DNA from: Zhongshania aliphaticivorans
GTDB taxonomy: Bacteria; Pseudomonadota; Gammaproteobacteria; Pseudomonadales; Spongiibacteraceae
Direction of reading: 5' to 3'
Length of the DNA: 64,000 bases
Assembly: GCF_001586255.1 (NCBI RefSeq)
Contig: NZ_CP014544.1
Location: 3,318,501 to 3,382,500 of the forward strand
Notes under the pieces: model-generated
What the model saw: the letters and a program-made list of their open reading frames with translations, nothing else
What the model was told of the DNA's origin: nothing
Database searches by the model: none
Program-made: the position numbers and the translations under genes
Shown: positions 1 through 64,000 of the stretch, one piece after another
Numbering within the stretch: the first letter of the stretch is position 1
How the letters are laid out: each line of letters opens with the position of its first letter

Positions 1-902
1 CTGCGGTGCCGACAAAACACAAAGTTCGCCAGAGACGGCAGTACTTCAAAATCTAAGGCTGCCAACTGCTGCACCAGGTTTTCGCGCTCGGTGATCACCG
101 CTTGCTGACACTGTTCAAAATAGGCTTGGTCGGCAAAAGACGCCGTCGCGCCAAGTTGGGCGAGGCGATCTAGCGGGTATGAGTTAAAGCTATTTTTAAT
201 GCGATCTAAGGCTTCGATCAAATCTGGGTGCCCAACCGCAAAGCCCACTCGCAATCCCGCCAAGGAACGCGACTTCGACAAGGTCTGAGTAACCAACAAA
301 TTAGGATAGTGATTCACTAAACTAATGGCCGATTCGCCACCGAAATCCACATAGGCTTCATCAATCACCACCACAGTTTCGGTATTCACCGCCAATAGCC
401 GCTCTATTTCCGCCAGTGGTAAAAAACACCCTGTCGGTGCATTTGGGTTGGGGAAAATAATCCCGCCCTTCATACCGGTGTAATCACTAACCCTAATCTG
501 AAAAGATGCGTCTAGCGGAATCGCCTCATAGGGAATACCGTATAAACCGCAGTAAACGGGGTAAAAACTGTAGGTAATATCTGGAAACAGCAACGGCTTG
601 CCATGTTGAAATAGGCCGTGGAAAATGTGCGCCAGCACTTCGTCTGAGCCATTACCAACAAACACTTGCGCGCTATCAACGCCGTGATAGTCGGCAATTG
701 CCGCCTTAAGCTGGTCACTATTGGGGTCAGGGTAGCGGCGTAAATCGTCGTTAAGCCCCTGTTGCATCGCGGCCAAGGCCTGTGGCGATGGCCCATAGGG
801 GTTTTCATTGGTATTGAGCTTGGTCAGTTTTTGCAGCTTGGGCTGTTCGCCGGGGATATACGGCACCAGATCCTTAACAAAGGGGCTCCAAAACCGGCTC
901 AT
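1..902 (-). CDS. hisC: Histidinol-phosphate aminotransferase (3' end cut by window edge)
   Basis: PLP-dependent class I/II aminotransferase that converts imidazole-acetol phosphate to histidinol phosphate in histidine synthesis. About 300 N-terminal residues are visible; the C-terminus lies off the left edge. Seen: an N-terminal [12 protein letters not shown] motif, [11 protein letters not shown] with the cofactor-binding Asp, and [14 protein letters not shown], where the Lys of SKS should form the Schiff base. The ATG at 902 overlaps the hisD stop by 4 nt (ATGA), so translation is probably coupled. It is the last visible gene of the murA-hisG-hisD-hisC run. HisC paralogues acting on aromatic amino acids exist, but the position after hisD favours HisC. 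Confidence 0.93.
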
Positions 903-2230
903 ACAGACTCCTCGCCAGCGTCATTCGCTGGTAAAAAACGGTATTCCGCACTGCGGGCGTGAGCCGTTAAGGACTCCCCCCTGGCCAACACCGAGGCCAC
1001 CTTGGCCAACTCTGCAGCACCCGCTGCTGAACAACCAATAATAGATGAGCGTTTTTGAAAATCGTAAACCCCCAGCGGCGACGAAAACCGTGCCGTGCCA
1101 GAGGTTGGCAAAACGTGATTGGGGCCTGCGCAATAATCACCTAGCGCTTCGGGCGTATAACGGCCCATAAAAATCGCGCCCGCGTGGCGAACTTTAGGCA
1201 AATAATCTTGGGCATTATCAAAGGACAATTCCAAGTGTTCCGGCGCAATTCGATTACTAAGTGCGATAGCCTCATCAAGGTCTTTTACCAGAATCAAGGC
1301 GCCACGCGCAGAGAGGGATTGGCGAATAATGTCCGCCCGCTCCGACATCGGCAACAATTTAGTAATACTCGCCTCAACCGCGTCTAAAAAGTCGGCGTCA
1401 GCGCTTAATAATATAGATTGGGCATCTTCGTCGTGTTCCGCCTGGGAAAACAAATCCATGGCGATCCAGTCGGGGTCAGTCTTGCCATCGCAGATCACCA
1501 GTATCTCCGAGGGACCAGCAATCATATCCAGCCCAACACTGCCAAACACCTGACGCTTTGCGGTGGCCACATAGATATTGCCGGGACCGACAATTTTATC
1601 GACTTTTGGAATGGTCGCAGTGCCATAAGCTAAAGCGCCAACGGCTTGCGCCCCACCGATGGTAAATACCCGGTCGACACCGGCAATCGCAGCCGCCGCC
1701 AAAACCATGTCGTTCACAAAGCCTTTCGGTGTGGGCGAGACCATAATCAGCTCATCCACCCCCGCAACTTTGGCGGGTATCGCATTCATTAATACCGATG
1801 AAGGGTAGGTCGCTTTTCCGCCCGGCACGTAGAGACCAACGCGCTCAAGCGGGGTGATTTGCTGACCCAGCACGGTGCCATCAGCCTCGGTATAAGACCA
1901 CGATTCCTGACGCTGATGCTGGTGATAGCTGCGAATGCGCTCGGCGGCTTTTTCTAAAGCCTCACGCACCTCGGCGGGTATCGAAAGTAACGCCGCCTGC
2001 AATCGCGCCTGAGGAATCTCCAGCTCAGCAGCGGTGTCAACATCAACGCCGTCAAACTGCTTGGTATAACTGAGCAAGGCAGTATCGCCGTCACTGCGAA
2101 TAGCCGCCAAAACCCCCGCCACTGTATTTGCAATGGTCGGGTTTGTGGTGGCCTCCCAGTTGAGTAGTGCGGTCAGTGCCGCATCAAACCCCGCATCCAC
2201 AGACCTCATGCGCCGAATAATATCTGCCAT
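899..2230 (-). CDS. hisD: Histidinol dehydrogenase
   Basis: Zinc- and NAD-dependent enzyme that oxidises histidinol to histidine in the last two steps of the pathway. The 443 residues are the family's usual length. Visible signatures: [41 protein letters not shown] with the zinc-binding Gln-x-x-His, and [17 protein letters not shown] near the C-terminus. The start overlaps the hisG stop by 1 nt (TAATG) and the stop overlaps hisC by 4 nt, so hisG, hisD and hisC look like one translationally coupled unit. Nothing odd is seen. Confidence 0.97.
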
Positions 2231-2886
2231 TACACAGCCTCCGATGCAGCTTGGCGAGCCTCCACAGCCGCGGTCAATTTACCGATGATATCCTGAATAC
2301 TGTGGTGTTTGCGCTTCATTGCCGCCTTATTAACCACTAAGCGCGAGCTAACATCGGCGATCATATCCCGCGGCTCCATGCCATTGGCGCGCAAGGTATT
2401 ACCGGTATCTACAATATCGACAATCAAATCAGCCAAATTCATCAGGGGCGCTAATTCCATAGCACCATAAAGCTTAATCAGCTCTACCTGAACGCCACGC
2501 TCAGCAAAGTGGCGACGGGCGACATTCACAAATTTAGTAGCGACCCGCACCCGACCATGGGGCAGCACTTCGCCAACCCGCCCCGCTGTCATTAAACGGC
2601 AGCGAGCAATATTTAAGTCTAGCGGCTCGTACATATCTGCCGCGCCGAGCTCCAGCAACATATCCTTACCAGCAACACCGATATCAGCCGAGCCCAACTT
2701 CACGTAGGTCGGCACGTCGGTACCACGAATCACGATAAGCTGAATATGGGCGTGATTGGTTTCAAAAATCAGCTTGCGACTGCTGCTAATATCCTCAAGC
2801 GGCACAATGCCAGCCTCGGCAAGCAGGGGCAGGGTTTCTTTAAGAATACGCCCTTTGGTAAGGGCGATAGTAACCGGCTGATCCAC
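2230..2886 (-). CDS. hisG: ATP phosphoribosyltransferase, short form
   Basis: First committed step of histidine synthesis, joining ATP and PRPP to give phosphoribosyl-ATP. At 218 residues it is the short form (HisG-S), which lacks the C-terminal regulatory domain. In that family it needs the HisRS-like partner HisZ for activity and feedback control; no hisZ is in this window. Visible motifs are the N-terminal [16 protein letters not shown] and [14 protein letters not shown], the phosphate-binding PRPP loop. The start is GTG, with GGAG about 7 nt upstream. It lies just downstream of murA, as in Pseudomonas. Confidence 0.95.
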
Positions 2887-2912
2887 AGGTAAACTCCAGG
2901 AACTGATAAATT

Positions 2913-4199
<1,287 letters not shown>

Positions 4200-4205
4200 T
4201 CAGCC

Positions 4206-4439
4206 TCAGGCTTGGGCTTCCTCGGGGGTAATAGCTTTAATATTAATGGCGTGGAGTGAACCGTCGCGTATCCAATCGTTGACTGCAGCATAAACCAATT
4301 GCTGGCGCTTAACAGCGCGCAAGCCAGCAAATGCGGCACTCACAACCCGAACATCAAAATGACTGCCGTCGCCGCTAACAGCCACGTCACTCTCGGGAAA
4401 GTGCTCTGAAAGGCGCTGTTCGATATGGTCTGTTTGCAT
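4206..4439 (-). CDS. ibaG: BolA-family protein IbaG
   Basis: Small BolA-fold protein of 77 residues. The family binds monothiol glutaredoxins and 2Fe-2S clusters; IbaG is linked to acid stress and cluster trafficking. Visible are the BolA hallmarks SHFDVRVVSAAFAG and KRQQLVYAAVNDWI, followed by HAINIKAITPEE. The ATG at 4439 is chosen over an upstream in-frame one because family members begin about there and an AGGTAG-like site precedes it. It lies between mlaC and murA, as in E. coli and Pseudomonas. Confidence 0.93.
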   Translation of the reverse strand: MQTDHIEQRLSEHFPESDVAVSGDGSHFDVRVVSAAFAGLRAVKRQQLVYAAVNDWIRDGSLHAINIKAITPEEAQA

Positions 4440-4559
4440 GACAATTCTACCTGTATTCTTCACTTGCGATATCAAGCGCGGAATTGTACGCAATTGCGGT
4501 CAACATGGCGAGACGAATACCTAAACACGCATTCATCCCTCGCCATTAAGACACTAAGC

Positions 4560-5234
4560 TTATTTTGTCGCCTGCTCTTCCATCACCGCTTGCGGTGCAA
4601 CTGTCCAGTTAGCAATAACCTTGTCGATATCACCATTGTACTGCTTAACCGCAGCATCAAACTGATTCTGGTAAATACGACCTAAGTTCAAGCCTTCTAT
4701 AACCACATTGCGCAACTTCCAGCTGCCATCAGAGCCTTGACGAAGGGTATACATAACCTGATAGGGCTTGGCGCGCTCACCATAGATATTTTGACGCACA
4801 CCAACGCTGCCCGATAAATCGGCGTCATCGGCTAACGGCAATACTTCGATACGATTGCCATTAAAACCAAGCAGGCCTTTGGCGTAGGTATTGATTAAGC
4901 CGTCTTTAAAATTATTGGTAAAACGCATCACCCGGTCGCGAAATTTAGCGCGCTCAGCATCCGTCTTCAGGCTCTCGTAATAACCCCGGCTGCCATATTT
5001 ACCCATTATGCCCCGCGCGAAACTCTGAAAATCGACAACCTCATCCATTATTCGGCGCACTTCACCCGTAAAACGCTCAGGGTCTTTATCTACATAGCTG
5101 CGCGCACCTTCGATAACCTTCACCAGCTCTTGGGTAGTATCAGCCACCACTTCGTAGGGCCCCTTCTGCTCCGCAGATACCTGCACTGATAGGCCTACAG
5201 CCATAAATGCCGCCAGTAAAATTCGCTTAAACAT
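4560..5234 (-). CDS. mlaC: Phospholipid transport protein MlaC (periplasmic carrier)
   Basis: Periplasmic carrier of the Mla (Ttg2) pathway, which shuttles phospholipid between the outer-membrane complex and the MlaFEDB inner-membrane ABC transporter. At 224 residues it has the usual length. It has a clear signal peptide (MFKRILLAAFMAVGLSVQVSA), followed by the MlaC fold with DEVVDFQSFARGIMGKY and a C-terminal NVVIEGLNLGRIYQNQF segment typical of the lipid pocket. Usually it is the fourth gene of mlaFEDCB. Here it is first, directly divergent from kdsD, and mlaF, mlaE, mlaD and mlaB are absent on both sides. Confidence 0.94.
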   Translation of the reverse strand: MFKRILLAAFMAVGLSVQVSAEQKGPYEVVADTTQELVKVIEGARSYVDKDPERFTGEVRRIMDEVVDFQSFARGIMGKYGSRGYYESLKTDAERAKFRDRVMRFTNNFKDGLINTYAKGLLGFNGNRIEVLPLADDADLSGSVGVRQNIYGERAKPYQVMYTLRQGSDGSWKLRNVVIEGLNLGRIYQNQFDAAVKQYNGDIDKVIANWTVAPQAVMEEQATK

Positions 5235-5426
5235 ATCATTCCCTCAATAATTTTTAACCGCACAAACACGGCACAACACTGCTAACTGCTAGCTTCGACC
5301 CTCTTTTACGGAAATGTCTCCCGCATCGGAGGTCAGCTAATCCTGTTATTTTGTCACATTGGAAATTATCATAGCTAACATTAGCCCCCGCTTAACGGGC
5401 AATTTCAATAATTCAGGTAATCCCGA

Positions 5427-6401
5427 GTGACCAATAGCACATCATATACCAGCTCAGCGCTGCGCGTTATCCGTATGGAACGGGATGCCGTTGCCGTCCT
5501 CGCCGACCGCATAGACGAAAGTTTCAGCCAAGCCTGCGACATTTTAATGGGCTGTAAAGGCCGCGTCGTGGTTACCGGCATGGGCAAGTCGGGGCACATC
5601 GGCAATAAAATTGCCGCCACCCTTGCCAGCACCGGCACCCCAGCTTTCTTTGTTCACCCCGGCGAAGCGAGTCACGGCGACCTGGGCATGATTACCGCTG
5701 GCGATGTCGTCATTGCGCTCTCCAACTCCGGCACTACCGGCGAATTAATCACTATTCTGCCGCTGCTTAAGTTACTCGCGGTACCCGTCATCGCGTTAAC
5801 CGGCAATCCAAACTCAGAGCTCGCCACCACCGCAGATGTGCATTTAAACGTCGGGGTGGCCGAGGAGGCCTGCCCATTAAACCTCGCACCAACGTCCAGT
5901 ACCACCGTCACCTTAGTGATGGGGGATGCCCTCGCGATCGCCCTATTAGAAGCGAGAGGCTTTACTGCCAATGACTTCGCCCTATCCCACCCCGGTGGCG
6001 CGCTGGGCCGCAGACTGATCCTAAAAATCGACAGTATTATGCACACCGGCGACAGCATCCCCAAAATTAGCTTAGGCAGTGCACTCAGCGGTGCCCTACT
6101 GGAAATGAGCAGTAAAACGCTAGGCATGACCACCGTGGTTGACGACGCTGGCGTGCTTGTCGGCATTTTTACCGACGGCGACCTGCGCCGGGCCATTGAT
6201 CGCGGTATTGATATACATAAGTGTCCCATCGATGACATTATGACCCGCAATTGCCGCACCATTAAGCCCGGCACCATGGCCGCTGAAGCCCTGCGCATCA
6301 TGGAAGATAATAAAATTACGGTATTGGTCGCCGTCAATGAAGACGGTCAACCCGTCGGCGTCATCCACACTCACGACCTGCTCAAAGCAGGCGTTGCCTA
6401 G
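5427..6401 (+). CDS. kdsD: Arabinose 5-phosphate isomerase
   Basis: Interconverts ribulose 5-phosphate and arabinose 5-phosphate, the first step towards Kdo of LPS. It has 324 residues: an N-terminal SIS sugar-isomerase domain (about 35-170) with VTGMGKSGHIGNK and HPGEASHGDLGM, then two CBS domains (about 205-320) ending in GVIHTHDLLKAG. The GTG start at 5427 follows AGGTAA and gives the family N-terminus. It heads the kdsD-kdsC-lptCAB operon. The usual yrbG upstream is missing, and the 192-nt gap to divergent mlaC must carry both promoters. Confidence 0.97.
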   Translation: MTNSTSYTSSALRVIRMERDAVAVLADRIDESFSQACDILMGCKGRVVVTGMGKSGHIGNKIAATLASTGTPAFFVHPGEASHGDLGMITAGDVVIALSNSGTTGELITILPLLKLLAVPVIALTGNPNSELATTADVHLNVGVAEEACPLNLAPTSSTTVTLVMGDALAIALLEARGFTANDFALSHPGGALGRRLILKIDSIMHTGDSIPKISLGSALSGALLEMSSKTLGMTTVVDDAGVLVGIFTDGDLRRAIDRGIDIHKCPIDDIMTRNCRTIKPGTMAAEALRIMEDNKITVLVAVNEDGQPVGVIHTHDLLKAGVA

Positions 6402-6415
6402 GAATCTGCAACACC

Positions 6416-6937
6416 ATGAACAGTGTTATTGAGAAAGCAAAAACCATCAAACTCTTGGCGATGGATGTCGACGGCGTGCTGACCAACGGCAGCCTGTACT
6501 TTGGCAATAGTGGCGAGGAGATGAAAGCATTTAGCATTCTCGACGGCCTCGGCATTAAACTACTGCGCGACGCGGGTATTAAACCGGCCATTATCACTGG
6601 TCGCTGCTCCGAACTGGTTAAGCGTCGCGCCGGTGAACTCAAAATAGAGCTAATTTACCAAGGCCGCGAGGACAAACTCGTCGCCTTAGAGGAGCTGCGC
6701 GCTGATCTCGGGCTTGAAATGAGTGAAATTGCCTACGTTGGTGACGATCTACCCGATCTTTCTGCTATCCGCAAAGCTGGCCTAGGGATTACCGTTGCCA
6801 ATGGCCACGAGTTTGTCGCTCGCCACGCCGACTGGCAAACCCGCGCCGCGGGCGGCAGCGGCGCTATTCGCGAAGTCTGCGAGCTAATCCTTACCGCTCA
6901 AGGCAAACTCAATAGCGCGCTGGAACAATACCTCTGA
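6416..6937 (+). CDS. kdsC: 3-deoxy-D-manno-octulosonate 8-phosphate phosphatase
   Basis: HAD-superfamily phosphatase (C0 type, no cap domain) that removes phosphate from Kdo-8-P to give Kdo. At 173 residues it is typical. The nucleophile motif AMDVDGVLTNG has Asp at about 17 and 19; IITGRCSELV and VGDDLPDLSAI supply HAD motifs II and III/IV. It follows kdsD by 14 nt and precedes lptC by 1 nt, so it lies in the Kdo/LPS export operon. Confidence 0.97.
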   Translation: MNSVIEKAKTIKLLAMDVDGVLTNGSLYFGNSGEEMKAFSILDGLGIKLLRDAGIKPAIITGRCSELVKRRAGELKIELIYQGREDKLVALEELRADLGLEMSEIAYVGDDLPDLSAIRKAGLGITVANGHEFVARHADWQTRAAGGSGAIREVCELILTAQGKLNSALEQYL

Positions 6938-6938
6938 C

Positions 6939-7505
6939 ATGAAGCAAATCAAATTCACTGTCTTCTCCGTGCTGTCGGCCATCACCGCCATGGCCGGTAT
7001 TATTGTCTACCTAACGCAATTCAGTGAAAGTGGTAAGCTGAGTATTGTTGAGCGTTTTGAGGCGGTTCCCGATGCCGACTCTCACCTCACCAAAGTCGAC
7101 GGCATTAAATACAGCCGCGATGGCGAAATCGCCTACAAATGGCGGGCAAGCAGTGCGGAGCGATTAATTTCCGATGGCTCAATTTCATTGCAAGACCCCT
7201 TTTATATCGGCAATATCGCAGACCAACGACCGTGGACGGCCAGCGCTAAGACCGGCAAGCTATCTCAAGACGGCGAACAATTAACCCTGCTCGACACCGT
7301 ACTGGTAAAAGATTTAATCCGACAGGCACAAATAACGACCGAGTTACTGCAAATAAATTTAGAGAGCAGCGAAGTGAGTACTGACCAGCCACTGACCCTA
7401 TCATTGCGCAATGGCAAAACTCATTCACTCGGCATGAAAGCCAGCATGAAAGATGAACGTGTTGAACTCCTTGATCAGGTAAAAGGCCATTATGACCCTA
7501 TTTAA
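6939..7505 (+). CDS. lptC: LPS export protein LptC
   Basis: Bitopic inner-membrane protein that passes LPS from the LptB2FG extractor to LptA. It has 188 residues: a short cytoplasmic start, one transmembrane helix (about 6-27, FSVLSAITAMAGIIVYL), then a periplasmic beta-jellyroll. Sequence identity in this family is low; the call rests on size, topology and position between kdsC and lptA, together with DGIKYSRDGEIAYKW-type repeats. The ATG lies 1 nt after the kdsC stop and its end overlaps lptA by 14 nt. Confidence 0.9.
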   Translation: MKQIKFTVFSVLSAITAMAGIIVYLTQFSESGKLSIVERFEAVPDADSHLTKVDGIKYSRDGEIAYKWRASSAERLISDGSISLQDPFYIGNIADQRPWTASAKTGKLSQDGEQLTLLDTVLVKDLIRQAQITTELLQINLESSEVSTDQPLTLSLRNGKTHSLGMKASMKDERVELLDQVKGHYDPI

Positions 7506-8070
7506 AGCCGCGCTCGCCATCACGCTTACCCTGAGCGTTTGCAGCACTGCGCTGAGCTTGCCCGATGACCGCAAACAAGCCATCAATCTGAGCTCCGATA
7601 GGGCAATTTACGAAAACAACCAAGGTGTTTATATCGGTAACGTCAATATGAATCAGGGCTCGCTCAAGATCCGCGCCGACAAACTGACCATTATTGAGTC
7701 AAACCGAAAAGTTGAAAAAGTGATTGCCGAGGGCAGCCCCGCCTACTTTGAACAACAGCCCCGGGCCAAAGAGGGGGTCGTAATCGCCAGCGCCCAGCGC
7801 ATTGAATACAGTTTGGCACAAGAGGAAATTCTTCTCCAAAAGAATGCCTCGATTACCCATCAAGGTTCCAAAATCTCCGGCGACCGCGTGGTGTACAGCG
7901 GCCGCAAGCAAATGGTGGTGGCCGACGGCGGCACCACAGAAAAAGAGAATCGAGTAAAAATGACCCTCCAACCCCAAGCAATCCCTGACGGCGACTTGCC
8001 TGGCGGTGACGCCAACAACACGACGACCAAGCCCACCCCTGACAACGCCCCCAGCGGAGAATCGCGCTAA
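7492..8070 (+). CDS. lptA: LPS transport periplasmic protein LptA
   Basis: Periplasmic bridge protein that oligomerises between LptC and LptD to carry LPS across the periplasm. It has 192 residues: a signal peptide (about 1-22), then the OstA-like domain with the typical [20 protein letters not shown] and [13 protein letters not shown] repeats. The C-terminal 30 residues are low-complexity and rich in Gly, Asp, Thr and Pro. The start lies inside lptC (14-nt overlap) and the stop is 2 nt before lptB. Confidence 0.95.
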
Positions 8071-8072
8071 CC

Positions 8073-8798
8073 ATGCCAGTTCTGCAAGCCAGCAATCTCG
8101 CCAAGGCCTACAAGGGCCGCGAAATCATTAAAGATGTGTCGCTCACCATTAGCAGCGGCGAAATTGTCGGCCTACTCGGCCCCAATGGCGCAGGTAAAAC
8201 CACCTGCTTTTATATGATTGTTGGCATCGTTAATGCCGACAGGGGCACGATCCGCCTCGATGATCGCGACCTAACCAAACTGTCAATTAATGGCCGCGCC
8301 AAAAACGGAGTGGGCTATTTGCCACAGGAAGCGTCAATTTTTCGCAAACTGACCGTCGCCGATAATATTATGGCCATCCTCGAGACCCGAAAAGACCTCA
8401 ACCGTACGCAACGCAAAGAAAAATTAGAGGCTCTGCTTCAAGAGTTTCACATTACCCATATTCGCAAATCCATGGGTATGGCGCTGTCCGGCGGTGAACG
8501 TCGCCGAGTTGAAATTGCCCGTGCGTTGGCCACCGAGCCAAGCTTCATACTCCTTGACGAGCCCTTTGCAGGGGTAGACCCGATCTCGGTGAACGACATT
8601 CAAAATATTGTAAAGCACTTGCAAGCGCGGGGCATTGGGGTACTCATCACTGACCACAACGTCAGAGAAACCCTCGATATTTGCGACAAAGCCTATATCG
8701 TTGGCGAAGGCCGTATCGTTGCCGAAGGGGACGCCAACACCGTATTAAGTAATCAGATTGTCCGTGACATTTACTTGGGCGATAAATTTACTTTATAA
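8073..8798 (+). CDS. lptB: LPS export ABC transporter ATPase LptB
   Basis: Cytoplasmic ATPase of the LptB2FGC complex that extracts LPS from the inner membrane. Its 241 residues carry every ABC motif: Walker [10 protein letters not shown] (about 36-44), Q-loop at GYLPQEAS, signature LSGGERRR (about 148), Walker B ILLDEP (about 159-164) and switch His at about 195 (ITDHNVRET). It closes the kds-lpt operon; lptF and lptG are not in this window. Confidence 0.98.
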
Positions 8799-8940
8799 GT
8801 TATGCAATGAGTAAATGAGTCGGCACAGGTATTGCAGGAGATGATTGTCCCGACTACACTGAGAGTGAGGCATAATTGTTGCCGGTAGAGTAAAACCTAT
8901 TACTCGTGTTGCCATCACCCCGTTGTAGAAGCCGCTGCCT

Positions 8941-10437
8941 ATGAAACAATCGCTACAGCTCAAAGTCGGTCAAAGCCTGACCATGACACCTCAGCTGCAA
9001 CAAGCGATTCGCTTATTACAACTCTCTACCCTCGACCTCCAACAAGAAATACAATCAGCATTGGACTCCAATCCACTGCTTGAAATCAGTGATGACAGCG
9101 ACGATTTTGAAGTCAATACCGAACCCACATCCGCCGAACCCAAAAAAGCAGAGAAAAGCAGCGACCAAGAGACCGAAGCCCCGCAGCCCGAAGCAGACAC
9201 TGAATGGGCCGAACGCAGCGACATCCCTGACGACCTGCCGGTAGACAGCCAGTGGGACGACGTTTACCAAACCAGCGGCAGTAGCAGCGGCTCCGGCAGC
9301 GGTTCGGCAGCGGAAGACAACGACTACAGCAACGACTATCGCAATTCCAGCGCCGACTCCCTGCAAGACCATTTACGCTGGCAGCTAAACCTCAGCCGCC
9401 TATCTGATATTGACCGTTTAATTGCCGACGCCATCATCGACGCCATCGATGACAATGGCAGGTTAACGGTCAGCGCAGAAGAACTTGTCGAAGGCTTTGC
9501 CAGTGACGAAATCGAAATCGAAGAGTTCAATGCGGTTTTACATCTTATTCAGCAATTTGATCCACCGGGCGTAGCCGCCCGCGACCTGCAAGAGTGTTTA
9601 TTGATTCAGCTCAAGCAATTACCCGCCGACACCTATTTAGTTGAAGAAGCCCGTCTTGTCGTGAGCCAATATATGGCGCAATTGGGCAATCGCGACTATA
9701 ACCAGATAATGCGTCGCTGCCGCTTAAAAGAAGATCAGCTTCGCGACATCATAAAACTGGTGCAATCGCTCAACCCCACACCGGGTGACAGCATTGGCGC
9801 CGACGAAACTGAATATGTCGTCCCCGATGTGTTTGTAAGCAAAAAGGACGATCGCTGGCTGGTGGAGCTGAACCCTGATATTGCACCCAAAATTCAAATT
9901 AACGCACACTACGCGGCACTGGCCAGAAAGAGCAGCAATAGCAGTGATAACGACTATATCCGCGACAATCTGCAAGAAGCGCGCTGGTTTATCAAAAGCC
10001 TACTCAGCCGCAATGAAACTCTAATGAAAGTCGCAACCAAAATTGTTGAATACCAACGCGGCTTTTTAGAATACGGCGAAGAAGCCATGAAACCCCTGGT
10101 TTTACACGATATTGCCGAAGCGGTTGGCATGCACGAATCCACGATTTCACGGGTAACGACCCAAAAATACATGCACACCCCAAGAGGCATTTTTGAGCTT
10201 AAATTCTTCTTTTCCAGTCATGTATCAACCGACACCGGCGGTGAGTGTTCATCGACCGCTATTCGCGCGTTAATTAAAAAGCTGGTGGCGGCAGAAAACC
10301 CCCGTAAACCGCTAAGCGACAGTAAAATTACCGACTTACTCGGCGATCAAGGCATTCAGGTTGCCCGCCGCACCATTGCAAAATATCGAGAATCACTGGT
10401 TATTCCGCCCTCAAACGAGCGGAAACGACTGGTATAG
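8941..10437 (+). CDS. rpoN: RNA polymerase sigma-54 factor
   Basis: Sigma-54, which recognises -24/-12 promoters and needs AAA+ activators. It has 498 residues: an N-terminal Gln-rich activator-interaction region ([23 protein letters not shown]), an acidic and then Ser/Gly-rich linker (about 50-140), the core-binding domain, a helix-turn-helix region ([14 protein letters not shown]), and the C-terminal RpoN box [10 protein letters not shown] at about 475-484, intact. A 142-nt gap after lptB suggests its own promoter as well as read-through. It heads rpoN-hpf-ptsN-rapZ-npr. Confidence 0.98.
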
Positions 10438-10518
10438 TGGCAGTGCCCCTGTTACGGTCATTGTCGTCATACACGCGCCGTGAGGCGCTAGTTATTTTCA
10501 GCGATGAAGGAGCAAAAT

Positions 10519-10806
10519 ATGCAGATTACTGTTAGTGGTCACCACGTTGATGTTACCCCGTCTCTTCGCGATTACGTCAATACCAAGCTCGGCAAACTTC
10601 AACGACACTTTGACAACATCACTAATACCGACGTCACCCTGTCAGTAGAAAAGCTGATCCAAAAGGCCGAGGCCACCGTGCACGTCGCCGGCGCCGACCT
10701 ATTTGCCACCTGCGAATCGGAGGATATGTACGCGGCGATCGACAGCCTGACCGACAAACTCGATCGACAATTAATTAAACACAAAGAAAAAACTCTCGGC
10801 CGCTAA
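10519..10806 (+). CDS. hpf: Ribosome hibernation promoting factor (short form)
   Basis: Ribosome-associated stasis factor; short HPF promotes 100S dimers together with RMF. It has 95 residues from the ATG at 10519, chosen because AAGGAG lies 6 nt upstream and MQITVSGHHVDVTPSLRDYV is the family N-terminus; the in-frame ATG at 10504 would place the ribosome site inside the gene. The C-terminus lacks the long-form extension. It lies between rpoN and ptsN, the standard place in gammaproteobacteria. Confidence 0.95.
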   Translation: MQITVSGHHVDVTPSLRDYVNTKLGKLQRHFDNITNTDVTLSVEKLIQKAEATVHVAGADLFATCESEDMYAAIDSLTDKLDRQLIKHKEKTLGR

Positions 10807-10839
10807 GGCCCTTGACCTAAACCACTGTTGCAAGAAACC

Positions 10840-11289
10840 ATGATACTCAATTCCATTCTCACCTTAGGACGCACCCACAGCGGTGCGTCCATTACCAGTA
10901 AAAAACGACTTCTTGAATTCATTTCAGCCGGTATCAGCGCCGATAATAGCGAATTTGACGCCGATGAATTATTTAATGAGCTCTTGGCCAGAGAAAGACT
11001 GGGCAGTACCGGTATTGGCCACGGCGTCGCTATTCCTCATTGTCGCAGTAGCCGCTGCACCGCGATCACCGGCATGCTCCTCAAGCTAGAGCAAGCCATC
11101 GATTTCGAAGCGGTAGACGACCAGCCCGTCGACTTGGTGTTTGCTCTTATCGTGCCAGCAGAAGCCCACGACGAGCACCTTAAAGTCTTAGGTGCGCTTG
11201 CCACGGCCTTCAATGAAGAAAGCTTTCGCAGTGAGCTGCGCAGCGCCACGTCTGACCAGGCCCTCTTTGAGCGAGCGCTACAAAGCTAA
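10840..11289 (+). CDS. ptsN: Nitrogen-regulatory PTS enzyme IIA
   Basis: EIIA-Ntr, the terminal phosphoacceptor of the regulatory nitrogen PTS (PtsP-NPr-PtsN), which controls potassium transport and other targets by its phosphorylation state rather than moving sugar. From the ATG at 10840 it has 149 residues. The phospho-acceptor His lies at about 67 in GHGVAIPHCR. The usual end is present (LKVLGALATAF). The stop overlaps the rapZ start by 1 nt (TAATG). An upstream in-frame TTG at 10828 is a weaker start. Confidence 0.96.
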   Translation: MILNSILTLGRTHSGASITSKKRLLEFISAGISADNSEFDADELFNELLARERLGSTGIGHGVAIPHCRSSRCTAITGMLLKLEQAIDFEAVDDQPVDLVFALIVPAEAHDEHLKVLGALATAFNEESFRSELRSATSDQALFERALQS

Positions 11290-12146
11290 TGGAACTCATC
11301 ATCCTCAGCGGGCGCTCAGGTTCCGGCAAAAGTACCGCCCTGCATCAGCTGGAAGATGAAGGCTTCTATGCCATCGACAATTTGCCCGTATCTCTACTAC
11401 CCGAGCTGGTTCGTGAGCTGTCACGAAGTCCACTGAAAGTGCACCAGCACGTCGCCGTATGCATCGATGCCCGCAACGCCCAAGATGGCCTAGCACGCTT
11501 CAAAAGCCTGTGCGATCAGGTCAAACAATACGCCCACCTTCGAATCGTCTTTCTCGACGCCGGTGACGACAAACTTATCAAGCGGTTTAGTGAAACTCGC
11601 CGTCGCCACCCGCTAACCACTGACTCGCTGCCACTGGCCGATGCCATTAAACTGGAGTCTCGTTTACTGGAACCCATTGTGGTCGAAGCCTCGCTGGCAA
11701 TCGACAGCAGTGACATGACGGTACACGAACTCCGCGCGGCGATTCGCGACCGTATTCTCGGTGTCGACGCCAGTCGTCTTGCCGTGCAGCTAAAATCCTT
11801 TGGTTTTAAACGCGGCCTGCCGATTGATGCCGACCTTGTCTACGACTTGCGGATGCTGCCCAACCCCCACTGGCAAGATAATTTACGCAGCCTCACCGGT
11901 CGAGACCAAGCCGTGCAGGACTTTCTCGCCAAACAGCCTGATGTGCAATTGATGCATCACGATATTCTGCAATACCTGCAAACCTGGCTACCCAAAATTG
12001 AAGCCAGTAACCGCAGTTATTTCACCATTGCGATTGGTTGCACCGGTGGTCAACATCGCTCAGTATATATGGTTGAATCCTTGGCAGAGGCCATGCGTAG
12101 CGCCTACCCAGACTTACAAGTTCGCCATCGCGAACTCCAGAATTAG
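11289..12146 (+). CDS. rapZ: RNase adapter protein RapZ
   Basis: P-loop nucleotide-binding adaptor; in E. coli it binds glucosamine-6-phosphate and directs RNase E to the GlmZ small RNA. It has 285 residues with Walker A GRSGSGKST (about 8-16) and the C-terminal domain motifs GFKRGLPIDADLVYDLR and AIGCTGGQHRSVYMVE. It is translationally coupled to ptsN and is followed 10 nt later by npr, as in most gammaproteobacteria. No glmZ-like RNA was identified here. Confidence 0.97.
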   Translation: MELIILSGRSGSGKSTALHQLEDEGFYAIDNLPVSLLPELVRELSRSPLKVHQHVAVCIDARNAQDGLARFKSLCDQVKQYAHLRIVFLDAGDDKLIKRFSETRRRHPLTTDSLPLADAIKLESRLLEPIVVEASLAIDSSDMTVHELRAAIRDRILGVDASRLAVQLKSFGFKRGLPIDADLVYDLRMLPNPHWQDNLRSLTGRDQAVQDFLAKQPDVQLMHHDILQYLQTWLPKIEASNRSYFTIAIGCTGGQHRSVYMVESLAEAMRSAYPDLQVRHRELQN

Positions 12147-12156
12147 AGAAGACACG

Positions 12157-12426
12157 ATGGTCGAAGCAGAACTCAAAATCATTAATAAGCTCGGCTTGCA
12201 CGCCCGCGCTGCCGCCAAACTCGTTGCCACCACAGGTGCGTATAGCTCGCTTATTACCCTGCGCATTGGCGACAAAAGTGTCGACGGCAAAAGTATTATG
12301 TCGGTGATGATGCTCGCCGCCGGAAAAGGCAGCGACATTCACGTTCGCTGCGAAGGAAACGACGAGACGGCGGCCTTGAGCGCAATACAAGACCTGATAA
12401 ATCAACGCTTTGGTGAGGGTGAGTAA
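12157..12426 (+). CDS. ptsO: Phosphocarrier protein NPr (HPr-like)
   Basis: HPr paralogue that passes phosphate from PtsP to PtsN in the nitrogen PTS. It has 89 residues from the ATG at 12157, after a purine-rich AGAGAAGA stretch; a much longer in-frame extension into rapZ is not credible. The phospho-His is at about 15 in KLGLHARAAAKLV, and the GKSIMSVMMLAAGKG segment is the second HPr motif. It has no HPr-kinase regulatory context. Confidence 0.95.
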   Translation: MVEAELKIINKLGLHARAAAKLVATTGAYSSLITLRIGDKSVDGKSIMSVMMLAAGKGSDIHVRCEGNDETAALSAIQDLINQRFGEGE

Positions 12427-12535
12427 GAAACTTTATTTCATCTGAAATTAGCTAGTGGATTGTTGCGCGCCGCGCTTTCAAGGATAATTACCAAGATATC
12501 TCACAAATCCACCACGGCTCAGGCTAGGGATAGGT

Positions 12536-13894
12536 ATGGCCCAGACTGCAGACAAGCTACAATCCGAGAGCCAGCTAAAAACCCTTAACGACGCCCTGGG
12601 TTCTGGCGGGTTTCTGCAAATTCGCCGCATGCTAAACGGCCTGCCCCCAGCAGACGCCGCCCACTTAATTGAATCAACGCCGCACAAAATCCGTAGTGTT
12701 TTGTGGCAGCTTATCGACTCTGAGAATGAAGGCGACATCCTTCAACACCTCAATGACGAAGTCCAAAGCCAATTCCTACGGCAAATGGACGCCGAAGAAG
12801 TCGCGGCCATCACCGAAGGTCTCGAAGCCGACGACATTGCTGACATTCTCCAGCAATTACCAGACCGCGTTATTCGCGAAGTTCTGGAATCGATGGACCA
12901 TCAAGATCGCCTACGCGTAGAACATGTCTTGTCCTTCGACGAGGACACTGCTGGCGGCTTGATGAACACCGACACGATTACCGTGCGGCCCAACATCACC
13001 CTCGATGTCGCGATGCGTTATTTACGCCGCCATGAAAGCCTGCCAGAGATGACCGACAGCCTGATCGTCGTCAATCGCAACGATCAATACATTGGCATAC
13101 TGTCGCTGCGCAAACTGCTGGTCTCTGACCCCAGCGTGACCGTGCGGGAAATCATGGACACCGAGGTGGAACCGATCTCTGCCAGTATGTCGTCAAAAGA
13201 GGTCGCCACGCTTTTCGCCCGCCACGACTGGGTCTCTGCCCCGGTCATTGGCGAAGACAGTCTATTGCTCGGCCGTATCACCATCGATGACGTGGTCGAT
13301 GTTATTCGCGAAGAATCCGACCACTCCCTGATGAGTATGGCGGGTTTAGATGAAGACGAAGACACCTTCGCCGCCGTGTGGAGTACCGCACCGCGCCGGG
13401 CTATATGGCTTGGTATCAATTTACTCACTGCCTTTATTGCCTCCGGCGTTATCAACTTATTTGAAGCCACCATAGAAAAAGTGGTGGCGCTGGCGGTACT
13501 CATGCCGATTGTAGCCAGTATGGGTGGCGTCGCCGGCACCCAAACTTTAACGGTGGTGATAAGGGGTATGGCATTGGGCCATATCAGTAAAGACAATAGT
13601 CGCTGGCTCATTAATCGCGAGATCATGGTCGGCGCGATAAACGGCGGCCTCTGGGCCTTGATCGTAGCGGGCGCCACTACTGTGTGGTTCGGCGATCCAC
13701 TGATGGGCGGCATTATTGCCGCCGCCATGATTATTAATTTAATTACCGCCGCGCTAGCGGGGGCTGTTCTGCCGCTGGCCATGAAATCCCTAAATATTGA
13801 CCCCGCCCTCGCTGGCGGCGTAGTACTTACCACGGTTACCGATGTTATCGGCTTTATGTCCTTTCTCGGCCTAGCAACCTATTTTTATGCTTAA
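12536..13894 (+). CDS. mgtE: Magnesium transporter MgtE
   Basis: Mg2+ channel/transporter of the inner membrane. It has 452 residues: an N-terminal MgtE superhelical domain (about 35-135), two CBS domains (about 140-255; TITVRPNITLDVAMRYLRR, MDTEVEPISASM) that sense Mg2+, a connecting helix, and five transmembrane helices (about 285-450) containing PIVASMGGVAGTQTLTVVIRG, the conserved pore region. It follows npr by 109 nt and is probably separately expressed. Confidence 0.96.
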   Translation: MAQTADKLQSESQLKTLNDALGSGGFLQIRRMLNGLPPADAAHLIESTPHKIRSVLWQLIDSENEGDILQHLNDEVQSQFLRQMDAEEVAAITEGLEADDIADILQQLPDRVIREVLESMDHQDRLRVEHVLSFDEDTAGGLMNTDTITVRPNITLDVAMRYLRRHESLPEMTDSLIVVNRNDQYIGILSLRKLLVSDPSVTVREIMDTEVEPISASMSSKEVATLFARHDWVSAPVIGEDSLLLGRITIDDVVDVIREESDHSLMSMAGLDEDEDTFAAVWSTAPRRAIWLGINLLTAFIASGVINLFEATIEKVVALAVLMPIVASMGGVAGTQTLTVVIRGMALGHISKDNSRWLINREIMVGAINGGLWALIVAGATTVWFGDPLMGGIIAAAMIINLITAALAGAVLPLAMKSLNIDPALAGGVVLTTVTDVIGFMSFLGLATYFYA

Positions 13895-13911
13895 TAGCAA
13901 CGGATTTTAAT

Positions 13912-14427
13912 GTGACTGACGAAATACCCGAATCAGAGCGCCCCAGTAAAACGGCGGTGAAAAAAGAGATGCAAGTCCTCCAGCAATTGGGGGAGAAGCT
14001 CGTTAAGCTCAGCAATAATGAACTGGCCAAAATAACGATTCACGATGAGCATCTCATCGAGGCGCTAAGCACCGCCCGAAAGTTGACCAGCCGTGAAGCA
14101 CTGCGCCGCCAGCTCCAGTATATTGGCAAGCTAATGCGCGGAATCGACCTCACAGAGATTGAAGCTGGCTTAGCCAAACGCGAAGAAGGTCAACGAGAGC
14201 AAGCTCAGCAATTTCACCGATTAGAGCTACTGCGCGATGAACTCGCCGAGACTGGTATCGGCGCCATAGAAAAGGCCCTAAACGTCTACCCCCATGGCGA
14301 TCGTCAACGTCTGCGCCAACTGGTAATGCAAATAGACAAGGACGCACAGGCAAAAAAACCGCCCGCTGCTAAACGGAAATTATTCCAATATTTGAAAGAA
14401 CTTCAGGCCGCCAAGCCTGCTGACTAA
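13912..14427 (+). CDS. darP: Ribosome-associated protein YjgA/DarP (DUF615)
   Basis: DUF615 protein, in E. coli a late 50S assembly factor. Its 171 residues are highly charged and helical. Visible family features are the N-terminal RPSKTAVKKEMQVLQQLGEKLV, then HDEHLIEALSTARK and REALRRQLQYIGKLMR. The start is GTG at 13912; the overlapping ATG is followed at once by a stop. It is convergent with the minus-strand hydrolase (8 nt between stops). Its usual neighbours tldD and pmbA are missing here. Confidence 0.94.
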   Translation: MTDEIPESERPSKTAVKKEMQVLQQLGEKLVKLSNNELAKITIHDEHLIEALSTARKLTSREALRRQLQYIGKLMRGIDLTEIEAGLAKREEGQREQAQQFHRLELLRDELAETGIGAIEKALNVYPHGDRQRLRQLVMQIDKDAQAKKPPAAKRKLFQYLKELQAAKPAD

Positions 14428-14435
14428 TGGCAAAG

Positions 14436-15239
14436 TTATAAACGGCGGTGCTGGGCAACTGGCATTCGCTTGCGCAATGCCAGTTGCTCCTCAGCGTCAT
14501 AGTTAGCAATAACCGTGCAGGCGCCCAAGCCCGCCTCAGCCAAGACCTGCCCCCAACTGTCAATAAGCACAGAGCCGCCCGAGGTCTGCCGTTTAGCATC
14601 GTGGATACCGCCTTGGTTAGCCGCTACCACAAAACATTGATTTTCAATTGCGCGAGCACGAAGCAGAGGCAACCAATGCGCCCAGCCGGTGCTGCGGGTA
14701 AACGCCGAAGGCAGGGCAATAATATCAACCCCTTGATCCTGCATAAGCCTGAATAGCTCTGGAAAACGCAGGTCGTAACACACCGCCACGCCCAGCTTGC
14801 CCAGTTCGGTATCGACAAGCAGCACACTGTCGCCCGGCGCATAGGAATCAGACTCCCGATAGCGCCCTTGGTCATCACCAAGCTCGGCATCAAACAAATG
14901 TATTTTGCGGTAACGACCAAGACAGCTGCCGCACGCTGCGTAGACAAAACTCGTCGCGTACACCCGACCATCTTCCGCTGGGGTAGGAATAGTGCCGCCG
15001 ACCACAATAAGCTGATACCGCGCTGCCAGTGCACTGAGGAATTGCTGCAAAGTCGAGTCGACGGCCTCGGCAGCTGCTAGCGCGGCGATGTCGGGACTGC
15101 CAAACAAGGCAAAATTTTCCGGCAGCACCACCAGTCTTGCACCACTGCTCGCGGCCTCTGCAACCAAGGCTTCCGCCCTCTGTAGATTCGCCTCCAGATC
15201 CGCACTGGACACCATTTGAATCGCCGCTAAATTCGCCAC
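14436..15239 (-). CDS. Carbon-nitrogen hydrolase (Nit1/Nit2-type amidase)
   Basis: Nitrilase-superfamily amidase of 267 residues. The Glu-Lys-Cys triad is complete: Glu41 in VVLPENFALFG, Lys112 in RYRKIHLFD and Cys154 in VAVCYDLRFPELFR. This arrangement fits the Nit1/Nit2 branch, whose members hydrolyse deaminated glutathione or alpha-ketoacid amides; the exact substrate cannot be read here. The start is GTG, 2 nt after the yhdP stop, so it belongs to the mreBCD-maf-rng-yhdP transcript. Confidence 0.9.
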   Translation of the reverse strand: MANLAAIQMVSSADLEANLQRAEALVAEAASSGARLVVLPENFALFGSPDIAALAAAEAVDSTLQQFLSALAARYQLIVVGGTIPTPAEDGRVYATSFVYAACGSCLGRYRKIHLFDAELGDDQGRYRESDSYAPGDSVLLVDTELGKLGVAVCYDLRFPELFRLMQDQGVDIIALPSAFTRSTGWAHWLPLLRARAIENQCFVVAANQGGIHDAKRQTSGGSVLIDSWGQVLAEAGLGACTVIANYDAEEQLALRKRMPVAQHRRL

Positions 15240-15241
15240 GA

Positions 15242-18200
15242 TTACTTTAGCCCCGGCTTGCCGGTGTTACGGCTTTGGGGCGTACTAATATCAAAGGACT
15301 CGTCGTCAAAAATATTTTTAAAAATCAATTCAGGCTCCTGAATAGTGCCCGAAATTTCATATACCGCACTGGAAAAGCTGTCCATCTGCTCTTCAAAAAC
15401 CTTGCTCACCACATAGGCACCGGCCGCCGCTGGCAAGCCCCCCACCAACGCCGCCACCCAAGGTAAATTACTACCCACCGGCAAGGTTGCAACCAAGCGC
15501 AAATCAGGTACTTCGGTGCGCAAATTAATGGCACCCGTCATCTGGAAACGGCTCGATGGCCCATGAACATCCAGTGGTGACGATAATTGCAGCTGACTAT
15601 CCGCTAGATTCAAGCCGCCCCGCATCCGGTCAAAATAAATGCCTTTTTTAAACACATCGCGGAAATCAAACTTTAAGCGACGCACAATATTGGCCATATT
15701 GAAGATACTAAAAATTCGCAGAGTGCCACTGGCCGCATCCGAGGTTTTTAAAAACCGGCCATCCTTAAAAGAAAAGCTAAACTCGCCCTCACTGTCGGCG
15801 AGCGTCCACTGGCTGGGCGCTCCCGGCCACTGCAAATTCAGGTCAAAATTACCGCGCCGAGTTTCCATTACCCTCGGGTAGGAGAAACCCTCCAAGACAT
15901 CACCCAGGTCACCCACGCCAAATTGGCCCCGCAACTGGGACGTATTTTGGCCGTTATCATCCTGCAGCCAATGCAAATTAGTACTGCCGGCCACCGTTGC
16001 CAACTCAATTCCCCGCAAACTGCCACGCACATTATAAAAATGTGCGCCGTCGGTATCACTGCGTAAATCGAAGCCGAGCCGCCCCATGACTTCATCGCCA
16101 ATACTCAGTTTCACGATATCCAGATCGACGCTCGGCAGGCTTCGCGGATCTACTCCCGCCAGGGAATTAGCCGACGAATCCCTTGGCGAAGGCAAGCTCA
16201 AGTAGTCTAATTTCAATTTATAAACGTCACCCGCCGCACTCCCGGCCCGGGGAATGTGAAGATCGCCAAGTACCTGCGGGCTATTAATATGCAACAACCA
16301 CGCGTAGGGATCACTGCGCAAAGAAATTTGCGCAGCCTCTAGTAAATTATCGAAAACCATCACTTCATCGATATAGAGGTCCTTAACACTAAACGCTAAG
16401 CCCTCTTCTGAACTCGTATTACTGGCAGCTAGCTCGGCATAGCGATCATAAACTCGCCGCCACTGGTCAAAATCAGCAAACGCGAGTCGGCCACCTATCA
16501 GCATTTGTCCAGGGCTTAAATCTCGCCAGGTATTCGGTTTCGACGCCGCACCCACGTGTAAATTTGCGCTAATCGCAGCACCATCTTGAAATCCGAGTAA
16601 TAAGCTCAATTGCTCAGCCAAGTCGACATGCATCACTTGAAGGCCATCGCCAAAAGGCAGGCTTATTTTTACATCGCGTTTTTTATCCGCCGCTTTATAC
16701 AATGGCTGCGGCAGTAGAATATCCACCCCTCGCAAATCAGATGTCACTGTTAAGCCGGCGTCCGAACCGGTCTGAATATGCAGTTTGGCCGCCGTGCTAC
16801 CACGGAAAAAGCCCATTGCGGGCTGCCCAGTCCAGCGGCCAATATCAGCCATATTGATATTGCCATTAACATCGATAGCGAGCTGCCCGCCGCGCTGCTT
16901 AATGCTGGCCTTCATAGGCTGGCCAAACAGCTTAGCGCCTAAACCTCGGCTCCGAATACCGCCCTCGGTCTGGTAGTGTAAATGACCAATTGCATCGTTT
17001 AAGGTCAAACGATAATTGCGCATTTCAATCGTGTTGAAATTGATATCGGCGTCGACGCTGACATCAATTTTCGGTGTCTCGGTCAGGGTCATTTGTAAGG
17101 CAAAATCAACATCAGCATCACCTTCACCACGCCACTGATCAAAGACATTGCCGACAGATTGATGAAGTGGCGTTTCAGTGAATAAGCGCTGGGCCTGTGC
17201 AAAGTTTGGCCGCGCACTGGCACTAACATCTAATGTAAACAGGCCATCTGTATCCGGCCCTATTGCCACACGCAGATCGTCCACCGCTAAACCGTCGAGC
17301 TGAGCCGCGTCGGCCACTGTCGCAGTGACCAGGGCATTGTCTATTAAAACCTCGGCGTTAGCGGCGCTTATGACGGGCCAATCCGGATGAAATGCGAGTT
17401 CAATGTCGCTTAAGTCCAAATGCAATTGCACTGCAGGGTGGTCCTCAGTAGACGCCAGCAGTGAACCCCGATAGATAAACCCCGCAGTATTGGCCCTGCC
17501 TGCGCGAATGCTTTTACCTAGCCAATCAAGCAAACCATCGCTCAATACCGTCGGCGTAAAACGTCGGTGCAAGGTGACATCAGCATCCTGTGCACCAATG
17601 ACTAAGCTCATCTGGGGCTCGACATCTGTATCCTTGTGCAGCGGCAGGTCCAATCGCAACAACGCCGATATAGGCACGCCCTGATTGTCGGCTTTTATCA
17701 AGCCACTACTTAGCGCCAAATGATCGTCATCAAAAGCCCAATTCAACTCAGTTTTGACGTTTTGCAAGTCGAAGGCTTGCTCATAAAGATGCGGAAAATC
17801 CAAGGCGAGGCGCGGCGAATCCAAGAGCAGCAAACCCCGCCTCGGTGCAATTTCCATATACCCAGACAAGCCCTTTGCACCAGGGGCACCCTGCCAGGGT
17901 TCCACACTTAAGGCATTGGCTTGAGCGCGTAAGTTAAAGCCTTCGAATCCTGTAGGCGAAATGTGCAAATCTAATTGGATATTATCCAAGCTTCCCTTGG
18001 GCGCCAGCTCCGCCAGGGTCATTTGCAAAGCTGGGCTCAACGCCTCGCTTTCGAGCAACAAGGTGTTAGCAATATCAAGGTCGAGCTGCGGCAGGCTAAA
18101 TTGCCAGCGCGACGCTTCTGGCCGCTGCACAGACACGCCAGCCAGATCCAGCTGCATGTCTTGCCAACGCGCATCAAATTCAGAAAAACCAATTTGCCAG

Positions 18201-19108
18201 AAGCCATCGCGGTGGCTGCCTTTAAACCGCATATTCACATCATTAAGCACGGTGCCCTGAGAATTCCACAGCACACCCAAAGACAGCGCCGGGGTCTTTA
18301 ATACGCCACTGATACTGATCCGCTGCGCCTGCCGCCAGCTCAACCACACCTCGCCACTGAGTTCGCTATCAATCAGCGGCGCACTGTCTTTAAATAACGG
18401 CGTTAATGCGCTTAAACGACTATTAGCAATGGCTAAATACGCGCTGGCGCTAAAGCGCTCGGTATTGCGGGGATCACCGTAGGATTCCAGTAATAACTGA
18501 ATATCGCCATCACTGTCGGTATTTAACTCGGCATAGGCTCGGCGAAATTTATCATCGCTGCGCAAAAAGAAATCACGCATGCTTACTTGGGTTTGGTTGC
18601 CATTAGCGTAGTGAAGCTTTACCGAAAACGATTCTAGGGTGGCATTGCGCACACCCAGCACCGAGTCAATCAAGGTGTCGGGACTGCCGCCACCCTCCGT
18701 ATCCAAACCCGGAATACGCCATTGCCCAGCGCTGTCCTGCTGTAAATCTAGCGCGAGTTTCGCCACTTTAATCTGGCGAATTTTAGGGGTGCCGGAAAAG
18801 AGCGTGGCGAGTAAATCTATTTCAATACGGCCGCGATCAAAGCGCAGAGCGCCACTTTCACCGAGTTGAAATTCAAGTAATTCAATAACTGGCGACAAGC
18901 CTGCCCAGCTACCATGCATTGCGCTGGCTTTCAGCGGAATACCTGAATACGCCTCGGCCTGCTGAAATATTTCGTCCTGATAGCGGTCAACTAAGCCAAT
19001 ATACTGCCGCCCCAAACTGGCGTAGAGGGCGAGCAAAACCAACACCAGCAGCGCGGTACCCCAAAGCAAGCTGTAGAGTTGTCGAAATAGACGCCCGAGC
19101 ATCACCAT
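15242..19108 (-). CDS. yhdP: AsmA-like protein YhdP
   Basis: Giant inner-membrane-anchored periplasmic protein; with TamB and YdbH it is implicated in phospholipid movement to the outer membrane. It has 1288 residues, within family range. It has one N-terminal transmembrane helix (about 15-30, GTALLVLVLLALYASLG) followed by a long beta-rich repeat region and the DUF3971/AsmA-like C-terminal portion (GTLRIFSIFNMANIVRRL; VGGLPAAAGAYVVSKVFEEQ near the end). A co-presence with orphan mlaC is worth noting, since both act in lipid traffic between the membranes. Confidence 0.93.
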   Translation of the reverse strand: MVMLGRLFRQLYSLLWGTALLVLVLLALYASLGRQYIGLVDRYQDEIFQQAEAYSGIPLKASAMHGSWAGLSPVIELLEFQLGESGALRFDRGRIEIDLLATLFSGTPKIRQIKVAKLALDLQQDSAGQWRIPGLDTEGGGSPDTLIDSVLGVRNATLESFSVKLHYANGNQTQVSMRDFFLRSDDKFRRAYAELNTDSDGDIQLLLESYGDPRNTERFSASAYLAIANSRLSALTPLFKDSAPLIDSELSGEVWLSWRQAQRISISGVLKTPALSLGVLWNSQGTVLNDVNMRFKGSHRDGFWQIGFSEFDARWQDMQLDLAGVSVQRPEASRWQFSLPQLDLDIANTLLLESEALSPALQMTLAELAPKGSLDNIQLDLHISPTGFEGFNLRAQANALSVEPWQGAPGAKGLSGYMEIAPRRGLLLLDSPRLALDFPHLYEQAFDLQNVKTELNWAFDDDHLALSSGLIKADNQGVPISALLRLDLPLHKDTDVEPQMSLVIGAQDADVTLHRRFTPTVLSDGLLDWLGKSIRAGRANTAGFIYRGSLLASTEDHPAVQLHLDLSDIELAFHPDWPVISAANAEVLIDNALVTATVADAAQLDGLAVDDLRVAIGPDTDGLFTLDVSASARPNFAQAQRLFTETPLHQSVGNVFDQWRGEGDADVDFALQMTLTETPKIDVSVDADINFNTIEMRNYRLTLNDAIGHLHYQTEGGIRSRGLGAKLFGQPMKASIKQRGGQLAIDVNGNINMADIGRWTGQPAMGFFRGSTAAKLHIQTGSDAGLTVTSDLRGVDILLPQPLYKAADKKRDVKISLPFGDGLQVMHVDLAEQLSLLLGFQDGAAISANLHVGAASKPNTWRDLSPGQMLIGGRLAFADFDQWRRVYDRYAELAASNTSSEEGLAFSVKDLYIDEVMVFDNLLEAAQISLRSDPYAWLLHINSPQVLGDLHIPRAGSAAGDVYKLKLDYLSLPSPRDSSANSLAGVDPRSLPSVDLDIVKLSIGDEVMGRLGFDLRSDTDGAHFYNVRGSLRGIELATVAGSTNLHWLQDDNGQNTSQLRGQFGVGDLGDVLEGFSYPRVMETRRGNFDLNLQWPGAPSQWTLADSEGEFSFSFKDGRFLKTSDAASGTLRIFSIFNMANIVRRLKFDFRDVFKKGIYFDRMRGGLNLADSQLQLSSPLDVHGPSSRFQMTGAINLRTEVPDLRLVATLPVGSNLPWVAALVGGLPAAAGAYVVSKVFEEQMDSFSSAVYEISGTIQEPELIFKNIFDDESFDISTPQSRNTGKPGLK

Positions 19109-19152
19109 TCACCCACAGTGACCGCCGCGCTGACTCACGCTCATCACCAGCG

Positions 19153-20616
19153 TCACAATAGCACCACGTCATATTGCTCTTGGGTATACACGGCCTCAAC
19201 TTGAAAGCGGATACTCGCGCCAATAAACTCTTCTAAGTCAGCAACGCTCGACGACTCTTCGTCGAGCAAACGATCAACCACCTCTTGCGATGCCAGTACC
19301 AATAAGCGTTTACTCTCGTAGGCTCTCGCCTCGCGCAGTATTTCTCTAAACACCTCATAACAAACGGTTTCCGGCGATTTCATCGAGCCGCGACCATGGC
19401 AGTATCGACAGCTCTCACACAGAATATGCTCTAAGCTTTCGCGGGTGCGCTTGCGGGTCATTTCCACCAAGCCCAATTCTGACACCCCCGTGATTGAGGT
19501 CTTGGCGTAATCCTTTTCCATGGCCTTTTCCAAGGCTCGCAAGACCTGACGACGATGCTCAGGGTCTTTCATGTCGATAAAATCAATAATGATAATACCG
19601 CCGAGATTGCGCAAACGCAGCTGCCTCGCCAGCGCCGCCGTCGCTTCTAAATTCGTCTTAAAAATAGTTTCTTCAAGATTGCGATGACCAACAAAGGCGC
19701 CGGTATTAATATCGATGGTGCTCATGGCTTCAGTTTGATCGATAATTAGGTAGCCGCCCGATTTCAACTCGACCTTGCGACCAAGAGCTTTCTGAATTTC
19801 GTCTTCAACCCCATAAAGATCAAAAATCGGCCGTTCGCCGGGGTAATATTCAAGCTGGGAGACTATTTCCGGCAGGTAATCCTCGGCAAACTGCGCCACT
19901 CGCTGAAAACTTTCTTTGGAGTCAATACGGATTTTCTCCAAGCCTGGCCGCACCAAGTCGCGCATGGTGCGCATAAACAGCGGCAGGTCTTCGTAAATAA
20001 CACTCGGCGCGACATCGCGTTTCATCCGCCGTTCAACCGCCACCCACAAACGTTTTAAAAATTGCACATCGGCGCGCATTTCCTCTTCGCCGGCGCCCTC
20101 TGCGGCCGTGCGCAGAATATAGCCGTCCCGCAATTCACCGTTTTCATCAAGAGCTTCTAATTCCAATAAATCGCGCAGACGCTGGCGCTCAACGTCGTCA
20201 TCAATTCGATGCGAAACGCCAATATGCGCAGCGCCAGGCATATACACCAAATAGCGCGACGACACTGATAAGCGGGTCGTTAAGCGCGCACCCTTGGTGC
20301 CCATGGGATCTTTGCTAACCTGCACCGTCAGCAATTGGCCCTCGCGAATTTTAGTGCGAATATCCGCGTGTTCACCGTCGGCGGTATCTAAACTGGCAAT
20401 ATCTGAGGCGTGAATAAAGCCGGTGCGCTCCAAGCCAATTTCAACGAAAGCGGCCTGCATACCGGGCAATACACGTACTACCTTGCCCTGATAGATATTT
20501 CCGGCAATACCCCGCGAGCGGCTGCGCTCAATATACACTTCCTGCAACACGCCATTTTCGACCACGGCAACCCGAGTCTCGACCGGCGTGACATTGATCA
20601 GAATTTCTTCGCTCAT
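19153..20616 (-). CDS. rng: Ribonuclease G
   Basis: Endoribonuclease of the RNase E/G family, needed for 16S rRNA 5'-end maturation and mRNA decay. It has 487 residues with an S1 domain near the N-terminus (GNIYQGKVVRVLPGMQAAFV), the catalytic DNase I-like region (IIIDFIDMKDPEHRR with its Mg-binding Asp; TIDINTGAFVGHRN), and a zinc-link-like CESCRYCHGRG near residue 405. It lacks the long C-terminal scaffold of RNase E. The order maf-rng-yhdP is the standard one. Confidence 0.97.
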   Translation of the reverse strand: MSEEILINVTPVETRVAVVENGVLQEVYIERSRSRGIAGNIYQGKVVRVLPGMQAAFVEIGLERTGFIHASDIASLDTADGEHADIRTKIREGQLLTVQVSKDPMGTKGARLTTRLSVSSRYLVYMPGAAHIGVSHRIDDDVERQRLRDLLELEALDENGELRDGYILRTAAEGAGEEEMRADVQFLKRLWVAVERRMKRDVAPSVIYEDLPLFMRTMRDLVRPGLEKIRIDSKESFQRVAQFAEDYLPEIVSQLEYYPGERPIFDLYGVEDEIQKALGRKVELKSGGYLIIDQTEAMSTIDINTGAFVGHRNLEETIFKTNLEATAALARQLRLRNLGGIIIIDFIDMKDPEHRRQVLRALEKAMEKDYAKTSITGVSELGLVEMTRKRTRESLEHILCESCRYCHGRGSMKSPETVCYEVFREILREARAYESKRLLVLASQEVVDRLLDEESSSVADLEEFIGASIRFQVEAVYTQEQYDVVLL

Positions 20617-20620
20617 GGCC

Positions 20621-21193
20621 TTACTCTAACCCGATTCCGGCATCTCTCAATAAAACCGCCGTTTCATATAATGGTAGCCCCACCACTCCGGAATAACTGC
20701 CCGAGATGTGTTGCACAAACTTCCCCGCAGCCCCTTGTATTCCGTAGGCTCCGGCCTTGTCGTCGGCATCACCGGTAGCGACATAACGATGAATCTGCTC
20801 GGCATTTAGATCGCCAAAAGTGACATCGGTCACCGCCAAGCTCAGCCGCAGTTGGCCCCTCGCGTAGAGTGCGACCCCCGTCATAACCTGATGCGTACGC
20901 CCGCTCAATCGCGTCAACATTGCCCGAGCCTGCGCCCGACTTTCCGGCTTACCTAAAATATCGCCATCGACAATCACCGACGTGTCGGCGGCGATCACCG
21001 GCGCCAGTCCAACGCGATCTACCACCGCCATGGCCTTCTCCCTAGCCATGCGCTGCACATACTGGGCCGCCTCTTCGTCGGCGTGTGGCGTCTCATCAAT
21101 ATCGGCGACAACAACTTCAACGGCAACGCCAATCTGCGCAAGTAATGCCTTCCTGCGCGGTGACTGCGACGCCAGTATCACTATTTCAGACAT
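20621..21193 (-). CDS. maf: Maf-like nucleotide pyrophosphatase (YhdE type)
   Basis: House-cleaning nucleoside triphosphate pyrophosphatase; the mreD-linked YhdE branch acts on dTTP and UTP. It has 190 residues from the ATG at 21193 (MSEIVILASQSPRRKALLAQ); a longer reading from upstream lacks family support. Visible: the SQSPRRKALL substrate loop, VVADIDETPHADE, VIAADTSVIVDG and GAYGIQGAAGKFV. It overlaps or abuts mreD and lies 4 nt from rng. Confidence 0.95.
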   Translation of the reverse strand: MSEIVILASQSPRRKALLAQIGVAVEVVVADIDETPHADEEAAQYVQRMAREKAMAVVDRVGLAPVIAADTSVIVDGDILGKPESRAQARAMLTRLSGRTHQVMTGVALYARGQLRLSLAVTDVTFGDLNAEQIHRYVATGDADDKAGAYGIQGAAGKFVQHISGSYSGVVGLPLYETAVLLRDAGIGLE

Positions 21194-21194
21194 T

Positions 21195-21680
21195 TCAGTA
21201 GACCGCAAACAAACGCTGCAACCAAGCAATGCTCGGCCGCAAGAACAACCACAAGAAACCGGTACTTATAATGGGTAAAAACACCAGCCAATGCGTTTGG
21301 GCAACACCGTTAATATTTTGTGCCCACTGATCGACTAAAATATGGAAAAGTTCCAGCAAGGAAATAAACGCAGCCTGCTTACGTAAACTAAACATACGCA
21401 AACGCTGGTACGAGACTTGAATAATGTAGGCAATGACGGCCAGCGCAAAAGCATTCTGCCCCAACACCACGCCCTGCAAAATATCAAGCACCATGCCGCA
21501 CAGCCAACTGGCAAATACGCCAACCCGCTCCGGCAAGGCCAGCAGCCAATACACCAAGGTCAATAATAGGAAATCGGGACGGGCCCAAGCCCAATCACCG
21601 CTCAGCGGGGAAATACTCAGCAGCAGCGCTGCCAACAAACTTACTACGACAAACCACAGTCCGTGCGCATGCGATTCCAC
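21195..21680 (-). CDS. mreD: Rod shape-determining protein MreD
   Basis: Integral inner-membrane member of the elongasome. It has 161 residues with about five hydrophobic segments, beginning after a short MESHAHGLWFVVVSLLAALL start and including the family-like PDFLLLTLVYWLLALPERVG. It lies between mreC and maf, with 3 nt to mreC and 1 nt to maf, so it is co-transcribed with mreBC. Confidence 0.94.
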   Translation of the reverse strand: MESHAHGLWFVVVSLLAALLLSISPLSGDWAWARPDFLLLTLVYWLLALPERVGVFASWLCGMVLDILQGVVLGQNAFALAVIAYIIQVSYQRLRMFSLRKQAAFISLLELFHILVDQWAQNINGVAQTHWLVFLPIISTGFLWLFLRPSIAWLQRLFAVY

Positions 21681-21683
21681 GCG

Positions 21684-22517
21684 CTACTCCTCCGACTTCT
21701 GCTCACTGAAAACCAGTAAGACATTGCGACTGCGATCAAGCTGCGCCATCGGCCTTGCCCGCACTTCGGCAAAGGGCTGACCGGGGTCTATGGATACGTC
21801 GGTAACCTCGCCAACCGGGTAGCCACCGGGGAAACGGCCGCCCAAACCGGAGCTAACTAAAAGATCGCCAACTTGAATATCGGTGGTAGCCGCGACATGG
21901 GTCAAGGTCAACTCGTCTATCAGGCCAGTGCCTTCGGCAATCGCCCGCAAACCATTGCGACTCACTCGCACCGGCAAGGCGTGGGCGCTATCGGTAATTA
22001 ATAACACCCGACTCTGCAATAAACCGACTTCTATAATTTGACCGAGCAAGCCGGTAGCATCAATCACAGGCTGACCAACAAAAGCGCCATCGCGACTACC
22101 TTTATCTACAACCAGCTGATGACGATTAGGGTCCGAGGCAACCGCCACCACTTCGGCCACGACAACCGTGTCGTTAAGACGCTCGGCAGAATTCATTAAC
22201 TCTCGCAACCGCACGTTCTCGGCGCGAAGTTCAATGTATTTTTGCAGCTTGGCATTCAGAATTAAGGACTCAGCGCGCAGCCGCTCATTGTCGTCCATTA
22301 GTTCGCGACGCGTACTGAGCGTATCACTAAATTCGCTCAGCATTTTACTGGGCACATCAACTACCCAGTAGAATGGCGCAGCAACAAGTGACAACTGAGT
22401 GCGCACCGGCGCCATAAAGTCCAGTCGTTGGCCGACCAAAATAAGCGCGAGCGCGATACCACCAAACAACAGTAAGCGCCCGCCAACCGAGGACTCATTC
22501 GAGAATACCGGTTTAAT
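21684..22517 (-). CDS. mreC: Rod shape-determining protein MreC (probable ATT start)
   Basis: Bitopic elongasome protein linking MreB to PBP2/RodA. From 22517 it has 277 residues: a short cytoplasmic KPVFSNESSVGG, one transmembrane helix (LLLFGGIALALILVG), a coiled coil (about 70-115) and the paired beta-barrel domain with GLLGQIIEVGLLQSRVLLITD. In-frame upstream of the helix there is a TAG, then AGGGAGGAC, then ATT AAA CCG with 8-nt spacing, and no ATG, GTG or TTG before the membrane helix. The conserved KPLF-type N-terminus argues for ATT as initiator. The TTG at 22469 would cut into the helix. Confidence 0.9.
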   Translation of the reverse strand: MKPVFSNESSVGGRLLLFGGIALALILVGQRLDFMAPVRTQLSLVAAPFYWVVDVPSKMLSEFSDTLSTRRELMDDNERLRAESLILNAKLQKYIELRAENVRLRELMNSAERLNDTVVVAEVVAVASDPNRHQLVVDKGSRDGAFVGQPVIDATGLLGQIIEVGLLQSRVLLITDSAHALPVRVSRNGLRAIAEGTGLIDELTLTHVAATTDIQVGDLLVSSGLGGRFPGGYPVGEVTDVSIDPGQPFAEVRARPMAQLDRSRNVLLVFSEQKSEE

Positions 22518-22550
22518 TGCCGCGTCCTCCCTCTACAGGGCGAATCATTA

Positions 22551-23597
<1,047 letters not shown>

Positions 23598-23853
23598 TCA
23601 CCTTATACGGCCCGTATATTTAGACTAGAGCCAGGCTATAGAGACTCGAAGAGATTGCCACCCGGCAATTTTCGCATGCCCCTGAATTGAAAACTTTGCC
23701 ACTCTATCAATGGCAGGGATTTAGGGCAAGGCGCAAATATGATAAGTTTACGGGTTTACTGCTGTCTGCCAAGCAATCTCGGTGCCACGCTCAAGCTAAA
23801 CACCGAAAAATACACGCCTGCGCCAGCCTATTACCGACGAATTTAGGTGACCC

Positions 23854-24141
23854 ATGAGTTTAGACCAGAACGAAATTAGCAAACTGGCCAGACTGGCGCG
23901 TATCAACGTTGCCGACAGTGAAACCGAAGAGCTCAGTCAACGCATTGGCGATATTTTAGATATGATCGATGTTATGCAAGCGGTGGACACCAGCAATGTA
24001 GTGGCCATGGCCAATCCCCACGACGCTGTTCAGCGCTTACGCGCCGACGAAGTGAGTGAAACCAATCAGCGTGAACACTTCCAAACTATTGCCCCGCAGA
24101 CCGAAGACGGCCTGTATTTGGTTCCCCAAGTTATTGAGTGA
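23854..24141 (+). CDS. gatC: Asp/Glu-tRNA amidotransferase subunit GatC
   Basis: Small subunit of GatCAB, which converts misacylated Glu-tRNA(Gln) and/or Asp-tRNA(Asn) to the amide forms. It has 95 residues with the typical [28 protein letters not shown] and closing [20 protein letters not shown] lies just before the ATG. It is divergent from mreB. A tRNA-Gln(TTG) is also present in the window, but whether charging is direct or transamidated cannot be judged from it. Confidence 0.96.
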
Positions 24142-24209
24142 GACCACTGGGCACCCGCTGCCCACCGCGCGACACCCACATTAAACATATTGCCAAGAGC
24201 TACATATAT

Positions 24210-25664
24210 ATGCCCAATCACACGGTTGCCGACATCCTCCGCGGACTGGAGGCCAAAACCTTCTCCAGCGAAGAAATCACCCAACAGTATTTAGACGCTA
24301 TTGTCGCCCACGACCCACGGTATAACAGTTATATCACTGTGACCGCTGACGCCGCCTTAGCCCAGGCCCGCGCCGCCGATCAGGCTCGTCAAAATGGTAA
24401 TGGCGGTCTGCTGTGCGGCGTGCCCATCGCCCATAAAGATATTTTTTGCACTGAGGGCGTGCGCACCAGCTGCGCCTCCAAAATGCTCGACAATTTTATC
24501 GCCCCGTATAACGCCACGATCGTTAGCAAAATGGCGCAAGCGGGTACCGTTACCTTGGGTAAAACCAATATGGACGAATTCGCCATGGGCTCGTCCAATG
24601 AAACCAGTTTTTATGGCAAGGTGCACAACCCTTGGAATACCGACTGCGTACCCGGCGGCTCGTCTGGTGGTTCAGCGGCGGCGATTGCCGCGGGGCTCGC
24701 GCCAGCCGCGACCGGCACTGACACCGGCGGCTCCATCCGCCAACCCGCGGCGCTGTGCGGCCTAACCGGCATCAAACCGACCTATGGCCGCGTGTCTCGC
24801 TACGGCATGATCGCCTTCGCCTCCAGCCTCGACCAAGCTGGGCCCATGGCCAAAACCGCCGAAGACAATGCCCTACTCTTACAGGCGATGGCGGGCTTTG
24901 ATCCGCTGGACAGCACCAGTATGCAGCTCGCGGTGCCTGACTTTGTCGGCAATCTAAACAAAGATCTTAAAGGCTTAAAAATCGGCGTACCGAAAGAGTA
25001 TTTCAGCGAAGGTCTTGATCCCGCGATCGGCGCGGCGGTTGAAGCTGCGCTGGACGAGTACCGCAAACTCGGCGCCGAGATCAAAGCCATTAGCCTGCCC
25101 CACACTCATTTGGCCGTGCCCTGCTACTATATTATTGCCCCCGCAGAAGCCTCGGCGAACTTGTCCCGTTTCGACGGCGTGCGCTACGGCTACCGCTGCG
25201 AAAACCCTAAAGACCTCGACGACCTTTACACCCGCACCCGCGCCGAAGGTTTTGGTGCCGAGGTAAAACGCCGCATTCTCATCGGCACCTATGCGCTGTC
25301 TTCGGGTTTTTACGACGCCTACTACCGCAAGGCCCAACAGATTCGCCGCCTGATCAAACAGGACTTCGACGCAGCATTTAAGGAGGTCGACATGATCGCC
25401 GGCCCCACCACACCAAACCCTGCTTTTGCACTGGGCGAGAAAGTCAGCGATCCGCTAACCATGTACCTTGAAGACATTTACACCATTGCAGTGAATTTGG
25501 CGGGCCTACCTGCTATCTCACTCCCAGTGGGCTTTACCCAAGGCAAACCCATTGGCCTGCAATTGATTGGCCGCGACTTTGACGAGGCGAGCCTACTCGC
25601 CGCCGCCCATCAATATCAACAACGCAGCGACTGGCACCGTCAAGCCGCGCCCGGCAGCGTATAA
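24210..25664 (+). CDS. gatA: Asp/Glu-tRNA amidotransferase subunit GatA
   Basis: Amidase-signature subunit that hydrolyses glutamine to supply ammonia to GatB. It has 484 residues from the ATG at 24210, where [16 protein letters not shown] matches family starts; an in-frame GTG at 24138 is possible but adds an unsupported extension. The Ser-cis-Ser-Lys triad regions are visible: IAHKDIF (Lys), [14 protein letters not shown] and [14 protein letters not shown] (catalytic Ser). It lies 68 nt after gatC and 11 nt before gatB. Confidence 0.97.
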
Positions 25665-25675
25665 AGGAAAGCATT

Positions 25676-27124
25676 ATGGAATGGGAAGTAGTTATTGGTC
25701 TGGAAGTACACGTCCAGCTCAACACCAAAACAAAGATTTTCTCCGGCTCCAGCACCGCCTTTGGCGCCGCGCCCAACACGCAGGCCAGCGCAGTCGATCT
25801 GGCCCTGCCTGGCACCCTGCCGGTACTCAATGAACAGGCACTGAAAAAAGCCATACTATTTGGGCTAGCGATCGATGCAGACATCTGCATGGCCTCAGTA
25901 TTCGACCGCAAAAACTATTTTTACCCCGACTTGCCTAAGGGCTACCAAACCACGCAAATGGATTTCCCCATTGTTGGCCCTGGTATTGTCACCATCAACC
26001 TAGCAGACGGCAGCAGCCGCGATATTCGCGTGCACCATGCCCACCTAGAGGAAGACGCCGGTAAATCCTTGCACGAAGATTACCATGGCATGACGGGTAT
26101 CGATCTCAATCGCGCTGGCACGCCATTAATCGAGATTGTCTCGGAACCCGATATGCGCAGCGCTGAAGAAGCCGTGGCGTACTTACGCAAGATTCACTCT
26201 ATTGTGACCTATCTTGATATATCCGACGGCGACCTGTCGCAAGGTTCCTTGCGCTGCGACGCCAACGTTTCAGTGCGGCCCAAGGGCCAAGCGGAGTACG
26301 GCACCCGCGCCGAAATTAAAAACATCAACTCCTTCCGCTTTGTTGAGCGGGCGATCAAGGTTGAAGTACAGCGCCAAATTGAATTAATCGAAGACGGCGG
26401 CAAGGTTAAGCAGGAAACCCGGCTCTACGACAGCGACAAAAACGAAACCCGGGCCATGCGCAGCAAGGAAGAAGCCAATGACTACCGCTACTTCCCCTGC
26501 CCAGATTTACTGCCGGTGGTAATCGAGCAAAGCCTAGTAGACCAGCTCAAAACCACCATGCCCGAGCTGCCCGACGCCAAACGTCAGCGCTTTGAACAAG
26601 CCTATGGCTTGTCGAGCTATGATGCCGCTTTGCTCACCACCGAGCGGGCCATTGCCGATTATTTTGAAGCCGCAGCCGATGCGGCAGGCGACGCCAAGCT
26701 CGCCGCCAACTGGGTGAACGGTGAACTTTCGGCCGCCCTTAACCGCGACGGTCTTAGCATTGCGAATAGCCCCGTTAGCGCAAGCCAGCTCGGTGGTTTA
26801 ATTCAGCGCATTGTCGACAACACCATTTCCGGCAAAATTGCCAAACAGGTCTTTGAGGCGCTGTGGAACGGCGAAGGCGACAGCGCCGATGCCGTCATCG
26901 ACCGCAAGGGCTTAAAACAAGTTTCCGACACCGGCGCCCTCGGCGCAATGGTCGACGACGTACTCGCCGCCAATCCCGACCAGGTTGAACAGTTCCGCGG
27001 CGCCGATGAAGGCAAACGCAAAAAAATGCTGGGCTTCTTTGTTGGTCAAATTATGAAAGCGTCCAAGGGCCAAGCCAACCCCGGCGTTATCAACAAACTT
27101 TTAAACGAAAAGCTAGGCAGCTAA
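25676..27124 (+). CDS. gatB: Asp/Glu-tRNA amidotransferase subunit GatB
   Basis: Kinase/transamidase subunit of GatCAB that phosphorylates the misacyl group and transfers ammonia. It has 482 residues with the N-terminal [18 protein letters not shown], the [14 protein letters not shown] signature, [11 protein letters not shown] and [13 protein letters not shown], and a C-terminal YqeY-like domain (about 330-480) that binds the tRNA. A GGAAAG site precedes the ATG. It closes gatCAB. Confidence 0.98.
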
Positions 27125-27161
27125 GCACTGCCCCCACAAGCCACAAGGTAATGTAAATACG

Positions 27162-27452
27162 ATGAAAAAAGACAAAGAAAAGGTTCTAGACGAAGTATGG
27201 ACCGAAGACCGCGTTAGAGAGTTTTTGGCCTCTGAGCCCAAAGCTGGCACCGACGCGGATTTTCACGCCCTGCTCAAAGCCTACCAAAGCATGCGCGCCG
27301 AAGATTTCGAATTGTTTATTGGCATGTTTCTAGAGACCAATCGCAATCTCAATGCCACCGACAAAGCTGGTCGCACCGTACTCAGCTACGCCAAAGAACA
27401 CCGCAACTCCGGCGAGCACGTTGCCGCCTTAGAGGCCAAGGGCGCAGTTTAA
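27162..27452 (+). CDS. PA4642-family protein
   Basis: Small acidic cytoplasmic protein of 96 residues without signal peptide or membrane segment. It resembles the uncharacterised PA4642 family of Pseudomonas: an opening MKKDKEKVLDE, a middle LLKAYQSMRAEDFELFIGMF and an ankyrin-like NATDKAGRTVLSYAKEH ending. Function unknown. It lies 37 nt after gatB and may be co-transcribed; it is convergent with smr, with 8 nt between stops. The family call is from memory of the PA4642 sequence. Confidence 0.8.
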   Translation: MKKDKEKVLDEVWTEDRVREFLASEPKAGTDADFHALLKAYQSMRAEDFELFIGMFLETNRNLNATDKAGRTVLSYAKEHRNSGEHVAALEAKGAV

Positions 27453-27460
27453 GCATACCC

Positions 27461-28042
27461 TCAACTACTGCGACTGCGACTAAAGCGGTCGCGGTTTTCC
27501 TGCTTTTTAGTCTCGCTTTTCCGCAGCATAATATACACCGCACCCGCACCGCCATGCTGGGGCTGGGCACTGCAATAAGCCTGTATTTCTTCCATCTCCG
27601 GCAGCCAGCGATTCACATAAGACTTTAATACCGCGCCCTTGGAACTGCTATTGTGGCCGCGACCGTGGACAATGATCACTGCCCGTAAATCCAGTTTCAT
27701 GGCCTCGCGGATAAATTCAAAAACCTGTAAGCGCGCCTGTTCTACCGTCATTTTGTGCAGGTCTAAACTCGCTTCGATCCGGTATTTACCCTGTTTTAAA
27801 CGGCGAAATACACCGTGCTGGACGCCCTCGCGCTTAAACTCCAAAATATGGTAGGGGTCGAGTAATTCAATATCCCCGGTCGATAAAAAATTTCGGCGCT
27901 CGCTGCGCGCCGTGGCTGCCTCGCGCCGAGCGGCAATATTAATATTGTCGACACCCTGTTTTTTCAGGGCAACCCGCGCATCTAGCTCAAGGCGTTTGAC
28001 ACCACTCATCTCTTGGGCGAACAATTGCTCTTCTTCGTCCAT
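27461..28042 (-). CDS. Smr-domain protein
   Basis: Protein of 193 residues with a C-terminal Smr (small MutS-related) domain: SLDLHKMTVEQARLQVFEF (about 100), VIIVHGRGHNS and GGAGAVYIMLRK. Smr domains are nucleases or RNA-binding modules; the E. coli YdaL/SmrB type acts on DNA or collided ribosomes. The conserved DLH and HGRG motifs are intact. The start at 28042 is preceded by a strong GGAGGTGAG. It starts only 25 nt from the divergent CWC gene at 28068. SmrA versus SmrB cannot be settled here. Confidence 0.88.
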   Translation of the reverse strand: MDEEEQLFAQEMSGVKRLELDARVALKKQGVDNINIAARREAATARSERRNFLSTGDIELLDPYHILEFKREGVQHGVFRRLKQGKYRIEASLDLHKMTVEQARLQVFEFIREAMKLDLRAVIIVHGRGHNSSSKGAVLKSYVNRWLPEMEEIQAYCSAQPQHGGAGAVYIMLRKSETKKQENRDRFSRSRSS

Positions 28043-28067
28043 GCTCACCTCCGTATAAGGTAAATTT

Positions 28068-28289
28068 ATGCTCAGCAGCCAAACCTCGCGAACCGGTCCG
28101 CCAAGCGCCGCTGCACTATGTCCGCTCTGCGACCAAAACAATCAATGCGCTGTTGCGGCGGGCAGCGACTCCAGCAACTGCTGGTGCATGACCGCCACCC
28201 TCGACACAGCCGCCAAACAACAGGCGGCGAGCATGGCTGGACCTCAGCTTTGTATCTGCGCAGCCTGCGGCCGTCCCAGCATTAGCTAA
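28068..28289 (+). CDS. Cysteine-rich CWC-family protein
   Basis: Small 73-residue protein with nine cysteines in the cysteine-rich CWC pattern: CPLCDQNNQCAVA, SNCWCM and CICAACGRPS. The arrangement suggests metal binding (zinc-ribbon-like). Function is unknown. AAGG lies 7 nt before the ATG. It is divergent from smr with a 25-nt gap and convergent with the secreted Cys protein (2 nt between stops), so its promoter must lie inside smr coding sequence. Confidence 0.75.
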   Translation: MLSSQTSRTGPPSAAALCPLCDQNNQCAVAAGSDSSNCWCMTATLDTAAKQQAASMAGPQLCICAACGRPSIS

Positions 28290-28291
28290 CG

Positions 28292-28657
28292 CTAAGGCGC
28301 TGTTGCCGCCATTTTCTCATAACGGGCGCACTCTGGGGTCGATTGATCGTCCCGGCTTGCAATTTCTTCGCAACTTAAAGCCGCCATTGACGCCATGCAA
28401 GCACTCGCTGGCGCATAGAGCGGATGGGCCTTAGCCACATTCGCGAACTGCTGCTGTATGCTGACACAGGCCCCCTCCATGCTCTGTAAAATCATGGCGC
28501 GCATTTCCGGCGATAAATCGCTTTCAGCAACATCTGCCAGTGCACACGACTTCAGCTTTTCGCACATCGAATGGTAGGCCTCCCCTAAAGCAGCGGCTTG
28601 TGCCAGCGACGGCAGAGCCACCAAGGCAAAGAGTAAAACCATTAAATTCCTTTTCAT
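28292..28657 (-). CDS. Small secreted cysteine-rich protein, unknown
   Basis: Hypothetical protein of 121 residues. A signal peptide is clear (MKRNLMVLLFALVALPSLAQA, cut expected after AQA), so it is periplasmic or secreted. The mature part is helical and carries six Cys (YHSMCEKLKSC, EGACVS, ASACMAS, LSCEEI, PECARY), an even number compatible with three disulphides. No family is recognised. It has a GGGGAG ribosome site. It stands alone between convergent and divergent neighbours. Confidence 0.72.
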   Translation of the reverse strand: MKRNLMVLLFALVALPSLAQAAALGEAYHSMCEKLKSCALADVAESDLSPEMRAMILQSMEGACVSIQQQFANVAKAHPLYAPASACMASMAALSCEEIASRDDQSTPECARYEKMAATAP

Positions 28658-28795
28658 TTAACTTAGCTCCCCGGCAAATAAACATTCAAACTGCCACTGC
28701 ACTTTTTAAAAGTGCCAAACAAGGATAAGCTGAAAATCCGAGATCAACCAGACCACATCGACTTTCTAATTCTATTACGACAGCGGTAATTCACT

Positions 28796-29521
28796 ATGAC
28801 AGCCAGCCCACTCAGCGGCCCAGACTATTTACTCCGGGGTTTTAAAATCATACGCCAGCCGGGCATTCGCCTGTTTGTTGCAATTCCGTTGCTCATTAAC
28901 ATTATTATCTTTGGCACCTTCACCACCCTCACCCTCGACGCCATGAACGGCTGGATTAACCAGGTTATTGAATGGCTGCCGAGCTGGCTGGATTTTCTGC
29001 GCTGGATACTGTGGCCGCTGGCGGTGATTTTAGTACTGGCCATCGTGATGTATATCTTCAGTACCATGGCCAATATCATCTCCGCGCCATTTAATGGCTT
29101 ATTGGCCGAAAAAGTTGAGGAAATGCTCACCGGCGAGGAAGTGGCAGGCCGCGAGACCATAGCCATGGCAATCGCCAGCTTCCCCAAAAGTATCGGCCGC
29201 GAATGTCAAAAACTGCTCTATTACCTCGGTTTTGCCATACTAACCTTAATAGCGAGTTTTGTGATTTCGCCCTTGGCGCCCTTACTGTGGTTCGCGCTTA
29301 ACGCGTGGATGATGGCCATCGAGTATTGCGACTACCCAATGGACAATCACAAGCTGAGTTTTAAAGAGGCAAGGAAACGTGTCGGCAGCCAGCGCGGCAC
29401 CAGCTTTAGCTTTGGCGCCTTAGTGATGTTGGGCACCATGGTGCCCATTTTAAATTTATTTATTATGCCCGCCGCCGTGTGTGGCGGCACCTTGATGTGG
29501 GTGGAGCGTTTTAAAAAATAG
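28796..29521 (+). CDS. cysZ: Sulfate transporter CysZ
   Basis: Inner-membrane sulfate permease of the CysZ/EI24 family, feeding cysteine synthesis. It has 241 residues. Typical features are the opening SGPDYLLRGFKIIRQPGIRLF, the FSTMANIISAPFNGLLAEKVEE segment, several hydrophobic helices (about 20-45, 65-95, 140-175, 200-230) and AMEYCDYPMDNH-like MAIEYCDYPMDNHKLSF. No cysteine biosynthesis gene is adjacent. It converges on the helicase gene (15 nt between stops). Confidence 0.93.
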   Translation: MTASPLSGPDYLLRGFKIIRQPGIRLFVAIPLLINIIIFGTFTTLTLDAMNGWINQVIEWLPSWLDFLRWILWPLAVILVLAIVMYIFSTMANIISAPFNGLLAEKVEEMLTGEEVAGRETIAMAIASFPKSIGRECQKLLYYLGFAILTLIASFVISPLAPLLWFALNAWMMAIEYCDYPMDNHKLSFKEARKRVGSQRGTSFSFGALVMLGTMVPILNLFIMPAAVCGGTLMWVERFKK

Positions 29522-29536
29522 CCATCGAGAAGCGGC

Positions 29537-30880
29537 CTACCTAAGCAAGTGCTCGGGGGGCCGAACACACGGCAGCTTCATACCCAAGGCTTCTTCAATA
29601 TTGGGCAGCAAGAAAGCATCGTCTTCACAGGCGAAGCTAATTGAGGTGCCCGTTGCGCCAGCCCGACCCGTGCGGCCGATGCGATGCACGTAATCCTCGG
29701 CATCCTCGGGCAATACATAGTTAATTACGTGGCTAACGCCGTTGACGTGAATGCCTCGGCCCGCGACGTCGGTGGCCACCAAACAGTCAATTTCACCGTC
29801 TTTAAATTGCTGTAAGGTCCGCGAGCGTTTGTTTTGGGGAATTTCGCCAGACAGGATCCCGCAGCGAATGCCTGCCTTTTGCATTTTCTCAAATAAACGG
29901 CGGGTTTCATCTCGGCGATTCACAAAGATAATCACGCTGGTTGCGTGCTCTTCCCGCACGATATTCAGGAGTAAGCGATATTTATCTTGGGACTCAACCA
30001 AATACACTTTTTGGTCAACCGTGTCCGTCGCCACGCTCTCGGGTTCAATTTCAATTTTAACCGGCTCTTTGGTCCACTGTTCAGTGAGCCGCATAATATC
30101 GTCGGTAAAGGTGGCGCTGAACAATAAGGTTTGGCGATGATTGGTACTGGGCGTGGCCCGCACTATCCGTTTAACCTGGGGAATAAAGCCCATGTCTAAC
30201 ATACGGTCGGCTTCGTCTATCACCAAAATTTCAATTTGGTCCAGATACAGATCTTTACGGCCTTCAAAGTCGAGCAGGCGACCGGGCGTTGCCACCACAA
30301 TATCGACCATACCCTTTAATTTATCCTGCTGTTTCTGGTAATCCATACCGCCAATCAGGGTCACTACGTTTAAACCGCAGTACTTACCGAGAGCTCGCGC
30401 GTCTTCACCAATTTGCACCACTAATTCACGAGTTGGGGCAATAACCAAGGCGCGCGGCTCACCGGCAAAACGCTCTTCTTCTATGGGGTTATTCAGCAGA
30501 TCATTAAAAATAGTAATCAAAAACGCAGCGGTTTTGCCGGTGCCCGTTTGGGCTTTACCAATCACATCATTGCCGCGCAGGGTGTGGGGCAAAGACACAG
30601 CCTGAATGGGGGAGCAGTACTTAAAGCCGGTATCGGCAATGCCGTGCATTAAACGTAGATCGAGGCCCAAGTCATGGAAACGCGTTTTGCCCTCCTCGGT
30701 CGGCACCGAGAATTGATCTAGCGTCCACTCCGGCTCGGCTGGCTTTTGCTTTTCGGCTCCGCTGCGACCTCGTGGCGAGCGCTTGCTTGCGGAAACAGCC
30801 GCCGCGCCCTGACTGTCTGCAACAGTAGCCTGTTCTGGCGTTGACGATACTTTACCTGAGCCAAATAACTTTTTTAACAA
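29537..30880 (-). CDS. rhlB: DEAD-box ATP-dependent RNA helicase, RhlB type
   Basis: DEAD-box helicase of 447 residues. Motifs in order: Q motif ([13 protein letters not shown]), [11 protein letters not shown] (I), PTRELVVQI (Ia), [11 protein letters not shown] (II), LFSATF (III), [12 protein letters not shown] (IV), [12 protein letters not shown] (V) and [10 protein letters not shown] (VI). An N-terminal basic, low-complexity stretch of about 50 residues precedes the core. It is probably the RhlB-like partner of the RNA degradosome, but RhlE is an alternative. The start is TTG ([10 protein letters not shown]) with AAGAAGAG 6 nt upstream; an in-frame TGA lies just before it. Confidence 0.85.
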
Positions 30881-30969
30881 AATTCACTCTTCTTAAATTG
30901 CGCAATAATCAGCCATTCTAGCACCATTCTCTGGCAACACGCCCAAATGCCATTGCCGCCTGTCATTTT

Positions 30970-31872
30970 TTACTTTTTCGGCGTTTGGGGATCAGGCGTG
31001 TCTACTTTTTGCTGCTCCGAGGGCGGCGATGATGCTATAGCTTGCTCAGCAGGCGGCGGCGTTGATGGCGCCGCCGTGGCAGGCTGCTGCGACATCGACA
31101 CCGGCGCCTCAGACGACTCAGCGCTGAGCACCGGCTCAGAAACAGGCGCGGATGCAGACGTTATTACCACTGCCGGCTCTTCTGCCAGCCGCGCTGCTGC
31201 AGCCTTTGCTTCATTGCTCGCCACAATGCGTGCCCGCGCCTGCCTATCCAAATAATAGTCCGCGCTAAACCACCGCCCACCGCCACTAAACAGTAAACTA
31301 AGCAGCATAATAAAATACGTCGCGGCAAATTCAATACCGTTATTGAGTACCGCAATATCGCCTTTTTCCGTTAGCCAGCCGTAGTTACCGTGCTCGCTAA
31401 GAATATCTGCCGCTCGGTCAAGCCTATCGCCAACCGCCTGGCTGTTTTCCAAACTGGCGCGCGCCGCGGGCAGCCCTAAATCAGCCAAAGGCTTAGCGGT
31501 ACTTGTCGCGGGATTAGACGGCGCAATAGCAAACCAGCCGTTATCCCAATGCACGGTAATCGCCGCCACCAACATTACCACCATTAAAGGGATGCTTATC
31601 CAACGCACAGCCAACCCAAACAGCAATAAAAAGCCACCCAACAACTCGGTATAGGTAAGCAATTGCGCGAGCAGCTCCGGTTCAGGCAAACCAAGGCCGG
31701 TTCCCAGCCACTGAGCGGTTGCATCGAGATGGCGAAATTTATATAAGCCTGCAGCGATCATGACCGGCGCCAAATACAAGCGAATAAGCAGCGGCGCCAA
31801 GCCGTCCAACTTCCCCAATATGCCAAAAAAGAAATCGTGTACGCCGTAATACGCCCTAAAGAGCAAAGCCAT
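30970..31872 (-). CDS. DoxX-family membrane protein with long Pro/Ser/Ala tail
   Basis: Predicted inner-membrane protein of 300 residues. The DoxX-like region (about 20-125 and 175-200) has hydrophobic helices (PLLIRLYLAPVMIAAGLYKF; ELLGGFLLLFGLAVRW; IPLMVVMLVAAITVHW; TYFIMLLSLLFSGGGRW). A soluble insertion lies at about 115-170. The last 80 residues are low-complexity, rich in Ala, Pro, Ser, Glu and Gln, and probably disordered. The function of this branch is unknown; DoxX relatives have been linked to quinone or thiosulfate chemistry and oxidative stress. It is separated from moeB by 51 nt. Confidence 0.75.
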   Translation of the reverse strand: MALLFRAYYGVHDFFFGILGKLDGLAPLLIRLYLAPVMIAAGLYKFRHLDATAQWLGTGLGLPEPELLAQLLTYTELLGGFLLLFGLAVRWISIPLMVVMLVAAITVHWDNGWFAIAPSNPATSTAKPLADLGLPAARASLENSQAVGDRLDRAADILSEHGNYGWLTEKGDIAVLNNGIEFAATYFIMLLSLLFSGGGRWFSADYYLDRQARARIVASNEAKAAAARLAEEPAVVITSASAPVSEPVLSAESSEAPVSMSQQPATAAPSTPPPAEQAIASSPPSEQQKVDTPDPQTPKK

Positions 31873-31923
31873 AATCGTCCCTCTTTTTTATAATTATTTA
31901 GATGGTACTGATTAAAAGTATAA

Positions 31924-32676
31924 CTAGGTGCGCGCCAAACTGCACACTGGGCAGGCCGGGTCTGGGCGGAGATTTAATTGCCGCAGTTCCATATTAATGC
32001 CGTCAATCAATAATAAGCGCCCCACCAAAGTCTCCCCCAAACCCGATAAACACTTGAGCGCCTCCAGCGCCTGCATGCTACCAATAATGCCAACGACAGG
32101 CGCAAGCACGCCACTCTCGGAACAATTGAGCGCTGCGTCATCCGCCTCGTGGTAGAGGCAGCGATAGCAGGGAGAGTTGTCGCGGCGAAAATCAAACACA
32201 CTCAACTGCCCTTCACCACGAATGGCCGCGCCGGAGACCAAGGGCTTACGTGCGCTATAACAGGCTTGGTTTAAGGCAAAGCGGGTAGTGAAGTTATCGC
32301 TAGCGTCCACCACGAGATCGACCTCGACCACGGCCTTTAGCAACGCGTCATCACTTAGTCGCACCGGGTACTTCAACAAGCTCGTATCGCTGTTTATCGC
32401 TTTAATGCTGTCGGCCACTGAATCGACCTTTCGGCGGCCAATATCACTGCTGCCATGGGCGATCTGGCGTTGCAAATTGCTTAAATCAACGGTGTCATCA
32501 TCGGCCAAATGCAACTCGCCCACCCCCGATGCCGCCAAGTACAGGGCTACCGGGCAACCCAAGCCGCCCATGCCAACGATAAGCACACGGCTAGCCAGTA
32601 GGGCCTCTTGGCCATCGACATCCAAACCCGGCAATAAAATATGACGGCTATAACGCAGCAATTGCTCGTCATTCAT
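31924..32676 (-). CDS. moeB: Molybdopterin-synthase adenylyltransferase / HesA-MoeB-ThiF protein
   Basis: E1-like adenylyltransferase that activates the C-terminal Gly of a small sulphur carrier (MoaD or ThiS). It has 250 residues from the ATG at 32676, which overlaps the prmC stop by 8 nt. Visible: VLIVGMGGLGCPVALYLA (nucleotide loop), DDDTVDLSNLQRQIAHG, VVDASDNFTTRFALN, and the zinc ligands CYRC and CPVC. NCSESGVLAPVVG holds the MoeB-type Cys region. ThiF is the main alternative. prmC-moeB pairing is common in this group. Confidence 0.88.
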   Translation of the reverse strand: MNDEQLLRYSRHILLPGLDVDGQEALLASRVLIVGMGGLGCPVALYLAASGVGELHLADDDTVDLSNLQRQIAHGSSDIGRRKVDSVADSIKAINSDTSLLKYPVRLSDDALLKAVVEVDLVVDASDNFTTRFALNQACYSARKPLVSGAAIRGEGQLSVFDFRRDNSPCYRCLYHEADDAALNCSESGVLAPVVGIIGSMQALEALKCLSGLGETLVGRLLLIDGINMELRQLNLRPDPACPVCSLART

Positions 32677-33517
32677 TACGCCACACCCCCCAGCTAATTC
32701 GTTCATTGCCGCCGTAGTCGCGACGGGATTCAATACTACTGAAACCGCGCTCGCTCAACACTTCGCGGACCGCTGCAGCCTGTTGAAAACCGTGTTCCAA
32801 CAACAGCACCCCACCCTCGGCCAAATAGCCCGGCGCTAGGCTAATAATATGTTTGAGATCCGCCATGCCCTTATCAGCAGCAACTAGGGCTGAACGCGGC
32901 TCAAAGCGCACGTCCCCTTCAAGCAAATGCGGATCATCGGGGTCGATATACGGCGGGTTACTAACAATCAATTGATATTGCGCGGCACTGAGGGCAGCAA
33001 ACCAGTCGGACTGCAGAAAGCGCACATTACTCAGGCCGAGCGCAACACGATTTGCTTCCGCCAAGGCCACTGCTTCCGCAATATAATCTAAGCCCAAAAC
33101 CTCGGCATCGGCACGCTCCGAGGCCAGCGCCAAGGCAATTGCACCGGTGCCAGTGCCTAAATCAAGAATCTGCAGTTTGTCCTGATTAATTATTACCTCA
33201 AGCGCACGCTCAACTAAGCACTCGGTATCCGGACGGGGAATCAAGCTGGCGGGAGACACTGCCAGCGGCAGCGACCAAAAGTCACGATACCCCAAAATAT
33301 GAGCGATTGGTTCGCCAGCCAGACGCCGTGCAAAAAGCGCTTGAAATTGCGCCTGCTCCGTCGCCGTCAACTCCCGCTCCGGCCAGCTGTATAAATAACT
33401 GCGGGGCTTGTTTAGGCAGTGGCAAAGCAGGAGTGCGGTATCGAGGTCGGCGCTGTCACTAAGCGCCGCTAATTGTCCGCGATACGCGAGGGCGTCAGCA
33501 ATGCTGAGGCTCGACAT
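32669..33517 (-). CDS. prmC: Release factor glutamine methyltransferase
   Basis: SAM-dependent enzyme that methylates the Gln of the GGQ motif in RF1 and RF2, which raises termination efficiency. It has 282 residues: an N-terminal helical domain (about 1-80), then the methyltransferase fold with LDLGTGTGAIALALA (about 119-132) and the NPPY active site at about 187-190 (IVSNPPYIDPDD). Its start overlaps the prfA stop by 1 nt; its substrate RF1 is the gene directly upstream. Confidence 0.97.
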   Translation of the reverse strand: MSSLSIADALAYRGQLAALSDSADLDTALLLCHCLNKPRSYLYSWPERELTATEQAQFQALFARRLAGEPIAHILGYRDFWSLPLAVSPASLIPRPDTECLVERALEVIINQDKLQILDLGTGTGAIALALASERADAEVLGLDYIAEAVALAEANRVALGLSNVRFLQSDWFAALSAAQYQLIVSNPPYIDPDDPHLLEGDVRFEPRSALVAADKGMADLKHIISLAPGYLAEGGVLLLEHGFQQAAAVREVLSERGFSSIESRRDYGGNERISWGVWRNE

Positions 33518-34599
33518 TATTCCGCCAGTGCCGCCAAGAGATCGGCTTGGTATTCTTGACGCAGCGGCGAAATAATATGATCAACGTCGCCCTGTACGAA
33601 TTCATCTAATTTATACAGCGTAAGATTAATACGGTGATCGGTTACTCGGCCCTGAGGAAAATTATAGGTGCGAATACGCTCAGAGCGGTCGCCACTGCCC
33701 ACCAAATTACGGCGCTCGGTCGCCTGCTCCGCCAAGTTTTTGCTACTCGCGGCATCGTTCACTTTTGCGGTTAACAAGGACATCGCCCTCGCCTTGTTTT
33801 TGTGCTGGGAGCGCTCGTCTTGGCACTCCACCACAATACCGGTTGGGATGTGAACAATACGCACCGCCGAATCCGTGGTGTTTACGTGCTGACCACCGGC
33901 GCCGCTCGAGCGAAAGGTGTCGATACGCAGATCACCCTTATTAATTAATATTTCGTCGGCCTCTTCCGGCTCGGCCATCACTGCCACCGTACAAGCCGAG
34001 GTATGAATCCGGCCCTGGGATTCGGTTTCTGGCACACGCTGCACGCGGTGGGCACCGGACTCAAACTTGAGATGACCGTACACCTCTTGGCCCGCCACCC
34101 GACTAATAATCTCTTTGTAGCCGCCGTGCTCACCTTGGCGCTCGCTCAACACCTCAACACGCCAGCCCTTGCGCTCGGCGTAACGGGAGTACATACGGAA
34201 CAGGTCCCCGGCAAAAATAGCCGCTTCGTCGCCACCGGTACCGGCGCGAATTTCCAAAAACACGTTATGGGAGTCATTCGGGTCCTTGGGCAGCAGCAAG
34301 GTTTGCAGCTCTACTTCCAAGGTTTCTAGCTTGGCTTTTGCTGCTTTAACCTCCTCTTCGGCCATTTCCCGCATATCGGCATCGTCTTCGCTCAACATAG
34401 CGGTGGCTTCAGCCAAATCTTCAGCAACTTGACGGTAGTGGCCATAGCTTTGCACCACCGACTCTATTTCTGCGTATTCCTGTGACAGACCGCGAAAGCG
34501 ATCTTGATTGCCAATAATTTCTGGGTCGCTCAGCAGGGCGCCGATCTCTTCGTAGCGATCAAGTAAATTGTCGAGTTTGCTGACAAGGGAGGCCTTCAT
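33517..34599 (-). CDS. prfA: Peptide chain release factor 1
   Basis: RF1, which terminates at UAA and UAG. It has 360 residues: the codon-recognition tripeptide Pro-Glu-Thr at about 190-192 (RVPETES; family PxT) and GGQ at about 235-237 ([16 protein letters not shown]), plus the domain 3 sequence [12 protein letters not shown]. It lies 31 nt after hemA and overlaps prmC by 1 nt, giving the classic hemA-prfA-prmC operon. Confidence 0.98.
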
Positions 34600-34630
34600 A
34601 TTTGCTCACTTAATTAAGGTGTGGAGTGGC

Positions 34631-35902
34631 TTAGGAGTCGCTGTCTTTAAGCTGAAATAACTCCCGCGCCCAGTGGACGAGGTCTGTTCGACCTTTGGCG
34701 CCCGCCGCTTTTATTTGGGTTGTTGGGCTGTGTATTAATTTATTGGTCAAGCCCCGAGCCAGTTGCTCTAGCACTTGCTCGGCGTCGTCACCCTTGGCCA
34801 ATTGCCGCAAAGCGCGCTCTAGCTCGGCATCGCGATACTCTTCCGCCTTGGCGCGATAATCTCGCACCGTATCAACAGCATCTAAAGCGCGCAGTTGCGT
34901 CTGCCATTCTAGCAAGGCCTTTGCGATTATATCGCCAGCCTTATGGGCCTCACTTTGTCTAGCGCGCTTATTCTCTTCAACGATTTCACGCAAATCATCT
35001 ACCGTGTATAAATAGACATCGGCCAGCTCCGCAACCTGCGGCTCGATATCCCTCGGTACGGCGATATCGACCATCACCATGGGCCGATGTTTACGTTTTT
35101 TCAGTGCAACTTCCACCGCCCCCTTACCGAGAATGGGCAATTGACTGGCCGTCGACGCCACCACAATATCGGCATCAACCAAATATTTCGGCATGTCCGA
35201 CAGCATCACTGCCTCGCCATTAAACTGCTCGGCTAAAAGCCGCGCCCGGTCTAAGGTTCGATTGGCAATAATAATACGCTTTACGCCCTTGTCCTGAAGA
35301 TGGCGGGCGACCAGTTCGATGGTTTCACCCGCGCCAATCAATAGCGCAGTACAACTACTCAGCGAGGAGAATACATGCTGGGTTAGGTTAACAGCCGCAT
35401 ATGCCACCGACACTGGGTTTTCACCAATACCGGTATCGGTGCGCACCCGCTTGGCGACCGAAAACACTTGGGCAAAGGTGCGATGCAAGGCGCCATTGGC
35501 GGTGCCAGCCTCAACCGCTTGGGCGTAGGCAGTCTTCATTTGGCCTAAAATTTGAGGTTCGCCAAGCACCATGGAGTCGAGGCCCGCGGCCACTTCCATC
35601 ATATGCTTTAGGGCATCTTGGCCACGGCAATCGTAGATACAGGCGGCTAACTCGGCGCGATCAATACGGTGATAGGCCGCCAACCAATCCACCATACTAT
35701 GAACTGTGGCATCGGCAGCGTCATTGAGCACGCCATATAATTCAGTGCGGTTACAGGTCGAGAGAATTGCCAACTCAGATACGCCAATACACGTAAGCGC
35801 ATCACGCAGCGCGAGTGGCATTTGCTCAGGCACAAACGCCACGCGCTCGCGCACCGCGACCGGGGCCGAGTTGTGGTTAATGCCGATTACGAGCAGATTC
35901 AT
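34631..35902 (-). CDS. hemA: Glutamyl-tRNA reductase
   Basis: NADPH-dependent reductase of Glu-tRNA(Glu), the first step of the C5 pathway to tetrapyrroles. It has 423 residues from the ATG at 35902; MNLLVIGINHNSAPVAVRER is the family N-terminus, so the 23-residue upstream extension is dropped. The catalytic Cys is at about 50 (ILSTCNRTELYG); the NADPH site LLIGAGETIELVARHL and the C-terminal dimerisation helices are present. It is divergent from the TPR lipoprotein with 210 nt between starts. Confidence 0.97.
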   Translation of the reverse strand: MNLLVIGINHNSAPVAVRERVAFVPEQMPLALRDALTCIGVSELAILSTCNRTELYGVLNDAADATVHSMVDWLAAYHRIDRAELAACIYDCRGQDALKHMMEVAAGLDSMVLGEPQILGQMKTAYAQAVEAGTANGALHRTFAQVFSVAKRVRTDTGIGENPVSVAYAAVNLTQHVFSSLSSCTALLIGAGETIELVARHLQDKGVKRIIIANRTLDRARLLAEQFNGEAVMLSDMPKYLVDADIVVASTASQLPILGKGAVEVALKKRKHRPMVMVDIAVPRDIEPQVAELADVYLYTVDDLREIVEENKRARQSEAHKAGDIIAKALLEWQTQLRALDAVDTVRDYRAKAEEYRDAELERALRQLAKGDDAEQVLEQLARGLTNKLIHSPTTQIKAAGAKGRTDLVHWARELFQLKDSDS

Positions 35903-36112
35903 GAAATATGGGACGCCTGACTTTCCGTTTAACGCGGGAGCAAGGCTGAATTTTAGCAAGATGGAGGCCAAATGTGGATTTTATTCCCACCTTGAGCCAA
36001 ACATTGTTGATCGGCGAATTAAACTTGCCATCAAATGTCCTAGCTTATAGCCCTAACCCATAAGCAAGAGCCATGCTAACATTGGCCATCAAAACCTCGG
36101 TGATCACTATTT

Positions 36113-37828
36113 ATGCGTTCTGTCTTACCAAGCCTGTTATTCACATTAACGCTACTGAGCGGCTGCGCCAGCTTAGTATCTGAGCCTGAGACAAGCCCTG
36201 CGGAAGAGGCCCGCCCAACGGTCAGCGAAAAACCCCTGCGCCCCTTCCCCGAGGACACGTTTTTCGATCTCCTCGTTGCCGAAGTCGCCCTGCGCTACCA
36301 CGACCTAGACACCGCACTGGACAACTACAGCTACCAAGCCGATAAAACTAGCGATCGCGGTGTCATCAGCACCACAGCCCGTCTCGCGCAGTACCTAAAC
36401 CGCGATCAAGTGGCCCAAAAATACGCGCAACAGTGGTTACAATTTGAGCCAGAAAGCGCCGAGGCCCACTATATACTGGCCTCGTCACTGTCGCGCAGCC
36501 AACGCCCCCTGGACGCATTCCCACACATGACCAAGGTCATGGAATTAGGAGGCGAGAGTAATTTCGCGGCCTTGGCCGCCACCGTTCTCTCTCGCTCCGA
36601 AGCGGAACAAAACACCTTTTTGCAACAACTAAATGCCCAGCTAGACCGCTACCCAGGGGAAAACTCCCTCAAGATTGCCAAAGCATTAATGCTCCAGTAT
36701 CAGCAGCAAGAGACCGCAGCCCTGGCACTTATTCAACAAGTCCTCATCGACGAGCCAGACAATCCCCACGCCCTGCTTATTGAAACACGCACCCTAGCCC
36801 AATTAGGGCAAGACGATGAAGCGCTCACCCGCCTACGTTACGCGGTAGACCAAAACCCCAACCACAAGCGCCTGCGCCACGACCTCGCCCGACGCTTGGT
36901 AAAATCCGACTTATTCCAAGCCAAAGCCCAATACGAACTGTTAGTTAGGCAAAACCCCGACGACAGTGATCTACTGCTAGAGCTCATGCTGATCAATCGC
37001 GAACTCAGCAATACCGACGAGGCCGCCCAACAGCTTGAATCCCTTAGCGACACCCCCGCCCATAGCAGTCGCGCCCACTACGTACTCGGCCGTCTCGCCG
37101 AAGAAGACCGCAACTGGCCCGAAGCCATCGCCCACTATGAACAAGCCGTTACCAACCCCGAGTTCAGCCCTGCCAGCCAGCGTCTGGCCAGCATCTCATT
37201 AAGCATCGACGGCGCCGAAAAAACCCTAGAGCGCTTACAAAACCTGCGCTTGCGCATGCCTGAACACAGCAGCCTGATTTACTTACTGGAAGCGGAAATA
37301 CTGCGCAAAGAGACCCAGTATCAGCGCGGCTACGATCTACTGAGCAGCGCCCTAGTAAACACGCCAGATGACGAGCAGCTGCGCTACGCCCGCTCACTGT
37401 TTAGCGAGAAACTCGGCAACCTCGATGGCGTCGAAACCGACCTCAGGCACATTATTGCTCGCGACCCAGAGAATGCGACGGCGCTTAATGCCCTCGGCTA
37501 CAGCCTAGCCACCCTCAGCTCCCGGCTTGATGAGGCCGAAACCCTCGTTAAGCGCGCCCTCCTCATCGAACCCGAAGACGCCGCCATTATCGACAGCTAC
37601 GGCTGGATACTGTTTCTCAAAGGCAATATTGACGGCGCAGTAAAAGTGCTAGAAAAAGCCTACAGCAAAAGTCAGGACCACGAAATTGCCGCTCACTATG
37701 GCGAAGCCCTCTGGAACAGCGGCGATGAGCAACGCGCGAAAACCGTGTGGAAGGCAGGCCTTAAAGACACCCCAAACAGCCCGATTATTTTTGACACCCT
37801 GCGCAGACTGAAGCTACTCAATGATTAG
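36113..37828 (+). CDS. TPR-repeat lipoprotein
   Basis: Protein of 571 residues with a lipoprotein signal (LTLLSGCAS, lipid-modified Cys at about 18) and tandem tetratricopeptide repeats over most of its length (for example QYLNRDQVAQKYAQQWLQFEP, LGRLAEEDRNWPEAIAHYEQ, LNALGYSLATLSSRLDEAET). It matches the position and type of the large TPR protein between hemA and lolB in Pseudomonas. Probably outer-membrane or periplasmic scaffold; partners unknown. Its stop overlaps lolB by 8 nt, so it may work with outer-membrane lipoprotein sorting, which is inference. Confidence 0.88.
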   Translation: MRSVLPSLLFTLTLLSGCASLVSEPETSPAEEARPTVSEKPLRPFPEDTFFDLLVAEVALRYHDLDTALDNYSYQADKTSDRGVISTTARLAQYLNRDQVAQKYAQQWLQFEPESAEAHYILASSLSRSQRPLDAFPHMTKVMELGGESNFAALAATVLSRSEAEQNTFLQQLNAQLDRYPGENSLKIAKALMLQYQQQETAALALIQQVLIDEPDNPHALLIETRTLAQLGQDDEALTRLRYAVDQNPNHKRLRHDLARRLVKSDLFQAKAQYELLVRQNPDDSDLLLELMLINRELSNTDEAAQQLESLSDTPAHSSRAHYVLGRLAEEDRNWPEAIAHYEQAVTNPEFSPASQRLASISLSIDGAEKTLERLQNLRLRMPEHSSLIYLLEAEILRKETQYQRGYDLLSSALVNTPDDEQLRYARSLFSEKLGNLDGVETDLRHIIARDPENATALNALGYSLATLSSRLDEAETLVKRALLIEPEDAAIIDSYGWILFLKGNIDGAVKVLEKAYSKSQDHEIAAHYGEALWNSGDEQRAKTVWKAGLKDTPNSPIIFDTLRRLKLLND

Positions 37829-38414
37829 ATTACCGAAAACACCGCTTACCCATACTAAGCTCGCCGTCATTGCCGCACTCACAATATTAACCGGCTGTGC
37901 CGCCAGCCCCGAGCGCTACCAAGACAGTAGCGCCGAGCAGTGGCAACTAAAGGGCAAAATAGGCCTTTGGCACGGCGACAAAAAAGAAAGCGCCACTATC
38001 GACTGGCAGCAATGCAGCGCCGACAGCATGCATATCCGCCTCAGCGGCCCACTGGGCAGCGGTGCCATTGAGCTGTTTGCCGACAGCGATGGCGCCAGCC
38101 TGAGCCAAAACGGCGAAACCCGTCGCGCCGCGAGCATCGAAAGCCTCGCCGCACAAGCGCAATGGCCCCTGCCGGTTGACGCTTTACGCCTGTGGGTACG
38201 AGGTCGCGCCGCGCCTCAACTTGAGTTGCGCAGCCGAATAAATACGAATGGCCAACTTGAAGAACTCGAACAAGCCGGCTGGACCATTCGTTATCGCTAC
38301 AGCGAACCCGAGCAAACGCTGCCAGAACGGGTTGATGCCAACTCGGCAGACACCCGCCTAAGCCTAATTATTCGCGATTGGGGCGAACAAACCGGCATGT
38401 GTACGCCAAAATGA
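37821..38414 (+). CDS. lolB: Outer-membrane lipoprotein receptor LolB
   Basis: Outer-membrane acceptor that receives lipoproteins from LolA and inserts them. It has 197 residues with lipobox ILTGCAAS (Cys at about 26), then [17 protein letters not shown] and a domain that fits the LolB barrel ([28 protein letters not shown]). The start overlaps the TPR gene by 8 nt and the stop overlaps the ispE start by 4 nt. Confidence 0.95.
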
Positions 38415-39256
38415 TGACAATAGAGCTGCCCTGCCCCGCAAAAATAAATTTATTTCTGAATATCACCGGCCGCCGCGCCGACGGTTATCACGAACTGCAA
38501 ACCGTCTTTCAATTGCTCGATTACGGCGATAGTTTGCGACTCACTCGCCGCGACGACGGTCAAATCCGCCTGCACCCCGAACTCGACGGCGTCGCCAGTG
38601 AAGACAACTTGATAATGCGCGCAGCGCGGCAATTACAGGCACTTCACCCGCACAAACGCCTCGGCGCCGACCTCTCCCTCATTAAACGCCTTCCCATGGG
38701 CGGGGGTATAGGCGGCGGCAGCTCGGATGCCGCAAGCACGCTAGTGGGCCTTAACGCCCTGTGGGATCTAAAGCTAAATTTGACGCAACTCGGCGATATT
38801 GGCTTAAAACTCGGCGCCGACGTACCCGTTTTCGTCCATGGCAAGACGGCCTGGGCGGAGGGAATAGGTGAAAAACTTAGCCCCATAGAAACCCCAGAAA
38901 GCTGGTTTGTGGTGCTAAAACCAGACTGTCATGTGTCCACTGTAGAAATTTTTTGTCATGAACAATTGACACGCCATAGCTCACCGATCAAAATAGCCGC
39001 CTTTCTTGAGGGAGGTAACGGAAATAGTTGCGAACCACTGGTTCGAAAACTGTATCCGAATGTTGATAAGGCTTTGATTTGGCTGAATCAATTCTCTCCC
39101 GCAAAGCTGACCGGAACAGGCGCATGCGTGTTTGCCAGCTTTCAAGATCAGGCAACTGCCGAGGCAGTTTGCGCGCAACGACCGAATAATATTGACGGTT
39201 TCGTTGCCCGAGGTGTAAACACCTCGCCACTGCATAAAGCATTGGGCATTCTCTAA
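38411..39256 (+). CDS. ispE: 4-diphosphocytidyl-2-C-methyl-D-erythritol kinase
   Basis: GHMP kinase of the MEP isoprenoid pathway. It has 281 residues from the ATG at 38411; a second ATG follows at once at 38414, and either overlaps the lolB stop. Visible: [13 protein letters not shown] with the catalytic Lys, the ATP loop [16 protein letters not shown], and a closing [13 protein letters not shown]. Located between lolB and tRNA-Gln/prs as usual. Confidence 0.97.
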
Positions 39257-39277
39257 CGCAGACCTGAAAAGTTTAAT

Positions 39278-39352
39278 TGGGGTGTCGCCAAGTGGTAAGG
39301 CACTGGGTTTTGATCTCAGCATTCGTAGGTTCGAGTCCTACCACCCCAGCCA
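39278..39352 (+). tRNA. tRNA-Gln (anticodon TTG)
   Basis: The 75-nt cloverleaf folds fully: acceptor TGGGGTG/CACCCCA, anticodon stem CTGGG/CTCAG around loop TTTTGAT with anticodon TTG at 39310-39312, and T arm GTAGG-TTCGAGT-CCTAC. Discriminator G and an encoded CCA end it. The U1-A72 first pair is the Gln identity feature. It lies 21 nt after ispE, so it is either processed from the ispE transcript or driven from a promoter inside ispE. Confidence 0.98.
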
Positions 39353-39363
39353 TTTTAAAACTC

Positions 39364-39399
39364 GCCGCGTAAAGCGGCTTGTAGCTTCAAATCAGCTAC
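39364..39399 (+). terminator. Hairpins after tRNA-Gln
   Basis: Two short stems follow the tRNA: GCCGC/GCGGC around GTAAA (39364-39378) and GTAGCT/AGCTAC (39381-39399). Neither is followed by a good T run, so this could be a weak terminator or a processing structure upstream of prs. Confidence 0.35.
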
Positions 39400-39509
39400 C
39401 TGAGCTATTTATATCATAAGGTACAGGCACTGAGAGCCGGTCAATTGCGATAAATTGGCAACGCACACCACCTGAAATTCATTAACACCAGCCCTACAGG
39501 ACGCCGACC

Positions 39510-40454
39510 GTGCCCAAGATGATGGTCTTCACCGGCAATGCCAACCCCGAACTTGCTCGTAAAATTGCCGAGCACCTGCACCTACCACTCGGCGACGCAG
39601 TGGTTGGCAAGTTCAGTGATGGCGAGATCTTCGTCGAAGTGAACGAGAATGTCCGTGGCGCCGATGTCTTTCTGCTGCAACCCACCTGCGCACCGACCAA
39701 TGACAACTTGATGGAACTCATCGTCATGGCCGATGCCATGCGCAGAGCTTCGGCTGGCCGCATCACCGCCGTTGTCCCCTACTTTGGTTACGCTCGCCAA
39801 GATCGCCGGGTACGCTCGCAGCGCGTACCGATCTCAGCCAAAGTCGTTGCCGACATGATGAGTGGCGTTGGCATCAACAGAGTACTCACTGTTGACCTGC
39901 ACGCCGAACAGATTCAGGGCTTTTTTGACGTACCAGTAGACAATGTTTACGGCTCACCCGTGTTACTCGACGACATCAGCCGCCAGCAATACGAAAATCA
40001 AATGGTGGTATCGCCAGATATCGGTGGCGTTGTGCGCGCCCGCGCTGTTGCCAAGCAGCTAGACGACGCCGACCTTGCGATTATCGACAAGCGCCGCCCC
40101 GCCGCTGGCATTGCCCAGGTTATGCATATAATCGGCGAAGTTGAAGGCAAAACCTGCATATTAGTCGACGATATGGTCGATACTGCCGGAACGCTATGCA
40201 AAGCAGCTGAAGCCTTAAAGCAGCATGGCGCAGCAAAAGTTGTCGCTTACTGTACACATCCTGTATTATCCGGCGCCGCCATTGCCAATATCAATGGCTC
40301 TCAGCTAGACGAACTGGTAGTAACCGACACCATTCCGCTTTCTGAAGACGCAAGAAAATGCAGCAAAATTCGCCAGCTAACCCTGGCAAATCTATTGGCC
40401 GAGTCAATCCGACGGGTCAGTAATGAAGAGTCGATCAGCGCCCTGTTCCGCTAA
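39510..40454 (+). CDS. prs: Ribose-phosphate pyrophosphokinase
   Basis: Makes PRPP from ribose 5-phosphate and ATP for nucleotide, histidine and NAD synthesis. At 314 residues it is full length, with [38 protein letters not shown] (ATP site), [11 protein letters not shown] and the PRPP loop [12 protein letters not shown] (about 217). The start is GTG (gtgcccaagatg); a nearby in-frame ATG at 39519 is an alternative. PRPP produced here feeds HisG at the other end of the window. Confidence 0.97.
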
Positions 40455-40488
40455 GCACTTCGTTTAGCAACACCGTTTTTCGACATTT

Positions 40489-40519
40489 ACCGCCGCACTG
40501 GTCGCAAGTCGGCGGTTTT
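40489..40519 (+). terminator. Terminator or attenuator between prs and rplY
   Basis: Inverted repeat ACCGCCG (40489-40495) and CGGCGGT (40510-40516) with a 14-nt loop is followed by TTTT. This is a plausible intrinsic terminator for prs, probably leaky because rplY follows after 25 nt. Confidence 0.6.
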
Positions 40520-40540
40520 CGCGTTATTAAGGAGACACAT

Positions 40541-41173
40541 ATGTCTAGCGATTACACAGTTAGCGCAACAGTACGCGCAGATGTAGGGAAAGGTGCGAGC
40601 CGCCGCCTACGTCGTCTGGAAGGTGAAATTCCTGCTATTGTTTACGGTGGCGAAAAAGCACCACAAATGCTCAATCTGATTCACAAAGACCTGATCAGAT
40701 TGCTCAACGACGAAGCTTTCTACACCTCCATCCTGACCTTGGATGTTGATGGCCAGAAAGAGTCTGTAGTACTGAAGGATCTGCAACGCCACCCAGCTAA
40801 ATTGCGCGTTTTACACGCCGATTTCCTGCGCGTCAATGCCGACACCCCCATTACTCTCCATGTGCCACTACACTTCTTAAATGAAGATATCTGTGTCGGC
40901 GTCAAACTGCAGGGCGGCAATATCACCCACGCAGCAACCGACATCGAAGTTCAGTGCTTACCGAAGGATCTCCCCGAGTTCATTGAAGTGGACATGGCCA
41001 AGATCGAAACTGGCACCACACTCCACATCTCTGACCTCGTACTACCAGCCGGTGTTAGCAGCACCGCCCTAGCACTGGGTGAAGATCACGACCAAGCCAT
41101 TGCTACTGTTCACGCTCCACGCGGCGCTTCTAGCGACGATGAAGACGAAGCAGAAGCAAGCGACGCAGAGTAA
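40541..41173 (+). CDS. rplY: 50S ribosomal protein L25/general stress protein Ctc
   Basis: 5S rRNA-binding protein of the two-domain CTC type. It has 210 residues: the L25 domain (about 5-95; VGKGASRRLRRLEGEIPAIVYGG) and a C-terminal beta domain (about 100-190; LHVPLHFLNEDICVG), ending in an acidic SDDEDEAEASDAE tail. It has GGAG before the ATG. The prs-rplY-pth-ychF order is standard. Confidence 0.96.
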   Translation: MSSDYTVSATVRADVGKGASRRLRRLEGEIPAIVYGGEKAPQMLNLIHKDLIRLLNDEAFYTSILTLDVDGQKESVVLKDLQRHPAKLRVLHADFLRVNADTPITLHVPLHFLNEDICVGVKLQGGNITHAATDIEVQCLPKDLPEFIEVDMAKIETGTTLHISDLVLPAGVSSTALALGEDHDQAIATVHAPRGASSDDEDEAEASDAE

Positions 41174-41181
41174 TAAGCTAA

Positions 41182-41195
41182 CGGCCCCTTGGGGC
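41182..41195. promoter_or_regulatory. Palindrome between rplY and pth
   Basis: GGCCCCTTGGGGCC is a perfect 14-nt palindrome directly after the rplY stop. With no T run it is not a convincing terminator; it may be an attenuator or an RNA-processing hairpin within the rplY-pth transcript. Confidence 0.4.
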
Positions 41196-41215
41196 CTATA
41201 GTAACAGGCGCTCCA

Positions 41216-41803
41216 TTGACTACGATAAAACTGATCGTTGGGCTGGCTAACCCCGGCCCGCAATATCACGATACTCGTCACAATGCGGGCGCCTGGTTCG
41301 TTTCAGAACTGGCGCGCCAGCATCATTGCACGCTCAGCAGCGAATCTCGGTTTTTTGGCGACACCGCCAGAATCCAATACCAAGGTGCAGACCTGCGCCT
41401 ATTAGTCCCCACCACATTTATGAACCGCAGCGGTCAAGCTATCGCAGCACTTGCTAATTTTTACCGAATTCCGGCTGAGGCCATTCTCGTCGCCCACGAC
41501 GAGCTGGATCTCGCCCCCGGCACCGCCCGCTTCAAAACCGGCGGCGGCCATGGCGGCCACAACGGCCTGCGCGATACCATTGCCCAACTGGGCAATAACA
41601 ACAATTTCCACCGCCTGCGGGTTGGCATTGGCCACCCCGGCAGCGCGGCGCAAGTCACCAATTATGTTCTTGGCAAACCGCCAGCCGACGAGCGCATCAG
41701 CATCGACCGCTGTATCGACGAAGCCCTGCGCAGCCTCCCCGACGCCGTTAACGGCGACTGGGCCAAGGCCATGAATCAACTACACAGCTATAAACAAGGG
41801 TAA
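41216..41803 (+). CDS. pth: Peptidyl-tRNA hydrolase
   Basis: Releases tRNA from drop-off peptidyl-tRNA. It has 195 residues from a TTG at 41216, chosen because [20 protein letters not shown] matches family starts; a TTG at 41189 would add nine residues without homology. Catalytic His at about 22 (DTRHNAGAW), plus [10 protein letters not shown] and the HDELDLAPG and [12 protein letters not shown] motifs, are intact. It lies 6 nt before ychF. Confidence 0.95.
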
Positions 41804-41809
41804 AATCAA

Positions 41810-42901
41810 ATGGGATTTAACTGCGGCATCGTCGGACTGCCCAATGTCGGCAAGTCAACCCTCTTCAATGCACTGACCAACGCTGGCATTGACGCGGCCA
41901 ATTTCCCGTTCTGCACCATCGAGCCGAATTCCGGCATTGTCATGGTGCCCGATCAACGCCTCCATGCGCTATCTGCCATCGTCAAACCCGAGCGCGTAAT
42001 GCCCGCCACCATGGAATTTGTCGACATCGCCGGCCTCGTCGCTGGCGCCTCCAAAGGGGAAGGTCTGGGCAATAAGTTTTTAGCCAATATTCGCGAAACC
42101 GACGCCATTGCCCATGTTGTGCGCTGCTTCGACAACGACAACATCATCCACGTTGCCAATAAAATCGACCCCGCCGCCGACATCGACATCATCAATACCG
42201 AGCTGGCACTCGCGGACATGGAGAGCATCGACAAGCAACTACAAAAAGTCGTTCGCGTTGCGCGCAGCGGCGACAAAGAAGCCACCGTACTTAAAAACCT
42301 GTTTGAGAAGCTTCTGGCCCACCTCAACGAAGGCAAACCCGTACGCTCACTCAAACTTGATGCCGACGAAATGCAGCGCACCCGCACACTGCACCTACTG
42401 ACCATCAAACCCACGATGTACATCGCCAACGTTAACGAAGACGGCTTTGAAAACAATCCGCACCTTGACGTAGTACGCGCCATCGCAGCAGAAGACGGCG
42501 CCATCGTTGTCCCTATCTGCAACAAACTAGAATCTGAAATCGCTGAGCTCGACGACGACGAAAAAGTCGAATTCCTTACCGATCTCGGCATGGAAGAGCC
42601 CGGCCTAGACCGCGTCATTCGCGCAGGCTACCAACTACTCGGCCTGCAAACCTACTTCACGGCAGGCGTAAAAGAAGTTCGCGCCTGGACAATCCCCGTT
42701 GGCGCCACCGCGCCACAATCGGCGGGCGTCATTCACACCGATTTTGAAAAAGGCTTTATCCGCGCCGAAGTGATCGCCTATGACGATTACATTCAATACA
42801 AAGGCGAGCAAGGCAGCAAAGACGCTGGCAAATGGCGCTTAGAAGGCAAAGATTACATCGTAAAAGACGGCGATGTTGTCCATTTCCGCTTCAATGTCTA
42901 A
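41810..42901 (+). CDS. ychF: Redox-regulated ATPase YchF (Obg family)
   Basis: Obg-family P-loop protein that prefers ATP to GTP and associates with ribosomes; in E. coli it inhibits catalase. It has 363 residues with G1 [14 protein letters not shown] (about 7), [15 protein letters not shown] (G3), the adenine-preferring NVNEDG in place of NKxD, and a C-terminal TGS domain (about 278-361) ending [17 protein letters not shown]. Confidence 0.97.
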
Positions 42902-42918
42902 CACACGCCATTGAGCGC

Positions 42919-42954
42919 TTGACATAGCGCCCTGAAGCTTGGAAAATGCGCGCC
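42919..42954 (+). promoter_or_regulatory. Promoter for tRNA-Met
   Basis: Perfect TTGACA at 42919-42924, 17-nt spacer, GAAAAT (-10-like, 4 of 6) at 42942-42947, then a GC-rich GCGCGCC discriminator. This is typical of stringently controlled stable-RNA promoters and lies about 20 nt before the tRNA 5' end. Confidence 0.65.
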
Positions 42955-42974
42955 TTCTCTGCATAGAGAACAGT

Positions 42975-43051
42975 GGCAAGGTAGCTCAGTTGGTTAGAGC
43001 ACAACACTCATAATGTTGGGGTCGGCGGTTCGAATCCGCCCCTTGCTACCA
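42975..43051 (+). tRNA. tRNA-Met, elongator type (anticodon CAT)
   Basis: A 77-nt cloverleaf: acceptor GGCAAGG/CCTTGCT, D arm GTAGCTCAGTTGGTTAGAGC, anticodon stem CAACA/TGTTG with CAT at 43009-43011, and T arm GGCGG-TTCGAAT-CCGCC, with encoded CCA. The body matches elongator tRNA-Met rather than initiator (no three G-C pairs in the anticodon stem) or Ile2. The first acceptor pair is G1-U72, which is unusual. Confidence 0.93.
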
Positions 43052-43058
43052 TTATTCT

Positions 43059-43085
43059 AAAAACCACCAATAGGTGGTTTTTTTT
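43059..43085 (+). terminator. Intrinsic terminator after tRNA-Met
   Basis: Stem AAAACCACC/GGTGGTTTT with loop AATA, followed by a run of eight T. Strong Rho-independent terminator 7 nt after the CCA end. Confidence 0.9.
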
Positions 43086-43114
43086 CGACTATCGAAAAGT
43101 GCTCCGTACTCAAT

Positions 43115-43248
43115 GGGCGGATGAGAACCGCCGCGCGGTTCGACCAAATGCGACCAAGCATTTGGAACAAGCCATGTATGCTTTTCAATACATGGCGCAG
43201 CCCGAAGGGGCATTAGCAGGCCCAAGCCTGCTAATGATTAACCCGCCC
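43115..43248 (+). repeat. Multi-hairpin element, copy A (134 nt)
   Basis: Five consecutive hairpins enclosed by a closing stem. Closing: GGGCGG (43115-43120) with CCGCCC (43243-43248). H1 GAACCGC/GCGGTTC (43125-43141). H2 CCAAATGC/GCATTTGG (43144-43165). H3 CCATGTAT/ATACATGG (43172-43195). H4 GCCC/GGGC (43200-43211). H5 ATTAGCAGGC/GCCTGCTAAT (43212-43235). A same-length copy lies at 44601-44734. An open frame across it is short and not credible as a gene. It may be a structured RNA or a structured DNA repeat; I do not recognise a named family. Confidence 0.85.
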
Positions 43249-43249
43249 C
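43242..43249. repeat. Target-site duplication, left (CCCGCCCC)
   Basis: Eight bases directly abutting the left end of the IS, repeated exactly at 44550-44557. Eight bp is the usual ISL3 duplication. It includes the right arm of the closing stem of copy A. Confidence 0.92.
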
Positions 43250-44549
43250 GGCTCTACCCCATTATCGGGGGATAGCACTCATCAAACCCTGTTAATCACT
43301 CCGTCCCACCCGCAGTGGGCCAGCACTCTCATCCTGTAATTTTCAAAGTTTCTAAAACCATACGCTCGTCGTGTCATCATTTCCATTTTGTTGTGGAAGC
43401 CCTCAGTTATTCCGTTACTTTTACTAAATCGCCACATGGCCACAATGGGCTTCAACCAGGAGCGCAATGTGTTAGCTAGCGCTCGTAGCGGGCTCTCAGC
43501 TAGCTCATCAAGCAATTTCATGAATACCGGCAACTTGATGCTGGCTTTCTTGCGCGTCAGGGTCTTGAGCAACACAAATCGGATTAATCGTTGCTTGGCC
43601 ACATACAGTGCTTGCAGCACTGGGTACTCAGCCAAATACTGCATAAGGTTGGCGTGCTGCTCATCCCGCAAATTCCATTGATGGCGACGCATTAAACTGA
43701 TCAAACCGCGGTTCTTTCTGCCCTCAGGATCATGCTGCTTCCAGACACTTAAAAAGTGCTGGTTAATAAGCCTGACCACATGGAATCGGTCAGCCACGAT
43801 CGCGGCATTGGGAAAGTAGCGGCGGGCAATGCTGCGGTACGTTTCCGAGAGATCCATCACCACAACCTGAACGCGCTCTCGTCCCTCAAGGGCCTTTAAA
43901 TAGCGGCGCAAACTCAATTCTGATCGTCCTAGTTGGACATCAAACACTTTGTGATTCTTGAGGTCGGTAAGCGTGGTCGCATAACCCTTTTTACGGGTAA
44001 AGAAATGCTCATCTATCCCTAATACGCGAGGGCAATATCGGCGATCCCCCTCGGAACGCTTTTGCTTAATATGGTGCTGATACCAACGCTCTACCGTCGC
44101 TGGGCTGATTTGATGGGTTCGAGACAACTTGCGCTGCGTTACACCGCCATCGTGGGCTTCGAACACTTCCAGTCGATAGGCTTCTGAAGCGCGAAAACGC
44201 GGACGAATACCGGTAAAGGCGTGACGAAAATAGCGCTTACACTCCTGGCAATGGTACTTGGGTACTCGAAGGTGCAAGGTCATCACTTGATTCCCCTGAC
44301 GAGTGTGCTTCACCGTCCTGAGATGCGTGGCTTTAATCCTCAGGCCATTGCCCTGACAATGCTTACAAGGCGGCCTGTGCACAGGCTTTGCCCAGACTTC
44401 GATCCCTTTCCTGCGGACTACCCGTTCAATCTCAAGGCCAGGTATGCCTATAATTCTTCCTGCGTGGGACATCGGTATTCTCCATCAAACTGTTTCTTCG
44501 CAAATTCAGTTTAATGAATGCCGGTGTCCCCCGTTAATGATGAAGAGCC
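43250..44549 (-). mobile_element. Complete ISL3-family insertion sequence
   Basis: An element of about 1300 bp. Imperfect terminal inverted repeats are seen: the left end reads GGCTCTACCCCATTATCGGG from 43250, and the right end read inward from 44549 is GGCTCTTCATCATTAACGGG; both continue to GGA. A perfect 8-bp duplication (CCCGCCCC) flanks it. One full transposase gene lies on the minus strand. Intact ends, gene and duplication suggest a recent insertion. Confidence 0.93.
43282..44472 (-). CDS. ISL3-family transposase
   Basis: DDE transposase of 396 residues. N-terminal zinc-finger Cys pairs at about 36/39 (CKHC) and 75/78 (CQEC), a helix-turn-helix region (LSRTHQISPATVERW), then catalytic Asp at about 154 (LGIDEHFF), Asp at about 228 (ADRFHVVRL) and Glu at about 357 (NGITEGFHNKM). 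All three acidic residues are present, so it is probably active. It is read opposite to the flanking tRNA and lipoprotein genes. Confidence 0.95.
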   Translation of the reverse strand: MSHAGRIIGIPGLEIERVVRRKGIEVWAKPVHRPPCKHCQGNGLRIKATHLRTVKHTRQGNQVMTLHLRVPKYHCQECKRYFRHAFTGIRPRFRASEAYRLEVFEAHDGGVTQRKLSRTHQISPATVERWYQHHIKQKRSEGDRRYCPRVLGIDEHFFTRKKGYATTLTDLKNHKVFDVQLGRSELSLRRYLKALEGRERVQVVVMDLSETYRSIARRYFPNAAIVADRFHVVRLINQHFLSVWKQHDPEGRKNRGLISLMRRHQWNLRDEQHANLMQYLAEYPVLQALYVAKQRLIRFVLLKTLTRKKASIKLPVFMKLLDELAESPLRALANTLRSWLKPIVAMWRFSKSNGITEGFHNKMEMMTRRAYGFRNFENYRMRVLAHCGWDGVINRV

Positions 44550-44557
44550 CCCGCCCC
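44550..44557. repeat. Target-site duplication, right (CCCGCCCC)
   Basis: Exact match of 43242-43249 immediately after the right IS end. Confidence 0.92.
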
Positions 44558-44600
44558 GTACTAAACGCTGCCACATTATTCAAAAAAACCACCCCCCGAC
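44558..44600 (+). other. Possible tRNA 3'-trailer remnant between the two hairpin elements
   Basis: After removing the IS, the sequence linking copy A to copy B reads gtactaaacgctgccacatt followed by attcaaaaaaaccacc. It resembles the end of tRNA-Met plus its trailer (ttgctaccattattctaaaa then accacc), suggesting that the copy B unit arose by duplication of tRNA-Met 3' sequence together with the element. Here CCACCC can also pair locally with GGGTGG at 44601, replacing the terminator stem. Confidence 0.45.
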
Positions 44601-44734
44601 GGGTGGATGAGAACCGCGGCGCGGTTCGACCAAATGCGACCAAGTATTTGGGACAAGCCATGTATGCTTTTCAATACGTGGCGCAGCCCGCAGGGGCGGA
44701 AACAGGCCCTAGCCTGTTTTTGATCAACCCGCCC
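44601..44734 (+). repeat. Multi-hairpin element, copy B (134 nt)
   Basis: Same architecture and exact length as 43115-43248. Closing GGGTGG (44601-44606) with CCGCCC (44729-44734); H1 44611-44627; H2 44630-44651; H3 44658-44681; H4 44686-44697; H5 AAACAGGC/GCCTGTTT (44700-44719). Relative to copy A, H2, H3 and the closing stem change to G-U pairs, and H5 has two double compensatory changes (G-C to A-T and T-A to A-T). H1 and H4 differ only in their loops. Confidence 0.85.
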
Positions 44735-44968
44735 CCTTAATTCCAGCCCTATAAGCAGCTTGCTTTCAAAATCTACTCGAAAACCAAAACTCGAAACGCA
44801 TCACACCAATCCGCTTTTGTCTCCCTCATCACAAGTTTGCCGCAAAAGCGCAACAATTAAGCTAATATGCGTTTATAGTTAGTGACTTACTACATTAAAC
44901 TGATAAAAAATATAATCTTGGGCACTGAACAACCCAAGGGAAGTGATACTTGATAGGGGATATCGGTT
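44735..44968 (+). other. Intergenic region before the Ig-repeat lipoprotein
   Basis: No gene is seen. The region is AT-richer than its surroundings and should contain the promoter of the lipoprotein gene; TTGCCG near 44838 and TAATAT near 44863 are a possible pair, but the match is weak. Confidence 0.3.
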
Positions 44969-47770
44969 ATGAAGCTTTTGTTGCGTGCCAGCTTACTGGC
45001 TCTCTCACTCACAACAATTACCGCATGCGGTGGCGGTGGAGGGAGCGACGGTCCATCACTCACCCCAAATGGCCAAACCCCCGGCAGCGGCAACACCAAT
45101 ACTAGTGTTCGTTTCGGCATATCCAATAGCAGCGGATTTCAAGACGGAGTAATTGGAAGCGACCTCACCGAATTAGCACAAAATGACAGCACCACTCTGC
45201 GAGTTGCTTTTGTTGACGAAAATGGCGCCCCGGTGACAACCCCTGCGCAGATCGAGTTCACCTCCACTTGTGTTAGCGATGGCGCATCCTCTATTACCCC
45301 TGCCACCACAACGAATGCCACCGGACTGGTGAGTGTTACTTATACCGCCGAAGGCTGTAATATCTCAGACACAGTGGTTGCCACTACAACCATTAACAAT
45401 ACTAAATTAATTGCATCGGTATCGTTAGCAACTAGCAGCGACATTGGCACAGGGGGCGGCAATGGCGGCGGTGATACTACCGATATTCGCTTCGGCACAT
45501 TTGCCAACAACAGTTTTGTTGACGGCGCAATTAAGGCCAACTTCACCAGCCTTCAGCCTGGCGACAAGGTAAACCTTGAGGTTTCCTTTATTAATGGCGA
45601 TGGTTTACCTTACACCGACCCTGCCTCCGTCACCTTCACGTCGACCTGCATTAGCGCAAACTTAGCGACCATAACACCCGCTAGCGTAACTAACAGCAAC
45701 GGCTTAATTCAGGCCCAATACACCTCAGTGAGCTGTAATGGCGAAGATAACGTTATCGCCACCACCAGTGTCGACAACGTTGCCCTGAACGCCAATGTTG
45801 TACTCACCACGACTTTCAACAATCGCTTCGGCACCATAGTTGGCGGAATATTCAAAGACGGCCTAATCAAAACCAGCACCAGCACTTTAAAAACAGGGCA
45901 AACCGCTATCCTTACAGTGAAACTACAGGACGGGCAAGCCAACCCAGTTGTTGGCCATGACGTTCGATTCTCGTCATCAAACTGCGTTGGCTCAGATCTA
46001 GCGAGTATTACCGCAACCGCGGCAACAAATGCCAGCGGTATCGCCACTGCCAACTACACTGCAAACGGTTGCGATGGCGAAGATATCGTCATTGCAGAAA
46101 CCCGCTATGAAGGACAAGATCTAAGTGCGACAAGCACACTGACAATAGACCCTTTGCAGGTTCGATTCGGCTCTTTTAATCAACTAACCTTCAATGAAGG
46201 CACAATTGCAAGCAGTGTGAACGGGACGATTGAGGCCGGTCAATCTACACAACTCACCGTCGATTTAATTGACCAAAATAACGATCGCTATACTGGCGCC
46301 AGCGATATCTTTTTCACTTCAAACTGCCAAGCCACCGGCCTAGCAGAAATCGACCCAAGCGTTATCGCAAGCAGCGATGGCAAAGCAACCGTAATTTACA
46401 CCGCGCGGGGCTGTGAGCCCAACGATATAGTCACCGCCCAAACGAGCGTCGCAGGAAGCACATTAACCGCTACTATCGATATCGCGACTGAGCAGCTCCC
46501 AATTGGAGGCATTCAGTTCATTAGCGCCACGCCTCGAGTATTGCGCTTGAATGGCACCGGAGGCCCTTCCTCTGACTCACAATCCATCGTCAAATTTAAA
46601 GTCACCGCAGCGGACGGCTCACCCTTACCAAGCCAAATCGTTAACCTCTCATTAAATACTGGAGACCCAATCGCAAGCGATTCAAATAACGGTAAAGATG
46701 CATTTTTAAGTAGCTATCAAGAAACCACTGACGCGAACGGCGAAATCTCAACGACGGTGAATGCCGGAACGCGAGCAACCCCGATCAGGGTCACTGCAAC
46801 AGCCCTGCAAAACGGTGTGGAAAAAACCGCACAGTCGTCATCTCTTGCAATTACCACTGGTATTCCAGATCAAGATAGTTTTTCCATCAGCGCCTCTGTC
46901 CTCAATATTGAAGGAAATAGCCGCAATGGCGAAACCACAACCATTACGGTCCATGCTGCGGATAGATTTAACAATCCAGTTTTAGATGGAACAGCAATTG
47001 TATTCAACACTGAAGGTGGCGCTATTGGTCAAGTAGACGGCAGCGACCCTACCACAGGCGAGGGCACCGGCGGCGAATGCTTTACGGTTGGCGGCGTTTG
47101 CTCAGTAACACTAAGATCGCAAAACCCGAAACCGGTCGACGGAAAAGTGAGTGTATTTGCATACGCAATTGGCGAAGAAAACTTCACTGATAGCAATGGC
47201 AATGGGCGCTACGACAGCGGTGAAGCCTTCGACAATATCCTAGAACCCTTCCGCGATGACAACGAAGACATCACACATAACGCCGGCGAGTTTTTCGCAG
47301 ACTTTAATGACGATGGCGTCCGCAATGACAGCAGCGACCCAAATTCAACCGGAAGCCTATACGACGGACTACTGTGTGACGCAAATTGCGGAAATAACAC
47401 ACTGTATGTCAGCAACCAAATGAAAATTATATTTGGCGCGTCAAGCTTCAATGTAGATGTGACGCCTGCAAATCTTGACGGTGGCGACGCAGCGATAATG
47501 ATCACCATCACCGACGCAGAAGGCGTAGCACGAAATAAACGCCCACCGGCGGGCACAACGGTATCCATCACCACAACATTTGGAAGCATATCAGGTGCAA
47601 ATTCATGGGAAGTTGCTGACAGTATCGCCGATGGCCCAGCGGTTTATGTCACTGCACTAAAACAGTCGAACGCACCCGGTGGAGGCACCTTAGAGGTTAT
47701 CGTGACCACGCCGAGCGGCGTGCAATCCTTTGGCCAGGCAGCCGTATCACAAACGGTGACCCCTCCATAG
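44969..47770 (+). CDS. Large lipoprotein with four Cys-paired Ig-like repeats
   Basis: Protein of 933 residues. Lipoprotein signal LTTITAC (Cys at about 20) then a Gly5 linker, so it is probably a surface or periplasmic outer-membrane lipoprotein. Four homologous invasin/Big-1-like repeats begin at about 47, 173, 285 and 398, each opening with RFG and continuing to a G(L/I)-Y(T)-type strand. Each holds one Cys pair exactly 29 residues apart (101/130, 227/256, 339/368, 453/482). Two further Ig-like domains follow (about 518-720), then Asp/Asn-rich calcium-type motifs (DSNGNGRYDSGE; DFNDDGVRND, about 740-790) and a final Ig-like region. Adhesion or surface-structure function is inference. It stands alone. 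Confidence 0.85.
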   Translation: MKLLLRASLLALSLTTITACGGGGGSDGPSLTPNGQTPGSGNTNTSVRFGISNSSGFQDGVIGSDLTELAQNDSTTLRVAFVDENGAPVTTPAQIEFTSTCVSDGASSITPATTTNATGLVSVTYTAEGCNISDTVVATTTINNTKLIASVSLATSSDIGTGGGNGGGDTTDIRFGTFANNSFVDGAIKANFTSLQPGDKVNLEVSFINGDGLPYTDPASVTFTSTCISANLATITPASVTNSNGLIQAQYTSVSCNGEDNVIATTSVDNVALNANVVLTTTFNNRFGTIVGGIFKDGLIKTSTSTLKTGQTAILTVKLQDGQANPVVGHDVRFSSSNCVGSDLASITATAATNASGIATANYTANGCDGEDIVIAETRYEGQDLSATSTLTIDPLQVRFGSFNQLTFNEGTIASSVNGTIEAGQSTQLTVDLIDQNNDRYTGASDIFFTSNCQATGLAEIDPSVIASSDGKATVIYTARGCEPNDIVTAQTSVAGSTLTATIDIATEQLPIGGIQFISATPRVLRLNGTGGPSSDSQSIVKFKVTAADGSPLPSQIVNLSLNTGDPIASDSNNGKDAFLSSYQETTDANGEISTTVNAGTRATPIRVTATALQNGVEKTAQSSSLAITTGIPDQDSFSISASVLNIEGNSRNGETTTITVHAADRFNNPVLDGTAIVFNTEGGAIGQVDGSDPTTGEGTGGECFTVGGVCSVTLRSQNPKPVDGKVSVFAYAIGEENFTDSNGNGRYDSGEAFDNILEPFRDDNEDITHNAGEFFADFNDDGVRNDSSDPNSTGSLYDGLLCDANCGNNTLYVSNQMKIIFGASSFNVDVTPANLDGGDAAIMITITDAEGVARNKRPPAGTTVSITTTFGSISGANSWEVADSIADGPAVYVTALKQSNAPGGGTLEVIVTTPSGVQSFGQAAVSQTVTPP

Positions 47771-47797
47771 CACACAATTGTGCGATCTCAATAAATA

Positions 47798-47820
47798 CAG
47801 GCTGGCTTTCAGCCAGCCTG
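47798..47820 (+). terminator. Hairpin downstream of the Ig-repeat lipoprotein
   Basis: Perfect 10-bp stem CAGGCTGGCT/AGCCAGCCTG with a 3-nt loop, 27 nt after the stop codon. No long T run follows (TTCCGC), so termination may be partial. Confidence 0.6.
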
Positions 47821-47989
47821 TTCCGCAACCAGACCAAGCTTAATCCACGGCTCCCAGCAAGGTGCTCAATACTACAATTTTAGTTGCAAGTAACATATTG
47901 CCTTAAGATGCCAAAATTAATGGGCGCCTCGCACTGTTAACTACGCTAAAATTCTTGCGCCATACATCCCGACATCAGCCGAACAGTCC

Positions 47990-48712
47990 ATGACCAAACC
48001 CGACACCCTCTACGCCACACCCCACGCCAATCTCGGCCGCTTCGCCTTTGACGAACACGTCGTCGAAGTGTTCCCCGACATGATTCAACGCTCGGTGCCT
48101 GGCTATTCAACGATTATCGCGATGACCGGGGTTATCGCGGGCCGCTATGCACAGGCCGGAAGCAACATCTATGATCTCGGCTCCTCACTGGGCGCTAGCA
48201 CCCTGTCGATGGCTCGGGAAATTAATAAGCATGACTGCAATATTATTGGGGTAGACAACTCCGCGGCAATGATTGAACGCTGTCGCAGCTATATTACTAA
48301 TAGCGTCACGCCAATTACCCTGCGCTGCGAAAACATTCAAAACACCGAAATTAGCAACGCCTCGGTAGTCGTTTTAAATTTCACTTTACAGTTTGTTCCC
48401 GCCGCCGAGCGGGCAGCGCTAATTAACAGAATCAGCGAGGCCATGCGCCCCGGTGGCATCCTCATACTGTCTGAAAAGATTCGATTTGCCGACGCTCACT
48501 TACAAGACTTAAACACCGATTTGCACCACGCATTTAAGCGCGCCAACGGCTATAGCGAGCTGGAAATTGCACAAAAGCGCAACGCGATAGAGGAAGTCTT
48601 AATTCCGGAAACCCTTACAGAACACCAGCAACGTCTGCGAACGGCTGGTTTTAGCAGTATCGACGTGTGGTTCCAGTGCTTTAATTTCGCCTCGCTGGTT
48701 GCCATTAAATGA
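47990..48712 (+). CDS. cmoA: Carboxy-S-adenosyl-L-methionine synthase
   Basis: Makes carboxy-SAM from SAM and prephenate for wobble-uridine modification (cmo5U34). It has 240 residues with the Rossmann motif [31 protein letters not shown] and ALR-type CENIQNTEI. It overlaps cmoB by 4 nt (ATGA), so the two enzymes are made together. Confidence 0.96.
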
Positions 48713-49680
48713 TGGATTACCACGCATTTCTCTCCCGACTTAGCCAAAATCCAAAGCTCGCGGAATGGGCGGCGCTATTGCCGGAGCAGATTAGCAATGG
48801 ACTAAATGAGTCGCGCTATGGCGATCTACCACGCTGGAAGGAAGCCCTTGCCGCCCTGCCAAGCCTCACGCCAAGCGGTATCTGCTTAGATTCATCGCGG
48901 GTTGGCGCCACCGGCGATATTAGCGACCTCCAGCGCAGCACTCTGGAACAAGCCCTAAAGGGACTGCACCCTTGGCGCAAAGGCCCCTTTGAACTCTTTG
49001 GCGTGCACATAGATACCGAGTGGCGATCAGATTGGAAGTGGGATCGATTAAAAGATGCCATTGCGCCTTTGACCGGTCGCACGGTGCTCGATATTGGCTG
49101 CGGCAGTGGCTATCACTGCTGGCGGATGCGCGGCGCAGGAGCTGAGCTTGTGGTAGGTATAGACCCAACGCCGCTATTCGTCACCCAGTATTTTGCCTTG
49201 CAAAAATACCTGAGCGACCCGGCCGTCGCCGTTCTCCCCATGGGCATTGAACACCTACCAGCCAAACTCCAGGCCTTCGACACCACCTTTTCAATGGGTA
49301 TTCTCTACCACCGCCGCTCACCGTTCGACCATCTATTGGCATTGCGCGACACCCTGCGTAGTGGTGGCCAGCTGGTTCTTGAAACACTGATTATCGATGG
49401 CGGTTTAGGTGAGGTCTTAGTCCCCGAAGGGCGTTACAGCAAAATGGGCAATGTCTGGTTTATTCCCAGCACTGCTAGCTTAGCCTCATGGCTAAAAAAG
49501 GCGGGCTTTAAAAACCCTCGCCTGATCGAGGTCAACCAAACCAGCATTAACGAACAGCGCAGCACAGAGTGGATGCAGTTCCACTCATTATCCGAGTTCT
49601 TGGACCCCAAGGACCCAAGCAAAACGATTGAAGGCTATCCCGCACCCAAAAGAGCAACATTTGTCGCCGAAGCGCCCTAA
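48709..49680 (+). CDS. cmoB: tRNA U34 carboxymethyltransferase
   Basis: Uses the carboxy-SAM made by CmoA to carboxymethylate ho5U34 in tRNAs that read four codons. It has 323 residues with [20 protein letters not shown], the SAM motif [15 protein letters not shown] and [14 protein letters not shown], all family signatures. Overlapping start with cmoA. Confidence 0.97.
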
Positions 49681-49814
49681 AATTGGGCGCTAGCAAAGCG
49701 TGACACTGGTCAAAACCTGAACAAATAACACTCAAACTTAGTCCTCGCATGACATTTATATGATACCTTTATTAAATTGATATACGCACTATTACGTAGC
49801 GCCTTGGACAATGC

Positions 49815-51284
49815 ATGCCTCATAGCGATACCGGATTACTCGTTGACCGCCTCAAATCACAGTCAAGACAGTGGTTTGGCGAGCAGCTGTACCGTTATTT
49901 TGAGCGCCTACAAGATAATTTCCACCGCCGCGCCCTCACTGCCAATTCTGGCAGCGAACAAAATGAATTGCTCGACCAGCAGCGCGCCGTCAGGGCCGGA
50001 CAGGACGAAGCCTTTCGCCTATTTGCCGATCATATCAATCACGCCTTCACCACCAAGCGCGATTATGAAGCCGGCAATTACCCGGAGCTTGACCGCCTCG
50101 CTCAGCAATTAGAGAAACTGCCCGACGACAGTTTTGCGAAAGAAAAACCTGAATTGCAGTATTTTTGCCGCGCCATCGCGCCAATCACCTTGCTGGCTGG
50201 CTTTCAGCACTTAATGACCCCACTGCGCCTAGACACCCAGCACCGCCACCAAGCCCTCACCATGTTTCAGGGCCTATTTATCAATGAGTTGAGCAAGCTT
50301 TATGACAATTTGGCGGCGACGCTGCCCAAACCAATCAACGCCCACAACCTTGCCGACTGGATTGCCCACAGCAAACTCCAATTAAGTGAAAAGAACCTAA
50401 CAACCCAGCAGCGGGCATTAACAGAGTTGCGTTTGCAGCGACTGTTAAAATTGCACGACTACCGTGAAACCAGCAGTGTTGCCAAGCCTATCGAGGTCAC
50501 TGACAACGAACTTATTGAGGCCGCCGCCAGTATATTCCACCAACTGAGCAACCGCCGCCGACTATCGCCAAGCATCCTCGCAGGGCTGAATACGCTGCAA
50601 AATCAAGTTAGCAGTATTGCCCTGCAAGACCGCCAAAGCTTTTTGCACTCGCTGCACCCGGCCCGCCAAGTTTGCCGACAAATCGTAAATGCCCTTAGTC
50701 ATTGGGATGATGCAGACAGCAGCCAACGCCTACAATTTGAGGGGGCGCTTAAAATCATTAGCCGCAAGCTTGCAAAGAACAACATCCAGGCTAGCGACTT
50801 CACCCAGATTCGCAAACAAGTTGACGAGTGCTGCCAACACTTGTTGCAAAGCATCAAACTCAACGACAAACGCAACCTCAGCACAGACGTTGGCCAAAAA
50901 CGCCTAACTAGGCTGCGCCGCAAAGTGCATGAGATGCTCGACGAAAAGACCGCAGAACTCAAACTCCCCACCAGTGTTGACAATATGCTCTACGGGCCAA
51001 TGACCACTATTGTCTTATACCACTGGTTACGCCACGGCAGTAACAGCACGCCACTGCGTCGCAGTATGAAGTTAATTGACGACATACTTTGGTATATCAA
51101 ACCTCATGCCGACTGGTCTGAACTGCGTCGCGCCAAAGCGATGGGCAAAGATATTGAAACTGAGCTCAGCGAAGGCTTGGCGCGTATCAATTACAGCTAC
51201 CCCGCTAGCCAAGCCCTGATCGAAGAGTTACACCAACTGCGCATGATTGCCTCTGGGCGCAGCGCGAGCCTCAATCGCCCCTAA
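49815..51284 (+). CDS. DUF1631-like protein
   Basis: Soluble, largely helical protein of 489 residues. The C-terminal half resembles the DUF1631 family of gammaproteobacteria (LHPARQVCRQIVNALSHWD; LYGPMTTIVLYHWLRHGSNS; IDDILWYIKPHADW). It is shorter than the roughly 700-residue family members remembered from Pseudomonas. Function unknown; no catalytic motif or membrane segment seen. The start at 49815 has no strong ribosome site. Family assignment is moderate. Confidence 0.6.
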   Translation: MPHSDTGLLVDRLKSQSRQWFGEQLYRYFERLQDNFHRRALTANSGSEQNELLDQQRAVRAGQDEAFRLFADHINHAFTTKRDYEAGNYPELDRLAQQLEKLPDDSFAKEKPELQYFCRAIAPITLLAGFQHLMTPLRLDTQHRHQALTMFQGLFINELSKLYDNLAATLPKPINAHNLADWIAHSKLQLSEKNLTTQQRALTELRLQRLLKLHDYRETSSVAKPIEVTDNELIEAAASIFHQLSNRRRLSPSILAGLNTLQNQVSSIALQDRQSFLHSLHPARQVCRQIVNALSHWDDADSSQRLQFEGALKIISRKLAKNNIQASDFTQIRKQVDECCQHLLQSIKLNDKRNLSTDVGQKRLTRLRRKVHEMLDEKTAELKLPTSVDNMLYGPMTTIVLYHWLRHGSNSTPLRRSMKLIDDILWYIKPHADWSELRRAKAMGKDIETELSEGLARINYSYPASQALIEELHQLRMIASGRSASLNRP

Positions 51285-51320
51285 ACTCAACGTTAGTCTC
51301 CGGCATTTATTTATATCCGG

Positions 51321-51350
51321 GTGACGGCAGCAGCAAAAAATAGGTATAAT
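51321..51350 (+). promoter_or_regulatory. Possible promoter of the aminotransferase gene
   Basis: A perfect TATAAT at 51345-51350 with GTGACG (4 of 6 to TTGACA) at 51321-51326, an 18-nt spacer. It lies 91 nt before the likely start. Confidence 0.55.
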
Positions 51351-51440
51351 TTTGCCCCGCAAGTTTGCTCTTCATGAGCGAGCTCGGCCCGACTCCATAC
51401 TCGTTAAATCGCGCCCATGCGCGATCACGTATTTAAGGTG

Positions 51441-52724
51441 ATGACTTTGCAACTCGACCAAGCTTCTACAACGCAGCTACGCGAATGGGAAACCACCCTA
51501 GCGCAGGAGTATCAGCAGTTTAAAGCCTCCGGCCTCAATCTCGACCTTACCCGGGGCAAACCCAGCGCCGAGCAACTCGACTTATCTGATGCCATGAACC
51601 TCATTCTGGGTGACGACCTCAGCAATGAGAGCAACACCGATTTACGGAACTACGGCGGCCTCGACGGTATTCCAGAGTGCAAGCGCCTCTTTGCCGAGGT
51701 ATTGGGCGTCGCCAATGACGAGATTTTAATTGGCGGCAATAGCAGCCTAACCTTAATGTACTTTGCCGTGCTCTTCGCGCAAAACCAAGGCTTTGGCGCC
51801 CTGGGCGCGAGCTGGGCCAGCGAAGGCAAGACCACGAAATTCCTCGCCCCCGTACCTGGCTACGACCGCCACTTTAGCGTATGCGAGCACCTCGGTATCG
51901 AGCTCATCCCCGTTGCCCTAAACGACGACGGCCCAGATATGGACGCGGTTGAGCGGTTAGTGAAAGCCGACCCTAGCATCAAGGGCATTTGGTGTGTGCC
52001 GCGGTTTAGCAACCCAACGGGCACCGTGTATTCAGATCAGGTCGTTGACCGCCTCGCCCAGCTCGGTAAGCTCGCGGGCAGCAACTTCCGGGTTTTCTGG
52101 GACAATGCCTACGCCGTTCACAGCCTCAGCGATGACGCGCCAGAACTGGCCAACATCATGGACCGCTGTCGCGCCCACGGCACTGAGGACAGTGTTTACC
52201 TATTTGGTTCGACCTCTAAAATCACTTATGCGGGCGCCGGTGTCTCGTTTGCCGGTATGTCTAAGGGCAACCTCAAGGCATTTAGCCAACACCTCGGTAT
52301 GAGTCAAATTGGCCCAGACAAAATCAATCAATTACGTCACGTTCGCTTTTTGAAAGACAGCCAGGGTCTCGCCGCGCATATGCGCGCCCACGCCGCCGTG
52401 CTAAAGCCCCGCTTTGATATTGTACTCAAGCACCTGCGCGAAGGTTTGGCGGACACTGGCATGGCGAGCTGGAACGAGCCGCAGGGCGGTTATTTCGTCT
52501 CCTTTGATACCTTGCCCGGCTTGGCGAAGGAAGTTGTTAAATTGGCGGCTGATGCTGGCGTGAAATTAACACCAGCCGGTGCGACCTTCCCCTACGGCAA
52601 AGATCCGGACAACAAAAACATCCGCATTGCACCCAGTGTACCCAGCTTAGACGAGATTGACCGCGCCATGGCGGTATTTGTGAACTGCGTAAAATTAGCC
52701 TCGGTGCGTCAGCGCCTAAGCTAA
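51441..52724 (+). CDS. Aspartate aminotransferase, class Ic (AspT type)
   Basis: PLP aminotransferase that probably interconverts aspartate and oxaloacetate. It has about 427 residues. It strongly resembles the Corynebacterium AspT-type class Ic enzyme: LDLTRGKPSAEQLDL, DLRNYGGLDGIPEC, FLAPVPGYDRHFSVCEHLGI, RFSNPTGTVYSD and SKITYAGAGVSFAG with the PLP Lys. The start is uncertain: ATG 51441 is used; TTG 51447 has better spacing to AAGG, and ATG 51417 is also in frame. No operon partner. Confidence 0.85.
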   Translation: MTLQLDQASTTQLREWETTLAQEYQQFKASGLNLDLTRGKPSAEQLDLSDAMNLILGDDLSNESNTDLRNYGGLDGIPECKRLFAEVLGVANDEILIGGNSSLTLMYFAVLFAQNQGFGALGASWASEGKTTKFLAPVPGYDRHFSVCEHLGIELIPVALNDDGPDMDAVERLVKADPSIKGIWCVPRFSNPTGTVYSDQVVDRLAQLGKLAGSNFRVFWDNAYAVHSLSDDAPELANIMDRCRAHGTEDSVYLFGSTSKITYAGAGVSFAGMSKGNLKAFSQHLGMSQIGPDKINQLRHVRFLKDSQGLAAHMRAHAAVLKPRFDIVLKHLREGLADTGMASWNEPQGGYFVSFDTLPGLAKEVVKLAADAGVKLTPAGATFPYGKDPDNKNIRIAPSVPSLDEIDRAMAVFVNCVKLASVRQRLS

Positions 52725-52738
52725 GTAGACCACACAAT

Positions 52739-52775
52739 AAAAAGGGGGCAGCGATTAATCGCTACCCCCTTTTTT
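52739..52775. terminator. Bidirectional intrinsic terminator
   Basis: AAAAAGGGGG, then a 14-nt perfect palindrome AGCGATTAATCGCT (with one c/a mismatch at its base), then CCCCCTTTTTT. Sits between convergent genes and can end transcription from both sides. Confidence 0.9.
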
Positions 52776-52790
52776 ACATCTATTTATTAA

Positions 52791-53138
52791 CTACTCAGAA
52801 TCCGGCGTCCGGTTAATCGGCCGACCTGGCGCACTGGGGAAATGCCGCACATTACTGCTGCCACCTTCCACATCGACAATTTTACCTGCGCCTTCCTTCT
52901 CTACTTCATCAATCCGCACAATCGCATGCATTGGAATATAGCTACGCGTTACGCCGTGAAACTCATTTTTGAGCTTTTCTTCGCCGGGATTGACCACAAT
53001 CTGGCTCTGCTCGCCAAAAACAATCTCCTCGATCTCAATAAAACCATACATATCGCTTTGGTAAATCGCCCGCGCGTAGAGTTCATAGACCTTGTTGTTA
53101 TTATTGAAAATAACTTTGTAAATAGGAGCTTGGGGCAT
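52791..53138 (-). CDS. DUF1820 family protein
   Basis: Cytoplasmic protein of 115 residues from the ATG at 53138 (MPQAPIYKVIFNNNNKVYEL); a longer upstream reading adds an unsupported 30 residues. The core is DUF1820-like: YARAIYQSDMYGFIEIEEIVFG, VVNPGEEKLKNEFHGV and RSYIPMHAIVRIDEVEKEG. Function unknown. A disordered Ser/Pro-rich tail ends it. An AGGAGCTTG site precedes the start. Confidence 0.82.
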   Translation of the reverse strand: MPQAPIYKVIFNNNNKVYELYARAIYQSDMYGFIEIEEIVFGEQSQIVVNPGEEKLKNEFHGVTRSYIPMHAIVRIDEVEKEGAGKIVDVEGGSSNVRHFPSAPGRPINRTPDSE

Positions 53139-53318
53139 AGTCTTTCCGTCGTTTAGCAGCACTGTATTAGCGAGAGATCGCACCGGAAAACCGGGCCGCG
53201 GATGATAGCATAAATTTGTCAAATCCACTGCACTTCTGGGTTTTAGACCACAATTTGGCTATAATGCCTCCCCAATTTTATTTGCGGCCTTTAAGGCCCT
53301 AAATCGTCAACTAATCCT

Positions 53319-54713
53319 ATGCCTGAAACCAGCGAATCGTCTCTCACACCAGCAGCGCCCGAGCTTATTGCCAGCACGGCCACAGCCAAGCCCAAAAAAG
53401 TGTTTATCAAAACCCAGGGCTGCCAGATGAATGAATACGATTCGTCCCGTATTCAGGATTTGCTTGGGGTCAGCCACGGCATGATTCCCACCGACGACCC
53501 GAATGAAGCCGATGTATTACTGCTAAATACCTGCTCAATTCGCGAAAAGGCCCAAGAGAAAGTCTTTCACCAGCTAGGCCGCTGGCGCAAACTCAAGGCC
53601 AAAAACCCCGATCTCATCATTGGTGTTGGCGGTTGCGTGGCCAGCCAAGAAGGCAGCGATATTGGCCGCCGAGCACCCTATGTCGACCTTATTTTTGGCC
53701 CGCAAACTCTGCATCGGGTGCCCGCCATGCTCGACAGCAAAAAGCCCAAGGGGCCGATTATTGTCGACGTTACCTTCCCTGAAATTGAAAAATTCGACAA
53801 CTTACCTGAGCCCAGCGTCAATGGACCCAGTGCTTTTGTCTCCATTATGGAAGGCTGTTCAAAGTACTGCACCTTCTGCGTGGTGCCCTATACCCGTGGC
53901 GAAGAAGTCAGCCGCCCCTTTGATGACGTTATTGCCGAAGTGGCGCAGTTGGCCGCCAAGGGCGTACGGGAGGTCAATTTACTGGGCCAAAACGTCAATG
54001 CCTATCGCGGTATAAACCACGAAGACGATATCGTCGATTTTGCCGAGCTCATCCACTTTGTTGCCCAGGTACCCGGCATCGATCGGATTCGTTACACCAC
54101 CTCCCATCCAGTGGAATTTAGCGAGGCCTTGATTCAGGCTTATGCCACGGTGCCCGAGTTAGTCGACCACCTGCACCTGCCCGTACAACATGGCAGCGAC
54201 CGCATACTAGCGGCCATGAAACGCGGCCACACCGCCGACGAATACCGCGCCAAAATTGCCAAACTCAAAGCCATACGCCCGAACATCAGCTTGTCATCTG
54301 ACTTCATTATTGGCTTTCCCGGCGAAACCGATGAAGACTTTCAACAGACCATGCAGCTAATTAAAGATATTGGCTTTGACCACTCTTTCAGTTTTATCTA
54401 TAGCGCTCGCCCCGGCACCCCCGCCGCCCAGCTGCCGGACGAAACCCCCGAAGAAGTTAAAAAGCAGCGCCTCGATATTCTGCAACACCACATTTTGCAG
54501 AACGCCGCGCAAATCAGTCGGCAAATGGCCGGCACTACGCAGCGCATTCTCGTAACAGGGGTTTCTCGTAAGGACCCCGGCGAATTGCAGGGCCGCACTG
54601 AAAATAATAGGGTGGTCAACTTTCCCTGTACCGATCAGAGTGTCATTGGCCAATTTGTCGACGTGGACATATTACAGGCCTACTCCAACTCTCTGCGCGG
54701 CAAAATGCGCTAG
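53319..54713 (+). CDS. miaB: tRNA-2-methylthio-N6-isopentenyladenosine synthase
   Basis: Radical-SAM methylthiotransferase that makes ms2i6A37. It has 464 residues: an N-terminal UPF0004 domain with cluster Cys at about 35, 72 and 106 ([28 protein letters not shown]), the radical-SAM Cys at about 180/184/187 ([14 protein letters not shown]), and a C-terminal TRAM domain (about 390-455). A Ser/Thr/Ala-rich N-terminal stretch of about 25 residues precedes the usual start; it is not conserved in E. coli. Confidence 0.97.
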
Positions 54714-54721
54714 TTGTTAAT

Positions 54722-54748
54722 GCCGGTTTGATTCTCATGCAAACCGGC
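54722..54748 (+). terminator. Hairpin between miaB and phoH
   Basis: Perfect 9-bp stem GCCGGTTTG/CAAACCGGC with a 9-nt loop, 8 nt after the miaB stop. No T run follows, so it may be an attenuator or a processing site rather than a full terminator. Confidence 0.45.
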
Positions 54749-54800
54749 CTATGATCTACATTTCCCAATTTACGCCGCAATAGCGGCACTCGGTGAATCA

Positions 54801-55784
54801 TTGACAGCACAAGATATACAACGCGTTCTCACCCTTGAACCCAACGACCCACGCTTATTAGCGGATCTCTGCGGCCAGCACGACGCCAATCTCAAAATGA
54901 TTGAACAGCGTCTGCTCGTGCGCATTGCCGCGCGGGGCAACACCTTCCAAATTAATGGCCCCAGCGAGTCTGTCGATGATGCTGTACAACTCATCAAGCA
55001 CTTGTACAGCGACTCCCAAAATGGGCTTGTTTTGAATGCTGAAAGCGTTCACCTTAATTTACAGAAATCAGGCCTTGAGCAAATAAGCCGCCCGGTTGCC
55101 GATCATGTGCCAGTGGTTATTCAAACCAAAAAAGGCAGCGTTAAACCTCGCGGCGAAAACCAGCAGCGCTATGTTAAATCTATTCAAAATTGCGACATCA
55201 ATTTTGGCATTGGCCCCGCCGGTACCGGCAAAACCTACTTGGCCGTTGCCTGCGCAGTTGAAGCTCTCATATCCAATGATGTGCAGCGTATTTTGCTGGT
55301 TCGCCCGGCGGTAGAGGCTGGTGAGAAATTAGGCTTTTTGCCGGGCGACCTCGCCCAGAAAATCGACCCCTATCTGCGCCCGCTCTACGATGCACTCTAT
55401 GAAATGCTTGGCATGGAAACCGTCACCAAGCTCATTGAGCGCAATATTATTGAAATTGCGCCGCTGGCCTTTATGCGCGGCCGCACCTTGAACGACTCCT
55501 ATATTATTTTGGACGAAGCCCAAAACACCACGCGGGAACAAATGAAAATGTTCCTGACCCGTATCGGCTTTGGCTCCACCGCCGTCATAACCGGCGACGC
55601 CACCCAGATCGATTTGCCACGGGGCACGCCATCCGGCCTTGTTCATGTGATGAAAGTACTCGGCGACATCGATGGCATCAGCATGACCCACTTTGCCGCC
55701 AAAGACGTCGTTCGCCACCCGCTGGTACAGCGTATAGTCGAAGCCTACGCCGCTTTCGAAGCGACCACTGGCGCTACTCAATGA
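54801..55784 (+). CDS. ybeZ: PhoH-like ATPase (YbeZ)
   Basis: PhoH-family NTPase; in E. coli YbeZ binds the endonuclease YbeY and acts in rRNA maturation. It has 327 residues: an N-terminal nucleic-acid-binding region, then Walker A GPAGTGKT (about 138-145) and Walker [17 protein letters not shown]. The start is a TTG ([18 protein letters not shown]) with only a weak upstream site. Its stop overlaps the ybeY start by 4 nt. Confidence 0.95.
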
Positions 55785-56272
55785 GCCAAGTCAATCTTGA
55801 TCTCGATCTGCAAATTGCCTGCGAATCTAGCAAGCTACCAAGCCAAGCGCAATTTGAACACTGGGCGCAAATAGCCTTAGCTGAGCACCGCGATGAGGCC
55901 GAACTCAGTATTCGCCTCGTTGATATCGCTGAGAGCGCCGAGCTGAACCTGCAGTATCGGCAAAAGCACGGCCCCACCAATGTGTTGTCTTTCCCCGCCG
56001 ATTTACCCCCAGAATTGGAGCTGCCACTGCTCGGCGACTTGGCGATTTGCAAGCAAGTGGTTGAGCGCGAAGCCCAAGAGCAGGGTAAAGCCTGCCACGA
56101 CCACTGGGCGCACATGGTAATTCACGGTACACTCCATCTCCTCGGCTACGATCATATTGACGATGACGAGGCGGAAATTATGGAAGCGCTTGAGATTGCG
56201 CTTCTAAAAACGCTAAATATTAGCAATCCCTATACCCCCATATGTGAGGACAGCACCCAAAACCATGAGTGA
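55781..56272 (+). CDS. ybeY: Endoribonuclease YbeY
   Basis: Zinc-dependent single-strand RNase needed for 16S rRNA 3'-end processing and ribosome quality control. It has 163 residues with the H-x3-H-x5-H zinc site at about 115/119/125 ([11 protein letters not shown]), plus [11 protein letters not shown] and [13 protein letters not shown]. It overlaps ybeZ by 4 nt and corC by 8 nt, so ybeZ, ybeY and corC are translationally coupled. Confidence 0.97.
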
Positions 56273-57122
56273 AGATCGATCTAGCAACGATCCAAGTGAC
56301 AAGTCTTGGATCGAGAAAATAGCCCATGCTTTTTCATCTGAACCCAAAACTCGGGAAGATCTGTTTGAACTGCTTGCTGTCGCCAAACAGAACGAAGTCA
56401 TTGATGACGATGCCATAAGCATTGTTGAAGGTGCCATGCATATCAGTGATATGCAGGCCCGAGAAATCATGATTCCGCGCCCGCAGATGGTGGTTCTCAA
56501 GGCAGACCAACCGCTCAGCGAACTACTGCCCATCATTGTGGATACCGGCCACTCGCGCTATCCGGTCATTGGCGACACCCTCGACAATGTCTTGGGGATA
56601 CTGCTTTCCAAAGATTTACTGCCTCTGCTGTGGAAAACCCCCAACAGCGAAGATATCGATATTCGCGACATTCTCCGGCCTGCCACCTTGGTGCCCGAAA
56701 GTAAACGCCTGAACGTGCTGCTGCGCGACTTCCGGGAAAAACGCCACCACATGGCCGTGGTCATTGACGAATACGGCGGCGCGGCGGGCCTCATTACCAT
56801 TGAGGATATTCTCGAACAAATCGTGGGCGATATTGAAGACGAATACGACGAAGACGACGACCTGCCCATTCGCAAAATCACTGACAACGACTTTGTTGTG
56901 CAGGCACTGACCCCCATCGACGATTTCAATGACTACTTCAACGCCAAACTCAGCGACGAGGAATTCGACACCATTGGCGGCTTATTATTAAAGTCCTTTG
57001 GCTATCTACCAAGCCGCAATGAAGTTGCCCGCCTAGATGATTTTGAGTTCAAAGTGGTCAACGCCGACAATCGTCAAATTCACCTGCTACGCATGCGGTC
57101 ACTGGCAAAAATCGACGATTAA
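56265..57122 (+). CDS. corC: CorC/YbeX-type CBS protein
   Basis: Cytosolic CBS-pair protein (YbeX) linked to Mg2+/Co2+ efflux and, in E. coli, to ribosome function. It has 285 residues from the ATG at 56265 ([15 protein letters not shown]); two CBS domains (about 65-185: [39 protein letters not shown]) and the C-terminal CorC/HlyC transporter-associated domain (about 200-280). The adjacent mgtE block is separate. Confidence 0.94.
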
Positions 57123-57238
57123 AATGCCTATTCGTTTCGTCACCGGGACACATTCAGCGTCTCGGTGAACTTTACTCTTGGTTTCAGTCTACAATGCCTT
57201 AAATACATTGGCATTTTACTGCGCACCAAGAGGAAGCT

Positions 57239-58861
57239 ATGTTCGCAACCACCCTCGACAAGCTAAACAATATCGCCAACGCCATCATCAGCTATGGGGC
57301 ATTAGCATTTCTCTTGGCTTTAGCCGTCGGCATCGCCTACCTCACCTACCTGTATATTGCCGACATTACCCAAACCCAACACGCCATCCGTCGCAACTAC
57401 CCCATAATTGGACGTTTTCGCTATATTTTTGAACATTTAGGCGAGTTTTTCCGCCAGTATTTTTTTGCCATGGACAGAGAAGAACTGCCCTTTAATCGCT
57501 CCCAGCGCTCCTGGGTTTACCGCGCGGCCAAAAACATCGACACCACAGTCGCCTTTGGCTCAACCCGCCCGCTAAATCAGAACAACGAAGTGCTGTTCAT
57601 GAACTGTTTTTTTCCAACCCTCAGCCAAGACGCCGTGCCCACTCACGCTGTCACCATTGGCGAAGGCTTCGCCAAACACCCCTACACCAGTTCCGCCATT
57701 TTCCATATTTCCGGCATGAGCTTTGGCGCCATTTCCAAGCCCGCTATTCGCGCCCTCAGCGCTGGCGCCAAAGAAGCCGGCATCTGGTTAAACACCGGTG
57801 AAGGTGGCTTGTCGCCCTACCACCTCGAAGCGGGCTGTGACATCGTGTTCCAAATTGGCACCGCAAAATACGGGGTGCGCGACGCAGATGGCCACCTCAG
57901 CGATGACAAGCTCCGCGATATCGCCAGCCACCCCCAAGTCCGCATGATTGAAATCAAACTCAGCCAAGGTGCTAAACCCGGCAAAGGCGGCATTCTACCC
58001 GGTGGCAAAGTTACTGCCGAAGTCGCCAATATTCGCGGCATCGAAATTGGCAAAGACTCAATCAGCCCCAACGGCCACACCGATATTCACAGCATCGACG
58101 ATCTCTTAGACATGATTGTGCGCATTCGCGATATCACTGGCAAACCCGTCGGCTTCAAAGCCGTTGTGGGGTTTTCCGAATGGCTAGACGAAATGTGCGA
58201 AGCCATACACCTACGCGGCCAAAAGTACGCACCCGACTTTATCACCATAGACAGCGCCGACGGCGGCACTGGCGCGGCCCCGCAAAGTTTGATGGACTAT
58301 GTGGGCCTTCCTATTCGGCGCAGCCTGCCGCTGGTGGTCGACAAACTCTGCGAATACAATTTGCGCAAACGTATTAAAGTCATCGCCTCGGGTAAAATGA
58401 TTAATCCCGCCGAAGCGGCGTGGGCGCTCTGCGTCGGCGCCGACTTTATCACCAGCGCCCGTGGCTTTATGTTCGCACTGGGTTGTATTCAAGCGCTGCA
58501 ATGCAATAAGAACACCTGCCCCACGGGCATCACCACCCACGACCCAGAACTGCAGCGCGGCCTCGTTCCAGAGAACAAAGCCACTCGCGTCAAAAATTAC
58601 GCGCTCAACTTGATGCACGAGGTCGGCGTTATTGCACATTCCTGCGGTGTAAAAGAAGCCCGCGGCCTGCAACGCAAACACGTGTATTTAATTGACAATA
58701 GCGGCAGCCCCGAGCCACTAACCAACCGCTATCCAGAGCGCACCCCCAAACCTGAATACCTGATTGCCAGCACAGCAGACAAACACCATGGCGCCGATAA
58801 CGGCGCTGCAAGTATTCCCGCCCTGCACTCCGCGAATGATACAGACATTCGCCAAGCCTGA
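57239..58861 (+). CDS. Membrane-anchored FMN-binding glutamate-synthase-family protein
   Basis: Protein of 540 residues built on the GltB FMN/Fe-S barrel. An N-terminal helix (about 18-42, GALAFLLALAVGIAYLTYLY) should anchor it to the inner membrane. Seen: SGMSFGAISKPAI, TGEGGLSPYHLEAG, QGAKPGKGGILPG, TIDSADGGTGAAP and the 3Fe-4S pattern C-x5-C-x4-C at about 416/422/427 (GCIQALQCNKNTCPTG), which matches the GltS barrel. The glutaminase and NADPH parts are absent. The reaction is unknown; it probably transfers electrons or makes glutamate from a bound source. Inserted between corC and lnt. Confidence 0.85.
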   Translation: MFATTLDKLNNIANAIISYGALAFLLALAVGIAYLTYLYIADITQTQHAIRRNYPIIGRFRYIFEHLGEFFRQYFFAMDREELPFNRSQRSWVYRAAKNIDTTVAFGSTRPLNQNNEVLFMNCFFPTLSQDAVPTHAVTIGEGFAKHPYTSSAIFHISGMSFGAISKPAIRALSAGAKEAGIWLNTGEGGLSPYHLEAGCDIVFQIGTAKYGVRDADGHLSDDKLRDIASHPQVRMIEIKLSQGAKPGKGGILPGGKVTAEVANIRGIEIGKDSISPNGHTDIHSIDDLLDMIVRIRDITGKPVGFKAVVGFSEWLDEMCEAIHLRGQKYAPDFITIDSADGGTGAAPQSLMDYVGLPIRRSLPLVVDKLCEYNLRKRIKVIASGKMINPAEAAWALCVGADFITSARGFMFALGCIQALQCNKNTCPTGITTHDPELQRGLVPENKATRVKNYALNLMHEVGVIAHSCGVKEARGLQRKHVYLIDNSGSPEPLTNRYPERTPKPEYLIASTADKHHGADNGAASIPALHSANDTDIRQA

Positions 58862-58868
58862 TTCATTG

Positions 58869-58898
58869 CGGTGCGCTAGCGCCAACGTCAGCGCACCG
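58869..58898 (+). terminator. Hairpin after the glutamate-synthase-like gene
   Basis: Nine-bp stem CGGTGCGCT/AGCGCACCG around a 12-nt loop, 7 nt after the stop. Followed by TTACAC, not a T run; possible weak terminator before lnt. Confidence 0.45.
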
Positions 58899-58947
58899 TT
58901 ACACTAGACCCTCGCTAAATTTGGCCTTCTGCTTGGATCCGCAACCT

Positions 58948-60474
58948 GTGAACACCCTGCCACAGCAAACCCCACCCTCAATAAAATTTAGCCAATTTCT
59001 GTTTCTCGCCCTCGCGGGTGCCGGTCTCCCGCTTTCACTCGCACCCTTCGACTTGTGGTGGCTCGGCGTATTAGCAATGGCTGCACTCGCCGCGGGAATC
59101 AATAACACCAGTCCAAAACACAGTTTTTTGCTGGGCTGGGTTTTCGGCAGCGCCAGTTTTTTAACTGGCGTGTCTTGGGTTTATATCGCCATTCACGACT
59201 TTGGCGCTACACCCGCCTATCTCGCCTTGCCGATGACGGCGGTCTTTTGCATTTTTCTCGGTCTAGTACCGGCGCTAACATGCTACGCATATAGCCACTG
59301 GGTTCGCGCTGGCTGGGGCGGCCGCGTCCTTGGTTTTGCTGCCATCTGGGTATTGTGTGAATGGCTGCGGGGCTGGATTTTTACGGGTTTCCCCTGGCTG
59401 TACTTGGGTTATGGCCACTTACACACCGCGCTAGCGGGATGGTCACCCGTGGTTGGAGTGTACGGGCTCAGTTTTTGGGTTGCCCTGAGCGGCGCCGCAC
59501 TGAGTCAGTTTATTATCGCGCCAACATCACGAAAGCTACACAGCGCCGCGCCGCTACTCGGCTGTCTGCTGCTGTTTAGCCAGGGTTATCTACTGAAACA
59601 AACCGAGTGGACCCAAGCAAAAAGCACTACACCGCTGCGCATTGGCGCGGTGCAGTCCAATATTGCCCAGGAAAAGAAATGGGCCTACACCCAATACTGG
59701 GCCACCCTTGAACTGTACGACCAAGCCTCCGAGAAACTATGGGCCGACGCCGATCTCGTGATTTGGCCAGAAGCCGCGATTCCCGCGCTCTATCACAATG
59801 CCCAGTCCTTTTTCGACTATATCGCCGAACGCGCCGCGGCCAATGACAGCGCTTTAATCACCGGCGTGCCCACCCGCTTCGATGAAAACATGTACAACTC
59901 GGCCATGGTCATTAGCGGCGGGGAAGGCATTTATCACAAGCAGCGCCTTGTGCCCTTTGGCGAGTTCGTGCCACTAAGCGGCTATATTCAGGGGCTGCTC
60001 AAAATATTCGACCTGCCACTATCCAGTTTTAGCCGAGGTGGTTCCGAGCAAGCTCACCTCAGTGTTAAAGGCTGGCAATTGGCGCCGTCAATTTGCTATG
60101 AGATCGCCTATCCAGATCTTATTGCGAAAAGTTCTCGCGGTAGCGATGTGTTGTTTACCATCAGCAACGATGCCTGGTTTGGCCACTCCATCGGCCCAGA
60201 TCAGCACATGCAAATGGCGCAAATGCGCGCCCTGGAGAATGGTCGAGAATTGATAAGGGTGACGAGCACCGGCATCACCGCGCTAGTGGATCACCATGGC
60301 AATATTCAACGCCGCGTGCCGTCATTTACGGAAACCGCCCTGCGCGGTGAAGTCCACGCCCGCGAAGGCACCACGCCCTTCACCCGCTACGGCTCCACCC
60401 CCATTATTTTATTGTGCTTTGCCCTTATTCTCTGCACGCGGATCGGCGGCAAGCAATCGCCCCGCCCCAGCTAA
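58948..60474 (+). CDS. lnt: Apolipoprotein N-acyltransferase
   Basis: Inner-membrane enzyme that adds the third acyl chain to lipoproteins. It has 508 residues from the GTG at 58948; family proteins are about 510. Six to seven N-terminal helices (to about 215) precede a periplasmic nitrilase-like domain with the Glu-Lys-Cys triad at about 275/331/383 (IWPEAAIPAL, YHKQRLVPFGEFVPL, PSICYEIAYPD). It completes the maturation line for the lipoproteins in this window (LolB, LptE, TPR protein, Ig-repeat protein). Confidence 0.95.
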   Translation: MNTLPQQTPPSIKFSQFLFLALAGAGLPLSLAPFDLWWLGVLAMAALAAGINNTSPKHSFLLGWVFGSASFLTGVSWVYIAIHDFGATPAYLALPMTAVFCIFLGLVPALTCYAYSHWVRAGWGGRVLGFAAIWVLCEWLRGWIFTGFPWLYLGYGHLHTALAGWSPVVGVYGLSFWVALSGAALSQFIIAPTSRKLHSAAPLLGCLLLFSQGYLLKQTEWTQAKSTTPLRIGAVQSNIAQEKKWAYTQYWATLELYDQASEKLWADADLVIWPEAAIPALYHNAQSFFDYIAERAAANDSALITGVPTRFDENMYNSAMVISGGEGIYHKQRLVPFGEFVPLSGYIQGLLKIFDLPLSSFSRGGSEQAHLSVKGWQLAPSICYEIAYPDLIAKSSRGSDVLFTISNDAWFGHSIGPDQHMQMAQMRALENGRELIRVTSTGITALVDHHGNIQRRVPSFTETALRGEVHAREGTTPFTRYGSTPIILLCFALILCTRIGGKQSPRPS

Positions 60475-60534
60475 GCTGCTAGAATAAGCGCCCTAAACTT
60501 CAACTGCCCGCTGTATAGAGAATTGACATTGCCA

Positions 60535-62994
60535 ATGGATCATCAATACGCCCCCCGCGACATCGAAACCGCTGCCCAAGAATTTTGGCATGAGCAAGGC
60601 AGCTTCACCGCCGTAGAAGATCCCAGTCGCGAAAAATACTACTGCTTGGCCATGTTTCCCTATCCCAGCGGCAAGCTCCATATGGGCCATGTTCGCAATT
60701 ACAGCATTGCCGATGTTATCTCGCGTTACCAGCGCATGCTTGGCAAAAACGTTTTACAGCCCATGGGCTGGGACGCGTTTGGTCTGCCCGCTGAAAACGC
60801 CGCCGTTAAAAACAAAACCGCGCCCGCCAAGTGGACCGTCGAAAACATCGCCTATATGCGCAACCAGCTCAAGCAGCTTGGCTTTGCCTATGACTGGAAT
60901 CGGGAACTAGCCACCTGCAAGCCCGACTATTATCGCTGGGAGCAGTGGTTCTTCACCCGCCTTTACGAAAAAGGCATGGTCTACAAAAAGACCTCGGCAG
61001 TGAACTGGTGCCCCGTTGACGAAACCGTGCTGGCCAATGAGCAAGTTATTGACGGCTGCTGCTGGCGCTGCGACACCCAAGTACAGCGCAAAGAAATCCC
61101 TCAGTGGTTTATTAAAATCACTAGCTATGCAGAACAGTTAATCGACGACTTAGACCAGCTCGACGGCTGGCCCGAGCAAGTTAAAACCATGCAGCGCAAC
61201 TGGATTGGCCGCTCACAAGGCGTGCAAATGCGCTTTGACCTAGAAGCCCCCGTTGCCGGTGCCGACAGCTTTGAGGTCTATACCACCCGCCCCGACACTC
61301 TAATGGGCGTGACTTATGTCAGCTTGGCGGCCGAGCACCCGATTGCCATTGAAGTGGCCAAAACCAATAGCGAACTGGCTGCCTTTATCGACAGCTGCCG
61401 CAATAGCTCGGTCGCTGAAGCCGATATGGCGACCATGGAAAAACGCGGCATGGCCACTGGCCTGCAAGCTCGCCACCCGCTAACTGGCGAATTAGTGCCG
61501 GTTTGGATCGCCAACTACGTGCTTATGGATTACGGCTCAGGCGCGGTTATGGCCGTGCCCGCCCACGACCAACGCGACTACGAATTTGCTAAAAAATACG
61601 GTCTTGGCATCAAGCAAGTTGTTGCATCAAGCAATGACGAAGCCATCGACATCGATGTCGCCGCTTTTACCGAAAAAGGTGTGTTGATCAATTCCGGCGA
61701 CTTTGACGGCCTCGATTTTACCGCCGCCTTCACCGCTATTTCCGATGCCCTCATTGCCCAAGATAAAGGCCGCGTTACCACCAATTACCGTCTGCGCGAC
61801 TGGGGCGTTTCCCGTCAGCGCTACTGGGGCGCGCCTATCCCCATGTTTAATTTGCCCGAGGGCGGCGAGATTCCGGTACCAGCCCACAAGCTGCCCATGC
61901 TCCTGCCCGAAGACGTAGAAATGGACGGTGTACAGTCGCCCATTAAAGCCGATACTGAGTGGCGTAAAGACGAACTCGACGGCAAGCCCGTAGAGCGCGA
62001 GACCGATACCTTCGACACCTTTATGGAGTCGTCTTGGTATTACGCTCGCTTTACCTGCCCCGACTTTGAAGACGGCATGCTCGACCCCGATCGCGCCAAT
62101 TACTGGTTGCCAGTAGACCAATACGTGGGCGGCATCGAACACGCCATACTTCATTTGTTATATGCGCGTTTCTTCCACAAGCTGATGCGCGACGAGGGCT
62201 TGGTTAACTCTGACGAGCCATTTAAGCAGTTGCTCTGTCAGGGCATGGTGTTAAAAGACGGCACCAAGATGTCTAAGTCCAAGGGCAATACCGTCGACCC
62301 TCAGGCTTTAATCGAGCAGTACGGCGCCGACACCGTGCGCTTGTTCATTATGTTTGCCGCGCCGCCGGAGCAGAGCTTGGAATGGTCAGACAGCGCGGTT
62401 GAAGGTGCCCACCGTTTCCTTAAACGTTTATGGAACTTGGCCGCGCGGCATTTAGAAGCGGGTAGCCCAGCAGCACTGGATACCGCGAATTTGTCTGGAC
62501 CCCAGCAGGATTTGCGTCGCAAAACCCACGAAACCATTGCTAAGGTTAGTGACGACTTCGGCCGTCGCCTCACCTTTAACACCGCCATTGCGGCAGTGAT
62601 GGAATTGATCAACGACGTATCTCGCTTCCAAGCCCAAGGCCCGCAATGCTTGGCCGTTGAGCGTGAAGCCCTAGAGGCCGCCGTGCGTTTATTAGCGCCA
62701 ATCGTGCCTCACATCAGCCACCAGCTGTGGATTAACTTGGGCCACAGCGAGGCGGTAATTGACGCGCCGTGGCCCCAGGTCGACGATGCTGCGCTAGTGC
62801 GCAACACCATTCAAATGGCAATACAGGTTAATGGTAAATTACGCGCTACCATCGAGGTTGCCATTGATGCCGACGGTGACGCCATTAAAAAGTTGGCTAG
62901 AGAGCAGGAAAACGTTAAACGCTTTATTGGCGATTTAACCATTCGCAAAGAAATCCTAGTGCCTAAAAAATTGGTGAATATCGTTGCAAATTAA
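60535..62994 (+). CDS. leuS: Leucyl-tRNA synthetase
   Basis: Class Ia synthetase charging tRNA-Leu. It has 819 residues from the ATG at 60535 ([15 protein letters not shown]). HIGH-type HMGH in [16 protein letters not shown] (about 42-52), CP1 editing domain (about 220-400; [14 protein letters not shown]), KMSKS in [15 protein letters not shown], and a C-terminal anticodon/tRNA arm domain. The ATG is preceded by an in-frame TTG that is less likely. It is followed by lptE with an 11-nt overlap. Confidence 0.97.
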
Positions 62995-63502
62995 GCGTTT
63001 GAGATTATTACTGAGCGTCGCCGCCTGCCTGTCGTTGGCAGCCTGTGGCTTTGCGCTGCGCGGCAGTACCAGCTTGGCGGCTGATATGCAGCCGGTGTAC
63101 ATCAGTGCCGAGCGCGACAGTCAGGAATTAAAGCAATCGCTGAAGCGACAGTTTGTGATAAATGATGTTGCCGTCACTAAGCGACGCGGTGAAGCCAAAC
63201 TCATTGTGGTCATTAGACTTCTCGACGAACAGAAGCGCAGCGCGGCATTAGACCGTGAAGCCCGCGACGCGGAGTACGCACTGTATGAATCGGCCAGCGT
63301 TGAGCTGCAAGCGCCCGACGGCAAAAACCTAAAGGGCCCTCACACCCTCCAGCAACGCCGCCTCATTGTAAATGACCCCGACAACCCGGTGGGCGAAGAA
63401 ACCGAATCAACCATTGTTCGCGCCGAAATGCGCGAGCAACTCAGTATTCGCCTCGCCCGCCAAGTTGAATATTGGTCAAATCAAATGCAAGCCCAGCCCT
63501 AA
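62984..63502 (+). CDS. lptE: LPS-assembly lipoprotein LptE
   Basis: Outer-membrane lipoprotein that plugs LptD and assists LPS insertion. It has 172 residues with a lipobox [11 protein letters not shown] (Cys at about 21). The start is TTG at 62984, inside the leuS end, with GGTGA 6 nt upstream. lptE follows leuS in most gammaproteobacteria and links to the lptCAB genes at the other end of the window. Stop overlaps holA by 1 nt. Confidence 0.93.
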
Positions 63503-64000
63503 TGAAGTTGCGCCCCGAACAATTAGCGGCACAGCTCAACAAAAATTTAGCATCGGTCTATTTGGTCTGCGGTGACGAACTGCTGATTACCCAGGAGTGC
63601 TGCGACACCATTCGCCAATATTGTCGTAAACAGGGGATTCACGAGCGCGAAGTACTCAATGTTGAACGCGGTTTTGACTGGGGACAGTTAATCGATTCAG
63701 GGCAGTCCATGTCGCTATTCGCCGATCGCAAGCTGATTGAGCTGCGCTTAGGTAGCAGCAAAATGGATCAAAAGAGCTCAGCTATTCTCCAAGAGTATTT
63801 GCAGCTCAGCGACGGCAGTAATATTTTGCTGGTGAGTTGTGGCAAGCTCGACAGCCGTAGCATGAACAGCAAATGGGTCAAAGCCCTAGATGCAGCGGGG
63901 GTTGTCATTCAAGTGTGGCCGGTTGAGCGCCAACACTTAGGCAACTGGATCATGCAGCGGATGCGCAGCATGAATCTCACGGCTGAGCCCGATGCCGTGC
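63502..64000 (+). CDS. holA: DNA polymerase III delta subunit (3' end cut by window edge)
   Basis: Delta subunit of the clamp loader, which opens the beta clamp. About 166 residues are visible: [38 protein letters not shown], and a beta-clamp-binding region (QSMSLFADRKLIELRL). The ATG overlaps the lptE stop by 1 nt (TAATG). The C-terminus lies off the right edge. The order leuS-lptE-holA is standard. Confidence 0.94.
   Translation, partial: MKLRPEQLAAQLNKNLASVYLVCGDELLITQECCDTIRQYCRKQGIHEREVLNVERGFDWGQLIDSGQSMSLFADRKLIELRLGSSKMDQKSSAILQEYLQLSDGSNILLVSCGKLDSRSMNSKWVKALDAAGVVIQVWPVERQHLGNWIMQRMRSMNLTAEPDAV

Follow-up and report, generated by a model that had tools for sequence, protein, structure and literature searches.

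Two elements lying behind a tRNA-Met gene in the window, the whole 64,000-nucleotide stretch of Zhongshania aliphaticivorans DNA that was analysed, are very probably homologous to the RtT repeats of E. coli (Rfam RF00391), to judge from sequence and profile comparison. They likely represent a divergent sister group of the RtT repeats found at tyrV and proK, linked like these to tRNA genes.

Copy A lies 63 nt behind tRNA-Met on the same strand, and copy B follows A once the intervening insertion sequence (IS) is discounted (Table 1). This IS has an ISL3-type transposase (DDE_Tnp_ISL3), terminal inverted repeats and an 8-bp target duplication, as is typical of ISL3. Since the IS and its target duplication sit between A and B, the two copies once stood in tandem with a 178-bp period, and the IS is a later insertion that broke the array. 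The degenerate tRNA-end copy of A seems to resume beyond the IS, at 44558-44581. A scan for sigma-70-like promoters found one, with 2.1 expected in the region scanned, and a terminator scan had no entry for the hairpin between tRNA-Met and A, perhaps because its stem enters an A/T tract. Two more, weaker matches (37.2 and 25.3 bits) were found in the same genome by the covariance model search, behind tRNA-Val(GAC) and tRNA-Arg(CCG).

Table 1. Features of the tRNA-Met locus. R1 is a covariance model built from 15 sequences, copies A and B among them, so that their own scores are not independent.
Feature	Position	Strand	Evidence
Sigma-70-like promoter TTGACA-17-GAAAAT, upstream of tRNA-Met	42919..42947	+	Consensus match only
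tRNA-Met(CAT), anchor gene	42975..43051	+	ARAGORN; Rfam tRNA 72.5 bits
Terminator-like hairpin and T run, tRNA trailer between tRNA-Met and A	43060..43085	+	By eye
Copy A left arm, degenerate reverse complement of tRNA 3' end	43111..43129	+	Sequence and fold
Copy A, complete multi-hairpin element	43115..43248	+	Sequence, folding; R1 120.0 bits
Copy A hairpin H1, GAACCGC/GCGGTTC	43125..43141	+	Folding
Copy A core	43143..43239	+	H2 43144-43165, H3 43171-43196, H4 43200-43211, H5 43212-43235
Degenerate start of tRNA A58-A76 copy, end of A	43240..43249	+	Sequence; comparison with relatives
8-bp IS target duplication CCCGCCCC, left copy	43242..43249	.	Sequence
ISL3-family insertion sequence, 1300 bp, ends GGCTCT.../...AGAGCC	43250..44549	-	Sequence
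ISL3-family transposase, 396 aa	43282..44472	-	Pfam DDE_Tnp_ISL3, E 5e-58
8-bp IS target duplication CCCGCCCC, right copy	44550..44557	.	Sequence
Duplicated tRNA-Met trailer remnant, CATTATTC...CCAC, before copy B	44574..44593	+	Versus 43050-43069, by eye
Copy B, complete multi-hairpin element	44601..44734	+	Sequence, folding; R1 109.1 bits
Copy B core, H2-H5	44629..44725	+	Folding; alignment to copy A
Degenerate start of tRNA 3'-end copy, end of B	44726..44735	+	By eye

An earlier note on this DNA had described A and B as elements of 134 nt each with the same five hairpins inside a closing stem, and their coordinates, length and shared architecture were confirmed by folding the plus strand. 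The plus-strand folds reach -73.4 kcal/mol for A and -66.8 for B, with none of 200 shuffles equally stable (z -9.66 and -6.28); the minus strand folds more weakly (z -6.65 and -3.56), though still better than shuffles. In copy A, the 5' strand of the closing stem (43115-43120) is part of the left arm, and the 3' strand of H1 overlaps the T-arm 5' strand GGTTCGA (43137-43143). The hexamer GACCAA is doubled in direct succession, as had been observed. Where A and B differ within stems, pairing is also preserved, as claimed: C-G becomes U-G in the closing stem, H2 and H3 change to G-U, and H5 differs by A-U to G-U, U-A to G-U, U-A to A-U and G-C to A-U.

How widely do such elements occur? A covariance model built from relatives had matches in 20 of 21 genomes of the family, 87 of 293 of the order and 33 of 369 of the class; at E 0.001 with stricter filters, 206 of the 293 order genomes had no match. 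A same-strand tRNA lies upstream in 144 of the 172 copies examined, window copy B being counted among these despite its distance of 1549 nt across the IS. The tRNAs belong to 11 classes (Ser 49, Arg 30, Met 28, Val 12, Phe 11, Lys 5, Gln 3, Asp 2, Pro 2, Leu 1, Tyr 1), and 97 of 107 first copies lie 40-67 nt behind the tRNA CCA. Within 300 nt, 134 of the 172 copies have tRNAs on the same strand only, one on both strands and 37 none. For 28 copies no tRNA was called; three of them come from E. coli, where the edge of the locus cuts tyrV, and several more are preceded by a tRNA-like 3' end. Three copies instead precede a tRNA (L071 1233, L078 2039, L141 589). Units also occur in tandem, with five at one relative's locus (L010). 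A gapped pattern found 32 stretches in genome contigs, with a same-strand tRNA within 600 nt for 25 of 40 pattern copies, and a 20-base exact pattern had no match in these contigs. Phage, plasmid and E. coli collections gave no DNA-similarity match to copy A at E 0.01.

The 172 copies, in which tandem copies of one locus are counted separately, consist of 111 matches minus the two weakest (L106 1116-1191, L124 859-904) and 79 matches minus 16. The 16 include three L035 rows from the same place as L014, two of L050 from the same place as L113, matches on the opposite strand to better ones, and weak partials (L040 1674, L079 1219, L085 and two of L100); L107 was entered with full-length coordinates. 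Copies were mostly taken best-scoring first, and weak and decayed ones are under-represented. The set overlaps with the RtT comparison below, in that L033, L081 and L087-L091 were obtained with the RtT model or taken as RtT copies of E. coli.

The units follow a common building rule. In a full unit, the tRNA is followed by its trailer (often with a terminator), the inverted tRNA 3' end, the T-arm 5' strand GGTTCGA, the hairpin core and a direct copy of tRNA positions A58-A76. The core, whose hairpins are not tRNA-derived, occupies the point at which nucleotides 57 and 58 of the tRNA would join, and the sequences on either side of it pair to form a closing helix resembling a T-stem. Among the three readings proposed in the earlier note, a tRNA-trailer-derived repeat thus comes nearest, given the inverted and direct tRNA 3' copies. 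Among 143 copies with a tRNA within 1000 nt (window copy B being left out owing to the IS), the exact match to the CCA end of the copy's own tRNA runs to 19 nt (A58-A76) in 32 and is longer in none; these 32 represent 24 distinct loci, and for five of them the locus had been retrieved by the RtT model. An exact match of at least 12 nt is found in 49 of the 143, and 51 have no exact 4-nt match at the CCA end. The own tRNA outscores all other amino-acid classes in 97 copies and is not strictly best in 46, and the left arm scores 9.04 against its own tRNA versus 6.54 (sd 0.11) against other classes (n = 143). In the window these tRNA-end copies have decayed, the end of copy A scoring 7 against its own tRNA and 8 against another amino-acid class in local alignment. 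The trailer is repeated behind the unit with a similarity of 0.69 versus 0.25 when permuted, in a test that takes in the first units of tandem arrays; 25 of 38 second trailers resemble the first at 0.6 or more, and 13 fall below 0.6. In the open-licence literature, as far as its accessible text goes, no description was found of a general 19-nt or T-loop rule, or of such elements outside RtT.

To our knowledge, the origin and function of the E. coli tyrT repeats and of the RtT RNA have long been without a clear account. The earlier note had recognised no family, which stands for a direct Rfam match: RtT gave none in the window at the gathering threshold, none in 42960-44800 at E 10, and none at E 0.5 in the loci of eight relatives. 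It does not stand at the level of profiles. R1, untrained on these copies, matched the three tyrV copies and two proK stretches with E-values, rough owing to a short calibration, of 9e-6 to 1.6e-4, the shared motifs being aligned, whereas five further tRNA stretches of E. coli gave no match. At proK and in all three tyrV repeats, the stretch taken from the own tRNA is exactly 19 nt long. The Rfam RtT model matched 15 of 95 order genomes at E 0.01, the window's genome not among them; an upstream tRNA was found for 15 of 20 such matches and an exact 19 nt for seven, one match counted as a miss (L083) actually following tRNA-Tyr with 18 nt. Rfam's RtT model thus sees only part of the group.

Do the paired changes speak for RNA? 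The two sequences on which the earlier note had relied cannot settle covariation, but 136 copies make it strong: two-sided changes occur at 32 of 33 pairs, with 776 two-sided cells versus 228 expected and none of 500 shuffles as high, in an alignment of related copies fitted to the model's structure. The step from covariation to RNA was too strong. A structured regulatory RNA under RNA-level selection, that is, an RtT-type RNA derived from the tRNA transcript and acting in trans or as a housekeeping RNA, with functional hairpins and CCA end, is rather unlikely. The fold is conserved, the tRNA's strand is shared, and the RtT relative rttR is annotated as an ncRNA in E. coli, ending at the CCA of the tRNA-end copy; one study reports Northern signals for two Pasteurellaceae RtTs (PMC4986893). 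On the other hand, recent changes in core stems, counted over 36 pairs with identities of at least 0.78 (a few of which span two tRNA types), comprise 40 Watson-Crick doubles and, as single changes, 17 that lead to A-C and 10 that lead to G-U, without the G-U-rich pattern expected of RNA selection. This lack of a G-U excess makes palindrome upkeep at the DNA level likely, at least in part. H2 has 4 G-U versus 16 A-C in 928 cells, core length spans 49-150 nt in the listed copies, many order genomes lack a match, and the tRNA-Met locus of one genome (G019) is element-free. Over all copies, G-U stands at 175 versus 79 for A-C, tallied from an alignment fitted to the model, with G-U above A-C in four of five stems (H1, H4, H5 and the closing stem). 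This overall excess is what RNA selection would give and counts against DNA-level upkeep.

A minimal non-autonomous mobile cassette, inserting at an att-like site in the tRNA T-arm (junction 57/58) by means of a tyrosine recombinase supplied in trans, or of another recombinase that acts on folded single strands, is improbable. The layout equals that of a Campbell-type insertion in which the circle has A58-A76 and the trailer in common with the tRNA, a single boundary recurs across many tRNA species, E. coli included, and an element-free locus exists in G019; most core-core junctions seen share the same core ends. However, cores track their locus: among 115 cores passing a boundary check, identity is 0.67 for the same tRNA within a genus versus 0.54 across different amino acids. 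Likeness between cores is only 0.52-0.55 when their tRNAs differ in amino acid, with no direct sight of movement between tRNA species, and recent jumps between such tRNAs gave no convincing case, the best pair (0.81) being from different genomes. Phage att sites have identity blocks of variable length, which the fixed 19-nt end does not resemble. The earlier note had allowed for a non-autonomous mobile element; in the sense of the neighbouring IS, this finds no support. That the elements are passengers or terminal repeats of the ISL3 element (an IS-borne repeat or MITE) is very improbable: A and B flank the IS, and the window is one of 8 among 50 family loci with ISL3-type ends within 100 nt, but the other 42 have none, and this origin was rejected since the IS has its own ends and its 8-bp target duplication lies inside the repeat array. 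ISL3 elements may target the repeats. It is just as hard to credit that the small ORFs spanning the two copies (43099-43275 and 44444-44740) code for protein. Both copies do lie within an open frame, and 'tpr' is annotated inside its repeat in E. coli, but core lengths differ by non-multiples of three and the changes follow pairing, and coding was rejected.

The preferred reading is that of a tRNA-anchored repeat, for which the nesting of cores and the element-free tRNA-Met locus of G019 also speak. The array would probably gain and lose units by tandem duplication and slippage at hairpin bases, and otherwise be passed on with its tRNA locus. There is about an even chance that the palindromes would be kept perfect largely at the DNA level. 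Putative transcription would arise by read-through past the tRNA terminator, and tRNA 3'-end processing would free a putative RtT-like RNA with a tRNA-like CCA end, a scheme that might equally well hold or fail. Quite tentatively, RtT-type repeats across gammaproteobacteria might form a single class of minimal palindromic DNA elements anchored to tRNAs: a cassette of hairpins, about 75-100 bp long, would sit at joint 57/58 of a folded-back tRNA 3'-end copy and arise with A58-A76, and a process at the DNA level (template switching or hairpin-base recombination) would propagate and maintain it, the RNA being a by-product or later recruit. If true, such a class would account for the exactly 19 bp of tRNA gene in the tyrT repeats. 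The building rule itself, an A58-A76 copy with an inverted arm and an exchangeable core, recurs across many tRNA species and extends to E. coli. It offers many natural replicates for testing RNA function versus DNA palindrome upkeep as the source of such covariation, and advises caution in RNA discovery, where two-sided changes count as strong evidence of RNA selection.

How do the elements compare with known systems? AaHKsRNA22 (Rfam RF02902) gave matches below its cut-off of 39.8 bits in two relatives (L018, 33.8 bits; L013, 27.3 bits) and was absent from the matches to the window's 42960-44800. REP and BIME sequences are imperfect palindromes between genes, for which evolution at the DNA level is suspected. 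The present elements are likewise imperfect intergenic palindromes, but are tRNA-bound, many of them with that tRNA's 3' end. In att sites of tRNA-integrating elements, the tRNA 3' end is repeated distal to the insert, and integron attC arrays consist of folded sites in tandem. Both traits recur here; unlike att and attC, no cargo is seen, the unit is shorter than 200 bp, the end is limited to 19 nt, and inheritance is mostly locus-bound. A further paper links an rtT-like attenuator cluster with BIMEs (PMC2965389). RtT remains the closest parallel. Compared with RtT, the window core has other hairpins and another sequence, with no match to the Rfam model, and, unlike at tyrV, a terminator-like hairpin stands between tRNA and unit, as it also does, by eye, at proK. 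The exact 19-nt end of the own tRNA, found in E. coli and many relatives, is degenerate in both window copies. RtT and the window elements alike lie on the same strand behind a tRNA gene, in tandem with a 178-bp period, and have a T-stem-like closing helix; in both, GGATGAGAA, GGTTCGA, CCCGAAGGG and an AATCC-like end (AACCC in the window) follow in the same order.

The two 134-nt elements exist as the earlier note described them, with the same length and the same fold, as both sequence and folding checks confirmed. The statement that no family is recognised also holds for Rfam, which at gathering thresholds gives only two tRNAs in the window. An ORF with an ISL3 transposase domain lies between the copies, and CCCGCCCC flanks the IS on both sides, so the IS was inserted at the end of copy A. 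Once the IS is removed, the A–B spacing is 178 bp. The Big_1-domain protein follows directly behind the repeat; at L008, L015 and L017, similar-looking reading frames (judged by eye) begin behind the array.

Features in the window and at other loci discussed in the text
Feature	Location	Remarks
tRNA-Met(CAT)	window 42975-43051	
Copy A	window 43115-43248	
ISL3 IS ends	window 43250 and 44549	GGCTCT...AGAGCC
Copy B	window 44601-44734	
Big_1-domain protein	window 44969-47770	933 aa, lipoprotein-like N terminus
Weaker match L101	G000:C1:1515690-1515799	same genome, behind tRNA-Val(GAC)
Weaker match L102	G000:C1:3867362-3867486	same genome, behind tRNA-Arg(CCG)
Match before a same-strand tRNA	L071 1233-1352	
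Match before a same-strand tRNA	L078 2039-2145	
Match before a same-strand tRNA	L141 589-704	
Second unit at E. coli proK	L240 583-701	truncated

The right end of the unit carries a copy of the 3' end of the adjacent tRNA. Counting back from CCA, 32 of 143 copies, spread over 24 loci, match their own tRNA exactly for 19 nt, and no copy does so over a greater length; the longest exact match reaches at least 12 nt in 49 and falls below 4 nt in 51. By counting, these 19 nt correspond to A58-A76 in standard tRNA numbering, and the own tRNA is strictly the best of all amino-acid classes for 97/143 right ends. At the left end this region recurs in inverted form, as its reverse complement (score 9.04 for the own tRNA versus 6.54 for other classes, sd 0.11); in the first test of this arm, the own tRNA exceeded the best other class mean in 58/143. 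Clear left arms are found at L156, L067, L072 and L171, and that of L233 begins, by eye, at the complement of CCA. Between the two tRNA-derived ends lie the 5' strand of the T-arm and a hairpin core whose sequence is independent of the tRNA. Of the 38 first copies suited to a trailer comparison (mean similarity 0.69 versus 0.25 permuted), 25 have the tRNA trailer repeated behind the unit at a similarity of at least 0.6. In one relative (G019), tRNA-Met, trailer and terminator-like hairpin are present without the unit.

How far does this arrangement extend? A DNA search of the family gave matches in 15/21 genomes, and the unit recurs behind tRNA-Met in relatives, five times in one of them (G008). 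A covariance model, R1, was built from 15 units, including both window copies but no E. coli or RtT-model locus. It matches 20/21 family genomes at E 0.01, 87/293 order genomes at E 0.001 and 33/369 class genomes at E 1e-4, the window's own genome being counted each time. The core-like pattern occurs, among others, in contigs labelled Spongiibacter, Simiduia, Porticoccus, Dasania, Pseudoteredinibacter, Sediminihaliea and Solemya symbiont, and in MAGs labelled Rickettsiales or Micavibrio; the copies in the latter (L183, L186, L201) reflect either mis-binned contigs or presence in alphaproteobacteria.

When 80 fetched stretches were scored with R1 along with the earlier loci, 172 copies were kept. 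Most of them lie beside tRNA genes: 144/172 follow a same-strand tRNA, the tRNAs belonging to 11 amino-acid classes, and 97 of 107 first copies lie 40-67 nt behind it. This is a lower bound, because the other 28 include three E. coli copies for which tyrV was cut by the locus edge, and a tRNA-like 3' end precedes L104, L128, L148, L152 and L158. Within 300 nt, tRNAs are on the same strand only for 134/172 copies, on both strands for 1 and absent for 37; 16/19 class-level loci contain a tRNA, at any distance or strand. Three matches precede a same-strand tRNA, a position also given for Pasteurellaceae RtTs in PMC4986893.

Among 115 cores, identity is 0.89 in tandem, 0.67 for the same tRNA within a genus and 0.69 where genome and amino acid agree but the anticodon differs (23 pairs, of which several come from a single genome). 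Between different amino acids it is 0.54 within a genus and 0.55 within the same genome; across the order, the same tRNA (0.53) is barely above different amino acids (0.52). These values suggest that cores are duplicated in tandem and, over short times, inherited together with their locus; any exchange would be confined to tRNAs whose 3' ends are alike. Nested head-to-tail cores meet at GATC/ATAAA in L005, L008 and L014, at GATG/ATAAA in L007 and at a different junction in L078, all near hairpin bases and without a whole tRNA-derived segment between. In 8/50 family loci (the window, L007, L015, L016, L018, L113, L114 and L130), the repeat has ISL3-type ends (GGCTCTAC/GGCTCTTC) no more than 100 nt away. 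By comparison, about 54 kb plus the window contains nine such ends, counting partner ends, at distances above 400 nt; the repeat palindromes may be favoured by ISL3 elements.

Is the structure maintained as RNA or as a DNA palindrome? Pairing is conserved across copies, and the stem changes give mixed evidence. Among 36 non-overlapping close pairs, counted without regard to the tree, 40 changes went from Watson-Crick to Watson-Crick, 17 to A-C, 10 to G-U and 26 to other mismatches. In addition, 3 G-U pairs became Watson-Crick, 3 became mismatches, and 1 double change gave A-C. Over all copies, again ignoring the tree, G-U outnumbers A-C (175 versus 79), with ratios of 39/11 in H1, 4/16 in H2, 36/8 in H4, 30/11 in H5 and 66/33 in the closing stem. 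In 72/115 cores, the sense strand folds more stably than its complement. On these counts, H2 and the recent changes resemble upkeep of a DNA palindrome, while the other stems lean towards RNA.

The closest known system is RtT. In E. coli, each unit of the tyrV repeats, where Rfam gives three RtT matches, carries exactly 19 nt of tRNA-Tyr. The RtT at proK likewise has exactly 19 nt of tRNA-Pro, and there the trailer and the terminator-like hairpin recur as well; the annotation of the rttR RNA stops at the final A of the copied CCA. A second proK unit runs into naRNA4/REP-like sequence, a natural RtT-REP junction. R1 matches the three tyrV copies at E 0.0003 to 0.0034 in a 238-kb search; on seven E. 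coli stretches it gives three matches at tyrV and two at proK (E 9e-6 to 1.6e-4), while the remaining five tRNA stretches yield no match. The RtT model matches 15/95 order genomes at E 0.01, six above cut-off; of 20 such loci, 15 have an upstream tRNA and 7 the exact 19 nt, with L083, misplaced in that count, following tRNA-Tyr with 18 nt. Among these loci (L081-L100), R1 at E 0.1 matches only L081, L085, L087-L091 and L100. Since R1 matches RtT but the Rfam RtT model matches neither the window copies nor the loci of eight relatives, the elements and RtT are one homologous group, though the elements are not members of RtT as modelled. Published work describes Pasteurellaceae RtT detected on Northern blots (PMC4986893), an rtT-like attenuator cluster and BIMEs (PMC2965389), and Thioalkalivibrio RtT up-regulated in the cold (PMC8092127). 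The anatomical rule of the unit deserves testing; the element itself is a divergent tRNA-linked repeat of the RtT type, a kind already known, of which it represents a new variant.
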